The position numbers and the translations under genes are program-made. The notes under the pieces are model-generated. The model saw only the letters and a list, made by a program, of their open reading frames with translations. It was not told where the DNA came from and searched no databases. Below are positions 1-58,143 of a DNA stretch of 58,143 bases, in pieces. Every line of letters begins with the position of its first letter. Position 1 is the first letter of the stretch. The stretch is from Neomelitea salexigens DSM 19753 (GTDB taxonomy: Bacteria > Pseudomonadota > Gammaproteobacteria > Pseudomonadales > Spongiibacteraceae): contig NZ_AULP01000007.1 in the NCBI RefSeq assembly GCF_000422345.1, positions 1 through 58,143 on the forward strand. The letters run 5' to 3'.

Positions 1-141
1 AGAGTTGCCGTGCTCATCTACAACCTCTAAGTACCAGCCTTGCTGGCCTTCGAGTCGATATATTTCGATATTGACGGACGTGTTGCCAGCGGCTATCTCC
101 TGAGTCAGTTCTGAAAACTTGATGTTCTGTTCTTCTTCCAA
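1..141 (-). CDS. Hypothetical protein, N-terminal part (runs off the window)
   Basis: The first 47 codons of a minus-strand gene are visible; the rest lies beyond position 1. The likely start is TTG at 141, preceded by GGAGG about 8 nt upstream. No ATG fits this frame. The peptide starts LEEEQNIKFSELT and continues with EIAAGNTSVNIEIYRLEG and WYLEVVDEHGN, a soluble, acidic sequence with no signal peptide. It resembles short conserved proteins of unknown function in gammaproteobacteria, but I cannot name a family. It lies downstream of the tRNA on the same strand but is separated from it by a terminator, so it probably has its own promoter in 150-320. Confidence 0.6.
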   Translation of the reverse strand, partial: MEEEQNIKFSELTQEIAAGNTSVNIEIYRLEGQQGWYLEVVDEHGNS

Positions 142-270
142 AATTATTGCCTCCGCTAGGTGCGCTGTATCGCCAGTGTCATACCTGACGTTTTACAGTA
201 ATTTCTTTTGGCCGAATAGGGTGCCCGAAGGTCGTAGTGCGTTGCGCTTGCCGCAGAGTAAATTTGGTGA

Positions 271-300
271 TGGGCACACTGTGGGCACAGAATGGGCACA
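271..300. repeat. Three direct copies of TGGGCACA at an 11-nt period
   Basis: TGGGCACA occurs at 271-278, 282-289 and 293-300, each copy 11 nt after the last, about one helical turn. The array sits 67 nt from the 3' end of the initiator tRNA gene. Same-face octamers beside a tRNA gene resemble protein-binding arm sites such as those of tyrosine recombinases, but no integrase gene or duplicated tRNA end is visible. The rest of 142-320 shows no supported gene. Confidence 0.5.
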
Positions 301-322
301 GAGAGACTTTTATTTAGGCGAT

Positions 323-366
323 AAAAAAGGCGAATCTGCTAAGTGCATGATTCGCCTTTTCTTTTT

Positions 367-367
<1 letters not shown>
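323..367 (-). terminator. Intrinsic terminator after tRNA-fMet, probably bidirectional
   Basis: A perfect 12-bp stem is formed by 325-336 (AAAAGGCGAATC) and 349-360 (GATTCGCCTTTT) around a 12-nt loop. On the minus strand it starts just past the CCA end of the tRNA and ends in T residues. On the plus strand it is followed by another T-tract, so it could stop transcription from either side. Confidence 0.85.
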
Positions 368-443
<76 letters not shown>

Positions 444-480
444 ATTGACTGGTTGTCTTGTTCTCTAAGACAGGTCGCGC

Positions 481-509
481 ATTATAGGGATGGCTTTGGG
501 GGCTTGCAA
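481..509 (-). promoter_or_regulatory. Sigma-70 promoter of the initiator tRNA
   Basis: On the minus strand, TTGCAA (509-504) and a perfect TATAAT (486-481) are separated by 17 nt. The stretch after the -10 is GC-rich (GCGCGACC), the kind of discriminator expected of stringently controlled stable-RNA promoters. The predicted transcription start lies about 30 nt before the mature tRNA 5' end. Confidence 0.8.
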
Positions 510-562
510 GCCTTATGTGCGTTTTGTTTCAAATTTTTGAAAATACCGGTATTTAAAGCACA

Positions 563-1330
563 TTAGCCGCTGTGGCGAATGGAGCCATCGACAGGTAGCA
601 CGGTGCCGTTGATGAAGGATCCCGCTTCACTCGCGAGCAAGATGACCGGGCCCACAAGCTCGTCGATATTGCCCAGGCGTTTTGCAGGCATGCGCTGTAT
701 ATAGGCTTTACCAGCGTCGGTGGCGAAGAAGTCTTGGTTCATTTCGGTTAGGAACCAGCCCGGTGCGATGGCGTTTACGCGAATGCCGTGACGCATTAGG
801 TCGAGTGACATTGCCTGAGTGAGGTGGGCGACTGCCGCTTTTGACGCGCAGTAAGTGGTTTGGCCACTCTGCGCCATAATCGCTAGTACCGAGGCGATGT
901 TGATAATGCTGCCCTGTAGCCCGGCGGCGACCATGCGTGCGGCGCCTTCCTGCGCTACATTCCAAACCCCATTGAAGTTGGTGCCCATAACGAAGTCGCG
1001 AGACGCGTCGTCAATTTTAAGAAAGTTCTTCGGGTCGGCAACACCGGCGTTGTTAATGATGATGTCAGGCGTTCCCGACAGCGCTTCGGCGCGGTCATAG
1101 GCGGCATTGACGCTGCTGCGGTCGGCGACGTCCATGGCGACTGCATGGGCAACGCCGCCTGCGGTGCGAATTTCTTCCACGAGTGCTTGCAGTTTCTCTT
1201 CGCGGCGGGCACAGGCAATGATTTCCGCGCCGGCCTCGGCCAGCCCTTTGGCGATGCCGTGACCCAGGCCCGATGAGGCCCCGGTAATAAGTACTCGACG
1301 GTTTTGCAGAGAGAAACGTTGCAGGCTCAT
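563..1330 (-). CDS. SDR family NAD(P)-dependent oxidoreductase
   Basis: A 255-residue classical short-chain dehydrogenase/reductase of full family length. The Rossmann motif TGASSGLG is near residue 16, the NNAG motif is near 90, and the catalytic pair is in YCASK, with a Ser in the IASV stretch before it. The PG motif (APGWFLTEM) follows, and the C-terminus has the usual NGTVLPVDG. It should reduce or oxidise a carbonyl/alcohol substrate in the cytoplasm. The substrate cannot be read from sequence; members like this are often annotated as 3-oxoacyl-ACP reductase-like or gluconate dehydrogenase-like. It stands alone, divergent from the acyltransferase at 1576. Confidence 0.9.
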   Translation of the reverse strand: MSLQRFSLQNRRVLITGASSGLGHGIAKGLAEAGAEIIACARREEKLQALVEEIRTAGGVAHAVAMDVADRSSVNAAYDRAEALSGTPDIIINNAGVADPKNFLKIDDASRDFVMGTNFNGVWNVAQEGAARMVAAGLQGSIINIASVLAIMAQSGQTTYCASKAAVAHLTQAMSLDLMRHGIRVNAIAPGWFLTEMNQDFFATDAGKAYIQRMPAKRLGNIDELVGPVILLASEAGSFINGTVLPVDGSIRHSG

Positions 1331-1484
1331 TCGCTTATCCTTCGCTGTTTAGTTATTGAAAGAGTGCCCGATTAAAGCGACTTTCGGCGCCGATAGGAAG
1401 CTCTTTTCATGCTCTGGTGTGTCATTGCGCTGCGTTCATGTCGCGTTAGGACTGTCGTGGCGCGGCTGCGCATCTTTTCAGCAA

Positions 1485-1514
1485 TTGAGGTAGAATTCTG
1501 CCCTCAAATAATAC
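1485..1514 (+). promoter_or_regulatory. Possible promoter with inverted repeat before the acyltransferase-dinG unit
   Basis: TTGAGG (1485-1490) and TAATAC (1509-1514), 18 nt apart, resemble sigma-70 elements. TTGAGG also pairs with CCTCAA at 1502-1507, giving an inverted repeat inside the promoter that could be an operator. A CCCCC-GAT-GGGGG hairpin follows at about 1520. Assigned by eye only. Confidence 0.35.
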
Positions 1515-1575
1515 CTCTCCCCCGATGGGGGATACTGCTTCGGCGCGACGACGCAGCCGCCGAGGTCTGCGATGA

Positions 1576-2736
1576 GTGAATACGATGGATGAATTTGCCG
1601 ATATTCGGCCCTACCGCGACAGTGAGGTGCGGGAGGTGCTGGATCGCCTGTTAGTTGATGATGAATTACTCAACGCCGTTGCTGCGCTGCGCATGCCAAG
1701 AGCCAGCCGTTGGTTCCCAAAGTTGCTGCGACCGGTGATCAGTGCAATTTTGCGCCGGCAGTTTAAGCGCGTTGTTTCTGTGGCAGATTTTCAGCAGCGG
1801 GTGAAAAGCTATATGGATAGCATGATCGCTCGTTCCACCAGTGCATTCACGGTATCGGGGCTGGAAAACCTCTCGGCGGACAAGGCCTACCTGTTTATCA
1901 GTAATCACCGAGATATCGCTCTCGACCCCGCATTTGTGAACTATGCGCTCCATACCAATGGCATGGACACGGTGCGTATCGCGATCGGCGATAATTTGTT
2001 GTCCAAGGCTTTTGCTGCCGATTTGATGCGTATCAATAAGAGTTTCATCGTGCAGCGCAGTGCCAAGGGGCCAAGGCAGATGCTGGCCGCATTTAAGAAG
2101 CTGTCCAGCTACATTCGCCATTCTCTGCATCAAGAGCGCTCGTCGATATGGATCGCTCAGCGGGAGGGACGCGCAAAAGACGGCAACGATGCGACTGAAG
2201 TTGCGCTGCTAAAGATGATCGGTATGTCGCAGCGTAAAGCCGACGAGAGCTTCGCCGAATTTATTGCGGCGATGAATATTGTGCCGGTGAGCATCAGCTA
2301 TGAATGGGACCCGCTGGATGCAGCCAAAGCTCATGAGCTGGCCCAGATAGAAGTGGATGGCAGCTATGAAAAGGCCGAGCACGAGGACCTGAAAAGCATC
2401 GCGACGGGAATTGTTGGGCAAAAGGGGCATGTGCATGTGCATTTCGGTACGCCGATGAGTGGCGACTACAGCGATGCCAGCGAGCTTGCCCAGGCCATCG
2501 ATGCCCAAATCATCGGCAACTACCGGTTACACGGTAGCAACCTGTTGGCGTACATACGCTTGTTTAACGACGAACGCTGGCGCTCAGTGACCACGGCGGA
2601 TGTGCCCGCCGCCGAGGTGGCGCACTTTGACGAGCACTTCGCCAATATGCCGCCCGACTATCGGCGCAAGGCGCTAGAGATCTATGCACGACCGCTGATT
2701 AACCAATTGGCTTTACAAGAGAGTACCTCTGCGTGA
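1576..2736 (+). CDS. 1-acyl-sn-glycerol-3-phosphate acyltransferase (PlsC-type)
   Basis: A 386-residue protein with a central lysophospholipid acyltransferase domain. The catalytic HX4D motif is in SNHRDIALDP (about residue 110), and the acceptor-binding motif is in QREGRAKDG (about residue 195). It probably transfers an acyl chain to a glycerolipid at the inner membrane face. It is longer than a standard PlsC of about 240 residues, with about 90 extra residues before the motif and a long C-terminal tail. The start is taken as GTG 1576 (GAGG 10 nt upstream); ATG 1585 is the alternative. The next gene, dinG, begins 18 nt downstream, so the two are probably co-transcribed. Confidence 0.85.
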   Translation: MNTMDEFADIRPYRDSEVREVLDRLLVDDELLNAVAALRMPRASRWFPKLLRPVISAILRRQFKRVVSVADFQQRVKSYMDSMIARSTSAFTVSGLENLSADKAYLFISNHRDIALDPAFVNYALHTNGMDTVRIAIGDNLLSKAFAADLMRINKSFIVQRSAKGPRQMLAAFKKLSSYIRHSLHQERSSIWIAQREGRAKDGNDATEVALLKMIGMSQRKADESFAEFIAAMNIVPVSISYEWDPLDAAKAHELAQIEVDGSYEKAEHEDLKSIATGIVGQKGHVHVHFGTPMSGDYSDASELAQAIDAQIIGNYRLHGSNLLAYIRLFNDERWRSVTTADVPAAEVAHFDEHFANMPPDYRRKALEIYARPLINQLALQESTSA

Positions 2737-2754
2737 GGTTGTCGGGAGCCAATA

Positions 2755-4878
2755 GTGCTGAGTGATGCGCTAAAACAGCAGATTCAGGGCGCGTACCGCC
2801 AGTTTCTTGACAGCAAATCGCTGCGGCCGCGCCTCGGCCAGCGCTTAATGATTGCCCATATTGCGCGAGTGCTGGGTGGAATAAAGCGCAATCAAGACCA
2901 CAAGCGCAGCGGCGGGGACCACCTGTGTGTGGTGGAAGCTGGCACGGGCACGGGCAAGACCCTGGCTTATGCGTTGGCGGCGATACCCATTGCGCGGGAA
3001 TGCGACAAAACACTGGTGATTGCCACCGCGACAGTGGCTTTGCAGGAGCAGATTCTGCAGCGAGACTTGCCGGATATTCTTCAGCACAGCGGCCTGTCTT
3101 TCACTTTGAGTTTGTCCAAAGGGCGCCGCCGTTATTTGTGTCTCTCTAAACTTGACCAAATTCTCAGTGGTGGCGATGCCGCGACCCTACCGCTTTATCC
3201 TGATGAGCGCAGCGCCGCGCCGGATAACAGCGCTCTGGCGTTGTATACGCGTTTTGCCGATACCTTGGCGAGTGGTCAGTGGGACGGTGATCGCGATAAC
3301 TGGGACAGTGTATTGCCGGAGGAGCAGTGGCAGCGCGTCACTACCGACCACGCGCAGTGCAGTGGTCGGCGTTGTAGTCATGTGAAGCAGTGCAGCTTCT
3401 TTAAAGCGCGGGAGTCGATGGCTCAAGCCGAGGTGGTTGTGGCAAACCACGACCTCGTGCTGGCCGACTTAGCGTTGGGTGGCGGCGCAATACTGCCGCC
3501 GCCGGAAGAGTGCATTTATATTTTCGACGAAGCCCATCACCTTCCCGATAAAGTCATTAATCATTTCAGTGCGAACTTTCGCCTCGGCGCCAGTGAGCGA
3601 TGGCTGGAACAAGCGGAGCGCAGTATTGCGCCTATTCTGGCCATACCGGCCATGCAAAAGTCACTCAGGGGTCAGTTTGACTCTCTATTGAACCTGCTCG
3701 TTGCCGCGCGAGAGGCGCTGAACCCGCTCAGGCCGATATTGGTGGAATTGCTCGAGGGGGCCGTTGAGCGGCAGGGCAATAAGCAGCTGCGCTTTGAAGA
3801 GGGCAGGGTGCCCGAGCGACTGGCTGAGCGAGCGCGCGAGTTGCGCGTTGCCTTTGCTGCACTGGTGCAGCATTGCGAGGCCATGAGCGACACCCTCCAG
3901 GACGGTTTGGATAAGGGCACATTAGAGCAGCGCCGCGACGAGTTGGAACAGTGGTTGGGGGATGTGTCGGCGATGCGCTTTCGCTGCCAGAATATGCTGG
4001 CCCTGTGGCAGTCCTACGCCAGCGATAGCCGCACGGAAAAGCCGCCTATTGCCCGCTGGCTGATTCTGGTTGATGCCGGTCAGGGGCTCAAGGATATGGA
4101 GCTTAACAGCAGCCCTATTTTGGCGGCAAAGACCCTTCAGTCGTCACTGTGGTCGCGATGTTATGGCGCGGTATTGACGTCGGCTACGCTTACGGCGCTC
4201 GGCAGTTTTAAGCGCTTTAGTATGCGCGCTGGCTTATACGAAGATGCCAGCTTTGAGGTGGTACCCAGCCCTTTCAATCACGCCGATGCGGGGCAATTAC
4301 ATGTGCCTGCGATGAACTGCGATGCCGGCGATGCCCAAGCGCATACCGACGCATTAATTGAGATGCTGCCGCAGCTGCTGGACAAGGCGGCGGGAAGCCT
4401 GGTGCTGTTCGCGTCGCGAAAACAGCTTAATGCGGTCTATGAGGGAGTGCCCTTGTCGCTGCGCAGCTTGATACTGGCGCAGGGTGAATTGCCTAAGCAT
4501 GATATTTTGCGGCAGCATCGCGAGCGTCTGGACGCCGGAAAGGGTAGCGTTATTTTTGGCTTGGCCAGTTTCGCAGAAGGGGTCGATTTGCCGGGTAAAT
4601 ACTGCTCCCATGTGGTGATCGCGAAAATTCCCTTTGCCGTGCCAGAAGATCCAGTAGAAGAGGCGCTGGCAGAGTGGATAAGCGCCAATAACGGCAACCC
4701 CTTTATGGAAATTACCGTGCCGGATGCGGCGGTTCGCCTTATTCAGGCCAGTGGGCGCTTGCTGCGCAGTGAGTCTGATCGGGGAAAAATCAGCATTCTG
4801 GACCGGCGTATAGTCACCCGTCAGTACGGCCGCAAAATGCTCGACTCAATGCCGCCCTACCAACAAGTGATAGAGTAA
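2755..4878 (+). CDS. dinG: ATP-dependent DNA helicase DinG (Fe-S, XPD-like)
   Basis: A 707-residue superfamily 2 helicase. Walker A is AGTGTGKT (about residue 65). The Fe-S cysteines are in YLCLS and in the C-x4-C-x5-C cluster of the GRRCSHVKQCSF region. The DEAH box is IFDEAHH (about residue 260). C-terminal motifs include LTSATL, the FGLASFAEGVDLPG stretch and QASGRLLRS. DinG is a 5'-3' helicase that resolves R-loops, D-loops and other structures during DNA repair. It starts with GTG at 2755 after GGGAG. Length and motifs agree with E. coli DinG. I do not see a clear LexA box upstream, so SOS control is unproven here. Confidence 0.95.
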   Translation: MLSDALKQQIQGAYRQFLDSKSLRPRLGQRLMIAHIARVLGGIKRNQDHKRSGGDHLCVVEAGTGTGKTLAYALAAIPIARECDKTLVIATATVALQEQILQRDLPDILQHSGLSFTLSLSKGRRRYLCLSKLDQILSGGDAATLPLYPDERSAAPDNSALALYTRFADTLASGQWDGDRDNWDSVLPEEQWQRVTTDHAQCSGRRCSHVKQCSFFKARESMAQAEVVVANHDLVLADLALGGGAILPPPEECIYIFDEAHHLPDKVINHFSANFRLGASERWLEQAERSIAPILAIPAMQKSLRGQFDSLLNLLVAAREALNPLRPILVELLEGAVERQGNKQLRFEEGRVPERLAERARELRVAFAALVQHCEAMSDTLQDGLDKGTLEQRRDELEQWLGDVSAMRFRCQNMLALWQSYASDSRTEKPPIARWLILVDAGQGLKDMELNSSPILAAKTLQSSLWSRCYGAVLTSATLTALGSFKRFSMRAGLYEDASFEVVPSPFNHADAGQLHVPAMNCDAGDAQAHTDALIEMLPQLLDKAAGSLVLFASRKQLNAVYEGVPLSLRSLILAQGELPKHDILRQHRERLDAGKGSVIFGLASFAEGVDLPGKYCSHVVIAKIPFAVPEDPVEEALAEWISANNGNPFMEITVPDAAVRLIQASGRLLRSESDRGKISILDRRIVTRQYGRKMLDSMPPYQQVIE

Positions 4879-4882
4879 AGTT

Positions 4883-5224
4883 GTGAGTTTGTATTACCGC
4901 GTTTCCGCAACGCTGATTGATATTGAAGCTGAGCTGCGTCGCATCGGGCACTGGGAAAGCCAGCGGCCATCTGAGCAGGCTCTGCGCAGCGAGCAACCCT
5001 TTGCCGTGGATACCTTGTCGTTCAACCAGTGGTTGCAGTTTATCTTTATTCCGCGAATGCGCTTTCTTGCTGAGCAGAAGCAGAGCCTGCCGGGGGCGTG
5101 TAATATTTCGCCAATGGCGGAGGAGTTTTATCGCGGCCAGAATCTGCCTGTGACCGAGCTGCTGGCGGCGCTGCGACATATCGACAGCTTATTAAGTAAT
5201 GGCGGTGACGCGCCGACGCGATAA
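4883..5224 (+). CDS. yqcC: YqcC family protein (DUF446)
   Basis: A 113-residue soluble helical protein. It has the recognisable family core: W near residue 24 followed by QRPSEQAL, then FAVDTLSFNQWLQFIFIPRM and the C-terminal NLPVTELLAALRHID. The function is unknown; in enterics the gene lies next to truC. Here it follows dinG by 4 nt with a GTG start (4883), so it is the last gene of the acyltransferase-dinG-yqcC unit. Length matches the family. Confidence 0.85.
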   Translation: MSLYYRVSATLIDIEAELRRIGHWESQRPSEQALRSEQPFAVDTLSFNQWLQFIFIPRMRFLAEQKQSLPGACNISPMAEEFYRGQNLPVTELLAALRHIDSLLSNGGDAPTR

Positions 5225-5252
5225 CTCATCGCTCCGGCGCGCAGAGGGGGGC

Positions 5253-5876
5253 TTAGTTTGCGCTGTTGTTGTCTTCGGCTGCCATTACCATGCGCACCAA
5301 GTGAGCCAGTGAGCGCACGCCCATTTTTTCCATCACCCGGGCGCGGTGAATTTCCACGGTGCGTTGGCTGATATCCAGGTCATAGGCAATGACCTTATTG
5401 GCCTTGCCTTCAATCATTAGCTCCATGACCTGTTTCTCGCGCGGGGTTAACTCGGCGAGACGCTCAATAATCTTGTGCTTTTCTTCCAGGTCGGCGCGGT
5501 TTTCAGCGTCCGCAGCGATCGCCTGCTGAATCTTGCCCAGCAGCTCTTCCTCTCGGTAGGGCTTTTGTACGAAGTCAACAGCGCCGCGCTGCATGGCTTC
5601 AACGGCCATCGGAACATCGCCGTGGCCGGTAACGAAGATAATCGGCAGAATGGAGTTTCGCATGTTCAGCTGGCGTTGAAGCTCCATGCCGTTCATGCCG
5701 GGCATACGGATATCCAGTACCATACAGCCGGCCATATCAGTGGAGAAGTCCTCTAAAAAGGCATCTGCGCGAGAGTACGCGGCAACGTGGTAGCCTACCG
5801 ATTCCAAGACCATTTGCAGTGAGTCGCGAACAGCGTCATCGTCTTCAACCAAGTAGACAGTTGCTTCTTTTGTCAT
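5253..5876 (-). CDS. FixJ/NarL-type two-component response regulator
   Basis: A 207-residue regulator. The N-terminal receiver has the acidic pocket E11/D12/D13, phospho-acceptor D55 (LDIRMPG), T83 and K105 (QKPY). The C-terminal LuxR-type helix-turn-helix runs from ELTPREKQVM to SQRTVEIHRARVMEKM. This is the FixJ/TodT/DctR arrangement: phosphorylation by a partner kinase should allow DNA binding and activation. It is divergent from the two large kinase genes at 6050 and 9129, whose FixL-like kinase is its natural partner candidate. The 170-nt gap between the units probably holds both promoters. Confidence 0.92.
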   Translation of the reverse strand: MTKEATVYLVEDDDAVRDSLQMVLESVGYHVAAYSRADAFLEDFSTDMAGCMVLDIRMPGMNGMELQRQLNMRNSILPIIFVTGHGDVPMAVEAMQRGAVDFVQKPYREEELLGKIQQAIAADAENRADLEEKHKIIERLAELTPREKQVMELMIEGKANKVIAYDLDISQRTVEIHRARVMEKMGVRSLAHLVRMVMAAEDNNSAN

Positions 5877-6049
5877 TATCCCGTCCTTGCTTTGTCAGGC
5901 GTCTGTTGCCCAGATTAGCCGAAATCTATGGGGTTTTGCCAGCTTCATGCAGAAATTCCTCACTGCGATACTGGCGAAGCGCGATCTGAGCCGATAAGCT
6001 TCTGGTTTATATGCCTTCGGGCCACCAATATGAAGAAGAAAGGGTGCGC

Positions 6050-9000
6050 ATGAAATCGAAGCGCAGTTTAGTTCAGATATACCTCCTCAGCCTGGTTGCC
6101 TTGTCGGCAATTCCGCTGGCTGTGCTGGGTTACATCTGGATCGCCAAAGAGTACGAACGCTACACTCAGCAGAGTGAGGATTGGCGCGACAGTTATATCG
6201 AGTCACGCCGTGAACTGCTGCGTCGCGAGGTCGACAAGGCCGTTGAATACTTAGAATTTAGACGCACTCAGCTCAACCGTCAGCTTTACAACGACCTGCG
6301 CCACCAAGTGGCCATTGGCCTGTCGCTCATAGAGAACACGCGCAAGGAATATGTGGGTGAGAGCCGCAAGGAGCAGCTGAGCCGCTTGCGCACCACAATG
6401 AGCTCGCTCAGCTTTCACGACAACAACGGCTTTTTCTTTCTTTTCGATTCCGCCGGGCGGGCAATTTTGCCGCCCATGCATCCCGCTGGTGATAAACGCC
6501 TGAGCGACGGCAAGGTACTTAACGCCTTTGCCGAACAGATACGCTCGGTCACACAAAAGAAAAATTACGACTTTGTAGAATACCGAGTCACTGACGGTAG
6601 TCGCCCTGGCACCAGTGAGCGCAACTTCAGCTTTGTGTACTACTTCGAGCCGCTTGGCTTGTACATGGGGGCGAGTGTTTACCTACATGACGAGATTGCG
6701 CGCGTACAGAAAGAAGTTGTTGAGCGTATAGCCGCTGTGCCCGTCGATACCGAAAACTCAATCCTGTTTATGGTGGACGGCGATGGGCGGCAGTTGGTCA
6801 ATGGCTATGACCCCGAAGCAGTGGGCCAGCCAATGCCCGATGTGCTTGCCGCCACCCAAGGTTTGGACGCCGAAAACAACAGCTTGTTTACCGAGCTAAG
6901 TTGGCGAAACCGGGAAGGCGGCCAGCAGCCGGTGGTTTCCTATATCCGTCGCTACCAGCCCTGGGGCTGGACCCTGGGCTCGGCAGTGTTTTTGGACGAG
7001 CTCAATGCCAAACTGTTGGCTGAGCGCTCCGCCCTGCAGAGCCGTGTAGAAGAACATATTTTATTCATCTTGGTCATCGCCTTTGGCCTGATGTTGTTCT
7101 CGATGATCGCGGCGCGCTGGTTGGCTCGGCGCAGTGCGCACGGCTTCAACATCTTTCAGCAGTTTTTTGCCGACGCCAGCAAGCGTTCAACATTTATCGA
7201 CGTGGAGCGGCTGCCGTTTGCCGAGTTTCAACACTTGGCGGAAGATGCCAACTTCATGGTCGAGAAGCGCACCCAAACGGAGCGCGCGCTTAAACTGAGT
7301 GAACGGCGCTTCCAATTAGCCTTGGATGCCGCCCAAAACCACCTCTGGGATCTCGACCTAAGCACTGGCTTAGTGACTGTGGGTGCCAGCTTCTTTCGCT
7401 CGCTGGGCTACACCCCACCGAGCAAGCCCTATGCCGTGGCGGCATTCAAAGAAATTGCCTACCCGGATGATCTGCAGATTATCGCCTCTGCCGTTGATAG
7501 TTGGTTGGGTTTGGCAACCGGGAATAGCGTCGAGTTTCGGGTTCGCGACAGCGACGGGAATTACCACTGGATATACAGTCGCGGCGACGTTGTAGAAAAC
7601 GACGAGCATGATCAGCCCCTGCGCGCGATGGGGATCATGACCGATATCACCGAGCGCAAGCGTATGGAGCAGGATTTGGTGGATGCGCGTATCGCCGCCG
7701 AAGATGCGCTCCATGCAAAGAGCCAGTTCCTTTCAAGTGTGAGCCACGAGCTGCGCACACCGCTTAATGGCGTACTGGGCTACGCGCAATTATTGCAAAA
7801 AGAGCAGGGCTTCCCGCCAGACAGCAAAGAGTATTTACGCGCGATCGAAAGCTGCGGCAAGCACTTGTTGAACTTGATTAACGATGTGCTCGATCTGGCA
7901 AAAATTGAAAGTGGCAATATCAATATCGTATGCGAAGCGAATGACCTCGATGATGTTATCGCCAGTGTTGGCGACATTGTCGGCCATCGCGCGAAGTCGA
8001 AAGGCCTGGAGTTCATCATTGAGGTTGCCGACGATGTAGAGCGCAAGCTGCAATTCGACGCCGTAAAGCTGCGGCAGGTATTGGTTAACCTGCTCGATAA
8101 CGCCGTCAAGTTCACCAACAGTGGACAGGTGGGCCTGAAGGTTGGCGTTAACGAAGTTGATGATAGCTTGCAGTTTGAGGTTCGCGACTCCGGTATTGGT
8201 ATTCCCGCCGACAAGCTGCGAGATGTTTTTGAGCCCTTCCGCCAAGTGAATCCTCAAGACGGTAAGGGAACGGGGCTTGGCCTGTCGATCTGTCGGCGCT
8301 TGGTAGAGGCGATGGGTGGCAGTTTGAATGTGCGCAGCGAGGAAGGTGTTGGCAGCTGTTTCTACTTCCACATCCCGCTAATGCCCGTGTCAGAGCAAAG
8401 CTCGCCGTTATTAGATGCGCCCGAAACGCCGGAGCCCGTCGCTGAAGAAGCCGAAATATCGGGTAATCCTGCGGTGATTGTTGCCGACGACGTGGCGGTG
8501 AATCGCCAGGTATTGCTGGGCATGTTGGAAGATATTACCGACGACGTTCGAGAAGCGGCGAACGGACTTGAGGTGATAGAGCGTTTGAAGGAGCGCGACG
8601 CCGCCGTTATTTTGATGGATTTGCGAATGCCGGAAATGGACGGCATGGAAGCAACGCGGATCATTAAGCAGGAAATGAAGCACGATGTTGCCATTATTAT
8701 GGCATCGGCCACCACCGACGAGGGAATGGTGGAAGAAGCGCGCTCCTTCGGCTGTGATGATTTCCTTCCCAAACCGATTAGCATGGCGGACCTGTACAAG
8801 GTAATGGCGCGATTTTGCGATACCGCCGTGCCAGACGACTCACCGGTGGCGAGCGTTGCGCCGGCGGCGTTAAAAGCGGGATATATCGATGTTTATCCGA
8901 ACGCATCAGCGTCTGAGGACGTGCCGCTGCCCGAGGAATTGCTGGAAAAATTAGCCCACGCCGTAGACCTCGGTGATGTCACCGGCTTGCGAGAACTGCT

Positions 9001-9139
9001 TGAGGTGCTGCGTAAGCGTCATCCAGAGCAGCGCGAATTGAGTGAAGAGGCCGAGCGCCTCCTGCGTGAATTCGACTTTGAGCGCTTAGGGCAATTGTTC
9101 AAGTCAGTAAATGAAGGAGCCGCCGTCGATGGCACCTGA
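6050..9139 (+). CDS. Hybrid sensor histidine kinase (Cache-PAS-HisKA-HATPase-REC)
   Basis: A 1029-residue membrane kinase. TM1 is near residues 8-30. A large periplasmic region with two Cache-like units follows, containing the [12 protein letters not shown] and [11 protein letters not shown] strands and typical of small-ligand sensors. TM2 is near 338-360. A PAS domain (about 420-540) ends in DITERK. The phospho-acceptor is H566 in [10 protein letters not shown]; ATPase motifs include DNAVKF, DSGIGIP and GTGLGLS. A C-terminal receiver has D857 in [10 protein letters not shown], followed by a short acidic helical tail. ATG 6050 was chosen because AAAGGG lies 5 nt upstream; an in-frame ATG at 6011 has no such site. 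The stop overlaps the next start by 11 nt, so the pair is translationally linked. Confidence 0.93.
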
Positions 9140-10682
9140 TCGCGGCGGAGAGCAGATACTGCTCGTCGACGACAATCCCACCAATCTCCAGGTATTGTTT
9201 AAGACGCTTGAAGGCAGTGGCTACCGGCTGTTGGCCGCGCGCGACGGTGAGTCAGCGCTCTACACGGCAAAGCGCGCCAAGCCCGCGCTGATACTGCTGG
9301 ATGTCATGATGCCGGGGGTCGACGGCTTTGAGGTTTGTGAGCGCTTAAAAGCGGACCCCGAAACCGAAGATATCGTCGTTATTTTCCTCTCGGCATTGAC
9401 CGATAGTCAGTCCAAAGTACACGGCCTGGCCATTGGTGGTGTCGACTATATCGCCAAACCCTTCCAGGCCGATGAAGTACTCGCAAGGGTGCGCACGCAC
9501 ATCAAATTGCAGCGCCTGGAGCGAGCGCTCGCCAAGCGGAATAGCGAACTGGAAGATGAGAATCAGCGCATTCTCAACGCCGTGGATGAGGGGATTTTTG
9601 GCCTCGACAGCGCCGGAAGGGTTTCCTCGATGAACGCGCGCGCCGCAGAGCTCACCGGTTGGCCGCAGGCTGATGCGCTGGGCGAGCCGCTGCTGGCACT
9701 GAAACTGTTCCCCGGCGACGACGGCTTAAACCAAGCCTTGTCGCTGCTCTGCGAAGCCGGTGTGAGCTTGCGCAAGAACCACGTTGAGCTAACCGGCAAG
9801 GACGGCGAGCTGGTGCAAGTGGCGTTGAGCGGTAGCGCTAGCGCAGAGGGTGGGGCAGTGCTGGTATTGCGCGATATTGGCGAGTGGCTGGCGAATCAAC
9901 AGGCTCTGGAGGCGGCGAGGAACGAGGTAGACCACCAGCGTCAGCACCTGGCGCATATTGAGCGTTTGAGCACCGGAGGCGAAATGGCAGCGGGTATCGC
10001 CCACGAGGTCAATCAGCCACTTACCGCAGTGAGTAATTACGCCCGCGTTGCCCAGCGCCTGCTGGCGGATTTACCCGAGGCGCAGCGCAGTAAGCTGGAC
10101 GATGTGCTGACTAAAATCGGCGTGCAGGCCGAGCGCGCGTCGGCAGTGATTCAGCGAATGCGCAGCTACGTGAAAAAGCCCTCGGGGGCGAAGGCGACGC
10201 TGTCTCTGAATGAATTACTGGAAGACGTGTTGGCGCTGGCAGAGGTGGATTCGAAGGTCAACCGCACTCGCGTAGTGTTTATGGGCGCCAATGACCTGCC
10301 GACGGTTTATGGCGACGAAGTGCAAATTCAGCAAGTCGCCCTGAACCTGATCCGCAATGCGATGGAGTCGACAGCCGCAGCGCAAAGCGCCAGGCCCGTT
10401 GAGGTGAGTACGTTTTTCGCCAACGGTCGAGTTGGCTTTCGCGTTCGTGATTTTGGTCTCGGTCTCGCAAAGGAAGTGGAAGAGCAGTTGTTCAGCCCCT
10501 TCGTCACGTCCAAAGAGGGAGGGATGGGGATTGGTCTGTCAGTGTCCCAGACGATTATGCAGGGCCATGGCGGCGATATCGCCTATGAGGCTAACCCGGG
10601 TGGCGGGGCGGTTTTCTGTTGCGAATTTCCCGTTGCACAAGATCCAGCGTTGACGGGTTCGCGTGACTCCTCCAGCAACTGA
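9129..10682 (+). CDS. Response regulator-PAS-histidine kinase (FixL-like)
   Basis: A 517-residue soluble kinase. The N-terminal receiver has D14/D15, acceptor D58 (LLDVMMPG) and K in AKPF. A coiled linker and a PAS domain (about 145-250) follow. The kinase core is of FixL/DctS class, with H292 in AHEVNQPLTAVSNY, N-box NLIRNAME and G2 box GMGIGLS. A receiver at the front of a kinase suggests a relay: the hybrid kinase just upstream could phosphorylate D58, and this protein would then act on the FixJ-type regulator at 5253. Start ATG 9129 has AAGGAG 9 nt upstream; ATG 9111 is in frame but lies inside that signal. There are no membrane segments. Confidence 0.92.
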   Translation: MAPDRGGEQILLVDDNPTNLQVLFKTLEGSGYRLLAARDGESALYTAKRAKPALILLDVMMPGVDGFEVCERLKADPETEDIVVIFLSALTDSQSKVHGLAIGGVDYIAKPFQADEVLARVRTHIKLQRLERALAKRNSELEDENQRILNAVDEGIFGLDSAGRVSSMNARAAELTGWPQADALGEPLLALKLFPGDDGLNQALSLLCEAGVSLRKNHVELTGKDGELVQVALSGSASAEGGAVLVLRDIGEWLANQQALEAARNEVDHQRQHLAHIERLSTGGEMAAGIAHEVNQPLTAVSNYARVAQRLLADLPEAQRSKLDDVLTKIGVQAERASAVIQRMRSYVKKPSGAKATLSLNELLEDVLALAEVDSKVNRTRVVFMGANDLPTVYGDEVQIQQVALNLIRNAMESTAAAQSARPVEVSTFFANGRVGFRVRDFGLGLAKEVEEQLFSPFVTSKEGGMGIGLSVSQTIMQGHGGDIAYEANPGGGAVFCCEFPVAQDPALTGSRDSSSN

Positions 10683-11388
10683 GCAGGGGCACTTCGAGCT
10701 AGAGGGCTTGTCGGTGCGCTACGTGGTGCGTCGCCAGCCGCAGCGCCGCAGGCGCCTGGCGTTGCGCGTCTCCCCGAGCGGCGATGTTGAAGTTCGCGTG
10801 CCGCAACATACTCCCCAGCGTGAGATTGATGCCATGCTTCGCCGTCACGGCCAGTGGCTGAGATCGTGTATTGAGCAGGCTGTGCCCGCGGCGCCGGCCC
10901 CTCAATATCGCTGTGGCGACTATTTTTCTTATCTGGGTGAGCGTTGGCAATTGCGCGTTGAGCCGGGGCGTGGCACGAGCAGTTTTCCCGAGCGGCGTTT
11001 GCTGGTTATCAAAGCCAGAGATCGAAGTCCGGAAAATATTCGCCACTTGTTTTTACGCTGGTTAAGCGAGCGCAGCCGCGACTATTTTGCTACTCGCCTA
11101 GCGCATCTGTCAGCGAGCTTGCCGTGGCCGCAGGCGCTGCCGCCGCTGCGTGTCAGGGCAATGCGTTCGCGCTGGGGGAGCTGCTCAAGGCGCGGTATTT
11201 GCTTGAATACCCGTCTGATGAAGGCGCCGCCACTGTGCATTGATATGGTCATTGTTCATGAGCTGTGCCACATCCGCGAGATGAACCACAGTAGCGCTTT
11301 TTACGCGCTGATGGATGCGGCCATGCCGGGCTGGCGAGAAGCGAGCCGACAGTTGGATGCATTGAGTGATCAGCTGCTGGTTGATTGA
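10663..11388 (+). CDS. YgjP-like (DUF45) M48-type metallopeptidase
   Basis: A 241-residue protein with the YgjP/WLM-like zinc metallopeptidase signature. HELCHIREMNHS near residue 200 gives the HExxH pair plus a third His in the spacing usual for this family. It is preceded by the conserved RWGSCS stretch. The N-terminal half holds the family's RRxRRLALRVSPSGDVEVRVP strand. No signal peptide, so it is presumably cytoplasmic; E. coli YgjP is linked to nucleic-acid-related functions, but the substrate is unknown. The GTG start at 10663 overlaps the kinase gene by 20 nt, making it a possible third member of that operon. It converges with the TetR gene and overlaps its end by 19 nt. Confidence 0.85.
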   Translation: MTPPATEQGHFELEGLSVRYVVRRQPQRRRRLALRVSPSGDVEVRVPQHTPQREIDAMLRRHGQWLRSCIEQAVPAAPAPQYRCGDYFSYLGERWQLRVEPGRGTSSFPERRLLVIKARDRSPENIRHLFLRWLSERSRDYFATRLAHLSASLPWPQALPPLRVRAMRSRWGSCSRRGICLNTRLMKAPPLCIDMVIVHELCHIREMNHSSAFYALMDAAMPGWREASRQLDALSDQLLVD

Positions 11389-12026
11389 CGCTGGTGATGT
11401 GCCGATACGGCGGTGAACAGCAGCACGCTGCTTTCTATTAACGACTCGCGGCTTTCGTGATAGCCATTTAACACCCAGCGCCGCGCCATTTGCACCACGG
11501 CGCCCACCAGCCCTGCATAGATCATACTGTCATTGGCGGGTTTGCTGAACTCGGCAATACCCAGCACCTGTGCAAGCTCACCGATCAATTCGGCGAACTC
11601 TTCCATCGCTTGATAGTAGAGCGTATCCATCGCTTTGCTCACGCCAAAGATCTCAAACAGGATGACCCGCGCCAGCTCCGGTTGCTTCTCCAGGGTCTCA
11701 AAAAACGCACTTAACCCGGTGCGCATGGTTTGCTCAGTCGATAAGCCGGGAGCGGCAATGGCGTCCAACATCGCGTCGCGAAGCAGGGCGGTTTGCTGTT
11801 GATACAGCTCGCCAAGCAGCGCCTCGCGGTTTGCAAACGACTCGTAGAAATAACGCTCTGTTAACCCCGCCGACGCACACAGACTGCGAACGGTTGCGTT
11901 GCTGTATCCCTGAGAAGACACCACTTCCAGTGCCGCTTGCAGAAGAAGCTGGCGGCGTTCAGCGCGTCGCGCGTCGGGGCTTTGGCCGCGATAAGAACGG
12001 CGGCGTGCGGGGCTTGAATTTGTCAT
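11370..12026 (-). CDS. TetR/AcrR family transcriptional regulator
   Basis: A 218-residue one-component repressor. The N-terminal helix-turn-helix covers RRQLLLQAALEVV, SNATVRSLCASAGLTERYFYESF; the C-terminal ligand domain is variable and helical. The open frame extends to 12221, but that extension would run through the operator-like region and overlap the divergent GMC gene. ATG 12026 gives the usual family length and leaves the arginine-rich N-terminal arm (PARRRSYRGQSPDARR) intact. It faces the GMC oxidoreductase across three overlapping inverted repeats, so it probably represses that gene and itself. The ligand is unknown; a fatty or steroid-like molecule is a guess from context. Confidence 0.9.
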   Translation of the reverse strand: MTNSSPARRRSYRGQSPDARRAERRQLLLQAALEVVSSQGYSNATVRSLCASAGLTERYFYESFANREALLGELYQQQTALLRDAMLDAIAAPGLSTEQTMRTGLSAFFETLEKQPELARVILFEIFGVSKAMDTLYYQAMEEFAELIGELAQVLGIAEFSKPANDSMIYAGLVGAVVQMARRWVLNGYHESRESLIESSVLLFTAVSAHHQRQSTSS

Positions 12027-12035
12027 GGGTAAAAT

Positions 12036-12082
12036 TTTGACATGGCGCGTTGTCAAATGTAAAGTGACAACATGCATTGTCA
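12036..12082. promoter_or_regulatory. Array of TGACA/TGTCA half-sites between tetR and the GMC gene (operator)
   Basis: Four alternating half-sites form three overlapping inverted repeats. TTTGACA (12036-12042) pairs with TGTCAAA (12051-12057). GTTGTCA (12049-12055) pairs with TGACAAC (12065-12071). TGACAA (12065-12070) pairs with TTGTCA (12077-12082). Half-site spacing is 13-14 nt. The array lies 10 nt before the TetR start and 65 nt before the GMC start, where an autoregulatory TetR operator would be expected. Confidence 0.75.
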
Positions 12083-12146
12083 GAATGGCATCGGTTCTGA
12101 TTGAGAGTCTTTTACCAAAGAGCGGCGCAGCGGCGCTGAGTGAACA

Positions 12147-13802
12147 ATGAGCAAACAACAAGACTACGATTTTGATTATTTGGTAGTGGGGTCGGGTTTC
12201 GGCGGTTCCGTTTCGGCTCACCGGCTTACGCAGAAGGGTTATTCGGTCGCCGTGGTTGAGTCGGGGAAGCGTTGGAATGCCGACAGCCTGCCCGCCAGCA
12301 ACTGGCGTTTTTGGCGTTGGCTGTGGCGCCCCCTGCTTGGCTTAAAAGGCTTCTTCAATATTCGCTGGTTCCGGCATGTGTTGATCTTACAGGGCAACGC
12401 CGTTGGCGGCGGGTCGGTGACTTATGCCAACACGCTGTTGGTGCCCAAGGAAACGGTGTGGGATGACGGCAGCTGGGCGGGCCTGACTAACTGGAAGCAG
12501 GTTATGCCCCGTCACTACGACTCTGCCAGGGCGATGTTAGGGGTTACAGAAAATCGCATTCTTGGGCCCGCGGATCACGCGCTGAAAGAGGTTGCTGACG
12601 ACTGGGGGTGTGGTGACACGTTCTACCGAACGCAGGTGGGCGTGTTTTTTGGCAACGAAGAGGATGAGCCGGGCACCCGCTATGACGACCCTTACTTTGG
12701 TGGCGATGGTCCGGCACGTAACAGCTGTATCGCCTGTGGCGGTTGCATGGTGGGTTGTCGGCACAATGCCAAGAATAGCCTAGATAAGAACTACCTCTAT
12801 TTCGCAGAAAAGCAGGGCGCAAAAGTATTTGCCGAGAGCAAGGTCGTTGATGTGCGACCACTCGGCGATGCCCAAGGCTCGGAGGGCTATGAGGTCACGG
12901 CGATAAGCAGTACCTCTTTGTGGCGCAAAAATGTCCGCCGCTGGCGAGTGCGCTCGGTTGTGTTTGCTGCCTCGTCACTGGGCACTCAAGACTTGTTGTT
13001 CAAGCTGCGCGACGAAGGGTCGCTGCCAAATATTTCGTCGCAATTGGGTCGCCGGGTACGGACCAATGCAGAGTCGTTGATTGGTGTTCGTGTGCCGGGC
13101 AATCCGGAAATGGATAAGGGCATTGCGATTGGCTCGGGGGTGTATCTGGATGAGCACACGCATATCGAAGCAACGCGCTACCCTAAAGGGTCCGACGCGA
13201 TGGGCATGCTGGTTACGGCAATGACGCGAGGCGATACAAGCGCCACGCGTATCGCTGTGTGGATCAAAACCGTACTCAAGCTTCTGCTAACCCGTCCCCT
13301 GCAGGGGATTCGCATGCTGATTCCCTTTGGTATGGCCTCGCAAACGATCATTTTTCTGTGCATGCAAACCCTGGAAGGGCATATCGATATGCGCTACCGG
13401 CGCCCTTGGTACTGGCCCTTTAGCAAAAAAATGCTCAGTCATGGCGAACGCATTCCCACTTATATTCCTCAGGCTAGCGATTTTGCCCAGCGGGCGGCGG
13501 AAAAGCTGGGTGGAATGGCGGGCAGTTTACTTACAGAGGTGCTCTTTAATATTCCTGCCACCGCGCACTGTATGGGCGGTGCGGCGATGGGGCGCTCTGC
13601 TGACGAGGGGGTGATTGACTATCGCAACCGAGTGTTCGGCTACCAAAACATGTATATCTGTGACGGTTCCATGCTGGGCGCGAACCTGGGTGTAAACCCC
13701 TCGCTTACCATCACTGCCTTGACCGAGCATGCCATGAGCCACATTCCTGCCAAGCGGGAGCTTACTGACGAAAATGCGGCACCTAGCAGCGCCGCTGCCT
13801 AG
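12147..13802 (+). CDS. GMC-type FAD-dependent oxidoreductase (cholesterol-oxidase-like)
   Basis: A 551-residue flavoprotein. The FAD-binding GSGFGGS is near residue 16, and the second N-terminal GMC segment is GNAVGGGSVTYANTL (about 87). The C-terminal GMC end has a conserved His in TAHCMGGAAMG and the closing DGSMLGANLGVNPSLTITALTEH. The CIACGGCMVGC segment near residue 197 occurs in the cholesterol-oxidase-like branch and need not be an Fe-S site. It likely oxidises a hydroxyl on a hydrophobic substrate such as a sterol or long-chain alcohol. There is no classical signal peptide. It is transcribed away from the TetR gene across a strong operator, which suggests substrate-induced expression. 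Confidence 0.88.
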   Translation: MSKQQDYDFDYLVVGSGFGGSVSAHRLTQKGYSVAVVESGKRWNADSLPASNWRFWRWLWRPLLGLKGFFNIRWFRHVLILQGNAVGGGSVTYANTLLVPKETVWDDGSWAGLTNWKQVMPRHYDSARAMLGVTENRILGPADHALKEVADDWGCGDTFYRTQVGVFFGNEEDEPGTRYDDPYFGGDGPARNSCIACGGCMVGCRHNAKNSLDKNYLYFAEKQGAKVFAESKVVDVRPLGDAQGSEGYEVTAISSTSLWRKNVRRWRVRSVVFAASSLGTQDLLFKLRDEGSLPNISSQLGRRVRTNAESLIGVRVPGNPEMDKGIAIGSGVYLDEHTHIEATRYPKGSDAMGMLVTAMTRGDTSATRIAVWIKTVLKLLLTRPLQGIRMLIPFGMASQTIIFLCMQTLEGHIDMRYRRPWYWPFSKKMLSHGERIPTYIPQASDFAQRAAEKLGGMAGSLLTEVLFNIPATAHCMGGAAMGRSADEGVIDYRNRVFGYQNMYICDGSMLGANLGVNPSLTITALTEHAMSHIPAKRELTDENAAPSSAAA

Positions 13803-13837
13803 AGGTAGCCTTCGCCCTGAAAACAGGGTGATCAGGC

Positions 13838-14959
13838 TTAGAGTGGCAGTTGCAGTGACGCATGGCCGCCAAGCTCGCGTTTGCCTGCTGCCGTCATGCT
13901 GATCTCCGCCCTCAGCGAGCGGCCGAGGGTATATCGGATGCCGGCGTTGCCGGTATCCCGCTCGTAGCGGTGCTCGGCGTAGTTGTAACCCATAACGAGG
14001 GCAAATCGGCGGGTAACGTTCAAGCTCGCCGAGAGGTTGACGTCGCGACGCTGTGGTGCCTCGCCAAAGCGTGCCCTTGGCACGAGGTCACCCCGAATCT
14101 GCACATCTCCCCAGGCGCGTCGATAGTCGATCCCGGCGATCACCCGACTGCGTTGTCGGTAGATATCACCGCTGGCCCCGCGCAAGGATTCGGTATACAA
14201 GTCTTTTACTAATAGGTGCAGGCCGACATGGCCAATGGTATGCCGCATGCCGAGGTCGGCATTGATTTGCACGCGGTTCTTAATGTCGGTGTCCCAGTCG
14301 AACACTTTATTCTTTTCGTAGTCATCGTAATCGATGCGACGCTCCAGCAAGCTGATGACCTGTACCTTGCCCAAAATTCCAAACTCAGTATTCGGCAGTG
14401 CGTCTAAGCGGAAGTGATAATTAATGCCTGCGTGGTTTTCAAGCACGGCGGAGATATCCATGTAGGATTCTAGGTCAGGGCCGCCAAACAGGCCGGTTAT
14501 TCCGGCAAAGCGCAGGCGATTTTCATCGCCCTCGTCATAGTAAAAGCGCGCAGTGCCGCGCAGCTCGCTGCCCACCCGGTAGTGAAACGGACTATCACTT
14601 GATGTTGCCAGAATAATCGCACCGCGGCTGCGCAGGCTGGTGGTGGCGCCATCCAAGGCTTCGAGCGCGTCGACTAAATCTTGTTCGTCACCCGGAATCA
14701 ATAACAGGCCTCGCGACCTTGCTTCGAGGTTTTCGCCTTCTTCTTTTACTTCCAGTGCTTTGTCCAGCAGGTCGTCCCTGTCGTCGAAGTAGATCTCGCC
14801 GTAACTGTAGAGCAGGGTTTCTTTTGAATCGCGACTGTACTGTGCGTCAGCCGGATTGTTGTCCAGTGCGCGCAGGTCCACGGGTTTCGAGTGCTGTGCG
14901 ATGGCAATGCAGCTGTACAGGTAGCAGGGGATAAGCAGTAGCTTAAAAAGTCGGCTCAC
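13838..14959 (-). CDS. Predicted secreted outer-membrane beta-barrel protein
   Basis: A 373-residue protein. The start is taken as GTG 14959, with GGAG 6 nt upstream, which gives a clean signal peptide (LFKLLLIPCYLYSCIAIAQ). The longest frame, to 15124, adds 55 residues without any signal. After the mature N-terminus comes a charged helical part (about 60-110, DDLLDKALEVKEEGENLEARSRG), then alternating strands rich in Tyr, Arg and Gly up to the C-terminus, as in outer-membrane barrels. It faintly resembles TraF-like (PF13729) barrel proteins, but I cannot assign a family. It converges with the GMC gene and stands divergent from the acyltransferase at 15123. Confidence 0.6.
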   Translation of the reverse strand: MSRLFKLLLIPCYLYSCIAIAQHSKPVDLRALDNNPADAQYSRDSKETLLYSYGEIYFDDRDDLLDKALEVKEEGENLEARSRGLLLIPGDEQDLVDALEALDGATTSLRSRGAIILATSSDSPFHYRVGSELRGTARFYYDEGDENRLRFAGITGLFGGPDLESYMDISAVLENHAGINYHFRLDALPNTEFGILGKVQVISLLERRIDYDDYEKNKVFDWDTDIKNRVQINADLGMRHTIGHVGLHLLVKDLYTESLRGASGDIYRQRSRVIAGIDYRRAWGDVQIRGDLVPRARFGEAPQRRDVNLSASLNVTRRFALVMGYNYAEHRYERDTGNAGIRYTLGRSLRAEISMTAAGKRELGGHASLQLPL

Positions 14960-15122
14960 TTTGGGCTCCGGTGTCGCGGCGCGACAGCTAGGCCGCGTAG
15001 TATGGTGTTTTGGCGAGGATAGCGGGGGCAGCTCAGGGCGGCAAGCGCCGGCGTAGATTCTTGTGTATGATTCTGAGCGTCGGCAATGACCGACAAATAA
15101 CAATAACGATGTAGAGCGGCTC

Positions 15123-15749
15123 ATGACTTCCTATGTTTCTGAGATAGCGCAGCGTAAAACGGTGTGCAGTTATCCCCGGGTTTTAGCAGCTATTCACTGC
15201 TTGGTCGGTGGCGTGTTTCGGCTGCGAGGGTGGCGTTTTCAGATGCCTGCGCCGGCGCCGCGCAAATATGTGATGGTTGTTGCGCCGCATACCAGTAATT
15301 GGGATTTTTTCTTGATGGTAGCGCTTGGCGCCGCGCTGGGGCGGCAGGTGCGTTTTATGGGCAAACACAGCTTATTTCTCGGCCCGCTTGGGAGTTTGCT
15401 GCGTTGGTTGGGGGGTATCGCCGTAGAGCGCACAAGTCGACATAACTTCGTTGAGCATATGGTTGAGCAATTTCACAATACCGATGACATGGTGCTAATT
15501 ATTGCCCCGGAGGGTACGCGCAAGGCAGTAGAGCGCTGGAAGGGTGGCTTCTACCACATTGCCGCAGGGGCTGGTGTGCCCATTGTGCCGGTGTATCTTG
15601 ATTACGCGGAAAAAAGGGTTGGCTTCGCGTCGCCGTGTGTGCTCACTGGCGATATGGAAGCGGATATGGTCGATATCCAGCAGTGTTATGAGTGCGTCAC
15701 CGCTCGTCACCCCTCTGGCGATAGCAGCCATCCCACCAAAGGTAGGTAG
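15123..15749 (+). CDS. Small PlsC-type glycerophosphate acyltransferase
   Basis: A 208-residue acyltransferase. The HX4D motif is in APHTSNWDFF (about residue 56) and the second motif is in IAPEGTRK (about 130). It lacks N-terminal membrane spans and matches the short acyltransferase branch that includes E. coli YihG-independent, cyanobacterial-like PlsC proteins; the exact acceptor is unknown. It is unrelated at the sequence level, outside the motifs, to the 386-residue enzyme at 1576. It starts with ATG 15123 and stands alone, 94 nt before the ethylene-receptor-like gene. Confidence 0.82.
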   Translation: MTSYVSEIAQRKTVCSYPRVLAAIHCLVGGVFRLRGWRFQMPAPAPRKYVMVVAPHTSNWDFFLMVALGAALGRQVRFMGKHSLFLGPLGSLLRWLGGIAVERTSRHNFVEHMVEQFHNTDDMVLIIAPEGTRKAVERWKGGFYHIAAGAGVPIVPVYLDYAEKRVGFASPCVLTGDMEADMVDIQQCYECVTARHPSGDSSHPTKGR

Positions 15750-15843
15750 ATTACCCAATAACCCTAGACGGTGTGCTTGCTGACAATGTAATTTTGCGTA
15801 AAACGGCTACACTCAGCGCATTACCACAGCGAGGCGGCAAGTC

Positions 15844-17052
15844 ATGAATGAGTTCTGGCGCAGCATCCTGGGGCCGGAAATGCCACCCCATGGTCACTGC
15901 TACCTTTGGAATGAACAGCTGGTGTTTCTGCACGTTCTTAGCGACACATTAATTACCCTGTCTTACTTCACGATCCCCATTGCGTTGATTGTGCTCGTCA
16001 AGCGACGTGAAGATCTCAAGTTTAACTACATGTTCTTGATGTTCGCGGTGTTTATTTTTGCCTGTGGCGCCACGCACCTAGTGAATATTCTGAATGTTTG
16101 GTACGGCGCTTATTGGTTGAGCGGCACTATAAAGGCGATAACGGCCATCGCCTCTGTCGGCACGGCAACAATGGTGTGGCCCCTGATCCCCAAAGCCTTG
16201 GCGTTGCCGAGTAATGCACAGTTGGTCGAACTGAATAGTCAGTTGCAGAATGAAATTGCTGAGAACCGCCGTAAACAGGAAGAAGTGGAGCGATTGTCGG
16301 AGGACTTAAAGAGTCTCGTTACACAGCGCACCGAAGAACTCGCTGAAGCGCGGTTGAATAAAACCCTTCTCGAAAAGACCAATGAGTCGCTCAGCGATAG
16401 CAATACTGCGCTGGAAGAGTTTTCGCGGGCTACTACCGAGGGTTTTGTCGAGCCTTTGAGAGTTATCGATGTATACAGCAAGCGCTTGCAGGAGCGCGCT
16501 GGCCAGGAGCTGAGCGAGGAAGCCCGGCAGTGGTTAAGCAAAGTCCGTGAGGCGAGCAACCAGGCGTCGCGCTTAAATGCCGGCTTGCAGCGCTATAGCC
16601 AGCTGCCTATGAATGAGCCCGTTGAGGAATTGAGCCTGGACAGCTTGGTATCGCGAATTATCGACGACGAGGCTATGGCCGATGTTGTGAGCATTCAGCC
16701 GCCTGGGTTGGGTCGCGCCGTGCTGCCGGGTGGAACGATGACCCTGGTTGTCAGAGAGCTACTGCGCAACGCCAAACGCTTCAGTGGCCAACGCCCATTG
16801 CGGGTGGATATTGGTCGTTTACCCGACCCTACTACGGGTGGCCTCGCGCTGTTTGTAAGAGATAACGGTCGCGGGATTCCCGCCGCCCAGCAGAAGCGTG
16901 TCTTTGCTCTCTTCGAGCAATTTCATTCGGAGGGTGAGGGCGTCGGTCTGGCTTCTATTCGCCGTCTCGTTAGTGAATATGGTGGCCGTGTCAGCGTTAT
17001 CAGTGATGGTGAGAGCGGCAGCGAGTTCCGCGTTGAATTCCCGCTGCTATAA
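15844..17052 (+). CDS. Ethylene-receptor-like sensor protein with degenerate histidine kinase
   Basis: A 402-residue membrane protein. Three N-terminal helices (about 28-50, 62-82, 92-112) match the ethylene-binding domain of plant ETR1. D34, Y41, I44, P45, C74 and H78 line up with ETR1 D25, Y32, I35, P36, C65 and H69 at a constant offset of 9; C74/H78 (FACGATHL) would hold copper. A coiled coil (about 125-190) leads to the dimerisation domain. There the expected SHDLQEPLR motif reads TTEGFVEPLR, so the phospho-acceptor His is replaced by E199. The ATPase domain keeps ELLRNAK, DNGRGIP and GEGVGLAS. It may therefore sense ethylene or another small ligand, but cannot autophosphorylate in the normal way. 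No regulator gene is adjacent. Confidence 0.88.
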   Translation: MNEFWRSILGPEMPPHGHCYLWNEQLVFLHVLSDTLITLSYFTIPIALIVLVKRREDLKFNYMFLMFAVFIFACGATHLVNILNVWYGAYWLSGTIKAITAIASVGTATMVWPLIPKALALPSNAQLVELNSQLQNEIAENRRKQEEVERLSEDLKSLVTQRTEELAEARLNKTLLEKTNESLSDSNTALEEFSRATTEGFVEPLRVIDVYSKRLQERAGQELSEEARQWLSKVREASNQASRLNAGLQRYSQLPMNEPVEELSLDSLVSRIIDDEAMADVVSIQPPGLGRAVLPGGTMTLVVRELLRNAKRFSGQRPLRVDIGRLPDPTTGGLALFVRDNGRGIPAAQQKRVFALFEQFHSEGEGVGLASIRRLVSEYGGRVSVISDGESGSEFRVEFPLL

Positions 17053-17057
17053 TCCGT

Positions 17058-17300
17058 TCACTTTTTGCCCGCTGACTCGTCGATTTTGTCGAGAATGCGG
17101 GTAGCGGTGTCGTCATTCTCTTGCCAGAGTTGACGGGCTAACCTCGCTGCGGTGTCCCGGCTTGTTACTAAATGCTGCCGAAAGCGCCGACAGGGGCCGC
17201 AAATCATCAGGTGCATTTTAAATTGCAGGCCGGCCCAGCCGCGCGGCGGGTTATCGAGGTGCTCACTGGCCAAATGGCTTACTTCCTTGCAGCTTAGCAT
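17058..17300 (-). CDS. Putative zinc-finger anti-sigma factor
   Basis: An 80-residue soluble protein. Its N-terminus has the CKEVSHLASEHLDNP helix, followed by the H-x3-C-x2-C motif (HLMICGPC, about residue 30), the hallmark of zf-HC2/ZAS anti-sigma domains. The small size and the lack of a membrane span suggest a cytoplasmic anti-sigma factor that reads metal or redox state through its Zn/Cys site. Its start overlaps the end of the sigma gene by 7 nt (ATGCTAA), the coupling usual for sigma/anti-sigma pairs. It is the last gene of the doxX-sigma-antisigma unit. Confidence 0.88.
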   Translation of the reverse strand: MLSCKEVSHLASEHLDNPPRGWAGLQFKMHLMICGPCRRFRQHLVTSRDTAARLARQLWQENDDTATRILDKIDESAGKK

Positions 17301-17908
17301 TCCCCCGTCTCCTGAAAGTGGTCGACAACATCTAGCAGTTTGAATCGCGCCCGGTGAAGTAATACGCGTACATTGCTTTCGCTTAGCAGCAATTGTTCGG
17401 CAATATCACTCAGTGGCATTTGCTCTAAATCACGCAGCATAAACACTGCTTTTTGGTTCTCCGGTAGCAAGGTTAGTGTGTGCTCGATACAACAGCGCAA
17501 CTGGTCTTCCTCTAACAGGCGCTCCGGTGAGCCCAGCTCCCAATGAGCGGGCGGGATTTGCCAGTGGCCATCGGCGGCGAAACGGTTCTCTGCGAGCGCC
17601 GCAGGAAGCTGCTCGGTATCGGCCACATTCATATGGCGCTTCTCCTTGCGAAGTCGCGATTTGGCCTCGTTACTGACGATCTGAATCATCCAGGTCGATA
17701 GTGCAGAACGTCCTTCGAAGCGGTTTATCGCCCTGAATATTGAGGTCCAGGCTTCCTGTACCACATCCTCGGCAAAGACATCACCAATAATGGCGCGGGC
17801 CACAATGAGCAGGCGCTGATTGTAGCGAACAATAAGGTCCCTGAATGCGGCGTTGTCGCCGCTTTGCAGGCGTTCGAGCAGGGCGTCGTCTTGCGTTGCT
17901 TGTGACAC
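17294..17908 (-). CDS. RNA polymerase ECF sigma factor
   Basis: A 204-residue sigma-70 family ECF factor. Region 2 spans DLIVRYNQRLLIVARAIIGD, DVVQEAWTSIFRAI and RSALSTWMIQIVSNEAKSRL. Region 4 spans LPENQKAVFMLRDLEQMPLSDIAEQL and SESNVRVLLHRARFKL. A roughly 35-residue linker lies between them. The listed start is GTG 17908 with GAAGG 9 nt upstream. An ATG at 18001, 2 nt after the DoxX stop, would add 31 unconserved residues and is the alternative. It sits between a DoxX gene and a zinc-finger anti-sigma gene. The identical promoters at 18659 and 18735 suggest that it drives its own operon and the EGKCG peptide gene. Confidence 0.9.
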   Translation of the reverse strand: MSQATQDDALLERLQSGDNAAFRDLIVRYNQRLLIVARAIIGDVFAEDVVQEAWTSIFRAINRFEGRSALSTWMIQIVSNEAKSRLRKEKRHMNVADTEQLPAALAENRFAADGHWQIPPAHWELGSPERLLEEDQLRCCIEHTLTLLPENQKAVFMLRDLEQMPLSDIAEQLLLSESNVRVLLHRARFKLLDVVDHFQETGEC

Positions 17909-18003
17909 GCGTAGTGGCCTTCGTTTTGTAGCTAAACGTAGGCCGTAGTGTCCCTGATAACGCGACCCGACGGCAATGCTTGGCGGTAAAATTGCTGACA
18001 TCT

Positions 18004-18627
18004 TTAGCGGCGTTGTCGCGTCACATAACGGTGGAGGCCGTCATCGATACTCACGTAGCGCCCTCCGCCCATTTTGATCAGGGCCAGTAACATAATGAAA
18101 TAAGTGGCTGCGAACTCGATGCCGTTGTTGAGGATCACGAAGTTGCCGCTCTCCGTCAGCCAATCGTAGTGGCCGTGTTCCTGGAGAATGGATTTTGCCG
18201 CCTCCAGTTTTTCCGCTGCGGCGTCAACACGGGCATTTGCAAAGGGGGCACTCGCATCGGCGATCGCCTGCCAGCCAAAGGACCAGTGCACGGTGGTGGC
18301 GGCCACCAGCATGGTAACGGCGAGCGGCACCGCTATCCAGCGTGTGGCGAGGCCAACGAGCAGCAGTGCGGCACCCGCCAGTTCAGTGGCAGTAGCCAAG
18401 CCTGCCATCAGTGTTGGCATGGGCAGCCCCAGGCCCCACTCGGGGTTGCCAAACCAGGCGACGGTGTCGTCGAAATGGCGGTACTTATTGCTGCCTGCCA
18501 TCCAAAATATTGGTACCAGATAGAGCCGAATCAACAGTGGCGGCAGACCAGAGAGCGGTGTCAGCAGGCGCCCTAGTCCCTTGTGTGGGCGAGTGACCGT
18601 GTCAGTAGCGGTCTGGAGAAGCGTCAT
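18004..18627 (-). CDS. DoxX family membrane protein (HvfX-like)
   Basis: A 207-residue inner-membrane protein with about four helices. The DoxX pattern is visible: LLIRLYLVPIFWMAGSNKY, then ATATELAGAALLLVGLATRW, AVTMLVAATTVHW and a last helix ending ALIKMGGG. The segment between helices 3 and 4 is long and soluble. DoxX proteins of this type (HvfX) accompany copper-binding EGKCG-type RiPP genes, where they are thought to help maturation or handling. The longest frame begins at 18759, but the promoter at 18659-18688 lies downstream of that codon. ATG 18627, with AAGGA 8 nt upstream, is therefore preferred. Followed at 2 nt or 95 nt by the sigma gene, depending on the sigma start. Confidence 0.85.
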   Translation of the reverse strand: MTLLQTATDTVTRPHKGLGRLLTPLSGLPPLLIRLYLVPIFWMAGSNKYRHFDDTVAWFGNPEWGLGLPMPTLMAGLATATELAGAALLLVGLATRWIAVPLAVTMLVAATTVHWSFGWQAIADASAPFANARVDAAAEKLEAAKSILQEHGHYDWLTESGNFVILNNGIEFAATYFIMLLALIKMGGGRYVSIDDGLHRYVTRQRR

Positions 18628-18658
18628 GGCGAGCATCCTTATTTTTACAGGTATGCGC

Positions 18659-18688
18659 CATAGACGAACCGCGCTCGTCATTGTTACA
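18659..18688 (-). promoter_or_regulatory. ECF-type promoter of the doxX-sigma-antisigma operon
   Basis: On the minus strand, TGTAACAA (18688-18681) is followed after 14 nt by CGTCTATG (18666-18659). The TGTAAC and CGTC cores, 16 nt apart, are typical ECF -35 and -10 elements. The same two blocks with the same spacing occur on the other strand at 18735. The leader to ATG 18627 would be about 25 nt. Confidence 0.8.
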
Positions 18689-18734
18689 CCGCGTGGAAAT
18701 ATTTCAGTGGTGCCAATAAAAATTATTAATTCGC

Positions 18735-18764
18735 TGTAACAACTTCCTCTGTGAGTCATCTATG
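18735..18764 (+). promoter_or_regulatory. ECF-type promoter of the EGKCG peptide gene
   Basis: TGTAACAA (18735-18742), 14 nt, then CATCTATG (18757-18764). Fifteen of 16 element bases equal those of the divergent promoter at 18659-18688, while the spacers differ, which points to recognition by one ECF sigma factor. A second TGTAAC at 18766 with CGTC 18 nt later has poorer spacing. The leader to ATG 18825 is roughly 55 nt, with a GAGG ribosome site. Confidence 0.8.
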
Positions 18765-18824
18765 CTGTAACGCAGGTGCTTTTCGCTGGCGTCAATTAAA
18801 CTTTCTAAACGAGGTAGTACATCC

Positions 18825-19196
18825 ATGAATAAATCAAAAATGACAGCACTGACCGCCGCCATGTTCGCTTCAAGTCTTGCTTCTGCTGCGGTGAGCGATA
18901 GCGGCAACCCCTTCAGTGCGCAATCGCTGAGCAGTGGCTATCAACAAGTGGATTTTGGTAAGCACGCTGAGGGTAAATGCGGCGAAGGCAAGTGTGGTGG
19001 CAAAAAGGCCAGCGACGAAGGTAAATGCGGCGAGGGCAAGTGCGGTGGTAAAAAAGCCAGCAACGAAGGTAAGTGTGGTGAAGGCAAATGTGGCGGCAAT
19101 AAGGCCAGCGACGAAGGCAAGTGTGGCGAGGGTAAATGTGGCGGCAATAAAGCCCGTAATGAAGGCAAGTGTGGCGAAGGTAAGTGCGGCCACTAA
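18825..19196 (+). CDS. EGKCG-repeat secreted peptide, HvfA-like RiPP metallophore precursor
   Basis: A 123-residue preprotein. An N-terminal signal peptide (about 1-21, ending ASSLASA) is followed by a leader with NPFSAQSLSSGYQ. The core runs from residue 49 to 123 and has five 16-residue units, each carrying EGKCG twice; the last unit is cut to 11 residues. It has ten cysteines (52, 57, 68, 73, 84, 89, 100, 105, 116, 121), all within EGKCG. HvfA-family precursors of this shape are modified by DUF692 (MNIO) enzymes at Cys, giving oxazolone/thioamide groups that bind copper. No DUF692 or DUF2063 gene is in the window, so modification must come from elsewhere or not occur. It is divergent from DoxX-sigma-antisigma with a matching promoter. 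An unmodified Cys-rich metal binder is the alternative. Confidence 0.88.
   Translation: MNKSKMTALTAAMFASSLASAAVSDSGNPFSAQSLSSGYQQVDFGKHAEGKCGEGKCGGKKASDEGKCGEGKCGGKKASNEGKCGEGKCGGNKASDEGKCGEGKCGGNKARNEGKCGEGKCGH
18969..19193 (+). repeat. 48-bp tandem coding repeat (4 full units plus a partial unit)
   Basis: Units begin at 18969, 19017, 19065, 19113 and 19161; the last stops after 33 bp. Each encodes EGKCGEGKCGG plus a variable KKASD, KKASN, NKASD or NKARN tail. Synonymous changes (GGT/GGC, AAA/AAG, TGC/TGT) are scattered among the units, so the protein motif is being kept rather than the units being recently copied. Repeat number may vary between strains by slippage or recombination. Confidence 0.95.
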
Positions 19197-19202
19197 ATCC
19201 GT

Positions 19203-19220
19203 GGCGGCGATAGCGCCGCC
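19203..19220 (+). terminator. Possible hairpin terminator after the EGKCG peptide gene
   Basis: GGCGGC (19203-19208) and GCCGCC (19215-19220) form a 6-bp GC stem 6 nt after the stop codon. The following bases are only moderately T-rich, so termination may be incomplete. The stretch 19221-19303 shows nothing else I can support. Confidence 0.4.
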
Positions 19221-19303
19221 CGCTTCTCTGTTCTGGTAAAGGTCGCCAGCGCTATTTATAGTGTTCGGCGGCTGGGCCATAGCGCAGCCTTATTCTCAGT
19301 ATA

Positions 19304-20206
19304 TTGGGCGGTGTTGTGGCAGATTTTCCTTTTCGATTTTCGCAAGACAGGCGGCGCTTAGCCATTGGCGTCGGCTTGTCCCTGCTCACCGTTTTCCTGT
19401 CGGCGACCGTTGCCGCGGTCGGTAAACATCTGTCGGGAATGCAGGTGCCGGTATCGGCAATGATCGTTGCCCAGTACAGCATATCCTTTGTTTTTACTCT
19501 GCCCAGTGTTGCGCGCGGCGGCGTTGCCAGCTTGCGTAGTGAGCGCCTGCCCATGCATTTTTTGAGAGGTTTAAGCGGAGTCGCGTGCTTCTACTTTTAC
19601 TTTTTTGCGCTCAGTAAAATTTCACTGTTAGAAGCCACACTGCTTCGTAATAGCGCACCGTTGATGGTGCCGCTGCTAATATTTTTGGCGTTGCGAGAGC
19701 CGGTGAGCCGTCGCAGCTTACCGCCGTTACTGCTGGGTTTTGCCGGGGTGGTGTTAGTGCTGCGGCCGGGCTTTGCAGAGTTGAGTATCTGGCATTTGGT
19801 CGCGTTGGGCTCGGGCTTGGGCTTGGCCATCTCTATGATCACCACGCGTATGCTGGCGTCGACTGAGCCAGCAAATCGGATCTTGTTCTATTACTTTTCT
19901 GTGTCGCTGATGGTCAGCGTGCCGTTTTTTCTCTGGCAGGGCGGCGACGTGCATCTCTCGGCCTACCCTTGGTTGCTGTATATGGGGGTGGTGATCTATT
20001 TGTGCTTTCTGCTGTACACCTGGGCTTATCGTTATGCGTCGGCATCGGTGCTCGCGCCGACCAGTTATTTTGCGGTGGTCTTTGGGGGGGTGCTGGATTG
20101 GCTGATCTGGGGGCTGCTGCCAGATACGCTCACACTGATTGGCATTGCGCTGGTGATTCTTGGCGGTGTGATGGTTGTCGGCGGCCGCGACGATGCCAAA
20201 ACATAA
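19304..20206 (+). CDS. EamA/DMT family transporter
   Basis: A 300-residue inner-membrane protein with about ten helices and the two-fold EamA repeat. The first half ends near FAGVVLVLRPGF, and the second half ends in the related LIGIALVILGGVMVVGG. A charged segment precedes the first helix. Drug/metabolite transporters of this kind usually export amino acids, metabolites or toxic compounds; the substrate is not readable. The start is uncertain: TTG 19304 gives the longest frame, GTG 19316 is also possible, and neither has a strong ribosome site. Its position after the EGKCG peptide gene could mean co-expression, but no coupling signal is visible. Confidence 0.82.
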   Translation: MGGVVADFPFRFSQDRRRLAIGVGLSLLTVFLSATVAAVGKHLSGMQVPVSAMIVAQYSISFVFTLPSVARGGVASLRSERLPMHFLRGLSGVACFYFYFFALSKISLLEATLLRNSAPLMVPLLIFLALREPVSRRSLPPLLLGFAGVVLVLRPGFAELSIWHLVALGSGLGLAISMITTRMLASTEPANRILFYYFSVSLMVSVPFFLWQGGDVHLSAYPWLLYMGVVIYLCFLLYTWAYRYASASVLAPTSYFAVVFGGVLDWLIWGLLPDTLTLIGIALVILGGVMVVGGRDDAKT

Positions 20207-20213
20207 GTGGTGC

Positions 20214-21902
20214 TCATAGGCTTTTGTACAGTGGCGCTAGAGCCGGTTTGGCGGGACTCTCGGCCTGCTGCTTTCTATAGGTCGCTGCGGTTTGTAGCAA
20301 CGCGGCGTAATCCACGCAGGGCTCGGCGGCGCGATAAAGTTCGGCGTTGATATTGTCAACGTGAGTGGCAAAGGCGGGTTCGTGAGCGGCGAGCTCCGCC
20401 AAATTGCGATAGCCGTCTTGCTGGTGAGAGGCCCAGTCTTGCAGCGCCGCTCTCGCGGCGCTGGCATCGCGCTGTTTGCAGGCCTTTTTCAGCCTTTGGT
20501 AAGCCGCCTTCTCTTGTTGATCATTCTTCTGCTCAGCATCCCGCTGGGGAGTCCCGGCAGTATCATTTCGACGGCGGAGCAGCGCCCACAGGCATAGAAG
20601 GTTGGTGCAAATTAATAGGGCAATAATTATCCGGTAGGGCGTCAGTGCAGTCTCTGCAGTGGTGTTTGTCGCGTTGCTGAGCGGGGCTGCTGAGGGTTCA
20701 GGCTGTAACGTGGCGGCCTCAGCAGCCTCATCGCCGGGCGCGCCCGGTGCGGGGCTTACAATTAACTCACGTGCGGGTAATACCGCCAGCTCGGCGCGGT
20801 TAGTGCGGGTGTTCCACCAGGCAAGTTTTATTTCCGGGAGGGTGTAGCGCCCGGCTTCGTTGGCGATAATCGCCGTGGATTCGCTGCGCAGGCCAACCAG
20901 TATTTGTTCATCTTTGTTATTTTGCAGAATCGGCTGGTCAGGGTAGAGCTTGGCCCCTGCCAGGTCGTAGCGAGGCAGTGCAGGTAGCTGCGCTGCCATC
21001 AGCCCCTCGGCGCGAATATCCACGCGACGGGTAATCGACTCGCCCACCTGCAGTTGTTCGGGGTCGCTGCTCCACTCTTCAAATATCTCTACGTTGCCCG
21101 CGGGCAGCCACAGTGCGCCGTCGAAGTCTATCGGGGGGGATTGAATATCAATTTCCATGGGCGGACTGCGACGTATCAGCAGACGGCCTGGGTCTAGCAG
21201 TGAAGGACGGTAGCTTTCCACACGCGCTTGCAGCGTCAAGGCAGGTATCTCCAATGTGCCGCTGCGCTGGGGGAAAACGGCGTAGCGGCGCTCAATAACC
21301 TGAAAGCTGCGGCCATCAATGCGTTGGCGGTAACGGCTCTCCCCGAGTGACTCGACCAGGGCATTGTCGACGTCCAGGGGATCCAGGGTGGCGTCGAGAA
21401 AATTCACCGAGCTGTATAGCTTGACGCTGTATTCAAGTATTTGCTGAACATAGCCGCGACGCGGCGTGATATCCGCTTCCAGCCATACTTGGCGATTGTC
21501 GGTGTTCTGGCGCCGCGTGCTGTTCGGCGGCGTAACATGGATGCTTATAGCCTTGGTTTGCTTATTGCCCATGGTGATGGCGGGTATGGTCAGGTCGCCT
21601 TCGCGCTTGGGGGCAAGCGTGTAGTCCCACTGGCGGCTGCTGCTAATGTTTCCGTTGACGATATTGGTGCGGCTGCTCTGCTGCCGGTTCAGAATATGGA
21701 AGTCATTGCTCAGCTCGCTTACATCGGGCTCGCCGCTGAATAAAATGCTGTCGGCTGACAACGTGAGGTTGAGGGTTTCCTCCAAGGCGACTTGATTGCG
21801 GTCAACCGTGGCACGCACTGTGGTCTCAGCCTGCGCGAGACCGCTACAGCAAAGCGCAAAAACGCTCAGCCACAAGGTCATTAGATACTTAATACGGGGC
21901 AT
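20214..21902 (-). CDS. BatD-like protein (oxygen tolerance family)
   Basis: A 562-residue envelope protein. The signal peptide (MPRIKYLMTLWLSVFALCCSGLAQA) is followed by several Ig-like beta-rich repeats. These start with TVDRNQVALEETLNLTL and include EYSVKLYSSVNFLDATLDP and the RRYAVFPQRSGTLEIPALTL stretch typical of BatD. A transmembrane helix lies near residues 420-440 (IIALLICTNLLCLWALL), with a cytoplasmic helical tail behind it. BatD proteins work with BatA/B and MoxR in Bacteroides and Leptospira-type stress or assembly complexes; the exact role is unknown. Start ATG 21902 has GGAGG 9 nt upstream and overlaps the batB/C gene by 14 nt. Last gene of the operon. Confidence 0.87.
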   Translation of the reverse strand: MPRIKYLMTLWLSVFALCCSGLAQAETTVRATVDRNQVALEETLNLTLSADSILFSGEPDVSELSNDFHILNRQQSSRTNIVNGNISSSRQWDYTLAPKREGDLTIPAITMGNKQTKAISIHVTPPNSTRRQNTDNRQVWLEADITPRRGYVQQILEYSVKLYSSVNFLDATLDPLDVDNALVESLGESRYRQRIDGRSFQVIERRYAVFPQRSGTLEIPALTLQARVESYRPSLLDPGRLLIRRSPPMEIDIQSPPIDFDGALWLPAGNVEIFEEWSSDPEQLQVGESITRRVDIRAEGLMAAQLPALPRYDLAGAKLYPDQPILQNNKDEQILVGLRSESTAIIANEAGRYTLPEIKLAWWNTRTNRAELAVLPARELIVSPAPGAPGDEAAEAATLQPEPSAAPLSNATNTTAETALTPYRIIIALLICTNLLCLWALLRRRNDTAGTPQRDAEQKNDQQEKAAYQRLKKACKQRDASAARAALQDWASHQQDGYRNLAELAAHEPAFATHVDNINAELYRAAEPCVDYAALLQTAATYRKQQAESPAKPALAPLYKSL

Positions 21903-23823
21903 AGTTTTCGGCCTCCGGCAGCTCGCCTTGGCGGCGGCGCTGATCATATTGGTATTGGAATTTGTTGCGAAGCAGCGTATCTGAGCTATCAGGAATATTT
22001 CTCAGCCACTGTTCTTGTGCTTGTTCTTCCTCTGACAGCGGCGCCTGAACGGCACCACCAGCAGACGCTGCTTCGGCATTTTCTGGGGGCGTAGTGCCGT
22101 CGCTTTGCCGGGCGACGGCGTCGTTTCGCGCGTCGTCATTCTCACCGCGCTGTTGCGCGTGCTGCTCGGCGAGAGCCTTCTGGTTCGCCGTGTTTTCTGA
22201 AGCAGGTGCGGCGCCGGAATCGTCGGTGCCTGGATCCTCTGGTGGGGGGGCTTGCTGTTTCCCAGCTGACGGTTGCTGGTTTTGGTCTTTGCTGTTTTTG
22301 CCCGCGTTGGCGGCATTGTTGTCAGCCGCCGCGTTGTTACTTTGCTGGTCGCCGCCCTGACTTTCCTGGTTCGGCGCAGCGGAGTCGTTTTGTCCTTGGT
22401 TTTCAGAGTCCTGATTTTCAGAACCCTGGCTTTCAGGGGCCTGGTTTTCAGGTCCTTGGCCGCCAGCTTGTTGCCGTTGCTCTGTTAATTGTTCTACTAA
22501 TGCCTTGTTGGCTTTGGCATCGGCCATGTCGGGCTGGCGCTGTAACGCTTGATCATAGGCCTTCAAGGCCTCGTCCAGTTTTCCCGCCTTGGCCAGCGCG
22601 TTGCCGCGGTTATAGTGAGCGTCAGCGGAGTCTCGCTCTGCGAATGCCGCCGCCGCCTCGGCATAGTTGCCGGCGCGATAGTGGGCGCTACCGCGCCACA
22701 TTGGGTCGCGGAATAGTTCGGCGGCTTCTGCGGGCGCCTCCTGAAAGCGCTGCATTGCTTGTTGATCGGCGGTTTTCCACGGGTGCTGCCAGTCCAGCGC
22801 ATAGCCGTGCTCGGGCAGGGTAAGTATCGCGAGGAATATAAACGGCAGGGCGCCGCGCCGGAAGGCCAGCAGGGCAAAGGGCAGTAGGAGCACGGCTAAC
22901 CACTGGCCGCCGTCTTGCCACTGCTCGAAGGTTTGCTGCTGCGTACTTTCTTCAAATTGTTGGCTGCCCGCTGCCAGTTTGCGCAGGGCGGAGTCGCTGC
23001 GGGGTGCGCTCAAGTTAATGTACTGCCCCCCGGCTTTGCGGGCCAAGGCCTGCATCAAAGCTTCTGGCATACTGGCGACAATAGTGTTGCCTTGTGAGTC
23101 CTTTAAAAATCCCCCTTCCGGCAGGGGGATAGGCGCGCCCTGTTCACTGCCCACACTGATAATCGAAACCGGGTAAGAGGATTGCTCGACAAAGCCCTCC
23201 AGTCCCTTTAGCTGCTGCGCAGAAAAGCCATCGCCGATAAGAAGAATGTGGCCGCTGGGGCTACCCGCATTGTCGAGTAGCTGCTGCGCCTGGACGAGTC
23301 CGCTAAGGGGATTGCTGCCTTGCACAGGCATCATAGCTGGGTGGAGGGAGGGCAGCAGCGTATTGAGGGTGTTGCCATCATCGGTGAGCGGCGCGACCAC
23401 AAAGGCGTCGCCCGCACTGGCCACCAAGCCTGTTTGGCCGTCGGCGCGCAGTGCCAACAGGTCGCGTATGGCATATTTTGCCCGCTGCAGTCGCGATGGT
23501 TGTAGGTCTTCGGCAAGCATGGACGGTGACAGGTCCAGCACAATCGCCAAACCACCCCGGTCTTCCAGTACGGGACTGGGCAGGCGTTGCCAGCTCGGCC
23601 CCATCAGCGCTAGCCAGCACAACAACCCCGCCAAGAACACTGGCCACAGGCGCTGAGAATAACGGCCTTGCGGCTGCTCAAGGAGGTGGGGCAATAAGCT
23701 CGGGTCGATAAATTGCTGCCACTGCTGCGCCGAGCGCTGCTGGCGAAGGTGCAGCCACAAGCACAGTAGTATTGGCAGTGCGCTCCACACCCACTCGGGA
23801 CGCAACCAGTGTAGCGTTATCAT
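21889..23823 (-). CDS. VWA domain and TPR protein (BatB-BatC fusion)
   Basis: A 644-residue protein. Two N-terminal helices are followed by a von Willebrand A domain (about 90-300) with a MIDAS motif, DLSPS near residue 97. A helix near 315-335 leads to TPR-like repeats (about 365-450: AHYRAGNYAEAAAAF, AHYNRGNALAKAGKLDEALKAYDQAL). The last 190 residues are low-complexity and rich in Gln, Asn, Glu, Ser and Gly, ending in a conserved-looking basic stretch (LRNKFQYQYDQRRR). It joins in one chain what are BatB and BatC in other bacteria. The frame is continuous through the low-complexity part. It overlaps batA by 4 nt. Confidence 0.88.
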   Translation of the reverse strand: MITLHWLRPEWVWSALPILLCLWLHLRQQRSAQQWQQFIDPSLLPHLLEQPQGRYSQRLWPVFLAGLLCWLALMGPSWQRLPSPVLEDRGGLAIVLDLSPSMLAEDLQPSRLQRAKYAIRDLLALRADGQTGLVASAGDAFVVAPLTDDGNTLNTLLPSLHPAMMPVQGSNPLSGLVQAQQLLDNAGSPSGHILLIGDGFSAQQLKGLEGFVEQSSYPVSIISVGSEQGAPIPLPEGGFLKDSQGNTIVASMPEALMQALARKAGGQYINLSAPRSDSALRKLAAGSQQFEESTQQQTFEQWQDGGQWLAVLLLPFALLAFRRGALPFIFLAILTLPEHGYALDWQHPWKTADQQAMQRFQEAPAEAAELFRDPMWRGSAHYRAGNYAEAAAAFAERDSADAHYNRGNALAKAGKLDEALKAYDQALQRQPDMADAKANKALVEQLTEQRQQAGGQGPENQAPESQGSENQDSENQGQNDSAAPNQESQGGDQQSNNAAADNNAANAGKNSKDQNQQPSAGKQQAPPPEDPGTDDSGAAPASENTANQKALAEQHAQQRGENDDARNDAVARQSDGTTPPENAEAASAGGAVQAPLSEEEQAQEQWLRNIPDSSDTLLRNKFQYQYDQRRRQGELPEAENYAPY

Positions 23824-24824
23824 TGCGATCTCCTTTGCGCCAGGGCAATCGACAGCGCTGTTATTAGCGCAGCGGTCAATGGCCAGTGGAGGAGGGAGCG
23901 TCGCGGCCGAATTTGTTGCTGTTCCTGCTCAATTGGCTCTAGTGCGGCAATGGCATTGTAGGCCGCTTGCAGTTCTTCTGTGTTGCGCGCGCGGTAATAT
24001 TCGCCTCCGGTTTGGTGGGCGATCTCCCGCAGTGTTTTTTCATCAAGGTCGGCAGAGGGGTTAATTTTTCGCGCCCCCAGCCGACTGCCAAAAAGCCCTG
24101 GCACTTCCATTTCCGTTGCCCCAACACCAATGGTGTAAATGCGGATATTCTCCCGCTGGGCTACGGCGGCCGCCTCTAAAGGCGGTAGAGTGCTGGCGGT
24201 GTCGGCACCGTCAGTTAATAAAATTACCACGCGGCTGTTTTCCGGACGTTTGCGCAGTCGTTTGATGGCAAAGCCAATGGCATCGCCGATGGCGGTTTGT
24301 TTGCCAGCGAAACCAACCTGGGCCTCGTCCATTAACTGGCCGAGAGTCGCCAAGTCGAAAGAGAGCGGAGATTGAATGTAGGCGCGCGAGCCGAACAAGA
24401 TGAGTCCGAGCTTGTCGCCTTGGCGCTGGCGGACAAATTCGTTGACGACCGCTTTCACGACGGTAATGCGAGGCAGGGTGCTGCCCTGAACTTTCATGTC
24501 TTGTTGAGCCATCGACCCTGAGATGTCGACCGCCAGCATTAGATCCCTGCCGGTGCTGGGAAGCGCCTGAGGCTTGCCTACCCACTGTGGGCCACTGGCG
24601 GCAGCAAGCAGGCTGAGCCAGAGCAGCCAATGTGCAATGGCAAGGGGGCTTTTGGTGTTTTTTATGCTTAGGCTTTCTCGGTCGCGAAGCTGCATTAACT
24701 GGTGGTAAAACGGCACTCGCAGTGCGCCCCGCGCGGCCTGCTCGCTTGCGGACTTGCTTAGTGCTCTAACGATGAGTGGCAGGGGCAGCAGCAACAACAG
24801 CCATGGCCACTGTAAGCTCAGCAT
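23820..24824 (-). CDS. VWA domain membrane protein BatA
   Basis: A 334-residue inner-membrane protein. The layout is two N-terminal helices (LSLQWPWLLLLLPLPLIV and HWLLWLSLLAAAS), a VWA domain with intact MIDAS residues (DISGS near residue 90, T in GKQTAIGDAIG, D in LLTDGAD), and a final helix near the C-terminus. It binds divalent metal and presumably partner proteins on the periplasmic or cytoplasmic face of a MoxR-dependent complex. ATG 24824 was chosen because AGGAG lies 9 nt upstream; the frame is open to 24854. It overlaps the DUF4381 gene by 7 nt and batB/C by 4 nt. Confidence 0.9.
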   Translation of the reverse strand: MLSLQWPWLLLLLPLPLIVRALSKSASEQAARGALRVPFYHQLMQLRDRESLSIKNTKSPLAIAHWLLWLSLLAAASGPQWVGKPQALPSTGRDLMLAVDISGSMAQQDMKVQGSTLPRITVVKAVVNEFVRQRQGDKLGLILFGSRAYIQSPLSFDLATLGQLMDEAQVGFAGKQTAIGDAIGFAIKRLRKRPENSRVVILLTDGADTASTLPPLEAAAVAQRENIRIYTIGVGATEMEVPGLFGSRLGARKINPSADLDEKTLREIAHQTGGEYYRARNTEELQAAYNAIAALEPIEQEQQQIRPRRSLLHWPLTAALITALSIALAQRRSQ

Positions 24825-25300
24825 CCCTTTGATCTCCTGTGCGTGCGCAGCCATGTGCTTACTGACCGATGCAGCCCGTCGCGATCAGTCAACTGGGCCG
24901 TTGCCTGATAAGCGGCGGTCTCCAGTTCGGCAAACTGCTGGGTAGTAAATACAGGGTGCTTGCAGTAACTATTTAACAGCTCGCACCAGGCGTCGCCTCG
25001 CGCAGTGGCGGCGCGTTGACCATCGAGCTGTAAGGCGACCCGGCGCAGCAATTGATTGGCGCTTGCGGCGTAGAGGCTATCATCGTTTTGCTGCGCGAGC
25101 TTTTCGAGTTCGGCCAGCGCGGCGCGGCGATAGGCGTTACGGTTGTAGCGGCGACGCCAATACAGTGCACTGGCGAGGGCGAGCAATAATGCCAGTCCGA
25201 GCAGGGCAAACCAGCCCCAGGCCCAGGGAAAATCAGCTGGCGGTGGCGGTAGGTGAATGTCGGCGAGCTGGACCAATGGGTCTGTGGGCCTTGGCGTCAT
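24818..25300 (-). CDS. DUF4381 domain protein
   Basis: A 160-residue protein with one membrane helix (about 25-48, WAWGWFALLGLALLLALASALYW). It is preceded by the short DIHLPPPPADFPWA motif typical of DUF4381, and followed by a soluble helical domain with NAYRRAALAELEKL and LLRRVALQ. Its function is unknown; it regularly occurs between DUF58 and VWA genes in moxR operons of gammaproteobacteria, as here. It overlaps the DUF58 gene by 4 nt and batA by 7 nt, so translation is coupled. Confidence 0.87.
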   Translation of the reverse strand: MTPRPTDPLVQLADIHLPPPPADFPWAWGWFALLGLALLLALASALYWRRRYNRNAYRRAALAELEKLAQQNDDSLYAASANQLLRRVALQLDGQRAATARGDAWCELLNSYCKHPVFTTQQFAELETAAYQATAQLTDRDGLHRSVSTWLRTHRRSKGC

Positions 25301-26244
25301 GTTAGCCGGATCTCCCTGCTGAGGATTTCCAGTAGGTCGTCATCGGTACTCAGTGGTAATAGAACAATGCCTAGCTGACGCAGTTGTTGTTGAAGCGTTT
25401 GCTGGGCTTGTGCAATGTGGTCGCGGTAGTGCTGTTGTAGCTGTTGGTCGATATTAATGACCGAACGCTGCCGTCCATCGCTGAGGGGCAGCGCGCCTTG
25501 CAGTGGCAAGCGCAGTTCGAGCGGGTCATTGATACCCAGCGCGACGATGTCGTTGTGACGTGACAGCAGCAGCAATTGCTTGTGGGCCTCGTCATCGTAG
25601 TCGTGAAAATCGCTCAAGATAAACACTGACGAGCCCGGCCTGGTGATACGCCGAAGCTCCTCCAGCGCTGAGGACAGGGCTTGTTGTTTATCCTCTGCGG
25701 GTGCTTGGAGTAGTCGCTCGCTGTACTCGCAGGCGCTGTTTAACAAATGCAGTACTGCTCGGCTGCTGCGCTTAGGCCGGAACTCGTTGTGGCGATCGTC
25801 GGAAAAAATCAGGCCGCCGACTCGATCATTGCTGTCCAGGCCATTCCATGCCAGCAGCGCTGCGGCGTGGCAGGCCATGACCGACTTAAAGCAGTGGCGG
25901 CTGCCAAAGGCCATCGGCCGACGCTGGTCCAGGCAAATAACAATCGGCCGCTCTCGCTCTTCCTCAAACACGCGGGTGTGCGGCTTGTTGGTGCGCGCGG
26001 TTACCCGCCAGTCGATGTGGCGAATCTCGTCGCCGCCTTGGTAAGCGCGCAGTTGTTGGAAGCTTAAACCGCGACCTTTGAAGGGCGCCGGGTGATTGCC
26101 GGTTTGTCGGGCGACGTGGCGCCGTTGTTGGCGCAGGCGAAGTTGCCGTGCGGTCAGTCTGGCGGCTATCAGCGCAGCGCGGTTAACACTCGCACCGCGA
26201 ACTACGTAGTTCATCGATTCTGTTGAAGACGTCGCTTTGGCCAT
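25297..26244 (-). CDS. DUF58 domain protein
   Basis: A 315-residue protein with the DUF58 signature in its centre: GRGLSFQQLRAYQGGDEIRHIDWRVTART, then TRVFEEERERPIVICLDQ. The last part is a degenerate VWA-like fold (SSVFILSDFHDYDDEA). DUF58 proteins are encoded with MoxR ATPases and are thought to connect the ATPase to the VWA proteins. There is no signal peptide. The gene starts 6 nt after moxR ends and overlaps DUF4381 by 4 nt. Confidence 0.9.
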   Translation of the reverse strand: MAKATSSTESMNYVVRGASVNRAALIAARLTARQLRLRQQRRHVARQTGNHPAPFKGRGLSFQQLRAYQGGDEIRHIDWRVTARTNKPHTRVFEEERERPIVICLDQRRPMAFGSRHCFKSVMACHAAALLAWNGLDSNDRVGGLIFSDDRHNEFRPKRSSRAVLHLLNSACEYSERLLQAPAEDKQQALSSALEELRRITRPGSSVFILSDFHDYDDEAHKQLLLLSRHNDIVALGINDPLELRLPLQGALPLSDGRQRSVINIDQQLQQHYRDHIAQAQQTLQQQLRQLGIVLLPLSTDDDLLEILSREIRLT

Positions 26245-26250
26245 AGCGGT

Positions 26251-27207
26251 TTAGGCAACGGGTACGCAATGAATCAGTCGGTCTATCAATTGGTCGCGGG
26301 CAACGCCCTCTGCCTCGGCGGCAAAGCTGATAATTAAACGGTGGCGGAGCACGTCGTGGGCAACAGCTTGGACATCGTCCGGGCTAACGTAGTCGCGGCC
26401 GGCCAGCCAGGCATGGGCACGGGAGCAGCGGTCCAGGGCGATGGTGGCTCGCGGGCTGGCGCCGACATCGAGCCACTGGTCGAGTTGTTGATCCCACTGG
26501 CCAGCATTGCGCGTCGCGACGACCAGTTGCACGATGTACTGCTCCACGGCATCGGCCATATGAATATCCAAAGCCTGCTGTCTTGCCGAAAATATCGCCT
26601 GCTGACTAATTTGCGGGGCGGCGCTTTGCTCGCCCTGGGCCTCGTTGCGTACGCTGCGCAGTATGGCCAGCTCGGCTTCTGCGCTGGGGTAGTCGACATT
26701 GACATGCATCAGGAAGCGGTCGAGCTGGGCCTCTGGCAGTGGGTAGGTGCCCTCTTGCTCAAGCGGGTTTTGGGTTGCCATTACCAAGAACAAGGAGTCC
26801 AGGGCGTAGCTGTGGCTGCCGACGCTGACCTGCCTTTCCGCCATGGCTTCCAGCAGTGCGGATTGCACTTTAGCCGGGGCCCGGTTGATCTCGTCGGCCA
26901 GCAACAGATTGTGGAATATGGGGCCGCGCTGGAACTCAAACACGCCGGTTTCGGGGCGATAGATTTCGCTACCGGTGACATCGCCAGGTAGCAGGTCCGG
27001 GGTGAACTGAATGCGCTGGAAGCTGCCCTCTATTGCATCGGAGAGGGTTTTGATCGCCTTGGTTTTCGCCAAGCCGGGGGCGCCTTCAACCAGCAGGTGG
27101 CCGTCTGCCAACAAGGCGATAAGCAGGCGCTGGGTGAGTTGCTGCTGGCCGATAATCTGGCTGTTCAACCAGTCGTAGAGCTGGCTGATTTGTTGGTGTT
27201 CGGTCAT
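26251..27207 (-). CDS. MoxR family AAA+ ATPase
   Basis: A 318-residue AAA+ ATPase of MoxR type. Walker A is GAPGLAKTK (about residue 40), Walker B is LLLADEINRAP (about 105), sensor 1 is in VMATQNPLEQEGTYPLPEAQLDRF, and the arginine finger region follows. The C-terminal lid has GASPRATIALDR. MoxR proteins act as chaperone-like ATPases that mature or activate partners through VWA proteins. It is the first gene of a six-gene operon (moxR, DUF58, DUF4381, batA, batB/C, batD). The promoter is probably in 27208-27326, where I see no clear element. Confidence 0.93.
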   Translation of the reverse strand: MTEHQQISQLYDWLNSQIIGQQQLTQRLLIALLADGHLLVEGAPGLAKTKAIKTLSDAIEGSFQRIQFTPDLLPGDVTGSEIYRPETGVFEFQRGPIFHNLLLADEINRAPAKVQSALLEAMAERQVSVGSHSYALDSLFLVMATQNPLEQEGTYPLPEAQLDRFLMHVNVDYPSAEAELAILRSVRNEAQGEQSAAPQISQQAIFSARQQALDIHMADAVEQYIVQLVVATRNAGQWDQQLDQWLDVGASPRATIALDRCSRAHAWLAGRDYVSPDDVQAVAHDVLRHRLIISFAAEAEGVARDQLIDRLIHCVPVA

Positions 27208-27326
27208 TAAAGGTCTACCTGTGACAATATTCTTATGTGCCCGATGGTGGGGGCATTTGTGCCATTTTCAAGCGCTGCTGGGCCGTGGTCTAGCAATGCG
27301 CCGCGATCAATAGACCGCGGGCGGCC

Positions 27327-28208
27327 CTATTCATTCCCCGGGTCTTCCCCAAAAGCGCCATGGCAGCGCAATAACCGCAGCTCTACATCCAGGGTTAGTG
27401 ACATCGGTGCACTGCTTAACAGCGCTTGCCGAGCCTCGTGGGTGGCGCGGTAGTTGTGGGGTGTCATGCTTAGCAGCTCTTCAAGCTCGCTGCGTGACAA
27501 TGCGCGGGTTTGTTGGTGGACGCGCACTCGCCTGTGTAAGGGGCCGATAAGTTGTTCTGCCTTATCCAGGCTCGGTGGCTCGCTGCGCCGCAATTCGGCG
27601 TACAGCTTTTCCCGAAATTCCAGTAAGTGGTCGGGGCCGCTGTCCACCTGTAAGTAGTAGCCGCCGTCGCGCAGTAGCCGTGAAAATTCGCTGTACACCG
27701 GAAAACCGAAGGCGCAGAGGACAATGTTCTGGCTGGCGGTGGGCAGCGGCACGCTGCGATTGCTGGCAACAATGCCGTTTAGTGAGCGGTTGCGCTGCAG
27801 GCAGCAACGCAGCGCCCACTTTGAAATATCCAAGCCCGTTGCCGTGACGTTGCCGCCTCGGTCGGCCAGCGCCTGTGCGAGATTGTTGAGGTAGTAGCCA
27901 TCGCCGCAGCCGGCGTCCAAGACGCTGCATGACGCTGCCTCGCCGAATTCGTCGAGCAATAGCTGCGTGATGGCATCGGCAATGGGCTGGTATATACCGC
28001 GATCCAAAAATTGCTTGCGCGCATTGACCATGGCTTTGCTGTCGCCGGGGTCCTTGGATTTTTTGTGCTGTACCGGCAGCAAGTTGATGTAACCTTGGCG
28101 AGCAATATCAAAGCTGTGACCGCGCGGGCAGCGCCACTGTTGGTCGCTGCGCTGCATGGCCTCGCCATCAATGGGGCAGCAGAGGTGTTGTAGAGCAAGT
28201 AAGGGCAT
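27327..28208 (-). CDS. rlmA: 23S rRNA (guanine-745-N1)-methyltransferase RlmA
   Basis: A 293-residue SAM-dependent methyltransferase. The N-terminal zinc site has CCPIDG and CPRGHSFD, followed by the family segment ARQGYINLLPVQHKKSKDPGD. SAM motif I is VLDAGCGDGYY (about residue 95), and LCAFGFPVYSEFSRLLRDGG is the post-motif region. This is the domain order and length of E. coli RlmA (RrmA), which methylates G745 of 23S rRNA. TlrB-type G748 enzymes are the closest alternative, but they are Gram-positive. The gene is divergent from the glycosyltransferase at 28300. Confidence 0.92.
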   Translation of the reverse strand: MPLLALQHLCCPIDGEAMQRSDQQWRCPRGHSFDIARQGYINLLPVQHKKSKDPGDSKAMVNARKQFLDRGIYQPIADAITQLLLDEFGEAASCSVLDAGCGDGYYLNNLAQALADRGGNVTATGLDISKWALRCCLQRNRSLNGIVASNRSVPLPTASQNIVLCAFGFPVYSEFSRLLRDGGYYLQVDSGPDHLLEFREKLYAELRRSEPPSLDKAEQLIGPLHRRVRVHQQTRALSRSELEELLSMTPHNYRATHEARQALLSSAPMSLTLDVELRLLRCHGAFGEDPGNE

Positions 28209-28299
28209 AGTTGTTCACGGTTTGATACAGTGCGCAGCATACAGTGACACAGCTGGGCGACGCCATCGCTCTGACAGAGATTACGGGAATCATTACACA

Positions 28300-29223
28300 A
28301 TGTTGAAAAAACTCCGCCAGGAAAAGCGCCAAAAACGCGCATTGGCCGAGGCGATTGACCGCCGGGTTGAGGCCTTAACCCAGCGCTTTGAGGCCGATGC
28401 CTTGCATCGCACAGAACGTGGTGTGGCGGAAAATACGCCGCGCCCCATCGTTGTTTCGCTAACCAGTTTCAGCAAGCGCATTCACGATGTTTACTTAACG
28501 ATTGAGAGTCTGCTTCAGCAGTCCCACAAGCCGGATCGAATCGTGCTGTGGTTATCTGCCGAGGAGTTCAGCGATGCCGACATTCCGGCAATTCTAAAGC
28601 GTCAATGCGCGCGCGGGCTGGACATCGAGTTTGTTGAAAAAGACCTTGGCCCCTATACCAAGTTCTTCTACGCCCTGCAGAAATACCCCGAGGCGTTACT
28701 ACTCACGGTTGACGACGATATTCTTTACCCGCAGGACATGGTCGACCAACTCTATCGCGCTCACTTACAAGCGCCCAATGAAATTCACTGCACGCGCGGC
28801 CACCGCATTCGTTTAGATGAAAAGGGCGAACTGTTGCCCTATAAGCAATGGTGGCGGCGCAATGATGACCGCGACAGCTCGCTAATGATTTTCCCCACTG
28901 GCGTGGGTGGTGTGCTGTATTTCCCCGGTTGTTTTGACGACAGTATTGACGACGTTGAGGCCTTTTCCCGCTTGGCTCCCAATGCCGACGACGTATGGTT
29001 GAAAGCCATGAGCCTGAAGGCGGGTACCGTGTGCACCATGTTAGAAGGCCGTGGGGTATGGATGCAGCGTTTTCCAGTGATCGCAGGCAGTCAGGAGGTG
29101 TCGTTAAAGCGGCGCAACAAGAGCAAACGCACCGGCAATGATGAGCAGATCAAAGCCGTGTTTGAGGCCTATGGCTTGCTACCTGTGCTGCGTGAGGTCG
29201 CGGCGCGCGAGCCCGGTTTGTAG
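28300..29223 (+). CDS. Glycosyltransferase-like protein
   Basis: A 307-residue soluble protein. A basic helical N-terminus is followed by PRPIVVSLTSFSKRIHDVYLTIESLLQQ, a GT-A-type opening strand and helix, then DRIVLWLS and LLLTVDDDILYP, whose DDD is a plausible metal-binding DxD. Further on, a TRGHRIR stretch and NADDVWLKAMSLK resemble capsule or LPS sugar transferases. Donor and acceptor are unknown. ATG 28300 is preferred over the longest frame from 28156, which overlaps rlmA on the other strand and starts with unconserved sequence. It stands alone, and its end lies 8 nt from the convergent AAA ATPase gene. Confidence 0.78.
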   Translation: MLKKLRQEKRQKRALAEAIDRRVEALTQRFEADALHRTERGVAENTPRPIVVSLTSFSKRIHDVYLTIESLLQQSHKPDRIVLWLSAEEFSDADIPAILKRQCARGLDIEFVEKDLGPYTKFFYALQKYPEALLLTVDDDILYPQDMVDQLYRAHLQAPNEIHCTRGHRIRLDEKGELLPYKQWWRRNDDRDSSLMIFPTGVGGVLYFPGCFDDSIDDVEAFSRLAPNADDVWLKAMSLKAGTVCTMLEGRGVWMQRFPVIAGSQEVSLKRRNKSKRTGNDEQIKAVFEAYGLLPVLREVAAREPGL

Positions 29224-29231
29224 CTTGGGGG

Positions 29232-30701
29232 CTAATCCGCGGGTACCGCGCGCTCCTTGCACCATTGGCGAAGGGCTTCAATACGCTCACTCATTGTAAT
29301 GGATAGCGGCACAGTGTTGCCCAGTTCACCGACGATGTGGGCTGTGCTTAGCGCTTCATCGCGGGCGTTTGCGGTGTAGCCAGCGGCGACAATAGCCTGC
29401 TCAATCTCGGCGCCGGTAAACCCTGCGCTTTCCTCAGCGAGTACCTCCAAGGAAAAATTGTCGGCTGAGTAGCCGCGCTTTTCCAGGTGAACGGTGAAGA
29501 TGTCTTCGCGTATTGCCGGTTTGGGCAAGTCGACGAAGAATATTTCATCCAGGCGTCCTTTGCGGATCAATTCGGGCGGCAGGTGTTGGATGGCGTTGGC
29601 GGTGGCCACAACAAAAACAGCTTGCCGACGCTCTGCCATCCACGTTAACAGGGTGCCCAACACCCGTTTGGCGGTGCCGCCATCATTGCTATCGGCTACA
29701 ATGCCTTTTTCAATTTCATCTATCCACAGCACACAGGGTGACATGGTTTCGGCTAGCGCAAGCGCCTCGCGGACATTGCGCTCAGACTCGCCAAAATACT
29801 TGTTAAACAGTGCCCCCATATCCATGCGCAGCAAGGGCAGGCCCCACATACCGGCGACGGCCTTGGCGGCCAGACTTTTGCCACCACCCTGAACACCCAC
29901 CAACATAATGCCCTTGGGTGCATCCGCTTGGGTTTGTAGAAATGCGGCTTCGCGCTTTTGAAGCCAGTCGCGCAGCTGCAGCAGGCCGCCGACATGGGCA
30001 AAACTCTCCGTGTCGTATTCAAAGCTCAGAACACCGTCCATATCTAGCAATTGAAACTTGGCTTTGTTGACGGCCTGAATATCTGACTCGGTGATGGCGC
30101 CGTCCTGGTAAATGGCGCCACGTGCCAGTTTTCGCGCGTCTTGCAGTGGTAGCCCCCTAAGATTGCTGACCAGCTTGTCCAATGCGCGGCGATCGGTGCG
30201 GACCTTACGTCCTTTGTCTTTAGCAAATTGCTGGGCTTCGCGATGAATCGCGGCGAGCAGTTTGTGGTCTTCGGGCATCGATAGCGTGAAGCGCGCCGTC
30301 ATGCGCTTGAATTCCGCAGGAATCTGCAATGCATGGCTGATAAAAATAAGGCACTGCTTTGCCGCCTCAGCTTGCATGGCAATGTCTTTTATCAAGCGCA
30401 CATTCAGTGGCTCATTGACCAAATACGGATGGAAGTCACACAGGGCGTATAGCCCCGGTGAATTGGCGGCGCGAATATGTTTGAGCGCAGCTTCCGGTGA
30501 CGTTGTTTGCGGCAGCGATGGTGAGTCCACTAGGTCGGCACGCCGCAAGCCGTCGCTTGCAGACCAGGCATAGAGCGGTTTCGCGAGTTGTACGCCGAGT
30601 TTGCTCAGCAGGGTCAGTGCTCGGCGCTCCTCCCAGGTTTCGATAACAATAATCGGAATGCGCGACTCGATGATGAGCCGCAGGTCGTGGCTATTGTTCA
30701 T
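29232..30701 (-). CDS. Ycf46-like AAA+ ATPase
   Basis: A 489-residue ATPase. The N-terminal third (IIESRIPIIVIETWEERRAL, then CDFHPYL) matches the Ycf46 family of chloroplasts and cyanobacteria. The AAA+ module has Walker A GVQGGGKSLAAK (about 265), Walker B CVLWIDEIEKG (about 325), sensor 1 VVATANAI and the second-region RKGRLDEIFFVDLP. The last Gly-Lys-Ser-containing loop is intact. Its function is not established; cyanobacterial Ycf46 has been tied to CO2/photosynthesis control. It is co-oriented with the WS/DGAT gene 27 nt upstream. Confidence 0.87.
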   Translation of the reverse strand: MNNSHDLRLIIESRIPIIVIETWEERRALTLLSKLGVQLAKPLYAWSASDGLRRADLVDSPSLPQTTSPEAALKHIRAANSPGLYALCDFHPYLVNEPLNVRLIKDIAMQAEAAKQCLIFISHALQIPAEFKRMTARFTLSMPEDHKLLAAIHREAQQFAKDKGRKVRTDRRALDKLVSNLRGLPLQDARKLARGAIYQDGAITESDIQAVNKAKFQLLDMDGVLSFEYDTESFAHVGGLLQLRDWLQKREAAFLQTQADAPKGIMLVGVQGGGKSLAAKAVAGMWGLPLLRMDMGALFNKYFGESERNVREALALAETMSPCVLWIDEIEKGIVADSNDGGTAKRVLGTLLTWMAERRQAVFVVATANAIQHLPPELIRKGRLDEIFFVDLPKPAIREDIFTVHLEKRGYSADNFSLEVLAEESAGFTGAEIEQAIVAAGYTANARDEALSTAHIVGELGNTVPLSITMSERIEALRQWCKERAVPAD

Positions 30702-30728
30702 AGTGCTGTAATGCGTGCTCGCGGTAAC

Positions 30729-32165
30729 TTATGCCGGCTCGGCGGTACTGGCTAATGCGCTTTCGCGCAGCTCGTCGTAAGCGCGCTGAATGCACTGCCC
30801 GTAGAAGTCGGGGTCGGGCATCATATCGCGACAGGCGGTAAACGACAGGGCGATGATACCGCGCTTGTTTTGCACGCTGGAATAGACAATGTGGAACAGG
30901 CCGACGTTGGGCAACAGCGGTCCAAAGTTCATGCCATTCACTAAGCGGGCACCGCAAAAATACAGTTGCTCGCGCGGGCCGGGAACGTTGGTTATCACTG
31001 TGTTAAAGATTACCGCTGCCTCGGACAGGCCCGTGCTTGAGGCGGCGCGTAGCGCGAGCTGCAGAACGCCGCCATGCAATACATCGGTGACATCCACGGC
31101 GACACGGGGCCCCAGCGCGTTGGCATAGGCTTTGGACTCCAGCGAGGCTTGCTGAATGTGGGTCAGTCGTTCCATGGGGTCGGCGATAGTGCTGCACAGT
31201 GACACGGTCATAAAGCCGACCATGTTTCCGCCGCTGTTTTGCTCGGCGGCGCTGCGCACATCAATGGGGCAGCCGCCAACCAGGGTTTTTTCCGGCAATT
31301 CCCCCTTGGCACTGAGGTAGTGACGCAGCGCGCCCGACACGATGCACAGCATCACATCATTAATCGTGGCGCCCTCGCAGCGCTGTTTGATGCTGCGTAG
31401 CTCGGCGAAGTCAAAATTGACAGAGTCGACCACGCGGTGAGGGGACAGTTTCCCCTGAAAGCGCGTGCGCTGCTTGTCGTCGAGGCTTCGGAAGTCATTC
31501 TCTTTCCTGCCGCGACGTATACGCTGCCAAGCGGGCACCAAATTGCCCACCAATTTGGCGGTCTTAAGCGGTTTGCGCAGATTATTTGCCGCGGCCTTCT
31601 TAAGTATGTCGCCGCGAGAAAGCATGGATTCATGTTCAGCGTCGGGCACGGGGATATCTTCAACGGTTGGGCTGAGGTCATGCAGCAAGGGCAACAGACG
31701 CGCCCCCGTGGCGCCATCCATAGCAGCGTGATGAACTTTTAGCAGCACTGCGAAGCAGTTCTCCGGGAGTCCGGGGACGTTGTCCAGGCCCTCGATGACG
31801 TACATTTCCCAGAGCGGTTTTTCCATATCAAGCGGACGCGAGTGGATACGGGCAGCGAGAATACACAGCTGCCGCCAGTCACCTGGCTTGGGTAGCGCCA
31901 TGTGGTGGATATGGCGTTCGACATCGGGGTCTTCGACTTCCTCCCACCAAGGCTGGTCCAAGCCCCAGGGCACGCGCTGCAGTTGACGGGTGAAGATCGG
32001 TGACAGCGGCGCCCGGGCGCTAATTAACTCAATAATCTGCTTAAAGCGAACCAAGCCGCCATCGGCGCTGGATTGATCGTAGATGCCGAGGCTACTGATA
32101 TGCTGCGGTATGCCCGCTGCCTCGGTATGGATGAACATGGCATCTTGGCCGGAAAGCTGGTGCAT
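30729..32165 (-). CDS. Wax ester synthase/diacylglycerol acyltransferase (WS/DGAT)
   Basis: A 478-residue bifunctional acyltransferase. The catalytic HHAAMDG (HHxxxDG) is near residue 145, preceded by PLWEMYVIEGL. The C-terminal domain has the family's GGCPIDVRS, NMVGFMTVSL, ITNVPGPREQLYFCGAR and ALSFTACRD segments. It esterifies long-chain acyl-CoA with fatty alcohol or diacylglycerol, making storage wax esters or triacylglycerol. With AlkB elsewhere in the window it suggests conversion of hydrocarbons into storage lipid. Length and motifs match Acinetobacter/Alcanivorax enzymes. Substrate preference cannot be told. Confidence 0.93.
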   Translation of the reverse strand: MHQLSGQDAMFIHTEAAGIPQHISSLGIYDQSSADGGLVRFKQIIELISARAPLSPIFTRQLQRVPWGLDQPWWEEVEDPDVERHIHHMALPKPGDWRQLCILAARIHSRPLDMEKPLWEMYVIEGLDNVPGLPENCFAVLLKVHHAAMDGATGARLLPLLHDLSPTVEDIPVPDAEHESMLSRGDILKKAAANNLRKPLKTAKLVGNLVPAWQRIRRGRKENDFRSLDDKQRTRFQGKLSPHRVVDSVNFDFAELRSIKQRCEGATINDVMLCIVSGALRHYLSAKGELPEKTLVGGCPIDVRSAAEQNSGGNMVGFMTVSLCSTIADPMERLTHIQQASLESKAYANALGPRVAVDVTDVLHGGVLQLALRAASSTGLSEAAVIFNTVITNVPGPREQLYFCGARLVNGMNFGPLLPNVGLFHIVYSSVQNKRGIIALSFTACRDMMPDPDFYGQCIQRAYDELRESALASTAEPA

Positions 32166-32218
32166 AGTGCTACCCCTTGCTGAATTTTATTGTTGTGTAT
32201 CGAGCCTTTTCTCGGCCC

Positions 32219-34006
32219 TTAGTCGCCTTGCCGTTGGCGTTGTTGTAGTGCCCATAGTTGAGCATAGTGGCCCTCGGCTGCAAGCAATTGTTGATGATTA
32301 CCCTGCTCGACAATACGGCCCTCGTGCAGCACTACAATGGTGTCGGCATCGACAATGGTCGACAGCCGGTGTGCAATCACAAGCATACTGTGTTGTCTGG
32401 CGATGTCTCGCATAGCGGCTAGGATGGCTTGTTCGGATTTGCTGTCCAGTGATGACGTGGCTTCATCAAAGACAATAATCGGCGCGCCCTTGAGTAGTGC
32501 CCGGGCAATGGCCACACGCTGTTTCTCGCCGCCCGATAATTTTAGGCCACGCTCGCCCACCAGGGTGTCGGCGCCAGCGGGTAGGCTTTGAATAAAGTCT
32601 TCCAGGTGGGCAAGGCGAATGGCTTCGTCGATGTCTTCGTCGCAGGCATCGACCCGACCGTAGCGAATATTGTCGCGGATGCTCTGATTGAATAGCACGG
32701 TATCCTGGGGGACGATGCCGAGAACGCTGCGCAGCGACTGTTGGCTGATAGTGGCGATGTTCTGGCCATCGATTAAAATTTGCCCGCTGTCGACATCGTA
32801 AAAACGAAATAGCAGCTTCAGTAAGGTGGATTTGCCCGCGCCGCTGCTGCCGACGATGGCGACTTTTTTGCGGGGCGGCAGGCGGAAACTGATATCGCGG
32901 AGAATCTGCCGATCGCGGTCGTAAGCAAAGCAAACCTGGCTGAATTCGAGCTCCGCATCACGAATGGATAGTGCGGGTGCGTCGGCCGTATCGGTAACGC
33001 TGGCACGTTGGCGCAGCAGGGCGAACATCGCTTCAATATTCGCCATTGAGCCTTTCATTTCGCGGTAGACAAAACCCAGAAAATTCAGCGGCATGAAGAT
33101 TTGCATCATAAAGGCGTTAATCAACACAAAATCGCCGATGGTCATGCTGCCGGACAGGGTGTGTTTGGCGGCCAGCAGCATTGCCGATGTCATCGCGGTT
33201 GCAATGATAAAGGCCTGTCCGGCGTTCAGGGCAAACAGGCTGAGACGATTTTGTCGTCTCGCGCGCTCCCACTGCGCCAGCTCGTTGTCGTAGCACTGGG
33301 CTTCGTAGTCTTCATTGCCAAAGTATTTCACGGTTTCGAAGTTGAGCAGGCTATCGACAGCGCGACTGCTGCTGCGCGATTCGGCAACATTGGCGCGGCG
33401 GATAAAGCCGGTGCGCCACTCCGTTGCAACCACGGAAAACCCGACATAACTCACCACGGCGAGGAATACGATCAGGGCGTAATACACGCTGTACTGCCAG
33501 CCCAGTAGTACCAATACCATGCCGATCTCAATAAATGTCGGCACGATGTTAAACACCATAAAGCGCAGTAAAAAACTGATGCCATTGGTGCCGCGTTCGA
33601 TATCGCGAGACAGGCCGCCAGTGCGGCGGTTTAGGTGAAAATCCAGATCCAGTTGGTGCAGGTGCTTGAATACCGACAGACCAATGCGCCGCATCGCACG
33701 CTCAGTAACGCGACCAAACAGGGTGTCGCGCAGCTCACCGAATAATACGTTGGCAAAGCGCAGGCCGCCGTAGGCCAAGAGCAGGCCTATGGGCGCGAGT
33801 GTCAGTGCGTTCAGCCCGCTGGTGTCTAGGTAGTCGACAATATGTTTTAAGGCAAAGGGCAGGCCGACACTGGCCAGCTTTGCCGCGATGAGGCACAGCA
33901 GTGCCAGGCCTATGCGCGGCATATGGGGGCGGAGGTAGGGCACTAGCTCTAGCAGGGTGCGGGCGCTTACCCGTTGGTCTTCAGAATAGGGTGTGTGCCC
34001 GTGCAT
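32219..34006 (-). CDS. ATM1/HMT1-type ABC transporter (fused permease and ATPase)
   Basis: A 595-residue half-transporter. Six helices in the first 320 residues include the family marker DFHLNRRTGGLSRDIERGTNGISF. The nucleotide-binding domain has Walker A GSSGAGKST (about 387), Q-loop, signature LSGGEKQRVA and Walker B IIVFDEATSSLD. ATM1-type exporters carry glutathione-bound sulfur or metal compounds out of the cytosol or matrix. It should work as a homodimer in the inner membrane. The gene starts 2 nt after the DUF3301 gene, so they are one operon. Confidence 0.92.
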   Translation of the reverse strand: MHGHTPYSEDQRVSARTLLELVPYLRPHMPRIGLALLCLIAAKLASVGLPFALKHIVDYLDTSGLNALTLAPIGLLLAYGGLRFANVLFGELRDTLFGRVTERAMRRIGLSVFKHLHQLDLDFHLNRRTGGLSRDIERGTNGISFLLRFMVFNIVPTFIEIGMVLVLLGWQYSVYYALIVFLAVVSYVGFSVVATEWRTGFIRRANVAESRSSSRAVDSLLNFETVKYFGNEDYEAQCYDNELAQWERARRQNRLSLFALNAGQAFIIATAMTSAMLLAAKHTLSGSMTIGDFVLINAFMMQIFMPLNFLGFVYREMKGSMANIEAMFALLRQRASVTDTADAPALSIRDAELEFSQVCFAYDRDRQILRDISFRLPPRKKVAIVGSSGAGKSTLLKLLFRFYDVDSGQILIDGQNIATISQQSLRSVLGIVPQDTVLFNQSIRDNIRYGRVDACDEDIDEAIRLAHLEDFIQSLPAGADTLVGERGLKLSGGEKQRVAIARALLKGAPIIVFDEATSSLDSKSEQAILAAMRDIARQHSMLVIAHRLSTIVDADTIVVLHEGRIVEQGNHQQLLAAEGHYAQLWALQQRQRQGD

Positions 34007-34008
34007 AG

Positions 34009-34341
34009 CTAGTGGAGTCTCTCGTCAGGAAGCCGGTGTGCCTGGAGCTCAATATTTTCGATGTGCTTGCCCAGAGTAATGATACGGCCCTGATAGCGCT
34101 CGTCACCTTGAGCACTGAATTCGAAATGATAGCGTCGCCACACTTGGATCCGCCCTCTGCGGTTGCGCTTCCACCACAGTGCGCGGAGCGCAATATTTTC
34201 ATCGAGTAACTGCAGGTGTTGTGCGACCAAGTGTCGCTTCACCGCGATCAGGCAGCGCTCTCGTATGCCAACCGATGCCCAGAGGTGGTAGAGCACGATG
34301 CAGAGAATAATAAGGGCGATCAGGTCGCTGAGTTGCAACAC
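34009..34341 (-). CDS. DUF3301 domain protein
   Basis: A 110-residue protein: one N-terminal helix (LQLSDLIALIILCIVLYHLW), then the compact DUF3301 body with RERCLIAVKRHLVAQHLQLLDENIALR, RIQVWRRYHFEFSAQGDERYQGRI and a final HRLPDE. Its function is unknown. GTG 34341 shares its G with the stop codon of the preceding gene (TAGTG), which gives the start usual for this family. ATG 34368 would add 9 residues. It sits between two small membrane protein genes and the ABC exporter. Confidence 0.8.
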   Translation of the reverse strand: MLQLSDLIALIILCIVLYHLWASVGIRERCLIAVKRHLVAQHLQLLDENIALRALWWKRNRRGRIQVWRRYHFEFSAQGDERYQGRIITLGKHIENIELQAHRLPDERLH

Positions 34342-34640
34342 TAAAATATCCAGGCAATGAATAACCAAAATATCAGGAAGAAGCTCACAAAGCCGCCGAG
34401 AATGAATTGCAGCTCACCGAGCAGGCCATCCCCTGCCGCAAAAGCGAACACGACTAAGGTGGCCACCGTGACAAAAAAAGCGATGACGGCGGCATTGCGC
34501 AAGTCGAGGCCTGGGGTGAAGTGCTGGTCAATGAAGCCAGCAACTAATGGCAGCATCATGGCTGTCGCAGCGCCCAGCAGGAGCAGCAATCCAAGTAGTA
34601 GGCCGCCAATTTTTAAGACTTGCTGGCGGTCTGCGCTCAT
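34341..34640 (-). CDS. Small membrane protein, three helices, unknown function
   Basis: A 99-residue protein with helices near 10-34, 47-68 and 76-98. A short charged loop (DQHFTPGLDLRN) lies between the first two. I do not recognise a family. Its start overlaps the end of the PH-domain gene by 4 nt and its stop overlaps the DUF3301 start by 1 nt, so it is a true, tightly coupled gene rather than a chance frame. Confidence 0.7.
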   Translation of the reverse strand: MSADRQQVLKIGGLLLGLLLLLGAATAMMLPLVAGFIDQHFTPGLDLRNAAVIAFFVTVATLVVFAFAAGDGLLGELQFILGGFVSFFLIFWLFIAWIF

Positions 34641-35017
34641 TGTTCGTCAACTTGGCCGGCTTTTACCAGCTCCCTGAATACCTCAGGGCGGGGCATACCG
34701 CTAGCCTGTACCTCGGCCTTGTCACCCGCCGTAAAGATGCTCAGGGTACCAACGCCGAACAAACGGTTCATTAGAGACTGACTGATTTTAACGGTGCGAA
34801 TACTCGACATGTTGAGCTCGGTGCGGTCTTTGTTCAGCAGGCCCTGCTCAAGCACGATCTCGTTGCCATTGATTTCAAGGCGAGTGGCTTTGCACTTAAG
34901 GTACCAATACAGCAGGATCAAAATGCCAATCCCAACGGGCACCAACAGCAGCGCGAGAATGAAGCCGAATGGCTTGTTACGAAACATAGCGGGGTGTTCT
35001 GCGTATTGTTGGCTCAC
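34637..35017 (-). CDS. PH (bPH2) domain membrane protein
   Basis: A 126-residue protein. After a short N-terminus, a helix (FGFILALLLVPVGIGILILLYWYL) leads into a bacterial PH domain with KATRLEINGNEIVLEQGLLNKDRTELNMSSIRTVKI and QSLMNRLFGVGTLSIFTAGD. Such YdbS/YdbT-like proteins sit in the cell membrane; their ligand is unknown. First gene of the PH-99aa-DUF3301-ABC exporter operon. Confidence 0.87.
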   Translation of the reverse strand: MSQQYAEHPAMFRNKPFGFILALLLVPVGIGILILLYWYLKCKATRLEINGNEIVLEQGLLNKDRTELNMSSIRTVKISQSLMNRLFGVGTLSIFTAGDKAEVQASGMPRPEVFRELVKAGQVDEQ

Positions 35018-35077
35018 TTGTGTCTCTCTTTATTGTGTGGGGTTGCTACATTCTACACGCTATCTGGAGGCTGTGAA

Positions 35078-35533
35078 TTACGTTTCTGTGGTGATAACCG
35101 CTGGCCCGTAGCGCTCGTTAAATACTGGCGGCATGCGACGCGGCTTGCCGTTGCTCAACCGAATGCATACCAGCTGCCAGCGGGCCCGAAGAAGGGTAAC
35201 GCCGTCGCGAGAGCGTCTTAATTGAAAGCGTCGCTCCATCGTCAGGCACTGGTCGTTAGCCGTTAACCACGTGGCCATTTCGCACTCTTCATCTAAAAAA
35301 GCTGCGGCGATATAGTCATACGCCGCATGCCGAATAACCATTGCGGCATCGAGCTGGTGGTAGTCGTCCAGGTTTAGCCCAAGCTCCACGGAATGTTGCC
35401 AGCCAACTCGCTGGCACCAGCTCACGTACACACCGTTGTTCACATGGCCGAGGCCATCAATATCATCGCGGCCAACACTCAGCCTTTGGGTGAACGGGGT
35501 GGGCAGATCCCAGACGGTGTTTCTAATGGTCAT
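35078..35533 (-). CDS. Acyl-CoA thioesterase (4HBT hotdog family)
   Basis: A 151-residue hotdog-fold protein. The 4HBT motif DIDGLGHVNNGVYVSWCQ is near residue 24, with the catalytic acid and His positions typical of 4-hydroxybenzoyl-CoA thioesterase/YbgC-like enzymes. The middle part (VIRHAAYDYIAAAFLDEE, LTMERRFQL) forms the strands of the fold. It should hydrolyse an acyl-CoA in the cytosol. The frame is open to 35611, but ATG 35533 has AAAGGG 7 nt upstream and gives the normal length. It is 60 nt from the PH-domain gene on the same strand. Confidence 0.85.
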   Translation of the reverse strand: MTIRNTVWDLPTPFTQRLSVGRDDIDGLGHVNNGVYVSWCQRVGWQHSVELGLNLDDYHQLDAAMVIRHAAYDYIAAAFLDEECEMATWLTANDQCLTMERRFQLRRSRDGVTLLRARWQLVCIRLSNGKPRRMPPVFNERYGPAVITTET

Positions 35534-35853
35534 AGCCCTTCCCTTTGCCAAAAGGGTATTATGGCGGCTGCCGCGAAGAAGGGAAGCGTGTGAGCTGTGG
35601 GTTTGTGTCACAGTGAGCGGAGTGGCAGCTGAGTTAACTCGTTTTTTTGTGATGCAGGTCTCAAAAAGTACGGGGTTTTCCGCGTCTACTTCGGTTTTCC
35701 CTTACTTCGCCTATTTCCCACTACTGATTCAATGTACGCACATGCCCCATCAGTGGATGAGGCGCTTCGGCGTTGGCATGGCGGTGTGAATGCGCAACTC
35801 TCCCCCTATTGTTGGCAGGCACCTCGATACCTGTTTTTACGGAGTTACAGAAC

Positions 35854-37194
35854 ATGTTCAAACTTAATAAATTTAATCGCGCTGGCCTGCTCGGCCTAAG
35901 CGCAGCGGTACTTCTTACCGCTTGCGGTGGCGGCGGTGGTGGATCGAGCTCAGGTGGCTCGAGCGAGCAAGCGACCTACCAAGGTGTAGAAGGCCCATTA
36001 GACATGGTTCAAGAGCCGCTGTCTGAGCAAGTGCTGGGGCAAATTGCCTCCGCTGCTGAGGGTACCCCTTTGGAGGGGGCTGTGCAGTGCGTGGATCAAG
36101 TCGTTGTTCAAGACACGGTTGACGTGCTCGATAGTATTTTGGGAGCAGTTAACCCAGACTCTATTAACGATCCGCAGCAAGCGTTTACAGATGCTGCGAC
36201 CAATATTCAGCTGGCTGTGAACGAGCTGTTAGCTGACCTTCCTGCATTACTGACTTCCCTGGCAGGACAGGGCGACTGTACCGGCCCGAGTGGCGCACCG
36301 ATGGGCAGCAACCCGCTGGCAGGCACTCCCTTAGCTGCGCTGGGTGACGCGCTGGCTCCGCTGCTAACTGCAGCAGGCGGCAGCGGTTTTGGCAATGGTG
36401 AAAACCTGGATTTGACGGCGCTGCAGGCGCTTACAGACCAACTGTCTTCAGCGTTTAACGAAGGCTTGGCCAACCTGCCCGCAGAAGTGGCCGGCGCGCC
36501 AGTTCTTGGCGGTCTGCTGACCACTCTGCAAACGACCTTTAACGATTTGGATACGACTATCGGAGCCCTCGACGATGCCTCCGGCGACGAGACGGCTGGT
36601 GCTATCGCGACGACTCTGGATAACTTGCTCAGCAACTTGCTGACCCAGGTTGTTCCCGTTGAGTTCATCGAAGAGCAAGCTGGTCAACCGGGTGCGGTTA
36701 GTAGCCAAATTAAAGATGGTATCGGTCAGGTAACGGCGCAGTTGGACAACGGTCTTGGCGCGGTGCTGGATCCTGCTTTCGGTGCGCTGTTCGGCGGTGC
36801 TTTGGATCCGCTGTTTAGTGGTTTGAACATGCTGCTGACACCGATTGGTGAGGCGATTACTGGCGGTCTGGCTTCAGGCGGTGGTTCAGGTGCTGGCCCA
36901 ACTGGCACACCTCTAGATGCCTTGCTGGCACCCCTGGAAGGTGTATTTGCTGCCCTGACTGGTGGCGGTAGTGGCGAAGGCCTGACTGGCACACCTCTTG
37001 ACCTGTTGCTCGACCCGCTGGCTTCAGCGTTGGGCGGTGGTGGTTCTTGCCCCGTGGCAGAAACGCCTCTGAACCCGCTCTGCACCGTGGTTGACGGGCT
37101 GTTATCCGGCCTTAGTGGTGGCGGTAACCCGCTGGATTTGTTGACAGATTTGCTCGACACCATTCTGGGCCCCTTGTTGGGCGGCCTGGGCTAG
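35854..37194 (+). CDS. Lipoprotein of unknown function, first of two tandem paralogues
   Basis: A 446-residue lipoprotein. The signal sequence ends in lipobox LLTAC (Cys about 25), followed by a Gly/Ser tether. The rest is acidic, helical and nearly free of aromatics. Leu/Pro/Gly-rich motifs of GTPL type recur: GTPLEGAV, GTPLAALGDALAPL, GTPLDALLAPLE, GTPLDLLLDPLASAL and ETPLNPLC. Cysteines in QCVDQV, GDCTG, SCPVA and PLC may form disulfides. I do not recognise a family. The gene is closely related along its length to the one at 37394. ATG 35854 has GGAG 9 nt upstream; the open frame begins at 35773. The 320 nt before it hold only the promoter region. Confidence 0.8.
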   Translation: MFKLNKFNRAGLLGLSAAVLLTACGGGGGGSSSGGSSEQATYQGVEGPLDMVQEPLSEQVLGQIASAAEGTPLEGAVQCVDQVVVQDTVDVLDSILGAVNPDSINDPQQAFTDAATNIQLAVNELLADLPALLTSLAGQGDCTGPSGAPMGSNPLAGTPLAALGDALAPLLTAAGGSGFGNGENLDLTALQALTDQLSSAFNEGLANLPAEVAGAPVLGGLLTTLQTTFNDLDTTIGALDDASGDETAGAIATTLDNLLSNLLTQVVPVEFIEEQAGQPGAVSSQIKDGIGQVTAQLDNGLGAVLDPAFGALFGGALDPLFSGLNMLLTPIGEAITGGLASGGGSGAGPTGTPLDALLAPLEGVFAALTGGGSGEGLTGTPLDLLLDPLASALGGGGSCPVAETPLNPLCTVVDGLLSGLSGGGNPLDLLTDLLDTILGPLLGGLG

Positions 37195-37213
37195 GCGCTT
37201 CGCGTCAATGATG

Positions 37214-37243
37214 AAAAGGCGGCCAACAGGTCGCCTTTTTTTT
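37214..37243 (+). terminator. Intrinsic terminator after the first lipoprotein gene
   Basis: Stem AAAAGGCG (37214-37221) with CGCCTTTT (37232-37239), loop of 10 nt, ending in a run of eight Ts. It shows that the two lipoprotein paralogues are transcribed separately. The rest of 37244-37393 is a promoter-sized gap without a gene. Confidence 0.88.
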
Positions 37244-37393
37244 GCCCGCGACTATGAATAACTCGGTTTTTCCGTACATCGAAAACAGTGCCGTATTGGT
37301 TGAATACAGTGTGGCGTCGGGAAGGGAAAACAATGATCGGCGCCGGGTGCAGAGCCTTTCTGTACCTAATGGCGACTTAAGGGAGTAAAGCCT

Positions 37394-38836
37394 ATGTTGA
37401 AATTATCCTCATTCAATCGCGCCTTTGTGTTCGCATTCAGTGTCAGTCTGGCACTCAGTGCCTGCGGAGGCTCGAGCAGCAGTAGCAGTAATAACCCCGG
37501 TAGTATTCAAGATGGTGGTAATGGCGCCGGTGACGGCGGTTCGGGTGATGGCGGCAATGATGGTGGGCCTGATGGCGGCGGCTCGGGTTCCGACAACGGC
37601 GGCTCGAATGATGGCGGAGATGAAGCGGCCCGTTATCAGGGAGTAGAAGGACCGCTGGACGTGATTCAGCAGCCCCTATCTGAGCAGGTGTTTGGTGGCT
37701 TGGCATCGGCAGCTGAAGGCACACCGTTAGAAGCCAGCATCAGTTGCCTGGATCAAGTCGTCGCGCAAGATACCGTCGATATCCTCGACGCGGTGCTCGC
37801 GGCAGTAAACCCCGAGTCGGCGGCGGATCCGCAGCAAGCCTTTGCGGCAGCGGCGGAGAATGTGCAGCTGGCGAGCAACGAGCTACTGGCTGATTTGCCG
37901 GGGTTGTTAATGTCGCTTGCAGGGCAGGGTGATTGCGACGGTAGCGCCAGCCCGGGCGGTGACAACCCACTTGCCGGAACACCTCTGGCGCCCTTGGGTG
38001 AAGCCCTTGCACCCCTGCTGAATGCCGGTGGCGGCGGCAGTGGTGATGGCGATCTCGACCTGACTGCACTGACCGTACTCACCGGCCAGTTAAGCGATGC
38101 ATTCGAAGAAGGTTTGAGCAATTTGCCGGCCGAGGTGATGTCGGCGCCTGTCTTGGGTGGCGCGCTGACAACCCTGAGTGTGACCTTCGCCGACCTTGAT
38201 AATACCGTGGTGGCCCTGGACAGTGGCAACGGCGTATTGACGGCATTTCGCGTGTCGCAGACCGTTGAGCACCTGCTAAAAAATGTACTGACCGGCATTG
38301 TTCCGGTCACGTTTATCGAAGAGCAGGCCGGGCAGCAAGGGGTTGTGTCCGATCAGATTAATAGCGGTGTTGAGGCGCTAAGTTCACAGCTTCTCGGTGG
38401 TTTGGCGGTTGTGCTGGCACCCACCTTTGATCAGTTGTTTGGCGGTGCCGCGGCGCAGCTATTCGATGGTGTGAATACTATTTTGACCCCATTGGGTGAC
38501 GTGCTGAGCGACAGTGTGAATGACGGCGGTTCTGGCGCTGGTCCCACGGGTACGCCCCTCGATGCTCTGCTTGCTCCACTCGAGTCGCTGGCGGCGGCGT
38601 TGCAGGGCGGCGGTAGTGACGGTGGGCTGACTGGCACGCCCCTGGACTTGCTGCTGGACCCCATTGCGTCGGCGTTAAGTGGTGGTGGCGCCTGCCCGCT
38701 TGAGGGGACGCCGCTGGCTGTACTCTGTTCAGCAGTGGATCAGCTTCAGTCGGCAGTCTCTCAGCAGCCGGGGGCAGACCCGCTGGCGCTGCTGACGGAT
38801 ACCCTGCAAGGCCTACTGGGTGGTTTGATCCCGTAA
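37394..38836 (+). CDS. Lipoprotein of unknown function, second tandem paralogue
   Basis: A 480-residue lipoprotein with lipobox ALSAC (Cys about 23) and a long tether of about 55 residues rich in Gly, Asp, Ser and Asn (GDGGSGDGGNDGG). From RYQGVEGPLDVIQQPLSEQV onward it follows its neighbour at 35854 motif by motif: QD TVDIL, PQQAF, DLPGLL, GTPL repeats, FIEEQAGQ and a final LLGGLIP. The longer tether and different Cys positions are the main changes. The Asp-rich linker might bind calcium, which is only a guess. ATG 37394 follows GGGAG. Confidence 0.8.
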   Translation: MLKLSSFNRAFVFAFSVSLALSACGGSSSSSSNNPGSIQDGGNGAGDGGSGDGGNDGGPDGGGSGSDNGGSNDGGDEAARYQGVEGPLDVIQQPLSEQVFGGLASAAEGTPLEASISCLDQVVAQDTVDILDAVLAAVNPESAADPQQAFAAAAENVQLASNELLADLPGLLMSLAGQGDCDGSASPGGDNPLAGTPLAPLGEALAPLLNAGGGGSGDGDLDLTALTVLTGQLSDAFEEGLSNLPAEVMSAPVLGGALTTLSVTFADLDNTVVALDSGNGVLTAFRVSQTVEHLLKNVLTGIVPVTFIEEQAGQQGVVSDQINSGVEALSSQLLGGLAVVLAPTFDQLFGGAAAQLFDGVNTILTPLGDVLSDSVNDGGSGAGPTGTPLDALLAPLESLAAALQGGGSDGGLTGTPLDLLLDPIASALSGGGACPLEGTPLAVLCSAVDQLQSAVSQQPGADPLALLTDTLQGLLGGLIP

Positions 38837-38857
38837 GCTTTTCAGCGACCTTCTGCA

Positions 38858-38882
38858 GGGCGGCTTGTTAGCCGCCCTTTTT
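38858..38882 (+). terminator. Intrinsic terminator after the second lipoprotein gene
   Basis: Stem GGGCGGC (38858-38864) with GCCGCCC (38871-38877), loop TTGTTA, followed by five Ts that run into the stop codon of the convergent HDAC-like gene. It may also end transcription of that gene's antisense strand. Confidence 0.85.
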
Positions 38883-39831
38883 ATTGCTCTTGCAAAAAGC
38901 GGCGGTGGGCTTCTTCAACAACGATGGCGTGTCGTCTGGCCAGCGCCTGGCGGTCGTCGTCGTAACCACCGCCAATCACTGTTGCCACCGGGATGCCCGC
39001 CGAGCGGCAGCGCTCGATGACCATGCGATCGCGCTGGCGAATGCCGTTTTCACTGACCTTTAGCAGGCCCAATGGGTCGCCGGCATAGATATCTACTCCA
39101 GCATCGTAAAGCACCAACTCCGGGCGGGCGATGGCCAATGCCGTTTCCAGAGTGTCGGTGACAGTGCTCAGGTATTGATCATCTTCACAGTTGCTGGCCA
39201 CCTCGACGTCCAGGTCGCTGCGGGCTTTGCGAGCGGGAAAATTTTTTGCGCCGTGCACGGAGCAGGTAAAGGCGGCGGGCTCGTCAGCGAGAATGGTTGC
39301 CGTGCCGTCGCCCTGATGAACATCGCAATCAAAGATCAACAGCCGCTTCACCCGGCCTTGGGCGAGCAGGGCTTTAGCGGCGACAGCCAAGTCGTTGAAT
39401 ACGCAAAAGCCAGAGCCGAAGTCGCGATGGGCATGGTGAGTGCCTCCAGCGAGGTGGCAGGCGATGCCGTGGCGCAGGGCCAGCTGCGCAGTCAATAAGC
39501 TGCCATTCGGCGAGATCCAACTGCGCGTAACCAAGCCTTCACTCCAGGGGAGCCCCAGGCGCCGCGCGGCCTGTTTGTCCAGGGTATTTTTGGTGAAACG
39601 GGTGATGTACTCCCCGCAGTGAGCGAGTTGCAACAGCTCAGGCCGGGCTTTTCCCGGACGATAGACGTTGCTTGGAGAGAGTATATGTTGATTGGCCAAA
39701 TACTGATTTAGCAGGCCAAACTTTTCCATCGGAAAGCGGTGCTTTTGATCAAAGGAATAGCTGTAGACAGGGTTGGTGACCAATGGCAGTTGCTTCATAG
39801 GGAAGGGTAATCGTTCTGTCATTATTGGCAC
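38881..39831 (-). CDS. Histone deacetylase family protein (class IV-like)
   Basis: A 316-residue zinc hydrolase of the arginase/deacetylase fold. The His pair is in GGTHHAHRDFG, zinc ligands are in DCDVHQGDGT and LYDAGVDIYAGDPLG, and the GGGYDDD end is present. Bacterial members act on acetylated small molecules such as acetylpolyamines, or on unknown amides. There is no signal peptide. The start is uncertain: GTG 39831 and ATG 39822 are both in frame and neither has a clear ribosome site. It is a single gene between the lipoprotein terminator and the divergent M23 gene. Confidence 0.87.
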   Translation of the reverse strand: MPIMTERLPFPMKQLPLVTNPVYSYSFDQKHRFPMEKFGLLNQYLANQHILSPSNVYRPGKARPELLQLAHCGEYITRFTKNTLDKQAARRLGLPWSEGLVTRSWISPNGSLLTAQLALRHGIACHLAGGTHHAHRDFGSGFCVFNDLAVAAKALLAQGRVKRLLIFDCDVHQGDGTATILADEPAAFTCSVHGAKNFPARKARSDLDVEVASNCEDDQYLSTVTDTLETALAIARPELVLYDAGVDIYAGDPLGLLKVSENGIRQRDRMVIERCRSAGIPVATVIGGGYDDDRQALARRHAIVVEEAHRRFLQEQ

Positions 39832-40035
39832 ATATCGTGCGTTGCTGGTGAGCGAAGGCGCACCGCAACGGCCTTGGATCTGTCGGGCGGTGGTCGCGAA
39901 GATTGTCCCGATGGTCAGTCTTTGTGTAGTATTGCCTCATTTTTCGGATCTTGCTCGCGGTTTTTGAGCAGGTGGACACGCTGGGGCGCCCCGACTAATT
40001 GCGCCCTAAATCGGTGCAGCGATGACAGGTTGGCT

Positions 40036-40986
40036 ATGCGGGATCACTACCAAATAACCGTTACGAGTTTTGAGCGAACGCGGCATTATCGCGTACCACA
40101 AATTATTAGGCATTTTGCCACGGGCTTTGTTGCTGTGCTTGGGCTGTTATTTGCCGGCGGTGTTCTGTCTATCTACGTACTCAGCAATAAGCTCGATGCA
40201 ATGGACCAGGAGCTTTCTCGGCTTCATGTTCAGCAGTCCGAAATTCGCGCAGAGAATACCGCCTTACTGCAAGAGCAGCAACGACTGCAAAATTCCGTTG
40301 AGGAAAAAGTGGCAGCCCTGTCGATGATGGGCGAAGAATTAGGCAGCATTGAGGCGATGATGGGGCTGTCTCCCAATCCGGATGCGGAGATTGAATTTCG
40401 CTTAGACACTGCAAGCCAAACAGCGCAGGAAAAGCGCTATATGCTCACCGCCATCCCCAGTGGCTACCCTCTGGAGGAAGCCAAAGTCACGAGCTTCTAC
40501 GGTATGCGAAAGCACCCCGTATTAGGGAAAATGAAGTTGCATGGCGGGGCAGATTTGCGCGCCCGCGTTGGTACCCCAGTGTATGCCACGGCCAATGGTG
40601 TCGTGGAGTGGTCAGGGTACAATGATGGCGGTTTCGGAAAGATGGTGAAATTGAGCCATAACTTTGGCTTTACCACGGTATACGGGCATTTAAGTAAGTC
40701 GACAGTGGCCGTTGGCGACTATGTAAAGCAGGGAGAGCTAATTGGTTACAGCGGGAATACAGGCTTGTCCAGCGCTCCCCATTTGCACTACGAAGTTCGC
40801 CACTTGCATCGGCGTCTCGCTCCGAGAAGTTTTATGGAGTGGTCGCTGGAAAATTATGACGGGCTTTTCACGCGCGAGGAGAGGATAAAGTGGGACTCAT
40901 TAGCAAAAACAGTAAGAGATCAGATAGCCCTACCCGAGCGACGATTATCGCTGCGGGGACCCATTTCGTCGGGGACTTCGAGTTAA
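40036..40986 (+). CDS. M23 family metallopeptidase with coiled coil (MepM/LmdC-like)
   Basis: A 316-residue envelope protein. A membrane anchor near residues 32-55 is followed by a coiled coil (about 58-110, LDAMDQELSRLHVQQSEIRAE). The C-terminal LytM/M23 domain has intact zinc ligands in LHGGADL, HLSK and HLHYEV. It should cut peptidoglycan cross-bridges in the periplasm. The next gene, a bactofilin, begins inside this one in another frame, the same pair seen in other bacteria where bactofilin and an M23 peptidase shape the cell wall. ATG 40036 begins MRDHYQITVTSFERTRHY; the longer frame from 39874 is unconserved. Confidence 0.9.
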   Translation: MRDHYQITVTSFERTRHYRVPQIIRHFATGFVAVLGLLFAGGVLSIYVLSNKLDAMDQELSRLHVQQSEIRAENTALLQEQQRLQNSVEEKVAALSMMGEELGSIEAMMGLSPNPDAEIEFRLDTASQTAQEKRYMLTAIPSGYPLEEAKVTSFYGMRKHPVLGKMKLHGGADLRARVGTPVYATANGVVEWSGYNDGGFGKMVKLSHNFGFTTVYGHLSKSTVAVGDYVKQGELIGYSGNTGLSSAPHLHYEVRHLHRRLAPRSFMEWSLENYDGLFTREERIKWDSLAKTVRDQIALPERRLSLRGPISSGTSS

Positions 40987-41312
40987 CAGACAGCTTTCAC
41001 CTAGATGGCTCGGTAGACGGCAATATCACCTCGCAGGCTGATGTAACCATTGGTGTGAGCGGGCATTTTAAGGGCGATATAAAAGCCAAGCGCGTGCTGG
41101 TGAGTGGCAGGCTCGATGGCAAGGTCGATGCTGACTACATTGAAATTGTGGCGTCAGGGCAGGTGAATGGCGATATCCGGGTGCGCGAGCTGGCCATTGA
41201 GTCGGGAGGCCAGTTTATCGGCGCCAGCCATGTTAAAAAACACGACACGCCGGTGCTGACACCCGTCGACGGCAGTGCTGACGCAGACAGTAGCGACCGC
41301 GCCGCTGGCTGA
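40890..41312 (+). CDS. Bactofilin (polymer-forming cytoskeletal protein)
   Basis: A 140-residue protein with the bactofilin beta-helix core (TIIAAGTHFVGDFEL, FHLDGSVDGNI, GHFKGDIKAKRVLVSGRLDGKV, GQVNGDIRVREL, GGQFIGA). Its hydrophilic ends match the family. Bactofilins form filaments that organise cell-wall enzymes. The GTG start at 40890 has AGGAGAGG just upstream, a very strong site, even though it lies 97 nt inside the M23 gene. The last 30 residues of the peptidase and the first 30 of the bactofilin thus share DNA in different frames. Confidence 0.93.
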   Translation: MGLISKNSKRSDSPTRATIIAAGTHFVGDFELTDSFHLDGSVDGNITSQADVTIGVSGHFKGDIKAKRVLVSGRLDGKVDADYIEIVASGQVNGDIRVRELAIESGGQFIGASHVKKHDTPVLTPVDGSADADSSDRAAG

Positions 41313-41379
41313 TTGTCGTCGCCTTCACCGCAGCTGTTGCAGATCGTTTATAATGCGCGGCTTTTGCTTGGAGGCAATC

Positions 41380-41940
41380 ATGGCAATCGATCAGGCGTTA
41401 ATGCAGCGCAGCCAGGGACAGTGCGAGCTGTGCGGCAGTAGTGATGGGCTCAGCGCGTATGAGCTCAGCGGTTCAGAGCAGCCGGCGTCGGTGGTGGTTT
41501 GTGGTGAATGCCATGCGCAGATTACCGGTGAAGATGCCCTGCAAGCGGCGCGCTGGCACTGCCTGAATCAAAGTATATGGAGCACTGAGCCCGCTGTGCA
41601 GGTGCTCTCCTACGGGATGTTACATCGCCTGAGTAGTGAGCCCTGGGCGCAAGACCTGCTGGATATGGTGTTTCTTGATGAGCCCCTTCAGAAATGGGCC
41701 GACGCAGGGCTAGCCGATAGCGACCAAGTGGCAACCGTCGACGCCAACGGTGCGGTACTTCAGGCCGGAGATAGCGTTACCCTGATTAAAGACCTTAACG
41801 TCAAAGGCACCAGCTTTACTGCCAAGCGCGGCACTGCCGTTCGCAATATCTCCCTTAGCGACAACCCCGAGCATATTGAAGGGCGTGTAAATGGCACGCG
41901 CATTGTGATCATTAGTAAGTTTGTTAAGAAGTCGAGCTGA
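41380..41940 (+). CDS. PhnA (YjdM-like) domain protein
   Basis: A 186-residue protein. The N-terminus has a zinc-ribbon (CELCGSSDGL and VVCGECHAQ). The C-terminal half has the PhnA core VLQAGDSVTLIKDLNVKGTSFTAKRGTAVRNISL, ending with RIVIISKFVKK. Despite the name, PhnA/YjdM proteins are not clearly tied to phosphonate use, and function is unknown. ATG 41380 has GGAGG 5 nt upstream. It is 67 nt after the bactofilin gene and may be co-transcribed. Confidence 0.88.
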   Translation: MAIDQALMQRSQGQCELCGSSDGLSAYELSGSEQPASVVVCGECHAQITGEDALQAARWHCLNQSIWSTEPAVQVLSYGMLHRLSSEPWAQDLLDMVFLDEPLQKWADAGLADSDQVATVDANGAVLQAGDSVTLIKDLNVKGTSFTAKRGTAVRNISLSDNPEHIEGRVNGTRIVIISKFVKKSS

Positions 41941-41946
41941 GTCTCT

Positions 41947-41981
41947 CCCCGTGCTCCGGGTTAGAAGCCAAGAGCACGGGG
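41947..41981. terminator. Bidirectional hairpin between convergent genes
   Basis: CCCCGTGCTC (41947-41956) pairs with GAGCACGGGG (41972-41981), a perfect 10-bp stem between the ends of the PhnA-like and DUF4382 genes. The T-tails are short, so its efficiency is uncertain. Confidence 0.7.
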
Positions 41982-41993
41982 TTGGTTCCTATC

Positions 41994-43025
41994 CTAAGCA
42001 GGGTTAGATTCCGCTTCCTGAGCGGGCTGCTCTTCAACGACGACTTCGGGCTCCACGGTGAAGCTGACCGTGCTTTCTTCGCCGGCAGTGACCGTGGTCG
42101 ATTGCACTTCCGTGAAGTTGATATCGTCATCAGTACTTGGCTCGTCATTTGCGGGTTCGCAGGTATAGGCGACACTGTAGGGTGCTTCGCGTGCCTCAAC
42201 AAAACCGATGGTGAAAGTGAATTCGCCGCTTTCGTTCTGTCCCACTTCGGCACTGGCAATAGGTCGTGCGCCGGTTGCCAATTCGCTATCGAAGTAGTCC
42301 TCCGGCATAGCCTCACCCGTGGTCAGGTCTTCGTCGTAAAGGTAGACCGCGCCATTGCCCTCGTTTAGCAAGCATTCGGGGTGATTGACTACGGTCGAGC
42401 TGACGGAGCCACTGATACTGCCCACTTCGAGGTTATTTACTAAGCGCATGGCTGGCTTGAGTAAGTAGTAGTCTTGGTTGGCTGGTTTGGTCAGGCCCTT
42501 GCGTAGAACAAAGTCGATAGTGAAATCTGACTTGCTTCCCGCGGCGACCGTGAAACCTGACACAAGGCGCAGAAACTGTGGGTTGCCGTTGCTATTGCCA
42601 TTTTGTTGGCCTGGAATATACAGGTCGGTTTCATTGCCGCCCTCTGGGGTGACCGTTGAGTTGGGGAAGCCGCCATCAACAAAAATACGCAGCTGGTTGT
42701 AGTCGCCGGGAGGAATGCTCGCATCTGAGAGAATAGGTGTTGAAGCGTTACCGGTCAGGTCGAGCAGGTTTTCAATGGTGACGGGCTCATCGAAGGTGAT
42801 GGAGACGTCATTTTCGGTGCCAGACGCGGCCTTAAGGTCAATGCGTGTGAAAGTGACTTTTACTGCCTCGACATCGTCGACCGGGGCATCGGTCACGGAA
42901 AATGTGGTGGTGCTTGAGCCGCCAGAACTGCTAGAACCTCCACCGCAAGCGCTCAACATAATGGCGCTGGTGATGGCAATGGCTAGGGGTTTGTAAAAGG
43001 GCGCTTTATCGTCTTGTCTCTTCAT
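41994..43025 (-). CDS. DUF4382 domain lipoprotein
   Basis: A 343-residue lipoprotein. Lipobox MLSAC (about residue 27) is followed by a Gly/Ser tether and the DUF4382 domain with TFSVTDAPVDDVEAVKVTFTRIDL, IPPGDYNQLRIFVDG and the later DFVLRKGL. A second carboxypeptidase-like Ig fold follows (SISGSVSS...AVYLYDED), and the tail is acidic (EEQPAQEAE). Its function is unknown; such proteins sit on the outer membrane of many marine bacteria. Start ATG 43025. A 280-nt intergenic region separates it from the divergent oxidoreductase gene. Confidence 0.87.
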   Translation of the reverse strand: MKRQDDKAPFYKPLAIAITSAIMLSACGGGSSSSGGSSTTTFSVTDAPVDDVEAVKVTFTRIDLKAASGTENDVSITFDEPVTIENLLDLTGNASTPILSDASIPPGDYNQLRIFVDGGFPNSTVTPEGGNETDLYIPGQQNGNSNGNPQFLRLVSGFTVAAGSKSDFTIDFVLRKGLTKPANQDYYLLKPAMRLVNNLEVGSISGSVSSTVVNHPECLLNEGNGAVYLYDEDLTTGEAMPEDYFDSELATGARPIASAEVGQNESGEFTFTIGFVEAREAPYSVAYTCEPANDEPSTDDDINFTEVQSTTVTAGEESTVSFTVEPEVVVEEQPAQEAESNPA

Positions 43026-43143
43026 CGTGCTCTCCAGCGTTGCGTGGGTATTATTGTCGCCTCCTTGCTATTAATCGCGGAGTTGGTTTGCCGCGTCATA
43101 CCGGTTTAGTAATACCGTAGTTCAAAAAGTTCACCTTTTCTGT

Positions 43144-43158
43144 CACTTCGGTGAAGTG
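43144..43158. promoter_or_regulatory. Small perfect inverted repeat in a 281-nt intergenic gap
   Basis: CACTTC-GGT-GAAGTG lies between the divergent DUF4382 and oxidoreductase genes, in an AT-rich stretch (43130-43260) that probably carries both promoters. It could be an operator or a small RNA hairpin. No gene is visible in 43026-43306. Confidence 0.35.
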
Positions 43159-43306
43159 TGTGGACTCTGACTCAAAAATTTACCCTTCTATTATATTTAT
43201 GGCGCCATTTTTCTAATGAATTTTTGATATCGCTATGCTGTAATCGCCACTAACAAGACGTTTTCGCTTCCTCAAACCCGAATAAGAATAGTATTTAGGG
43301 GGAACA

Positions 43307-45094
43307 TTGAAACCGACCGACGTAAACGACCCAGAGTATTTCCACAGGGTGGTAGATTGCCAATATGCCTGTCCTGCTCATACCCCCGTTCCCGAATATA
43401 TTCGCCTGATCGCCGCTCAGCGCTATACCGATGCGTATATGGTCAACTGGGAGTCGAATGTCTTTCCCGGTGTGCTCGGGCGCACCTGCGACCGCCCCTG
43501 TGAACCCGCGTGCAGGCGCGGCAGGGTGGAAGAGGAACCTGTTGCCATTTGCCGGTTGAAGCGCGTTGCTGCCGATAATAAGGCGAATATCCAGGACCGC
43601 TTGCCGGTTATCCCGAAAAAGAAAAACGGCAAGCGAATTGCCTTGGTGGGGGCCGGGCCAGCGTCGCTGACGGTTGCCCGCGATCTCATGCCTCTTGGTT
43701 ACAACATCGACTTATTTGACGAGCAGCCAGCGGGTGGCGGATTCATGCGCAGCCAGATCCCGGCGTTCAGGCTCCCTGAGTCGGTGCTGAATGAAGAGGT
43801 CGATACTATTTTAGATATGGGGGTGGTCAGCCACTTTACGCACTATGTTGACAGTTTGAAGGCGCTGCTTGAACAGAGCGATTACGATGCTGTGTTTGTT
43901 GGCAGCGGCGCGCCCATGGGACGCGATATAGATATCTCTGGTCGCGAAGCCGCCGACGCGAATATCCATATTGGTATCAATTGGCTGGCCAGTGTGGCGT
44001 TTGGTCATGTGCAGGCAGTTGGGCGCAGAGTGCTGGTACTCGGCGGCGGGAATACCGCCATGGACTGCTGCCGAACAGCCCGTCGCTTGGGAGGCGAAGA
44101 CGTGCGCGTGGTCGTGCGCAGCCCCTTTGAAGAGATGAAGGCCTCACCCTGGGAAAAGGAAGACGCCCAGCAGGAAGGCATTCCGATCTACGACAACCAT
44201 GTCCCCAAGGCGTTTCTTGTTGAAGATGGCAAGCTGGTTGGCATGCGCTTTGAAAAAGTGAAAGCCGTGTACGAAGACGCCAAGCGGCAGCTGATACCCA
44301 CCGGCGAGCCGCCAGTCGATATGGCTTGCGACGATGTGCTGGTCGCCATCGGTCAGCAGAATGCGTTTCCCTGGATTGAGCGCGATATTGGTCTTGAGTT
44401 CGATCAGTGGCAACTGCCCGTTGTTGATAAGGACACCTTCCAGTCGACGCTGCCCAATGTGTTTTTTGGTGGCGATGCCGCCTTTGGCCCGGAAAATGTC
44501 ATTACCGCGGTTGCCCACGGCCATCAAGCGGCGATCTCCATTGACCTGTTTTGCCGTGGCGAACCGGTGACACAGCGCCCGCCGCCGGGGGTGACCCTAG
44601 TCAGCCAGAAGATGGGTATTCACGAATGGAGCTACGACAATCAAATTGAGGATGACGCACGTTATCGCGTTCCTCATGCCAACCTGGATCAAGCATTGTC
44701 CGACCGCAGCTTGGAGGTCGAGTTAGGCTTTGATGCCGAAACAGCCTTTCACGAGGCGCAGCGCTGCCTGAATTGCGATGCGCAAACCGTCTTCACCGAG
44801 AAACTGTGCATTGAATGTGATGCCTGCTTGGATATTTGTCCCACCAGTTGCCTGAGTTTTGTTGTTAACGACGACGAAGAAAGCGCACTGCGCCAGAAAC
44901 TGCGGATGCCCGCGAACAATCCTGATCAGGCCATTTATGTATCCGACAACCTCGCAACTGGCAGGGCCATGGTTAAAGACGAAAATGTCTGTCTGCACTG
45001 CGGTTTGTGCGCTGAGCGCTGTCCTACTGCGGCTTGGGATATGCAGCAGTTTTACTACAGCGTTAGCAAAGCCGGCGAGGAAGCACAGCCATGA
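43307..45094 (+). CDS. GltD-like FAD/Fe-S oxidoreductase subunit of a 2-oxoacid oxidoreductase
   Basis: A 595-residue flavoprotein. The N-terminal Fe-S site is GltD-like (CQYACPAHTPVPEY; GRTCDRPCEPACRRG). An FAD motif VGAGPASLTVARDL (about 112) and an NAD(P)H motif VLGGGNTAMD (about 245) follow. The C-terminus carries two [4Fe-4S] clusters (CIECDACLDICP and CLHCGLCAERCP). It can move electrons between NAD(P)H and the 2-oxoacid oxidoreductase encoded next. The TTG start at 43307 follows AGGGGG. The next gene overlaps by 4 nt. Its substrate side is unknown. Confidence 0.9.
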   Translation: MKPTDVNDPEYFHRVVDCQYACPAHTPVPEYIRLIAAQRYTDAYMVNWESNVFPGVLGRTCDRPCEPACRRGRVEEEPVAICRLKRVAADNKANIQDRLPVIPKKKNGKRIALVGAGPASLTVARDLMPLGYNIDLFDEQPAGGGFMRSQIPAFRLPESVLNEEVDTILDMGVVSHFTHYVDSLKALLEQSDYDAVFVGSGAPMGRDIDISGREAADANIHIGINWLASVAFGHVQAVGRRVLVLGGGNTAMDCCRTARRLGGEDVRVVVRSPFEEMKASPWEKEDAQQEGIPIYDNHVPKAFLVEDGKLVGMRFEKVKAVYEDAKRQLIPTGEPPVDMACDDVLVAIGQQNAFPWIERDIGLEFDQWQLPVVDKDTFQSTLPNVFFGGDAAFGPENVITAVAHGHQAAISIDLFCRGEPVTQRPPPGVTLVSQKMGIHEWSYDNQIEDDARYRVPHANLDQALSDRSLEVELGFDAETAFHEAQRCLNCDAQTVFTEKLCIECDACLDICPTSCLSFVVNDDEESALRQKLRMPANNPDQAIYVSDNLATGRAMVKDENVCLHCGLCAERCPTAAWDMQQFYYSVSKAGEEAQP

Positions 45095-46938
45095 AGCGTA
45101 TCGAAGCGGTCAATGATTTTGTCATCAAGTTCGCCAACGTGAACGGTACCGGCTCGGCGAGTGCCAACAATATGTTTGCCAAGGCGCTGTTCCGTATGGG
45201 ACTGCCGGTGAGCCCGAAAAACATTTTCCCTTCGAATATTCAGGGGCTGCCAACCTGGTTCGAGGTGCGGGTGAACGAGAAGGGCTTTCTCGGTCGCCGT
45301 GGCGGCATCGATATGATGGTCTGCATGAATCCGCAGAGCATGGCGAAAGACATCAAAGAATTAGAGTCCGGGGGCTACTTCCTCTATGACTCCAGCAAGC
45401 CTCTCGACCTGCGTTTACTGCGCAGTGATATTACCTTCATTGGTATTCCGCTGCGCGATTTGTGCCGCCGAGAATTTAGCGACCCGCGTCAGCAGCAACT
45501 GTTTCGTAATGTGGTCTACGTGGGGGCGCTCGCCGCGCTGCTGGATATCGAGTTTGATGTGCTTACCGGCCTGGTGGCCGACCAGTTTCAGGGCAAGGAA
45601 AAGCTAATTACTTCCAATGTGCGGGCCCTGGAGTTGGGTTACCACTACGCTGCGGAGAACATCGACTGCCCGCTGGGCATTCGCGTGGAGCGTCGCGACG
45701 CCGTCGGAGACGCGATCCTTATCGACGGGAACACGGCATCGGCGTTGGGGGCCATCTATGGTGGCGCAAGTGTTGCGGCCTGGTACCCCATTACGCCCTC
45801 GACCTCGGTCGTCGATGGTTTTGATAAATACTGCAAGCGCTTGCGCATTGACCCCGCCAGCGGCAATAAAAACTACGCCATCGTGCAGGCTGAAGATGAG
45901 CTGGCGGCAATTGGCATGGTGATTGGCGCCAGCTGGAACGGTGCCCGCGCATTTACGGCAACCAGTGGCCCGGGAATTTCGCTAATGAGTGAGTTTTTGG
46001 GACTGGCGTATTTTGCCGAAATTCCCTGTGTGCTCATTAATGTTCAGCGAGCCGGGCCATCTACAGGTATGCCGACCCGAACGCAGCAATCGGATGTGAT
46101 GGCTTGCGCCTATGCCTCCCACGGCGATACCAAACACGTGCTGCTGTTTCCGGCCACGGCGCAGGAGTGCTTTTCCATGACGGCGGAGGCTTTCGATTTA
46201 GCCGAAGAGTTGCAGACCCCAGTGATTGTGATGAGCGATTTGGATCTGGGTATGAATGACAGTATGTCGCCGCCGTTGAGTTGGGATGACCAGCGCGAAT
46301 ACCGCCGTGGCAAGGTGTATAGCGGCGAGCAACTAGAGGCGATGTCTGAGCGCTTTGGCCGGTATCTCGATACCGATGGCGATGGTATACCCTATCGCAC
46401 CTATCCCGGAGCCCATCCGGAGAAGGGCGCATTCTTCACTCGCGGCACCTCCCGAGACGAGTACGCTGTGTACACCGAAGACAGTGCGCAATACGAATTG
46501 AATATGCAGCGCCTGCTTAAGAAATGGCAAACGGCATCCGCCAAGGTTCCCTGTGCGGAGGTGTGCAACGCGAGCGGCGCTGCGGATGTGGGAGTGATTT
46601 ACTACGGTACCAGCCACGAGGCGGCGCGAGAGGCGGTAGACAGTCTGTCGCGAGCAGGTATAGCCGTCGACACGCTGCGGTTAAAGGCCTTTCCCTTCGA
46701 CGATGGTGTGGTCGCGTTCATTGATAGCCACAAGCAACTTTTTATTATTGAGCAAAATCGTGACGCACAAATGCGCAGCTTAATCGTCAACGAATGCCTG
46801 GTCTCACCGCGCCGCTTAGTGCCTATCTTAAACTATGGCGGCATGCCGATTACCGCTCGGCAGATTGAGAGCGATATTTGCCGCCACCTTGACGAGAACA
46901 AAGTACAACCGCTGCGCGCCGCAAAGGAGACTGTGTAA
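45091..46938 (+). CDS. 2-oxoacid:acceptor oxidoreductase, fused gamma-alpha subunit
   Basis: A 615-residue protein. The N-terminal gamma domain (about 1-180) opens NVNGTGSASANNMFAKAL; the alpha domain starts near residue 210 with LIDGNTASALGAIYGGASVAAWYPITPSTS. It has the TPP-pyrimidine-type features EDELAAIGMVIGASW, ATSGPGISLMSEFLG and QRAGPSTGMPTRTQQSDV. This is the KorA arrangement for 2-oxoglutarate or a related 2-oxoacid, forming acyl-CoA and CO2. The start ATGA overlaps the FAD subunit stop, and the beta gene starts at the last base (TAATG). The exact substrate is open. Confidence 0.92.
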   Translation: MKRIEAVNDFVIKFANVNGTGSASANNMFAKALFRMGLPVSPKNIFPSNIQGLPTWFEVRVNEKGFLGRRGGIDMMVCMNPQSMAKDIKELESGGYFLYDSSKPLDLRLLRSDITFIGIPLRDLCRREFSDPRQQQLFRNVVYVGALAALLDIEFDVLTGLVADQFQGKEKLITSNVRALELGYHYAAENIDCPLGIRVERRDAVGDAILIDGNTASALGAIYGGASVAAWYPITPSTSVVDGFDKYCKRLRIDPASGNKNYAIVQAEDELAAIGMVIGASWNGARAFTATSGPGISLMSEFLGLAYFAEIPCVLINVQRAGPSTGMPTRTQQSDVMACAYASHGDTKHVLLFPATAQECFSMTAEAFDLAEELQTPVIVMSDLDLGMNDSMSPPLSWDDQREYRRGKVYSGEQLEAMSERFGRYLDTDGDGIPYRTYPGAHPEKGAFFTRGTSRDEYAVYTEDSAQYELNMQRLLKKWQTASAKVPCAEVCNASGAADVGVIYYGTSHEAAREAVDSLSRAGIAVDTLRLKAFPFDDGVVAFIDSHKQLFIIEQNRDAQMRSLIVNECLVSPRRLVPILNYGGMPITARQIESDICRHLDENKVQPLRAAKETV

Positions 46939-47990
46939 TGACGTATTTACGCCCGAGTTTCCGCCACCCAGAGCAGCCGATTAACGAGCTGGGTTTTACT
47001 CGCAAGGATTACGAAGGCGCGCTGTCGACACTCTGTGCGGGTTGTGGTCACGATTCGATTAGCGCAGCGATTGTGCAGGCCTGTTTCGAGTTGTCCATTG
47101 CCCCTCACAAGGTGGCCAAACTTTCCGGTATTGGCTGCAGCTCGAAGACACCCACCTACTTTCTCGGGAATTCCCACGGCTTCAACTCGGTTCACGGCCG
47201 GATGCCATCAGTCGCGACCGGCGCCAATCTGGCGAATCGCGACTTAATCTACGTTGGCGTCTCCGGGGACGGCGATTCGGCATCCATTGGTATGGGCCAG
47301 TTCACCCACGCCGTGCGTCGCAATGTGAATATGATGTACGTGGTCGAGAACAACGGCTGCTACGGTTTGACAAAGGGGCAGGACTCCGCGACCGCCGATG
47401 TTGGCTCGGCCAGTAAAAAAGGTGAGCCCAATCCCTTTGAGGCCATCGACCTGGCCAGCATCGCTTTGCAGCTCGGTGCCAGTTTTGTTGCGCGAAGCTT
47501 CTCGGGGGATCGCGAGCAACTCGTGCCGCTGATCAAGGCAGCGATCAGTCACCGTGGTTTCGCCTTTATCGATGTGATCTCACCCTGTGTCACCTTTAAT
47601 AATAATCCGGCTTCGACCAAGGGTTATGAGTATGTGCGCGATCACTTGGCGGCAACGGGGACGGTGGATTATGTTCCCTTTAAGCAGGAAATTTCGACCA
47701 GTTATGCCGAAGGTGAGAGCAAGGCGGTAACGCTGCACGACGGCTCAGTGGTACAGCTTCGTAAGGCAGATCCAGAATTGGACTTAAACAGTCGACGCTC
47801 AGCGTTGCGCTTGATAAAGGATTACCGAGCCAAAGAGCAAATTCTCACCGGGCTGTTGTATATGGATGAGGATTCCCAGGACCTGCATGAAATCATCGGT
47901 ACCAGCAAGACACCGTTGCAGGCTTTGACCGAGGCTGAGCTTTGCCCCGGTCAGAAGGTGTTAGACAAGCTCAACGACAGTTTGCGCTGA
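46938..47990 (+). CDS. 2-oxoacid:acceptor oxidoreductase beta subunit
   Basis: A 350-residue TPP-binding subunit. It has CAGCGHDSISAAIVQA, GIGCSSKTPTYFLG, the TPP/Mg motif GVSGDGDSASIGMGQF (about residue 107) and VVENNGCYGLTKGQDS. It pairs with the gamma-alpha subunit, whose stop codon it overlaps by 1 nt. Conserved Cys in the N-terminus and CVTFNNN would ligate the Fe-S cluster, as in KorB. Converges with the TonB receptor gene. Confidence 0.93.
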   Translation: MTYLRPSFRHPEQPINELGFTRKDYEGALSTLCAGCGHDSISAAIVQACFELSIAPHKVAKLSGIGCSSKTPTYFLGNSHGFNSVHGRMPSVATGANLANRDLIYVGVSGDGDSASIGMGQFTHAVRRNVNMMYVVENNGCYGLTKGQDSATADVGSASKKGEPNPFEAIDLASIALQLGASFVARSFSGDREQLVPLIKAAISHRGFAFIDVISPCVTFNNNPASTKGYEYVRDHLAATGTVDYVPFKQEISTSYAEGESKAVTLHDGSVVQLRKADPELDLNSRRSALRLIKDYRAKEQILTGLLYMDEDSQDLHEIIGTSKTPLQALTEAELCPGQKVLDKLNDSLR

Positions 47991-48003
47991 GCTTGTCGGC
48001 GGC

Positions 48004-50553
48004 TTACCAGCGGTAAGAGGCTTGCAGGGCAAGCGTCCGGGGTGGGTTGGTAAAACCGTGGTGGCTGGTGGTGCCTGCGATGACTTTCTTGGCCACGGGG
48101 GTGTCAACCGCGTACAGCACTACCAGCTCGTCGGTGAGGTTTTTGCCCAGCAGCGCCAGCTCCCAGGTGCCGTCTGCCGCAGACAGTGATACGCGGCCGT
48201 TGTACTGAATAAAGGCGTCTTGTTTTACGCGCTCATCCAGGTTTGGCGATGGGTGGTACTCGTCGCTGAAGATGGCATCCAGGTTTGCCCGCAGCATTAA
48301 ACTGTCACCCAGTGCACTTTCGTACGCGAGCAATAAGTTGCCCGAGAAGTCGGCGGCATACTGGTTGGTTTTACCGGAGTAATCGCAGTTGATGCCATTG
48401 GGGTTGTCGGGGGCCTGATCCTGAATACAGGTGCCGAATTCGTGGTTTTGAAACTCGAAGTCCAAAAACGCTAAGCCACCGGCAAGCATTAGGTTTTCAC
48501 TCAGTGCGATACGGCCGTCGAACTCAATACCCTGGGTCACCGCACTGGCAGCATTGCCGACATTGAAGCCCAGGGTGCCGTCAAACACACTGACCTGAAG
48601 ATCGTCGAACTGGGTGTAAAACAGTGCGGTATTTAGCTCGGCAACACCGTCGAACAAGGTGGTTTTTAAACCTAACTCGTAGGACGTGGCGCGCTCTTCC
48701 TCATACTCAAAGCTACCGATTAACACCTGCGGGTTAGGCCCAACGGCACTGGGGTTACTCGGTGTGGGGTCGGCACTAGGCGAGGAGTTTGAGCGGGCAT
48801 CGTAGCCGCCCGATTTAAAGCCTCGGCGAGCGGAGAAATAACTCATTGCCGCGTCGTTGATATCCCACTGAATATTTACCAGTGGTGCAAACTGTGACTC
48901 GGTGCGCTTACCTTTTAAGTCGTGGCGCTCGGCGGCAAAGGTCACGGCGGCGGCGGTGTCGGTTTCACCGATGGGCAGGCGAGAGCCATCCGGCAGTCCA
49001 AACTCTAGCTTTCTGCTGCCGCTTTTCTTCTCGTAGGTATAGCGGCCGCCCAACGTCAGGCGCCAACTCGGGTTGATAATCCAGGTGCCTTGCATAAAGG
49101 CCGAGGCAATAATCGAGTCGCTTTTAAAATCGCGCGGTGAGCGAATATCGATCAGCGAGTTACCCGCATCGCCAATACCCAGTAGTTCAAAGCCGCTGCT
49201 GCCATTGGCACCGGGGTCGATGTCGCCGCGTGCGCCGCCTTCAAGTAGGTCGGCAGCATTGATCAGCTGGGGAACCAACGTTGAGGGCAGAACAATGGAG
49301 TCGAAAAAGTAGACATCGTTGTACTGGAAGTACGTGCCAGCGATCATGTCGAAGTTCTCGCCCGCGGGGGATATCCAGCGAAACTCCTGGCTGAACTGCT
49401 CGTATTCCTCTTCCATGACCACCTGAAAAAGGGGTGAGCCGGTAAAGTCGCAGTCACACTCCTCATCGTACTGGTAAGCCATGTAGGCGGTAATCGACGA
49501 GAAGGTGTGCCCATCTTTATACCAGTCCATATTCAGGGTGACGTTTTGCGTATCGTTATAGCTGAAGTCGCCATTGGCGTGGCGCTTGCGATCGGCCTTG
49601 GTGTCGAGCACCGAGTCATCGGCCTGCATATTCAGAATAGAGCCGTTGTCCTGCAGTTGCAGCAGGTTGCGCACCGGCGCTGGCAGGGCAGCGAAAACGC
49701 CGCTGGCGGCGCCGAAGTCCGGGAATACGGTGTTGTTGAGAATCTCACCATAGGTGCGCCCGGTGAAGATAAAGATGTCTGAGTCAGAGGGCGTGTCGTT
49801 AATAATCTCCGACTGACGCCCCACCACATCGAAGCTGCCAATTTCCAGTTTCAGCATGGCCTTGAAGTCATCGCCGGGATCCCAGCCGACTTTCAGTCGA
49901 TAGGTTGCCTCGTCGCGCTCGGCCTCATCGCGGTCGAGAACCTGGTTTTCCACAAAGCCGTCGATCTGGCGCTGGCGCATTGCAAAGCGCATGCTCAGTG
50001 CGTCGGTCAGTGGGCCAGAGGCTACAAAGTCAATCACTCGCTCACCGAGGTCAGGCTCGTAGGTGCCCTGGATAAACAGCTCGGGTTCCTGGCTGGGCGA
50101 GGCGGTGCCGACATTGATAGCGCCGGCAATGCTGTTTTTACCCAGCAGGATATTTTGTGGGCCACGCAATACCTCGACACGCTCGAGGTCGAGGAAGGGC
50201 GCGCGCGCCAACTGGGCGCGGCCGTAGTACACACCATCCACGTACATACCAACCGATTGCTCAAAGCCTTGGTTTTCACCTGAACCGATACCGCGAATAT
50301 AAATATCGGTGCCGATGCTGGATTCGGTCATCGTAAAGTTGGGGACGTAGGCTTGCAGGTCTTCTATTTTTGCCAGCCCGGCTTCCATCAGTTTTTCGCC
50401 ACCGATAGCGCTGACTGAAACTGGTACATCCTGCAGACTTTGTTCACGCAGCTGTGCGGTAACGATTACCTCTTCCAGCTGTGCGGCAAAAAGCTGCGGG
50501 CTGTGGCAGAGTCCGATAGATAGCGCGCTATATAGTGCTGTCTTTCTTATCAT
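48004..50553 (-). CDS. TonB-dependent receptor
   Basis: An 849-residue outer-membrane receptor. The signal peptide ends near residue 24, followed by a TonB box (LEEVIVTAQ). The plug domain has VPVSVSAIGGEKL, IYIRGIGSG and VEVLRGPQNILLGKNSIAGAINV; the 22-strand barrel ends with aromatic QASYRW. It takes up an unknown ligand with TonB energy. It lies 67 nt downstream of alkB on the same strand, behind a hairpin. That position suggests hydrocarbon or other hydrophobic substrate uptake, as proposed for receptors next to alkB elsewhere. Complete length. Confidence 0.9.
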   Translation of the reverse strand: MIRKTALYSALSIGLCHSPQLFAAQLEEVIVTAQLREQSLQDVPVSVSAIGGEKLMEAGLAKIEDLQAYVPNFTMTESSIGTDIYIRGIGSGENQGFEQSVGMYVDGVYYGRAQLARAPFLDLERVEVLRGPQNILLGKNSIAGAINVGTASPSQEPELFIQGTYEPDLGERVIDFVASGPLTDALSMRFAMRQRQIDGFVENQVLDRDEAERDEATYRLKVGWDPGDDFKAMLKLEIGSFDVVGRQSEIINDTPSDSDIFIFTGRTYGEILNNTVFPDFGAASGVFAALPAPVRNLLQLQDNGSILNMQADDSVLDTKADRKRHANGDFSYNDTQNVTLNMDWYKDGHTFSSITAYMAYQYDEECDCDFTGSPLFQVVMEEEYEQFSQEFRWISPAGENFDMIAGTYFQYNDVYFFDSIVLPSTLVPQLINAADLLEGGARGDIDPGANGSSGFELLGIGDAGNSLIDIRSPRDFKSDSIIASAFMQGTWIINPSWRLTLGGRYTYEKKSGSRKLEFGLPDGSRLPIGETDTAAAVTFAAERHDLKGKRTESQFAPLVNIQWDINDAAMSYFSARRGFKSGGYDARSNSSPSADPTPSNPSAVGPNPQVLIGSFEYEEERATSYELGLKTTLFDGVAELNTALFYTQFDDLQVSVFDGTLGFNVGNAASAVTQGIEFDGRIALSENLMLAGGLAFLDFEFQNHEFGTCIQDQAPDNPNGINCDYSGKTNQYAADFSGNLLLAYESALGDSLMLRANLDAIFSDEYHPSPNLDERVKQDAFIQYNGRVSLSAADGTWELALLGKNLTDELVVLYAVDTPVAKKVIAGTTSHHGFTNPPRTLALQASYRW

Positions 50554-50575
50554 TATGATTCTCCATAATTAAAAA

Positions 50576-50600
50576 CCAAGGCGCCGCCTGTGCGGCGGCG
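50576..50600 (-). terminator. Hairpin terminator or attenuator between alkB and the TonB receptor gene
   Basis: On the minus strand a 7-bp stem formed by 50600-50594 and 50588-50582 (CGCCGCC/GGCGGCG) is followed by CCTTGGTTTTT. It could end alkB mRNA or reduce read-through into the receptor gene. The receptor start has GGAG just after it (50562). Confidence 0.6.
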
Positions 50601-50620
50601 ACGGTTGTTTTCGTATTGTG

Positions 50621-51781
50621 TTAGGCGGCGAGGCCCTGAGTACTCTGGTAGCGCTGCTTCAGCTTCTGCGCCTTGCGTGGGTGCAGGTTCGCTTGGCTCA
50701 GATTGCCACGGTGATGGGCGACAACTTTAGGGTCCATCACGCGGAACCACAGCGGTGGAAAATAGGCGAGTATCATCATCGAGGCGTAGCCAGAGGGCAG
50801 CTGCGGGCTATCGTTAAAGTGGCGCAGCGCTTGAAATGCACGGTTGGGGTGGGCGTGGTGGTCGGAGTGGCGTTGCAGTTGGTAGAGCAATAGGTTGGTG
50901 ACGATATGGTTGCTGTTCCACGAATGCTTGGGCAGGCAGCGCTCATAGCGACCCTTCTCGTCTTGCTGTCGCAGCAAGCCATAGTGCTCTACATAGTTGA
51001 TGACTTCCAATAGCGACGCGCCAAGGGCCGCTTGAATCACCAAAAACGCCAGGGCAGGCCAGCCCAGCCAGAGGGTGCATGCCGCGAACAGTACAATGGT
51101 CATCGACCATGCTTGAAGTACGTCATTGCGCCAAGTCCAGAATCCGTAGCCTTTGCGCTCCAGGCGCTGTTTTTCAATTTCACATGCTGAGCGCAAGCTG
51201 CCAATGACGGTACGGGGCAGAAAGCGCCAAAAACTCTCACCCATCTTCGAGCTGGCAGGATCTTCGGGTGTCGCTACTTTGCGGTGGTGACCGAAATTAT
51301 GTTCGACATAAAAGTGGCCGTAGGCGACTGGAGCCAGGGCCAGCTTTGCCAGGAACTGGCTAAGCGCATCGCGTTTATGACCGAGCTCATGGCCGGTGTT
51401 GATACCGATACCGTTCACGTAAGCACAGCTTAGCAGGGCGCCAGCAATGCCCCAGGGGCCGAGTTCGGTGCACGCAAACCACACCGCGATCAGAGTACCG
51501 GCATACTGCAGAGGGATGTAGGCATACACGATATAGCGGTAGTAGGGGTCTGCCTCGAGCTGCGCGACAGCGCTCTCTGGTGGGTTGGAGCGGTCAGTGC
51601 CAATAATGAAGTCCATGGCGGGTATCACCAGGTACACCATTATTGGCGCAAACCACCAGCCCCAGATTTGCCCCGTTTGTAGGTAGATGGCCGCGCCAAC
51701 GATGGGGAACAGAGGAACCAAAAGGCCTATGGCCCACAGGTAGCGCTTTGGGTCGCGCCATTTTGAAGTGTTTGCAGACAT
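50621..51781 (-). CDS. alkB: Alkane 1-monooxygenase (AlkB-type)
   Basis: A 386-residue integral-membrane di-iron hydroxylase with about six helices. All His boxes are present: HELGHKRD (about residue 140), EHNFGHHRKVATPEDP (about 160), NYVEHYGL and LQRHSDHHAHPNRAFQ. These match the diagnostic AlkB boxes, with NYVEHYGL as the HYG motif. It oxidises n-alkanes to 1-alkanols using electrons from rubredoxin; no rubredoxin gene is in the window. It is divergent from a TetR regulator across three similar palindromes. A fatty-acid desaturase is unlikely, given the HYG and LQRHSDHHA motifs. Confidence 0.95.
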   Translation of the reverse strand: MSANTSKWRDPKRYLWAIGLLVPLFPIVGAAIYLQTGQIWGWWFAPIMVYLVIPAMDFIIGTDRSNPPESAVAQLEADPYYRYIVYAYIPLQYAGTLIAVWFACTELGPWGIAGALLSCAYVNGIGINTGHELGHKRDALSQFLAKLALAPVAYGHFYVEHNFGHHRKVATPEDPASSKMGESFWRFLPRTVIGSLRSACEIEKQRLERKGYGFWTWRNDVLQAWSMTIVLFAACTLWLGWPALAFLVIQAALGASLLEVINYVEHYGLLRQQDEKGRYERCLPKHSWNSNHIVTNLLLYQLQRHSDHHAHPNRAFQALRHFNDSPQLPSGYASMMILAYFPPLWFRVMDPKVVAHHRGNLSQANLHPRKAQKLKQRYQSTQGLAA

Positions 51782-51803
51782 CCGAAATCGCCTCTTATTA
51801 AAG

Positions 51804-51966
51804 TTAACAAGTGTTAAGATGGACTTTAGTTCATTAACTTAACGGGTGTCAAGATTTTGTGCGGGGCACTGGTGGTTACGTGAAATGGGCTATTTTTGTT
51901 GTGTTATCAACGGTTTGTGTGAATGTTGTTGGGCGGTAGTCGTGTGATGGTGTTAACATTTGTAAA
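51804..51966. promoter_or_regulatory. Three TTAACR-NN-TGTNAA palindromes between alkB and tetR
   Basis: A perfect copy, TTAACA-AG-TGTTAA, lies at 51804-51817. Degenerate copies are TTAACG-GG-TGTCAA at 51839-51852 and TTAACA-TT-TGTAAA at 51953-51966. Two copies lie near the alkB start and one just before tetR. The shape TNAAC-N4-GTNA resembles what I recall of FabR/DesT-family operators, in keeping with the divergent TetR gene. The rest of 51853-51952 shows no gene. Confidence 0.7.
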
Positions 51967-51990
51967 AATGCGTTCACAGTTGAGGAGAAA

Positions 51991-52593
51991 ATGAGCGAGA
52001 GCAAGCCCAAACAGAGTCGCAAGGGGAACAAGGAAAAGTTGATGAATGCGGCCCTGAACCTATTGGCGGAAGATCAGAGTGGTTTGTCTGGTATCAGTCT
52101 GAGACAGATCACCAAGGCCTGTGGTTTGAGTCCCCCGGCGTTTTACAGCCACTTTTCCTCGGTGGAGGAGCTGGGGTTGGCCTTGGTTAGCGAGGTAGGT
52201 AGCACGTTGCGCCAAGTCTTGAAGGGTGTTCGCGATGCTGAGTCAGAAGAGGCGGTTATCGAGGCTTCTGTGCAAGCGGCCTTTGGGTATATCCGCGGTA
52301 ACGAGCCACTGTTTATTCTTATTGCGAGGGAGCGCGCCGGTAGCTCTTCGCTGTTGCGAGGGGCAATTCGCAACGAGGTTCGTGAAATTGTTGAAGATAT
52401 GGCGACCGATTTCCATCGACGCGGGCTGTTTGAGCGTTTCGATCTCGATAGCAAGTATGCCGCCGTGGCTGCCATTGTCTCGCTGGGCCTTAGCCTGATC
52501 CCTGATATTCTCGATGTGTCGCGGGACTCACCCAGCGACGGCGACCGCCTGCTCGCTGAGTTTGAAAATCAAGTAAAGCTCATCTTGTTTTAG
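51991..52593 (+). CDS. TetR family regulator (FabR/DesT-like)
   Basis: A 200-residue repressor with a helix-turn-helix formed by GISLRQITKACGLSPPAFYSHFSSVEELGLAL. Its middle part (LFILIARERAGSSSLLRGAIRNEV) resembles the FabR/DesT group that senses acyl-CoA chain type. ATG 51991 has GAGGAG 7 nt upstream. It is divergent from alkB, with three copies of a palindrome in the shared region. It likely represses alkB and itself until a fatty acyl or alkane-derived ligand is present. Confidence 0.88.
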   Translation: MSESKPKQSRKGNKEKLMNAALNLLAEDQSGLSGISLRQITKACGLSPPAFYSHFSSVEELGLALVSEVGSTLRQVLKGVRDAESEEAVIEASVQAAFGYIRGNEPLFILIARERAGSSSLLRGAIRNEVREIVEDMATDFHRRGLFERFDLDSKYAAVAAIVSLGLSLIPDILDVSRDSPSDGDRLLAEFENQVKLILF

Positions 52594-52620
52594 CGGGGCC
52601 GCCTTTTTTGGCGACCCCGC
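52593..52620. terminator. GC-rich hairpin between convergent tetR and mmsA
   Basis: GCGGGG..GCC (52593-52603) pairs with GGC..CCCCGC (52610-52620) around a TTTTTT loop; the mismatched CC and GA lie inside the stem. Its symmetrical position suggests bidirectional termination, but the usual T-tail is missing on both sides. Confidence 0.55.
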
Positions 52621-52623
52621 CAA

Positions 52624-54120
52624 TTATTTCAGAGAAATGGTCATATTCGGCGCACTTGAGCTGGCGTCATCCTCGGGCCAGCGCGCGGTAATGGTTTTTG
52701 TCTCGGTGTAAAACCGAACAGCTTGTTTGCCGTAGGCATGCAGGTCGCCCATGAATGACTTTTTCCAGCCGGTGAATGAAAAGAATGGCAATGGGACGGG
52801 AATGGGAATGTTGATACCCACTTGGCCCACTTCAACCTCACTTTGATAGCGTCGAGCGGCGGCGCCAGAAGCGGTGAAGATCGACGTGCCGTTGCCAAAG
52901 GGGCTGTTGTTGACCAGCGCCAAGGCTTCGTCGAGGTTGGCGACCTGCATGGCGCACAGTACCGGGCCAAAAATTTCTTCCCGATAGATGCGCATATCGG
53001 TGGTGACATCGGCAAACACGGTGGGGCCAAGCCAGTTGCCGTCGGGGAAGCCCGCAACCTGGCACTGGCGGCCGTCGAGTTTCAGGTTTGCACCCTCATC
53101 CACGCCGGCGGCAATTAAGGCCTCCACGCGCTGTTTGGCCGCCGGGCTGATTAAGGGCCCGTAGCCGGCCTCGGGGTCTTTCCAATGTCCGGGGCGAATG
53201 GCCCGGAGTTTCTCTGTAAGTTCGTCCAGCCACTGAATGGCATCGCCCACGAATACCGCCACACTTATCGCCATGCAGCGCTGACCCGCAGCACCGACAG
53301 CGGCGCCCAGCAAATTATTGATCACGGTATTTTTGTCGGCATCGGGCATGATCACCATGTGGTTTTTGGCACCGGCCATGCACTGCACGCGTTTGAGCTG
53401 GTGGCAGCCGCGGCGATAAATATGCTCACCGACGGGGACAGAGCCCACAAAGGAAATCGCTCGGGTCAGCGGCGCATCAAGTAGTGCGTCGACCTGTTGT
53501 TTGCCACCGTGAACCATTTGCAAGACGCCTGCAGGGCAGCCTGCCTCCTCAAAGAGTTCAACAAGTCGCAGCGCGGTCATCGGTACTTGTTCAGAGGGCT
53601 TGAGAATGAAGGTGTTTCCGCAGGCGATTGCCAAGGGGAACATCCACAGTGGAATCATCGCCGGGAAATTAAACGGCGTAATGCCTACGCAAACACCCAG
53701 TGGCTGGGTGATGCTGTAGGTGTCGACATCGCGAGCGACATTCTCAACGGTTTCGCCCATCAGCAAGCTGGGGATATTGCAGGCTTGCTCGACAACTTCA
53801 ATGCCTCGCCAGACATCGCCTTTGGCATCTTCAAAGGTTTTGCCATTGTCTTGGGCCAGTATCTCGGCTAGTTCATCGTGGTGGGCTTTAAGCAGGTGCT
53901 GATAGCGCAACATAAGCCGTGCGCGTTCGGGTACTGGCACTTTCCGCCACGATGCAAAGGCCTTTTCGGCGCCTTCAATAGCGCGTTCAATGTCGGCCTC
54001 ACTGCTGTAGGGAAGGGTAGCAAGGTGCTGCTGTGTGGCGGGGTCGACAATGCTTTGCGACTCGGCGGATTGTCCCGGCAGGTACTCGCCGTTAATGAAC
54101 TGCGGAATGATGGTCGTCAT
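52624..54120 (-). CDS. mmsA: CoA-acylating methylmalonate-semialdehyde dehydrogenase
   Basis: A 498-residue aldehyde dehydrogenase family enzyme. It has the MmsA features: [21 protein letters not shown], the catalytic-Cys motif AGQRCMAIS (about residue 285), the [14 protein letters not shown] stretch and a C-terminal [20 protein letters not shown]. It converts methylmalonate- or malonate-semialdehyde to propionyl- or acetyl-CoA with NAD in valine, inositol and beta-alanine breakdown. No neighbouring valine pathway gene is visible. It is complete and stands alone. Confidence 0.93.
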
Positions 54121-54200
54121 GGTTCACCTCGCTGTGGAAAGGGGCTCAGTGTAGCAAGGCCAGTGCGATAAAATGAATGCCGAGTGCGGACAGCGTTGAT

Positions 54201-55067
54201 CTACAGCAGTTGTTGCTCGCTCAACCAGCGCCGGGTTATGGCGGCAACTTGTTCGTCATCCTCTTGGAGGGCCATATGGCCGACGCCGGCGATCACAGAG
54301 TGGTCGACACTGGGCGAACACCGCCGCGCGTGAAACTCAAATACGCTGGGTGGGTAGAGGTAACTGTGCTCGGCGCGTAGCAACAGCGTTGGCACCTTAA
54401 TGGTTTTTAACGCCTGCCAGGGGGAGTCTACATGGCTGAAATTATGCGCTTCCCACTCGGGTAAATAATTCAGTTGGTAGCCATCGTCGCTAGGGCTAAG
54501 TACAGCGTTTGCGTAATCGATAAAAGCCTGCTCCGAAAAACGCTTATATACAGATTTTTGCGCGTGGTAGTCGATGAATTCGCGGTGGTCAGTCCACTGC
54601 TGCCGCCGCCCGCGTGTGCGTTTGACGAGGGCGGTATGGCGTGTGACCCACGGGGAAATCAGCTTTGGAAACTTAGGTAGTAGGCGGCCGGGCAAGGTGG
54701 CGGGGTCGTACATCACCAGTGCCTTGAATAAATCCGGCCGACGCGCGGCGGCAAGGGCGCTTACCGATGCGCCAATGGAATGTCCCAGTGCCACGACCGG
54801 GGCTGTTTGTTGGTGCTCGAGAAAGGCAATCAGGTCGTCGGCGTGATCTTGCCAGTTAAAACCACGCGGTGGCTGCGCGTGCGGCCAGGCTCCGCGGTTT
54901 TCCATGCCAAGCAGAGAAAAGTCATCGGCAAAGTGGCGTAGAAAGAACTGGTAGCTGGCAACGGGAAAGCCGTTTGCGGCAGCGAAATGCAGCGGCTGCT
55001 CGCCCTTTCCGCCGTGTAGCCAGGCCGCGGGGCCGCGGCCAAAATTGTGTTCTACGCGCGTTAACAT
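54201..55067 (-). CDS. Alpha/beta hydrolase
   Basis: A 288-residue alpha/beta hydrolase with nucleophile elbow GHSIGAS (about residue 95), acid position probably in LLRAEHSYLYP, and His in AGVGHMALQ. The cap region (GRRQQWTDHREFIDYHAQKSVYK) is of average size. The substrate is unknown; an ester or lipid is likely. ATG 55067 has GGAGG 5 nt upstream; the open frame starts at 55124. The downstream SDR gene lies 96 nt before it on the same strand, so they may be co-expressed. Confidence 0.87.
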   Translation of the reverse strand: MLTRVEHNFGRGPAAWLHGGKGEQPLHFAAANGFPVASYQFFLRHFADDFSLLGMENRGAWPHAQPPRGFNWQDHADDLIAFLEHQQTAPVVALGHSIGASVSALAAARRPDLFKALVMYDPATLPGRLLPKFPKLISPWVTRHTALVKRTRGRRQQWTDHREFIDYHAQKSVYKRFSEQAFIDYANAVLSPSDDGYQLNYLPEWEAHNFSHVDSPWQALKTIKVPTLLLRAEHSYLYPPSVFEFHARRCSPSVDHSVIAGVGHMALQEDDEQVAAITRRWLSEQQLL

Positions 55068-55163
55068 GGCGCCCTCCCGGTTGCTGTGGTTTCCCATGTG
55101 GGCGCACCGGCGGCGCATCCACATGGGGTATTCTTACACGTGGGGTGGGCGTGGTTTCAGTAA

Positions 55164-56042
55164 CTATGCGTGCAAGCCGTGCTCAATCGGGCACTCCCCA
55201 CGAGCGAGTTTGCGCGCGCGCTCCACCAGTGTCTCTTCCATCGACTCGCGGCCAATCATAATCACAAAGTCGCCCTGATGCAGCCCATCCAGAGCAAACC
55301 GTGCCAATTCGTCCAGGTCTTGCACCGGCAGGTCTACGCCAATTTGCTTCATGCCCTCCATAAACTCGTCGAAGGTCATTTCTGCGCCTTCGGGGGCAGG
55401 CTTTTCTCGCGCGAGCTCAGCGGGGCGGTTGCGGCGTGTGGTCCAGATGCCCGTTGGCAAGATACCGCCGGACGGATAGAAGATGCAGGCGCGTAATTTG
55501 CTTTCCTGGCCGACAAGCTGCGCGTTCAGGCACTCTGTCATGATCGACACCCCGGCCTTGCTCGAGGCGTAGACAGATTGGTCTGCCAGCGGTGAAATGC
55601 CGCCGTCCCCAGAGCTGGTGTTCATAATAATGCCTTCTTCACCGGACTCCAGCATACGTGGCACAAAGGCCTGAACGCCGTGGGCGATGCCGCGCAGATT
55701 CACGCCTAATACCCACTGCCAGTCGTTGGGCGTGGTGTCCCACACATTGTTATTGGGCACGCTAACCCCGGCGTTGTTGCACAGCACGTGGCAGGCACCA
55801 AATTCGCTGAACACCGCATCGGCCAGTGCGTTGACGGATTCGGGTTTGGATACGTCGGTGACAATCGCGCGCACCACGCCCCCTTTGGCGGCTAACTCGG
55901 TTGCCGTTTTATCCAGTGCGGTTTTCTCCACGTCGGAGATCACCACTTTGGCGCCTTCCTCTAAAAATGCATTGGCGAGTGCGCGGCCAATGCCGCTGGC
56001 GCCGCCGGTAACTACAACGACTTTTTCTTTGAAGCTTTGCAT
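55164..56042 (-). CDS. SDR family oxidoreductase
   Basis: A 292-residue short-chain dehydrogenase with TGGASGIG (about residue 12), NNAG (about 90), catalytic Ser in TSSGDGG, YASSK and YPSGGILPT. It is longer than the classical form, with a C-terminal extension of roughly 60 residues (AEMTFDEFMEGMKQIGVDLPV) seen in members acting on larger hydrophobic alcohols. It sits between the alpha/beta hydrolase gene and the TonB receptor, 36 nt downstream of the latter on the same strand. Confidence 0.88.
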   Translation of the reverse strand: MQSFKEKVVVVTGGASGIGRALANAFLEEGAKVVISDVEKTALDKTATELAAKGGVVRAIVTDVSKPESVNALADAVFSEFGACHVLCNNAGVSVPNNNVWDTTPNDWQWVLGVNLRGIAHGVQAFVPRMLESGEEGIIMNTSSGDGGISPLADQSVYASSKAGVSIMTECLNAQLVGQESKLRACIFYPSGGILPTGIWTTRRNRPAELAREKPAPEGAEMTFDEFMEGMKQIGVDLPVQDLDELARFALDGLHQGDFVIMIGRESMEETLVERARKLARGECPIEHGLHA

Positions 56043-56078
56043 GGTTTTCTCCTTGTTATAGATAGTGTGCTGACAGTG

Positions 56079-58082
56079 TTAGAACAATTGTCGAAGATCT
56101 AGGCCGAACATTCGGGGTTCGCCCCAGGCCTCGTTGTAAGTGCCGGATGAGTCGGCAACGGCGACGACACCGATGCGATAGCGCTCGTCAGTGAGGTTCT
56201 TTGCCCAGGCCGAAACGGTGAGATCACCCGCTGCGTTTTGCCAGGTAAGGCGCCCATCCAGCAATGCATACGCGGGCTGCCCGGCTTTTTCCGGCGAGTC
56301 CTTGTAGGCGGCATAGGATGCCGGATCAAAACCGTAGAAAACGTCGCTTTTGTAGCTGAGGTCGAGGCGAGAGGTCACTATGCCGATGTCGCCGGACCAG
56401 GTGTATTGCACGCCAAGCGAGGCTGACTTGTCTGGGGAGACAGGAAAGGTCTCATTGCTGCGATCAACAAATTTTTCTTGGCCAACAATGGCCGACTGCA
56501 GATCCAGCTCGGTGAATTCTATATACCGATAATTATTGATACTGAGGCTGGCGTTAATTTGCAGCGCCGAGCTGGGAAGCCATAACAATTCCAGCTCCGC
56601 GCCGCGAATTTCAGACTGGCCAGCATTGCCGAATACCACAACAACGTTTTGGGCAGAGTCTGATCCGACGGCAATGAGTTGCTGGTCGTCAAAGTCCATA
56701 TGGTACAGTGCACCATTGAGCCTTAGGCTGCGCTCAAAGGCATCGATTTTAAAGCCAACTTCATGGTTGGTGACGACCTCTGGGTTGATCCTTTGCAGAC
56801 CATCAATACCGCGCGGTTCGAAAAAGCCCGACTTAAAGCCGCGGCTCCAGGTGGCATACAGCATCGCGCTGTTTAGCAGCTCGCCGTCCAGCCATTGCTC
56901 GGGCAGGGTATATGCCAAAGACACCATTGGCGTTGCCTGGCTAAAGGTTTCGTCGCCAATATCTTTGCGACGGGTACTCGGGTCCAAGGGGTAGTCGTGC
57001 AGGGCATCGCCATTGGCGTCCGGGAACAGGGCTGCGGCAATGCTCACTGGGTCGTCTCGCCAGCCCAGGGGACCGAGATAGGGGAAAAAGCCGCCGGCAC
57101 CGGGGCCAAACACGCCGACGCTCGTGCCGTTGCCGAACAAGCCGCTACCGAGTAGGCGCTGCTCGATTGCCGCCATATCGGCCTCGGTGGTGGTCAGCTC
57201 GGACTGACGGTGCTCTTCGGTTATGCGGTAGCCCAGTGTGAGTTCCAGCTGTTGGCTGATATCAAAGGAGGCTTGAGTAAAGGCGGCGAGGGTGGTGTTT
57301 TCCAGCTCGAAATCAGAGACAACAAGGGGCGCGCCGACAAAGCCGACCAATGGCACGGTGCCGCCTGGTGCCGGGCGCGTGGGCGACTGTCCCAAGGCCA
57401 GCTCAGCCAAGGTTTGCGAATCGATGCCGCGAAACACGTTCGATACAGTGAAGTTCTCGCTGTTGGTTTCCTGCATCGCAAATAGCCCGGCGGTGTAACG
57501 CAGGCGTTGCTCAAAGGCGGAACCATTGAGCTGCAATTCAAAGCTATAGGAGCGCCGGTCACTGTCCTCGGTGTTGATATAGCTGCTCCACAGCGCGGGG
57601 CCGCCATCGGGGTCGCTGGCCTGGATTGGGCCTTCCTTCTCGCCGCGCAGACCAATGACCGACTTCAGGCTCATGGTGTCGCTTATCTGCCAGTCAGCGG
57701 TCGCCGCGAGCAGTGCGGTATCAAGATCCTTCTGTAAGCGCGGGTTGGGGCCCTGATTCGACTTCAGGTCGCCCAAACGCTCGCGAGAGTTAGCGTCGCA
57801 GTTTTCTTGGAAGGCCCGCAGGTTTGCTGGGTCGGTGTCCCCGGGGTGGGCAACCCAAAGGCCTTGTATATAGAGCGCCTCTTGGCTGGGCACAGAACAG
57901 TTGATACCACTGAGATTTTCGCGAATTTTCCCCAGAAATGCCTGCGTGTCCAAGCTAAAGTTTTCGTTGGCTTCCCAGCGAGTTTGCAGCAACAGGGACT
58001 GGCGGTCATTGGTGGGGTTATTCTGGCCGGTGGCGACATTCTCGAAGTAGCCGTAAGTATCCCCATGTATTCGAGGTAACAT
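56079..58082 (-). pseudogene. TonB-dependent receptor lacking signal peptide and plug (5'-truncated or frameshifted)
   Basis: The frame encodes 667 residues of barrel. Its beginning (DTYGYFENVATGQ) aligns with the stretch near residue 200 of the complete receptor at 48004 (DGFVENQVLD). About 190 residues, comprising the signal peptide, TonB box and plug, are missing. Reading upstream, a TAA stop lies in the same frame 36 nt before the ATG, and the 61 nt before the ATG are clearly AT-rich. The barrel end (GLDLRQLF, terminal aromatic) is intact. Either the 5' part was lost at a junction near 58055, or a frameshift lies outside the window. An SDR gene follows 36 nt downstream. Confidence 0.75.
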
Positions 58083-58143
58083 ATTGAATGTAAGTTTCCT
58101 ACTAATCGTGTATTATTTGTCCACATACTTCAAAATACGATAG

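Follow-up and report, generated by a model that had tools for sequence, protein, structure and literature searches.

Which enzyme modifies a precursor peptide whose gene has no modification enzyme beside it? The question is raised by a locus of the marine bacterium Neomelitea salexigens, situated in a window (the whole stretch of DNA that was analysed) of 58,143 nucleotides, where the gene for an HvfA-family precursor is divergent to hvfX, an ECF sigma factor gene and a ZAS-type anti-sigma gene on the opposite strand (Table 1). The original prediction left it between an enzyme encoded elsewhere, a peptide that works unmodified and a larger part for the DoxX protein. The analysis makes it likely that this locus is one half, with precursor and regulator, of a distributed hvf (captophorin/oxazolin) stress regulon, in which a remote HvfBC would convert the cysteines of the peptide in trans.

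The precursor and its regulatory unit

An exact motif count returned the ten EGKCG motifs that had been predicted for the peptide; the 16-residue spacing was upheld as well, four of the five proposed units being complete and the fifth truncated. In profile searches, the peptide matches NCBIfam model NF050137 (HvfA domain) with 102.5 bits (cut-off 19.5) and reaches 68.7 bits against the full-length equivalog NF050188, under the cut-off of 95, so that it is placed as a member of the HvfA-domain family and not as a curated equivalog. The search of the peptide against Pfam gave no match, including to the DUF2282 domain of bufferins (Buf1). A Sec-like signal peptide (an N terminus read by eye from the sequence) is followed by the leader motif NPFSAQSLSSGY and then by the EGKCG repeats; dN/dS against the sister genome is 0.072, and the product is a cysteine-rich, probably copper-binding peptide. 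Genome-wide, HvfA matches were found on contig C7 only.

Matches to family models confirmed the predicted grouping of an HvfA-type precursor with HvfX, an ECF sigma factor and an anti-sigma factor. The DoxX-family protein scores 234.1 bits with the HvfX equivalog NF050144 (cut-off 80), and its gene probably starts at 18627, giving a product of 207 aa, because the longer open reading frame (18004-18759) has a start at 18759 that spans both promoter boxes. The sigma open reading frame starts immediately after the hvfX stop, its true start being uncertain, and its 3' end is overlapped by the anti-sigma gene. The product of the latter scores 54.4 bits against NF052368 (cut-off 50) and carries C4-X25-H-X3-C-X2-C, which fits the ZAS motif C/H-X23-26-H-X3-C-X2-C as given in PMC7907618.

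Table 1. Features of the precursor locus in the window and of the remote enzyme gene; positions are those of the window except where contig C1 is named.
Feature	Position	Strand	Basis or remarks
ECF promoter box before hvfA	18735..18764	+	TGTAACAA-N14-CATCTATG; ATG 90 bp on
ECF promoter box before hvfX-sigma-antisigma	18659..18688	-	TGTAACAA-N14-CGTCTATG; 61 bp to likely hvfX ATG
hvfA (hvfA2 type)	18825..19196	+	123 aa; NF050137 match, motif count, dN/dS
hvfX, DoxX-family membrane protein	18004..18627	-	NF050144 and PF07681; start inferred
ECF sigma factor gene	17294..18001	-	PF04542, PF08281; TIGR02937 97 bits
Zinc-finger (ZAS-type) anti-sigma gene	17058..17300	-	PF13490 (zf-HC2); NF052368
hvfB	C1:187671-188453		HvfB equivalog 408.1 bits, cut-off 360

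When the promoter quoted in the original prediction was run as TGTAACAA-N13..15-CRTCTATG, exactly two matches were found in the 3.44-Mb genome (0 for the reversed control pattern), and both are the divergent boxes of the window, each an instance of the sigma box TGTAAC-N16-CRTC. As the exact pattern returns the window boxes only, it was dropped as a regulon search in favour of a looser pattern and of a matrix built from 16 boxes on the hvfX side.

A remote hvfB-hvfC pair

The absence of a local enzyme was borne out: profile searches found no MNIO (DUF692) or DUF2063 match on the 194-kb contig of the window, which sets the locus apart from the standard hvfABCX gene cluster with MNIO and DUF2063 beside the precursor. 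An enzyme encoded elsewhere is supported instead, in the form of an intact hvfB-hvfC pair on contig C1 (C1:187-188.5 kb) that has no adjoining precursor. HvfB resembles structure 3BWW (E 2.9e-73), and HvfC scores 304.5 bits with its equivalog (cut-off 142), so that an HvfBC maturase is encoded in the genome by these models. With dN/dS values of 0.076 for hvfB and 0.080 for hvfC, purifying selection persists without a neighbouring precursor. About 60 bp before hvfB lies TGTAACAATTCGCTGAGTCATACGTCCTA, which scores 22.2 in the matrix scan, the next best position within 16 kb scoring 13.1; its -10 part is CGTCC, not CGTCT, and it is therefore missed by the exact pattern. Since the precursor site and the enzyme site carry the same kind of box, the peptide probably does not lack an enzyme but obtains it from another site.

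Ten cysteines behind a signal peptide could bind metal without any modification, and the peptide might then be a secreted thiol-rich sink for metal or oxidants, with hvfBC a relic. Non-modification of precursors that lack a local MNIO is left as an option in the discussion of such genes in PMC12452194, and Colwellia maritima has HvfA matches and no MNIO match. This explanation is nonetheless very unlikely, because both hvfBC genes are intact and evolve under purifying selection, a box has been retained before hvfB, and at least one MNIO and at least one precursor are encoded in every one of the 21 family genomes. The chance is slighter still that HvfA is modified by a second MNIO of BufB type, encoded on C11 in a bufferin operon together with a DUF2063 partner, a DoxX-like gene and a DUF2282 precursor. 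That enzyme falls below both cut-offs (BufB 288 bits, cut-off 310; HvfB 187 bits, cut-off 360), its DUF2063 partner reaches 31 bits on the HvfC model, and no box scoring at least 10 was found by matrix scan in the 12 kb around the buf operon. Three further genomes (G011, G015 and G018) show this split as well, yet their sole MNIO is that of the HvfB locus.

Gene layout and promoter boxes in the family

Within the family (21 genomes), the usual layout is in two parts, hrpA-hvfA1-hvfBC (locus 1) and hvfA2<>hvfX-sigma-antisigma (locus 2). The first, with or without hvfA1, is present in 20/21 genomes; hvfX-sigma-antisigma stands apart from the hvfBC locus in 16/21, accompanied by hvfA2 in 14 of these 16 and lacking it in two. 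The gene hvfA1 is missing from four genomes in two separate clades; the loss of one or the other precursor does not entail the loss of hvfBC. The remote precursor alone is kept in four genomes including N. salexigens, and in the other three, the marine type strain Spongiibacter marinus DSM 17750 (G011), G015 and G018, a single MNIO lies at locus 1 and the precursor only at locus 2. In S. marinus, where hvfC is intact (251 aa), the boxes score 19.5 before hvfA and 22.2 before hvfB; scores are weaker in G018 (9.6 and 15.5) and G015 (10.3 and 11.4). Model NF050137 gives no hvfA match in G018, yet an open reading frame with seven CG and the leader is present. The leader motif occurs in 17/17 precursors of the locus-1 set and in 14/14 of locus 2. 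An HvfX match in G001 was rejected as a locus-2 hvfX, being a different paralogue in a setting like that at C8:107589 of N. salexigens.

A TGTAAC box lies at -89 to -114 of hvfA2 in 14/14 cases, with a variable -10 part and many low scores, and a box lies close to the hvfX start in 16/16 locus-2 genomes, these being the same sequences that trained the matrix. At locus 1, a matrix scan of both strands places the top-scoring position within the hvfA1/hvfB promoter gap for 19/20 regions (G020, which has all parts in one place, was left out). The exception, L056, has its own box at 9.3 and a better match of 11.3 elsewhere, and low box scores are also seen in L052 (9.3), L055 (11.4) and L059 (11.9). 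In 16/20 regions the hrpA match contains the start of the box, so that in N. salexigens the promoter has remained in the absence of hvfA1. A strict box pattern gave 26 matches in the 21 whole genomes, against five for the reversed pattern, and 22 of them precede hvf, msrP, GST or sigma genes (seven at locus 1, seven msrP-like, four hvfA/hvfX, three GST-like and one sigma), with four elsewhere. The switch that had been envisaged, with no targets besides the peptide and DoxX, is not supported: hvfB and msrP, and a GST gene as well, have boxes of the same class before them, a distribution that at the sequence level looks like a small regulon. The one-mismatch pattern was discarded as stand-alone evidence (six matches in the N. 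salexigens genome, eight for its reversed control), and matrix matches within sigma genes (L139, L165, L132 and L060) were set aside, read as chance in a conserved coding stretch.

Boxes by themselves do not assign a sigma factor, and promoters of this general type are widespread among ECF sigma factors; the local sigma/anti-sigma pair might thus control hvfA and hvfX only, with hvfBC and msrPQ driven by a different ECF sigma factor whose promoter is similar. This is unlikely, given that the sites share sequence class and spacing and that in G014 a sigma/anti-sigma-like pair lacking hvfX is preceded by the same box. A tested parallel also argues against it: the doxX cluster that RpoE2 drives in H. 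influenzae lies at a distance from the sigma gene (PMC7907618).

Proposed mechanism and known systems

In the distributed regulon favoured here, the anti-sigma protein would hold the ECF sigma factor until released by a stress signal, possibly an oxidant or a metal; published parallels suggest oxidants such as HOCl in addition to metals. The freed sigma factor would transcribe hvfA and its own operon, hvfX-sigma-antisigma, and would act in trans on hvfB-hvfC elsewhere in the chromosome, as well as on msrP-msrQ and the GST gene. HvfC, as the putative leader-binding partner, would recognise the NPF...GY leader of HvfA, and HvfB would oxidise the ten cysteines in the cytoplasm with an expected change of -4 Da per Cys. 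The -2 Da or thioamide change first suggested for Cys is outdated, the published product being a 5-thiooxazole at -4 Da per Cys (PMC13097082, PMC12538549). Sec would then export the peptide to the periplasm, where it may bind Cu(I), HvfX being its putative membrane partner.

ECF control is already known for remote enzyme operons (H. influenzae RpoE2) and for YedY/msrP (Caulobacter SigF); what is new is a precursor set apart from its predicted enzyme under one apparent sigma box. The Haemophilus influenzae hvfABCX operon (oxazolin) has the HvfA/B/C/X parts in common (PMC13419390). The RpoE2/HrsE system is alike in its small cytoplasmic ZAS anti-sigma factor and in having a gene for a dmt transporter close to that of the sigma factor, and RpoE2 drives the distant doxX gene cluster (read here as hvf), msrAB and mtsZ (PMC7907618). 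In H. influenzae it is the sigma gene that is remote, the precursor lying beside the enzyme genes, whereas in N. salexigens precursor, HvfX and sigma are together, the enzyme is remote and an MsrP-type reductase gene carries the box; the comparison with RpoE2/SigE-type regulons, defined by sigma control of hvf-type genes and of a periplasmic Met-sulfoxide reductase, draws on promoter sequence, namely the boxes before hvfA, hvfX, hvfB and msrP. Caulobacter SigF, which has a bufferin-type regulon with promoter spacing GTAACC-N16-CGAA, controls two DUF692/DUF2063 operons and YedY (PMC3511200), but the DUF2282 precursors described there adjoin their MNIO, and the negative regulator is a DUF1109 protein, not a zinc-finger anti-sigma factor. 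The captophorins of Microbulbifer mmrABC and Fontimonas fonABC share the EGKCG core, the leader-binding DUF2063 partner and the MNIO, and differ in having precursor and enzymes in one place; the genes flanking mmr are described as likely not involved (PMC12538549, PMC13097082).

Bufferin-type precursors without a local MNIO have been noted, with a remote MNIO and no modification both held possible, and genomes without an MNIO gene were found to hold very few precursor genes (PMC12452194); in the account of such precursors drawn on here, no common promoter or history links one of them to a given remote MNIO. The single-MNIO splits of S. marinus, G015 and G018 bear on that question and, with boxes of one class at both S. 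marinus sites, make it directly testable in a named type strain. Cluster-based mining would miss the link between hvfBC and hvfA as enzyme and substrate, which a shared promoter can help to recover.

Outside the family, few enzyme loci carry a fitting box, defined as one upstream of hvfA or hvfB, in the orientation of the gene, with a score of at least 11: five of 30 scanned MNIO loci do so (L191, L199, L203, L207 and L210); 23 have no box of at least 11 on either strand, and two have one on the wrong strand only. At the hvfX loci L106 (Simiduia), L134 and L166 (Colwellia), no box scoring at least 12 was found. The leader motif is likewise not universal, being present in 17 of 39 HvfA-like open reading frames from 80 named loci; among the 12 listed of the 22 without it, 11 are from Acinetobacter. 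Methylophaga sp. OBS4 has a similar split between precursor and enzyme, with boxes at both sites that end in AGTC instead of CRTC. A speculative and rather doubtful reading is that precursor, HvfX and sigma/anti-sigma form a separable sensing-and-substrate module, that one remote HvfBC maturase acts in trans and ancestrally served two precursors, either of which could be lost, and that the anti-sigma factor may receive feedback from the mature peptide or from HvfX. If the same division has arisen or persisted in distant Gammaproteobacteria such as Methylophaga, the unit of selection might be the sigma regulon and not the gene cluster.

The precursor locus and the remote candidate modification enzymes

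Re-examination of the sequence confirmed the open reading frames originally called in the precursor region, which are listed below with the other features discussed. The precursor scored above cut-off with NF050137, the NCBIfam model of the HvfA domain (102.5 bits against 19.5), and below it with the full-length HvfA equivalog (68.7 against 95). The listed hvfX frame starts at 18759, a start that is doubtful because the frame then crosses both promoter boxes; on our reading the ATG at 18627 is the probable start, and it agrees with the family length. GC content is even over the region (54-59%), and recent import is therefore not suggested. The promoter proposed in the original prediction, TGTAACAA-N14-CRTCTATG, was found exactly twice genome-wide, upstream of hvfA and of hvfX, and these are also the only positions in the window scoring above 11 with a weight matrix for the putative ECF sigma promoter (hereafter the box).

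Features of the precursor locus and of other loci in the N. salexigens genome
Feature	Location	Strand	Details
HvfA-type precursor	window 18825-19196	+	123 aa, 10 EGKCG motifs
hvfX		opposite to precursor, divergent	NF050144, 234 bits
ECF sigma gene		divergent from precursor	same side as hvfX
Small zinc-finger anti-sigma gene		divergent from precursor	ZAS pattern C-X25-H-X3-C-X2-C
Kinase-like gene	window 15844-17052	+	PF25487 (ethylene-receptor N-terminal domain) with CGATH motif, plus HATPase_c
EamA/DMT transporter gene	window 19334-20206	+	after hvfA
hvfB/hvfC pair	C1:187-188.5 kb		MNIO and DUF2063 genes
Second HvfX paralogue	L078:3374-4219 (C8 ~107.6 kb)		NF050144, 208 bits
Box, PstC-like gene	L102:3664	-	score 24.6
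Box, peroxiredoxin-like gene	L103:3725	+	score 23.6

The kinase-like gene is convergent to the anti-sigma gene, and a homologue holds that position at 13 of the 15 relatives' corresponding loci. We take its CGATH motif to be a copper-ligand pattern; a phospho-acceptor histidine was not obvious by eye (EEFSRATTEGFVEPL). The transporter gene has homologues at 12 of these 15 loci, and a dmt gene also occurs in the Haemophilus influenzae rpoE2 region (PMC7907618).

The whole genome (3.44 Mb, 21 contigs) was searched for MNIO (DUF692) and DUF2063 genes, and two of each were found. The absence of both families noted for the window (C7:1-58143) extends to the whole of its contig, C7, and the suggestion that the enzyme is encoded elsewhere is supported by the pair on contig C1. 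Here the MNIO is HvfB (408 bits, cut-off 360; closest solved structure 3BWW, E 2.9e-73) and its partner HvfC (304.5 bits, cut-off 142), flanked by hrpA-like and mlaA-like genes (named by eye); no precursor adjoining hvfBC was found there. The second pair, on contig C11, is part of a bufferin-type operon that also encodes a DUF2282 precursor and a DoxX-like protein, and no box scoring at least 10 was found in the surrounding 12 kb. HvfA-domain matches are confined genome-wide to C7. Since hvfBC lies about 187 kb into a 696-kb contig and the precursor about 19 kb into another, the two are not neighbours separated by a contig end; in the relative G015 both sites lie on a single 3.47-Mb contig, about 956 kb apart. 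The second HvfX paralogue lies among genes of housekeeping type (judged by eye to be prfA/prmC-like and one for a DEAD-box helicase), and the 8 kb scanned there contained no box scoring at least 10; a paralogue in G001 is similarly placed.

A shared box and its history in the family

To train the weight matrix we used the hvfX-side boxes of the window and of 15 relatives, 16 in all (TGTAAC-N16-CRTC); the matrix was then run over the enzyme locus, whose sequences were outside the training set. When 16 kb of N. salexigens sequence was scanned in both orientations, the top score (22.2, versus 13.1 for the second) fell at TGTAACAATTCGCTGAGTCATACGTCCTA, about 60 bp upstream of hvfB. The best position fell within the short promoter gap in 19 of the 20 genomes with the hrpA layout (N. 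salexigens counted), which are related and so not independent observations; the exception (L056) scored 9.3 there and 11.3 elsewhere. Weak boxes were also seen at L052 (9.3), L055 (11.4) and L059 (11.9). The box begins within the hrpA match in 16 of the 20, and in N. salexigens within the last codons of hrpA; its place directly upstream of hvfB is as would be expected if the precursor gene hvfA1 had been deleted downstream of it.

The layout hrpA-(hvfA1)-hvfB-hvfC (locus 1) was found in 20 of 21 family genomes, and G020 carries sigma, hvfA, hvfB, hvfC and hvfX at one site. A second site (locus 2) with hvfX-sigma-antisigma is present in 16 of the 21, accompanied by the precursor gene hvfA2 in 14 of the 16 (missing in G013 and G019). 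hvfA1 is missing from N. salexigens, Spongiibacter marinus DSM 17750, G015 and G018, which fall in two separate clades in HrpA and HvfB trees; in the same trees G019, with hvfA1 and without hvfA2, is the sister of N. salexigens and S. marinus. All 21 genomes retain one or more precursors and one or more MNIO genes. S. marinus, G015 and G018 each carry a single MNIO, and the remote HvfB is therefore the only candidate found in them. N. salexigens is close to S. marinus (91.4-96.5% nucleotide identity, ten genes), and dN/dS between them is 0.076 for hvfB, 0.080 for hvfC and 0.072 for hvfA; these low values indicate that hvfBC is still selected, though without an adjoining precursor. The leader motif NPF...GY occurs in 17/17 precursors of the locus-1 set (16 adjoining hrpA, plus G020) and 14/14 at locus 2. 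All 14 hvfA2 genes have an upstream box, with TGTAAC at -89 to -114, a variable -10 part and scores of 9.2 to 19.5.

Distribution beyond the family

Among the best 80 of 545 confirmed hvfX loci, with precursors recognised by motif only so that some may be missed, hvfX is accompanied by precursor, hvfB and hvfC in 27 (in 17 of these by a sigma gene too) and stands alone in 28, while 20 show mixed layouts. The remaining five (S. marinus, three Zhongshania and Methylophaga sp. OBS4) combine precursor, hvfX, sigma and anti-sigma with no hvfBC in the locus DNA; only Methylophaga is additional, because the others are already among the 21 family genomes. Its hvfBC site (L210) has no precursor within its 3.8 kb and a box 81 bp upstream of the hvfB match (16.4); the hvfA box scores 19.5, and both end in AGTC rather than the family CRTC. 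Beyond hvfX lies the first part of an msrP gene (43 bits over the 81 residues scanned; full-length cut-off 207).

We chose 28 genomes for checking: seven of unusual layout, and 21 drawn from the 28 in the hvfX-alone class. An MNIO was found in 26 and an HvfA match in 27; by coordinates the two adjoin in 22, and they are both present but apart in four (S. marinus, Methylophaga, Colwellia hornerae and the L156 MAG). The Colwellia maritima genome (L172) has HvfA matches and a divergent sigma/hvfX pair, and a search of it gave no MNIO match. Unless the assembly is incomplete, the precursor is an orphan there, which speaks against strict precursor-MNIO pairing. The L134 genome gave neither match. 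A Pseudomonadales MAG has hvfX and a sigma gene at one locus (L165, box 25.4) and hrpA-hvfABC at a separate one (L203, box 19.4). Outside the family most scanned enzyme loci lack such a box, with a fitting one in 5 of 30, S. marinus among the five.

Proposed mechanism and candidate regulon

HvfB activity requires HvfC, and HvfBC turns Cys into 5-thiooxazole (PMC13419390, PMC13097082), with four H lost per Cys in an EGKCG core (PMC12538549). H. influenzae RpoE2, whose restraining ZAS anti-sigma factor is HrsE, activates msrAB, a doxX gene cluster (here taken to be hvf) and a dmt gene under HOCl stress (PMC7907618); Caulobacter SigF controls two MNIO operons and YedY via GTAACC-N16-CGAA (PMC3511200). 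The window would fit this scheme in rearranged form: one site would hold the sensor together with the substrate and HvfX, another the maturase, and a shared promoter would link them. We infer the modification, export and copper binding of HvfA, and likewise the inducing signal. The individual parts and the sigma link are already known, and we rate a precursor apart from its probable enzyme under one sigma box as a variant of known systems. Precursors without a local MNIO are mentioned in PMC12452194, which leaves their modification open; no published description of such a split was found in titles and abstract openings, a coverage mostly outside subscription journals.

In the 21 whole genomes a strict pattern (TGTAACA-N15-CRTCTA) gave 26 matches versus 5 for the same pattern reversed; five genomes had none. 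Matches were classed by position and reading of the next ORF: seven locus-1 boxes, seven upstream of an msrP-like and then an msrQ-like gene (L089-L095), the four hvfA and hvfX boxes of N. salexigens and S. marinus, three upstream of a GST-like gene (N. salexigens, S. marinus, G012), one upstream of the G014 sigma gene, and four elsewhere (G001:C3, G002:C16, G009:C11, G019:C9). Only the classes other than hvfA and hvfX are independent, as the pattern was derived from those boxes. Family models identified two genes as msrP (L092 and that of N. salexigens: 477 and 484 bits, cut-off 207) and were run on one GST; the remaining msrP- and GST-like genes were named by eye from similarity. The N. salexigens msrP has a one-mismatch box 57 bp upstream. 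Further single boxes lie upstream of genes for a peroxiredoxin-like protein, a 740-aa PstC-like protein, a TVP38-like protein and another short ORF (the last three by eye), and may be chance, since the one-mismatch pattern gave 6 matches in the N. salexigens genome versus 8 for the reversed control. The L102 and L103 boxes are strong and lie 64-65 bp upstream of their PstC-like (by eye) and peroxiredoxin-like genes.
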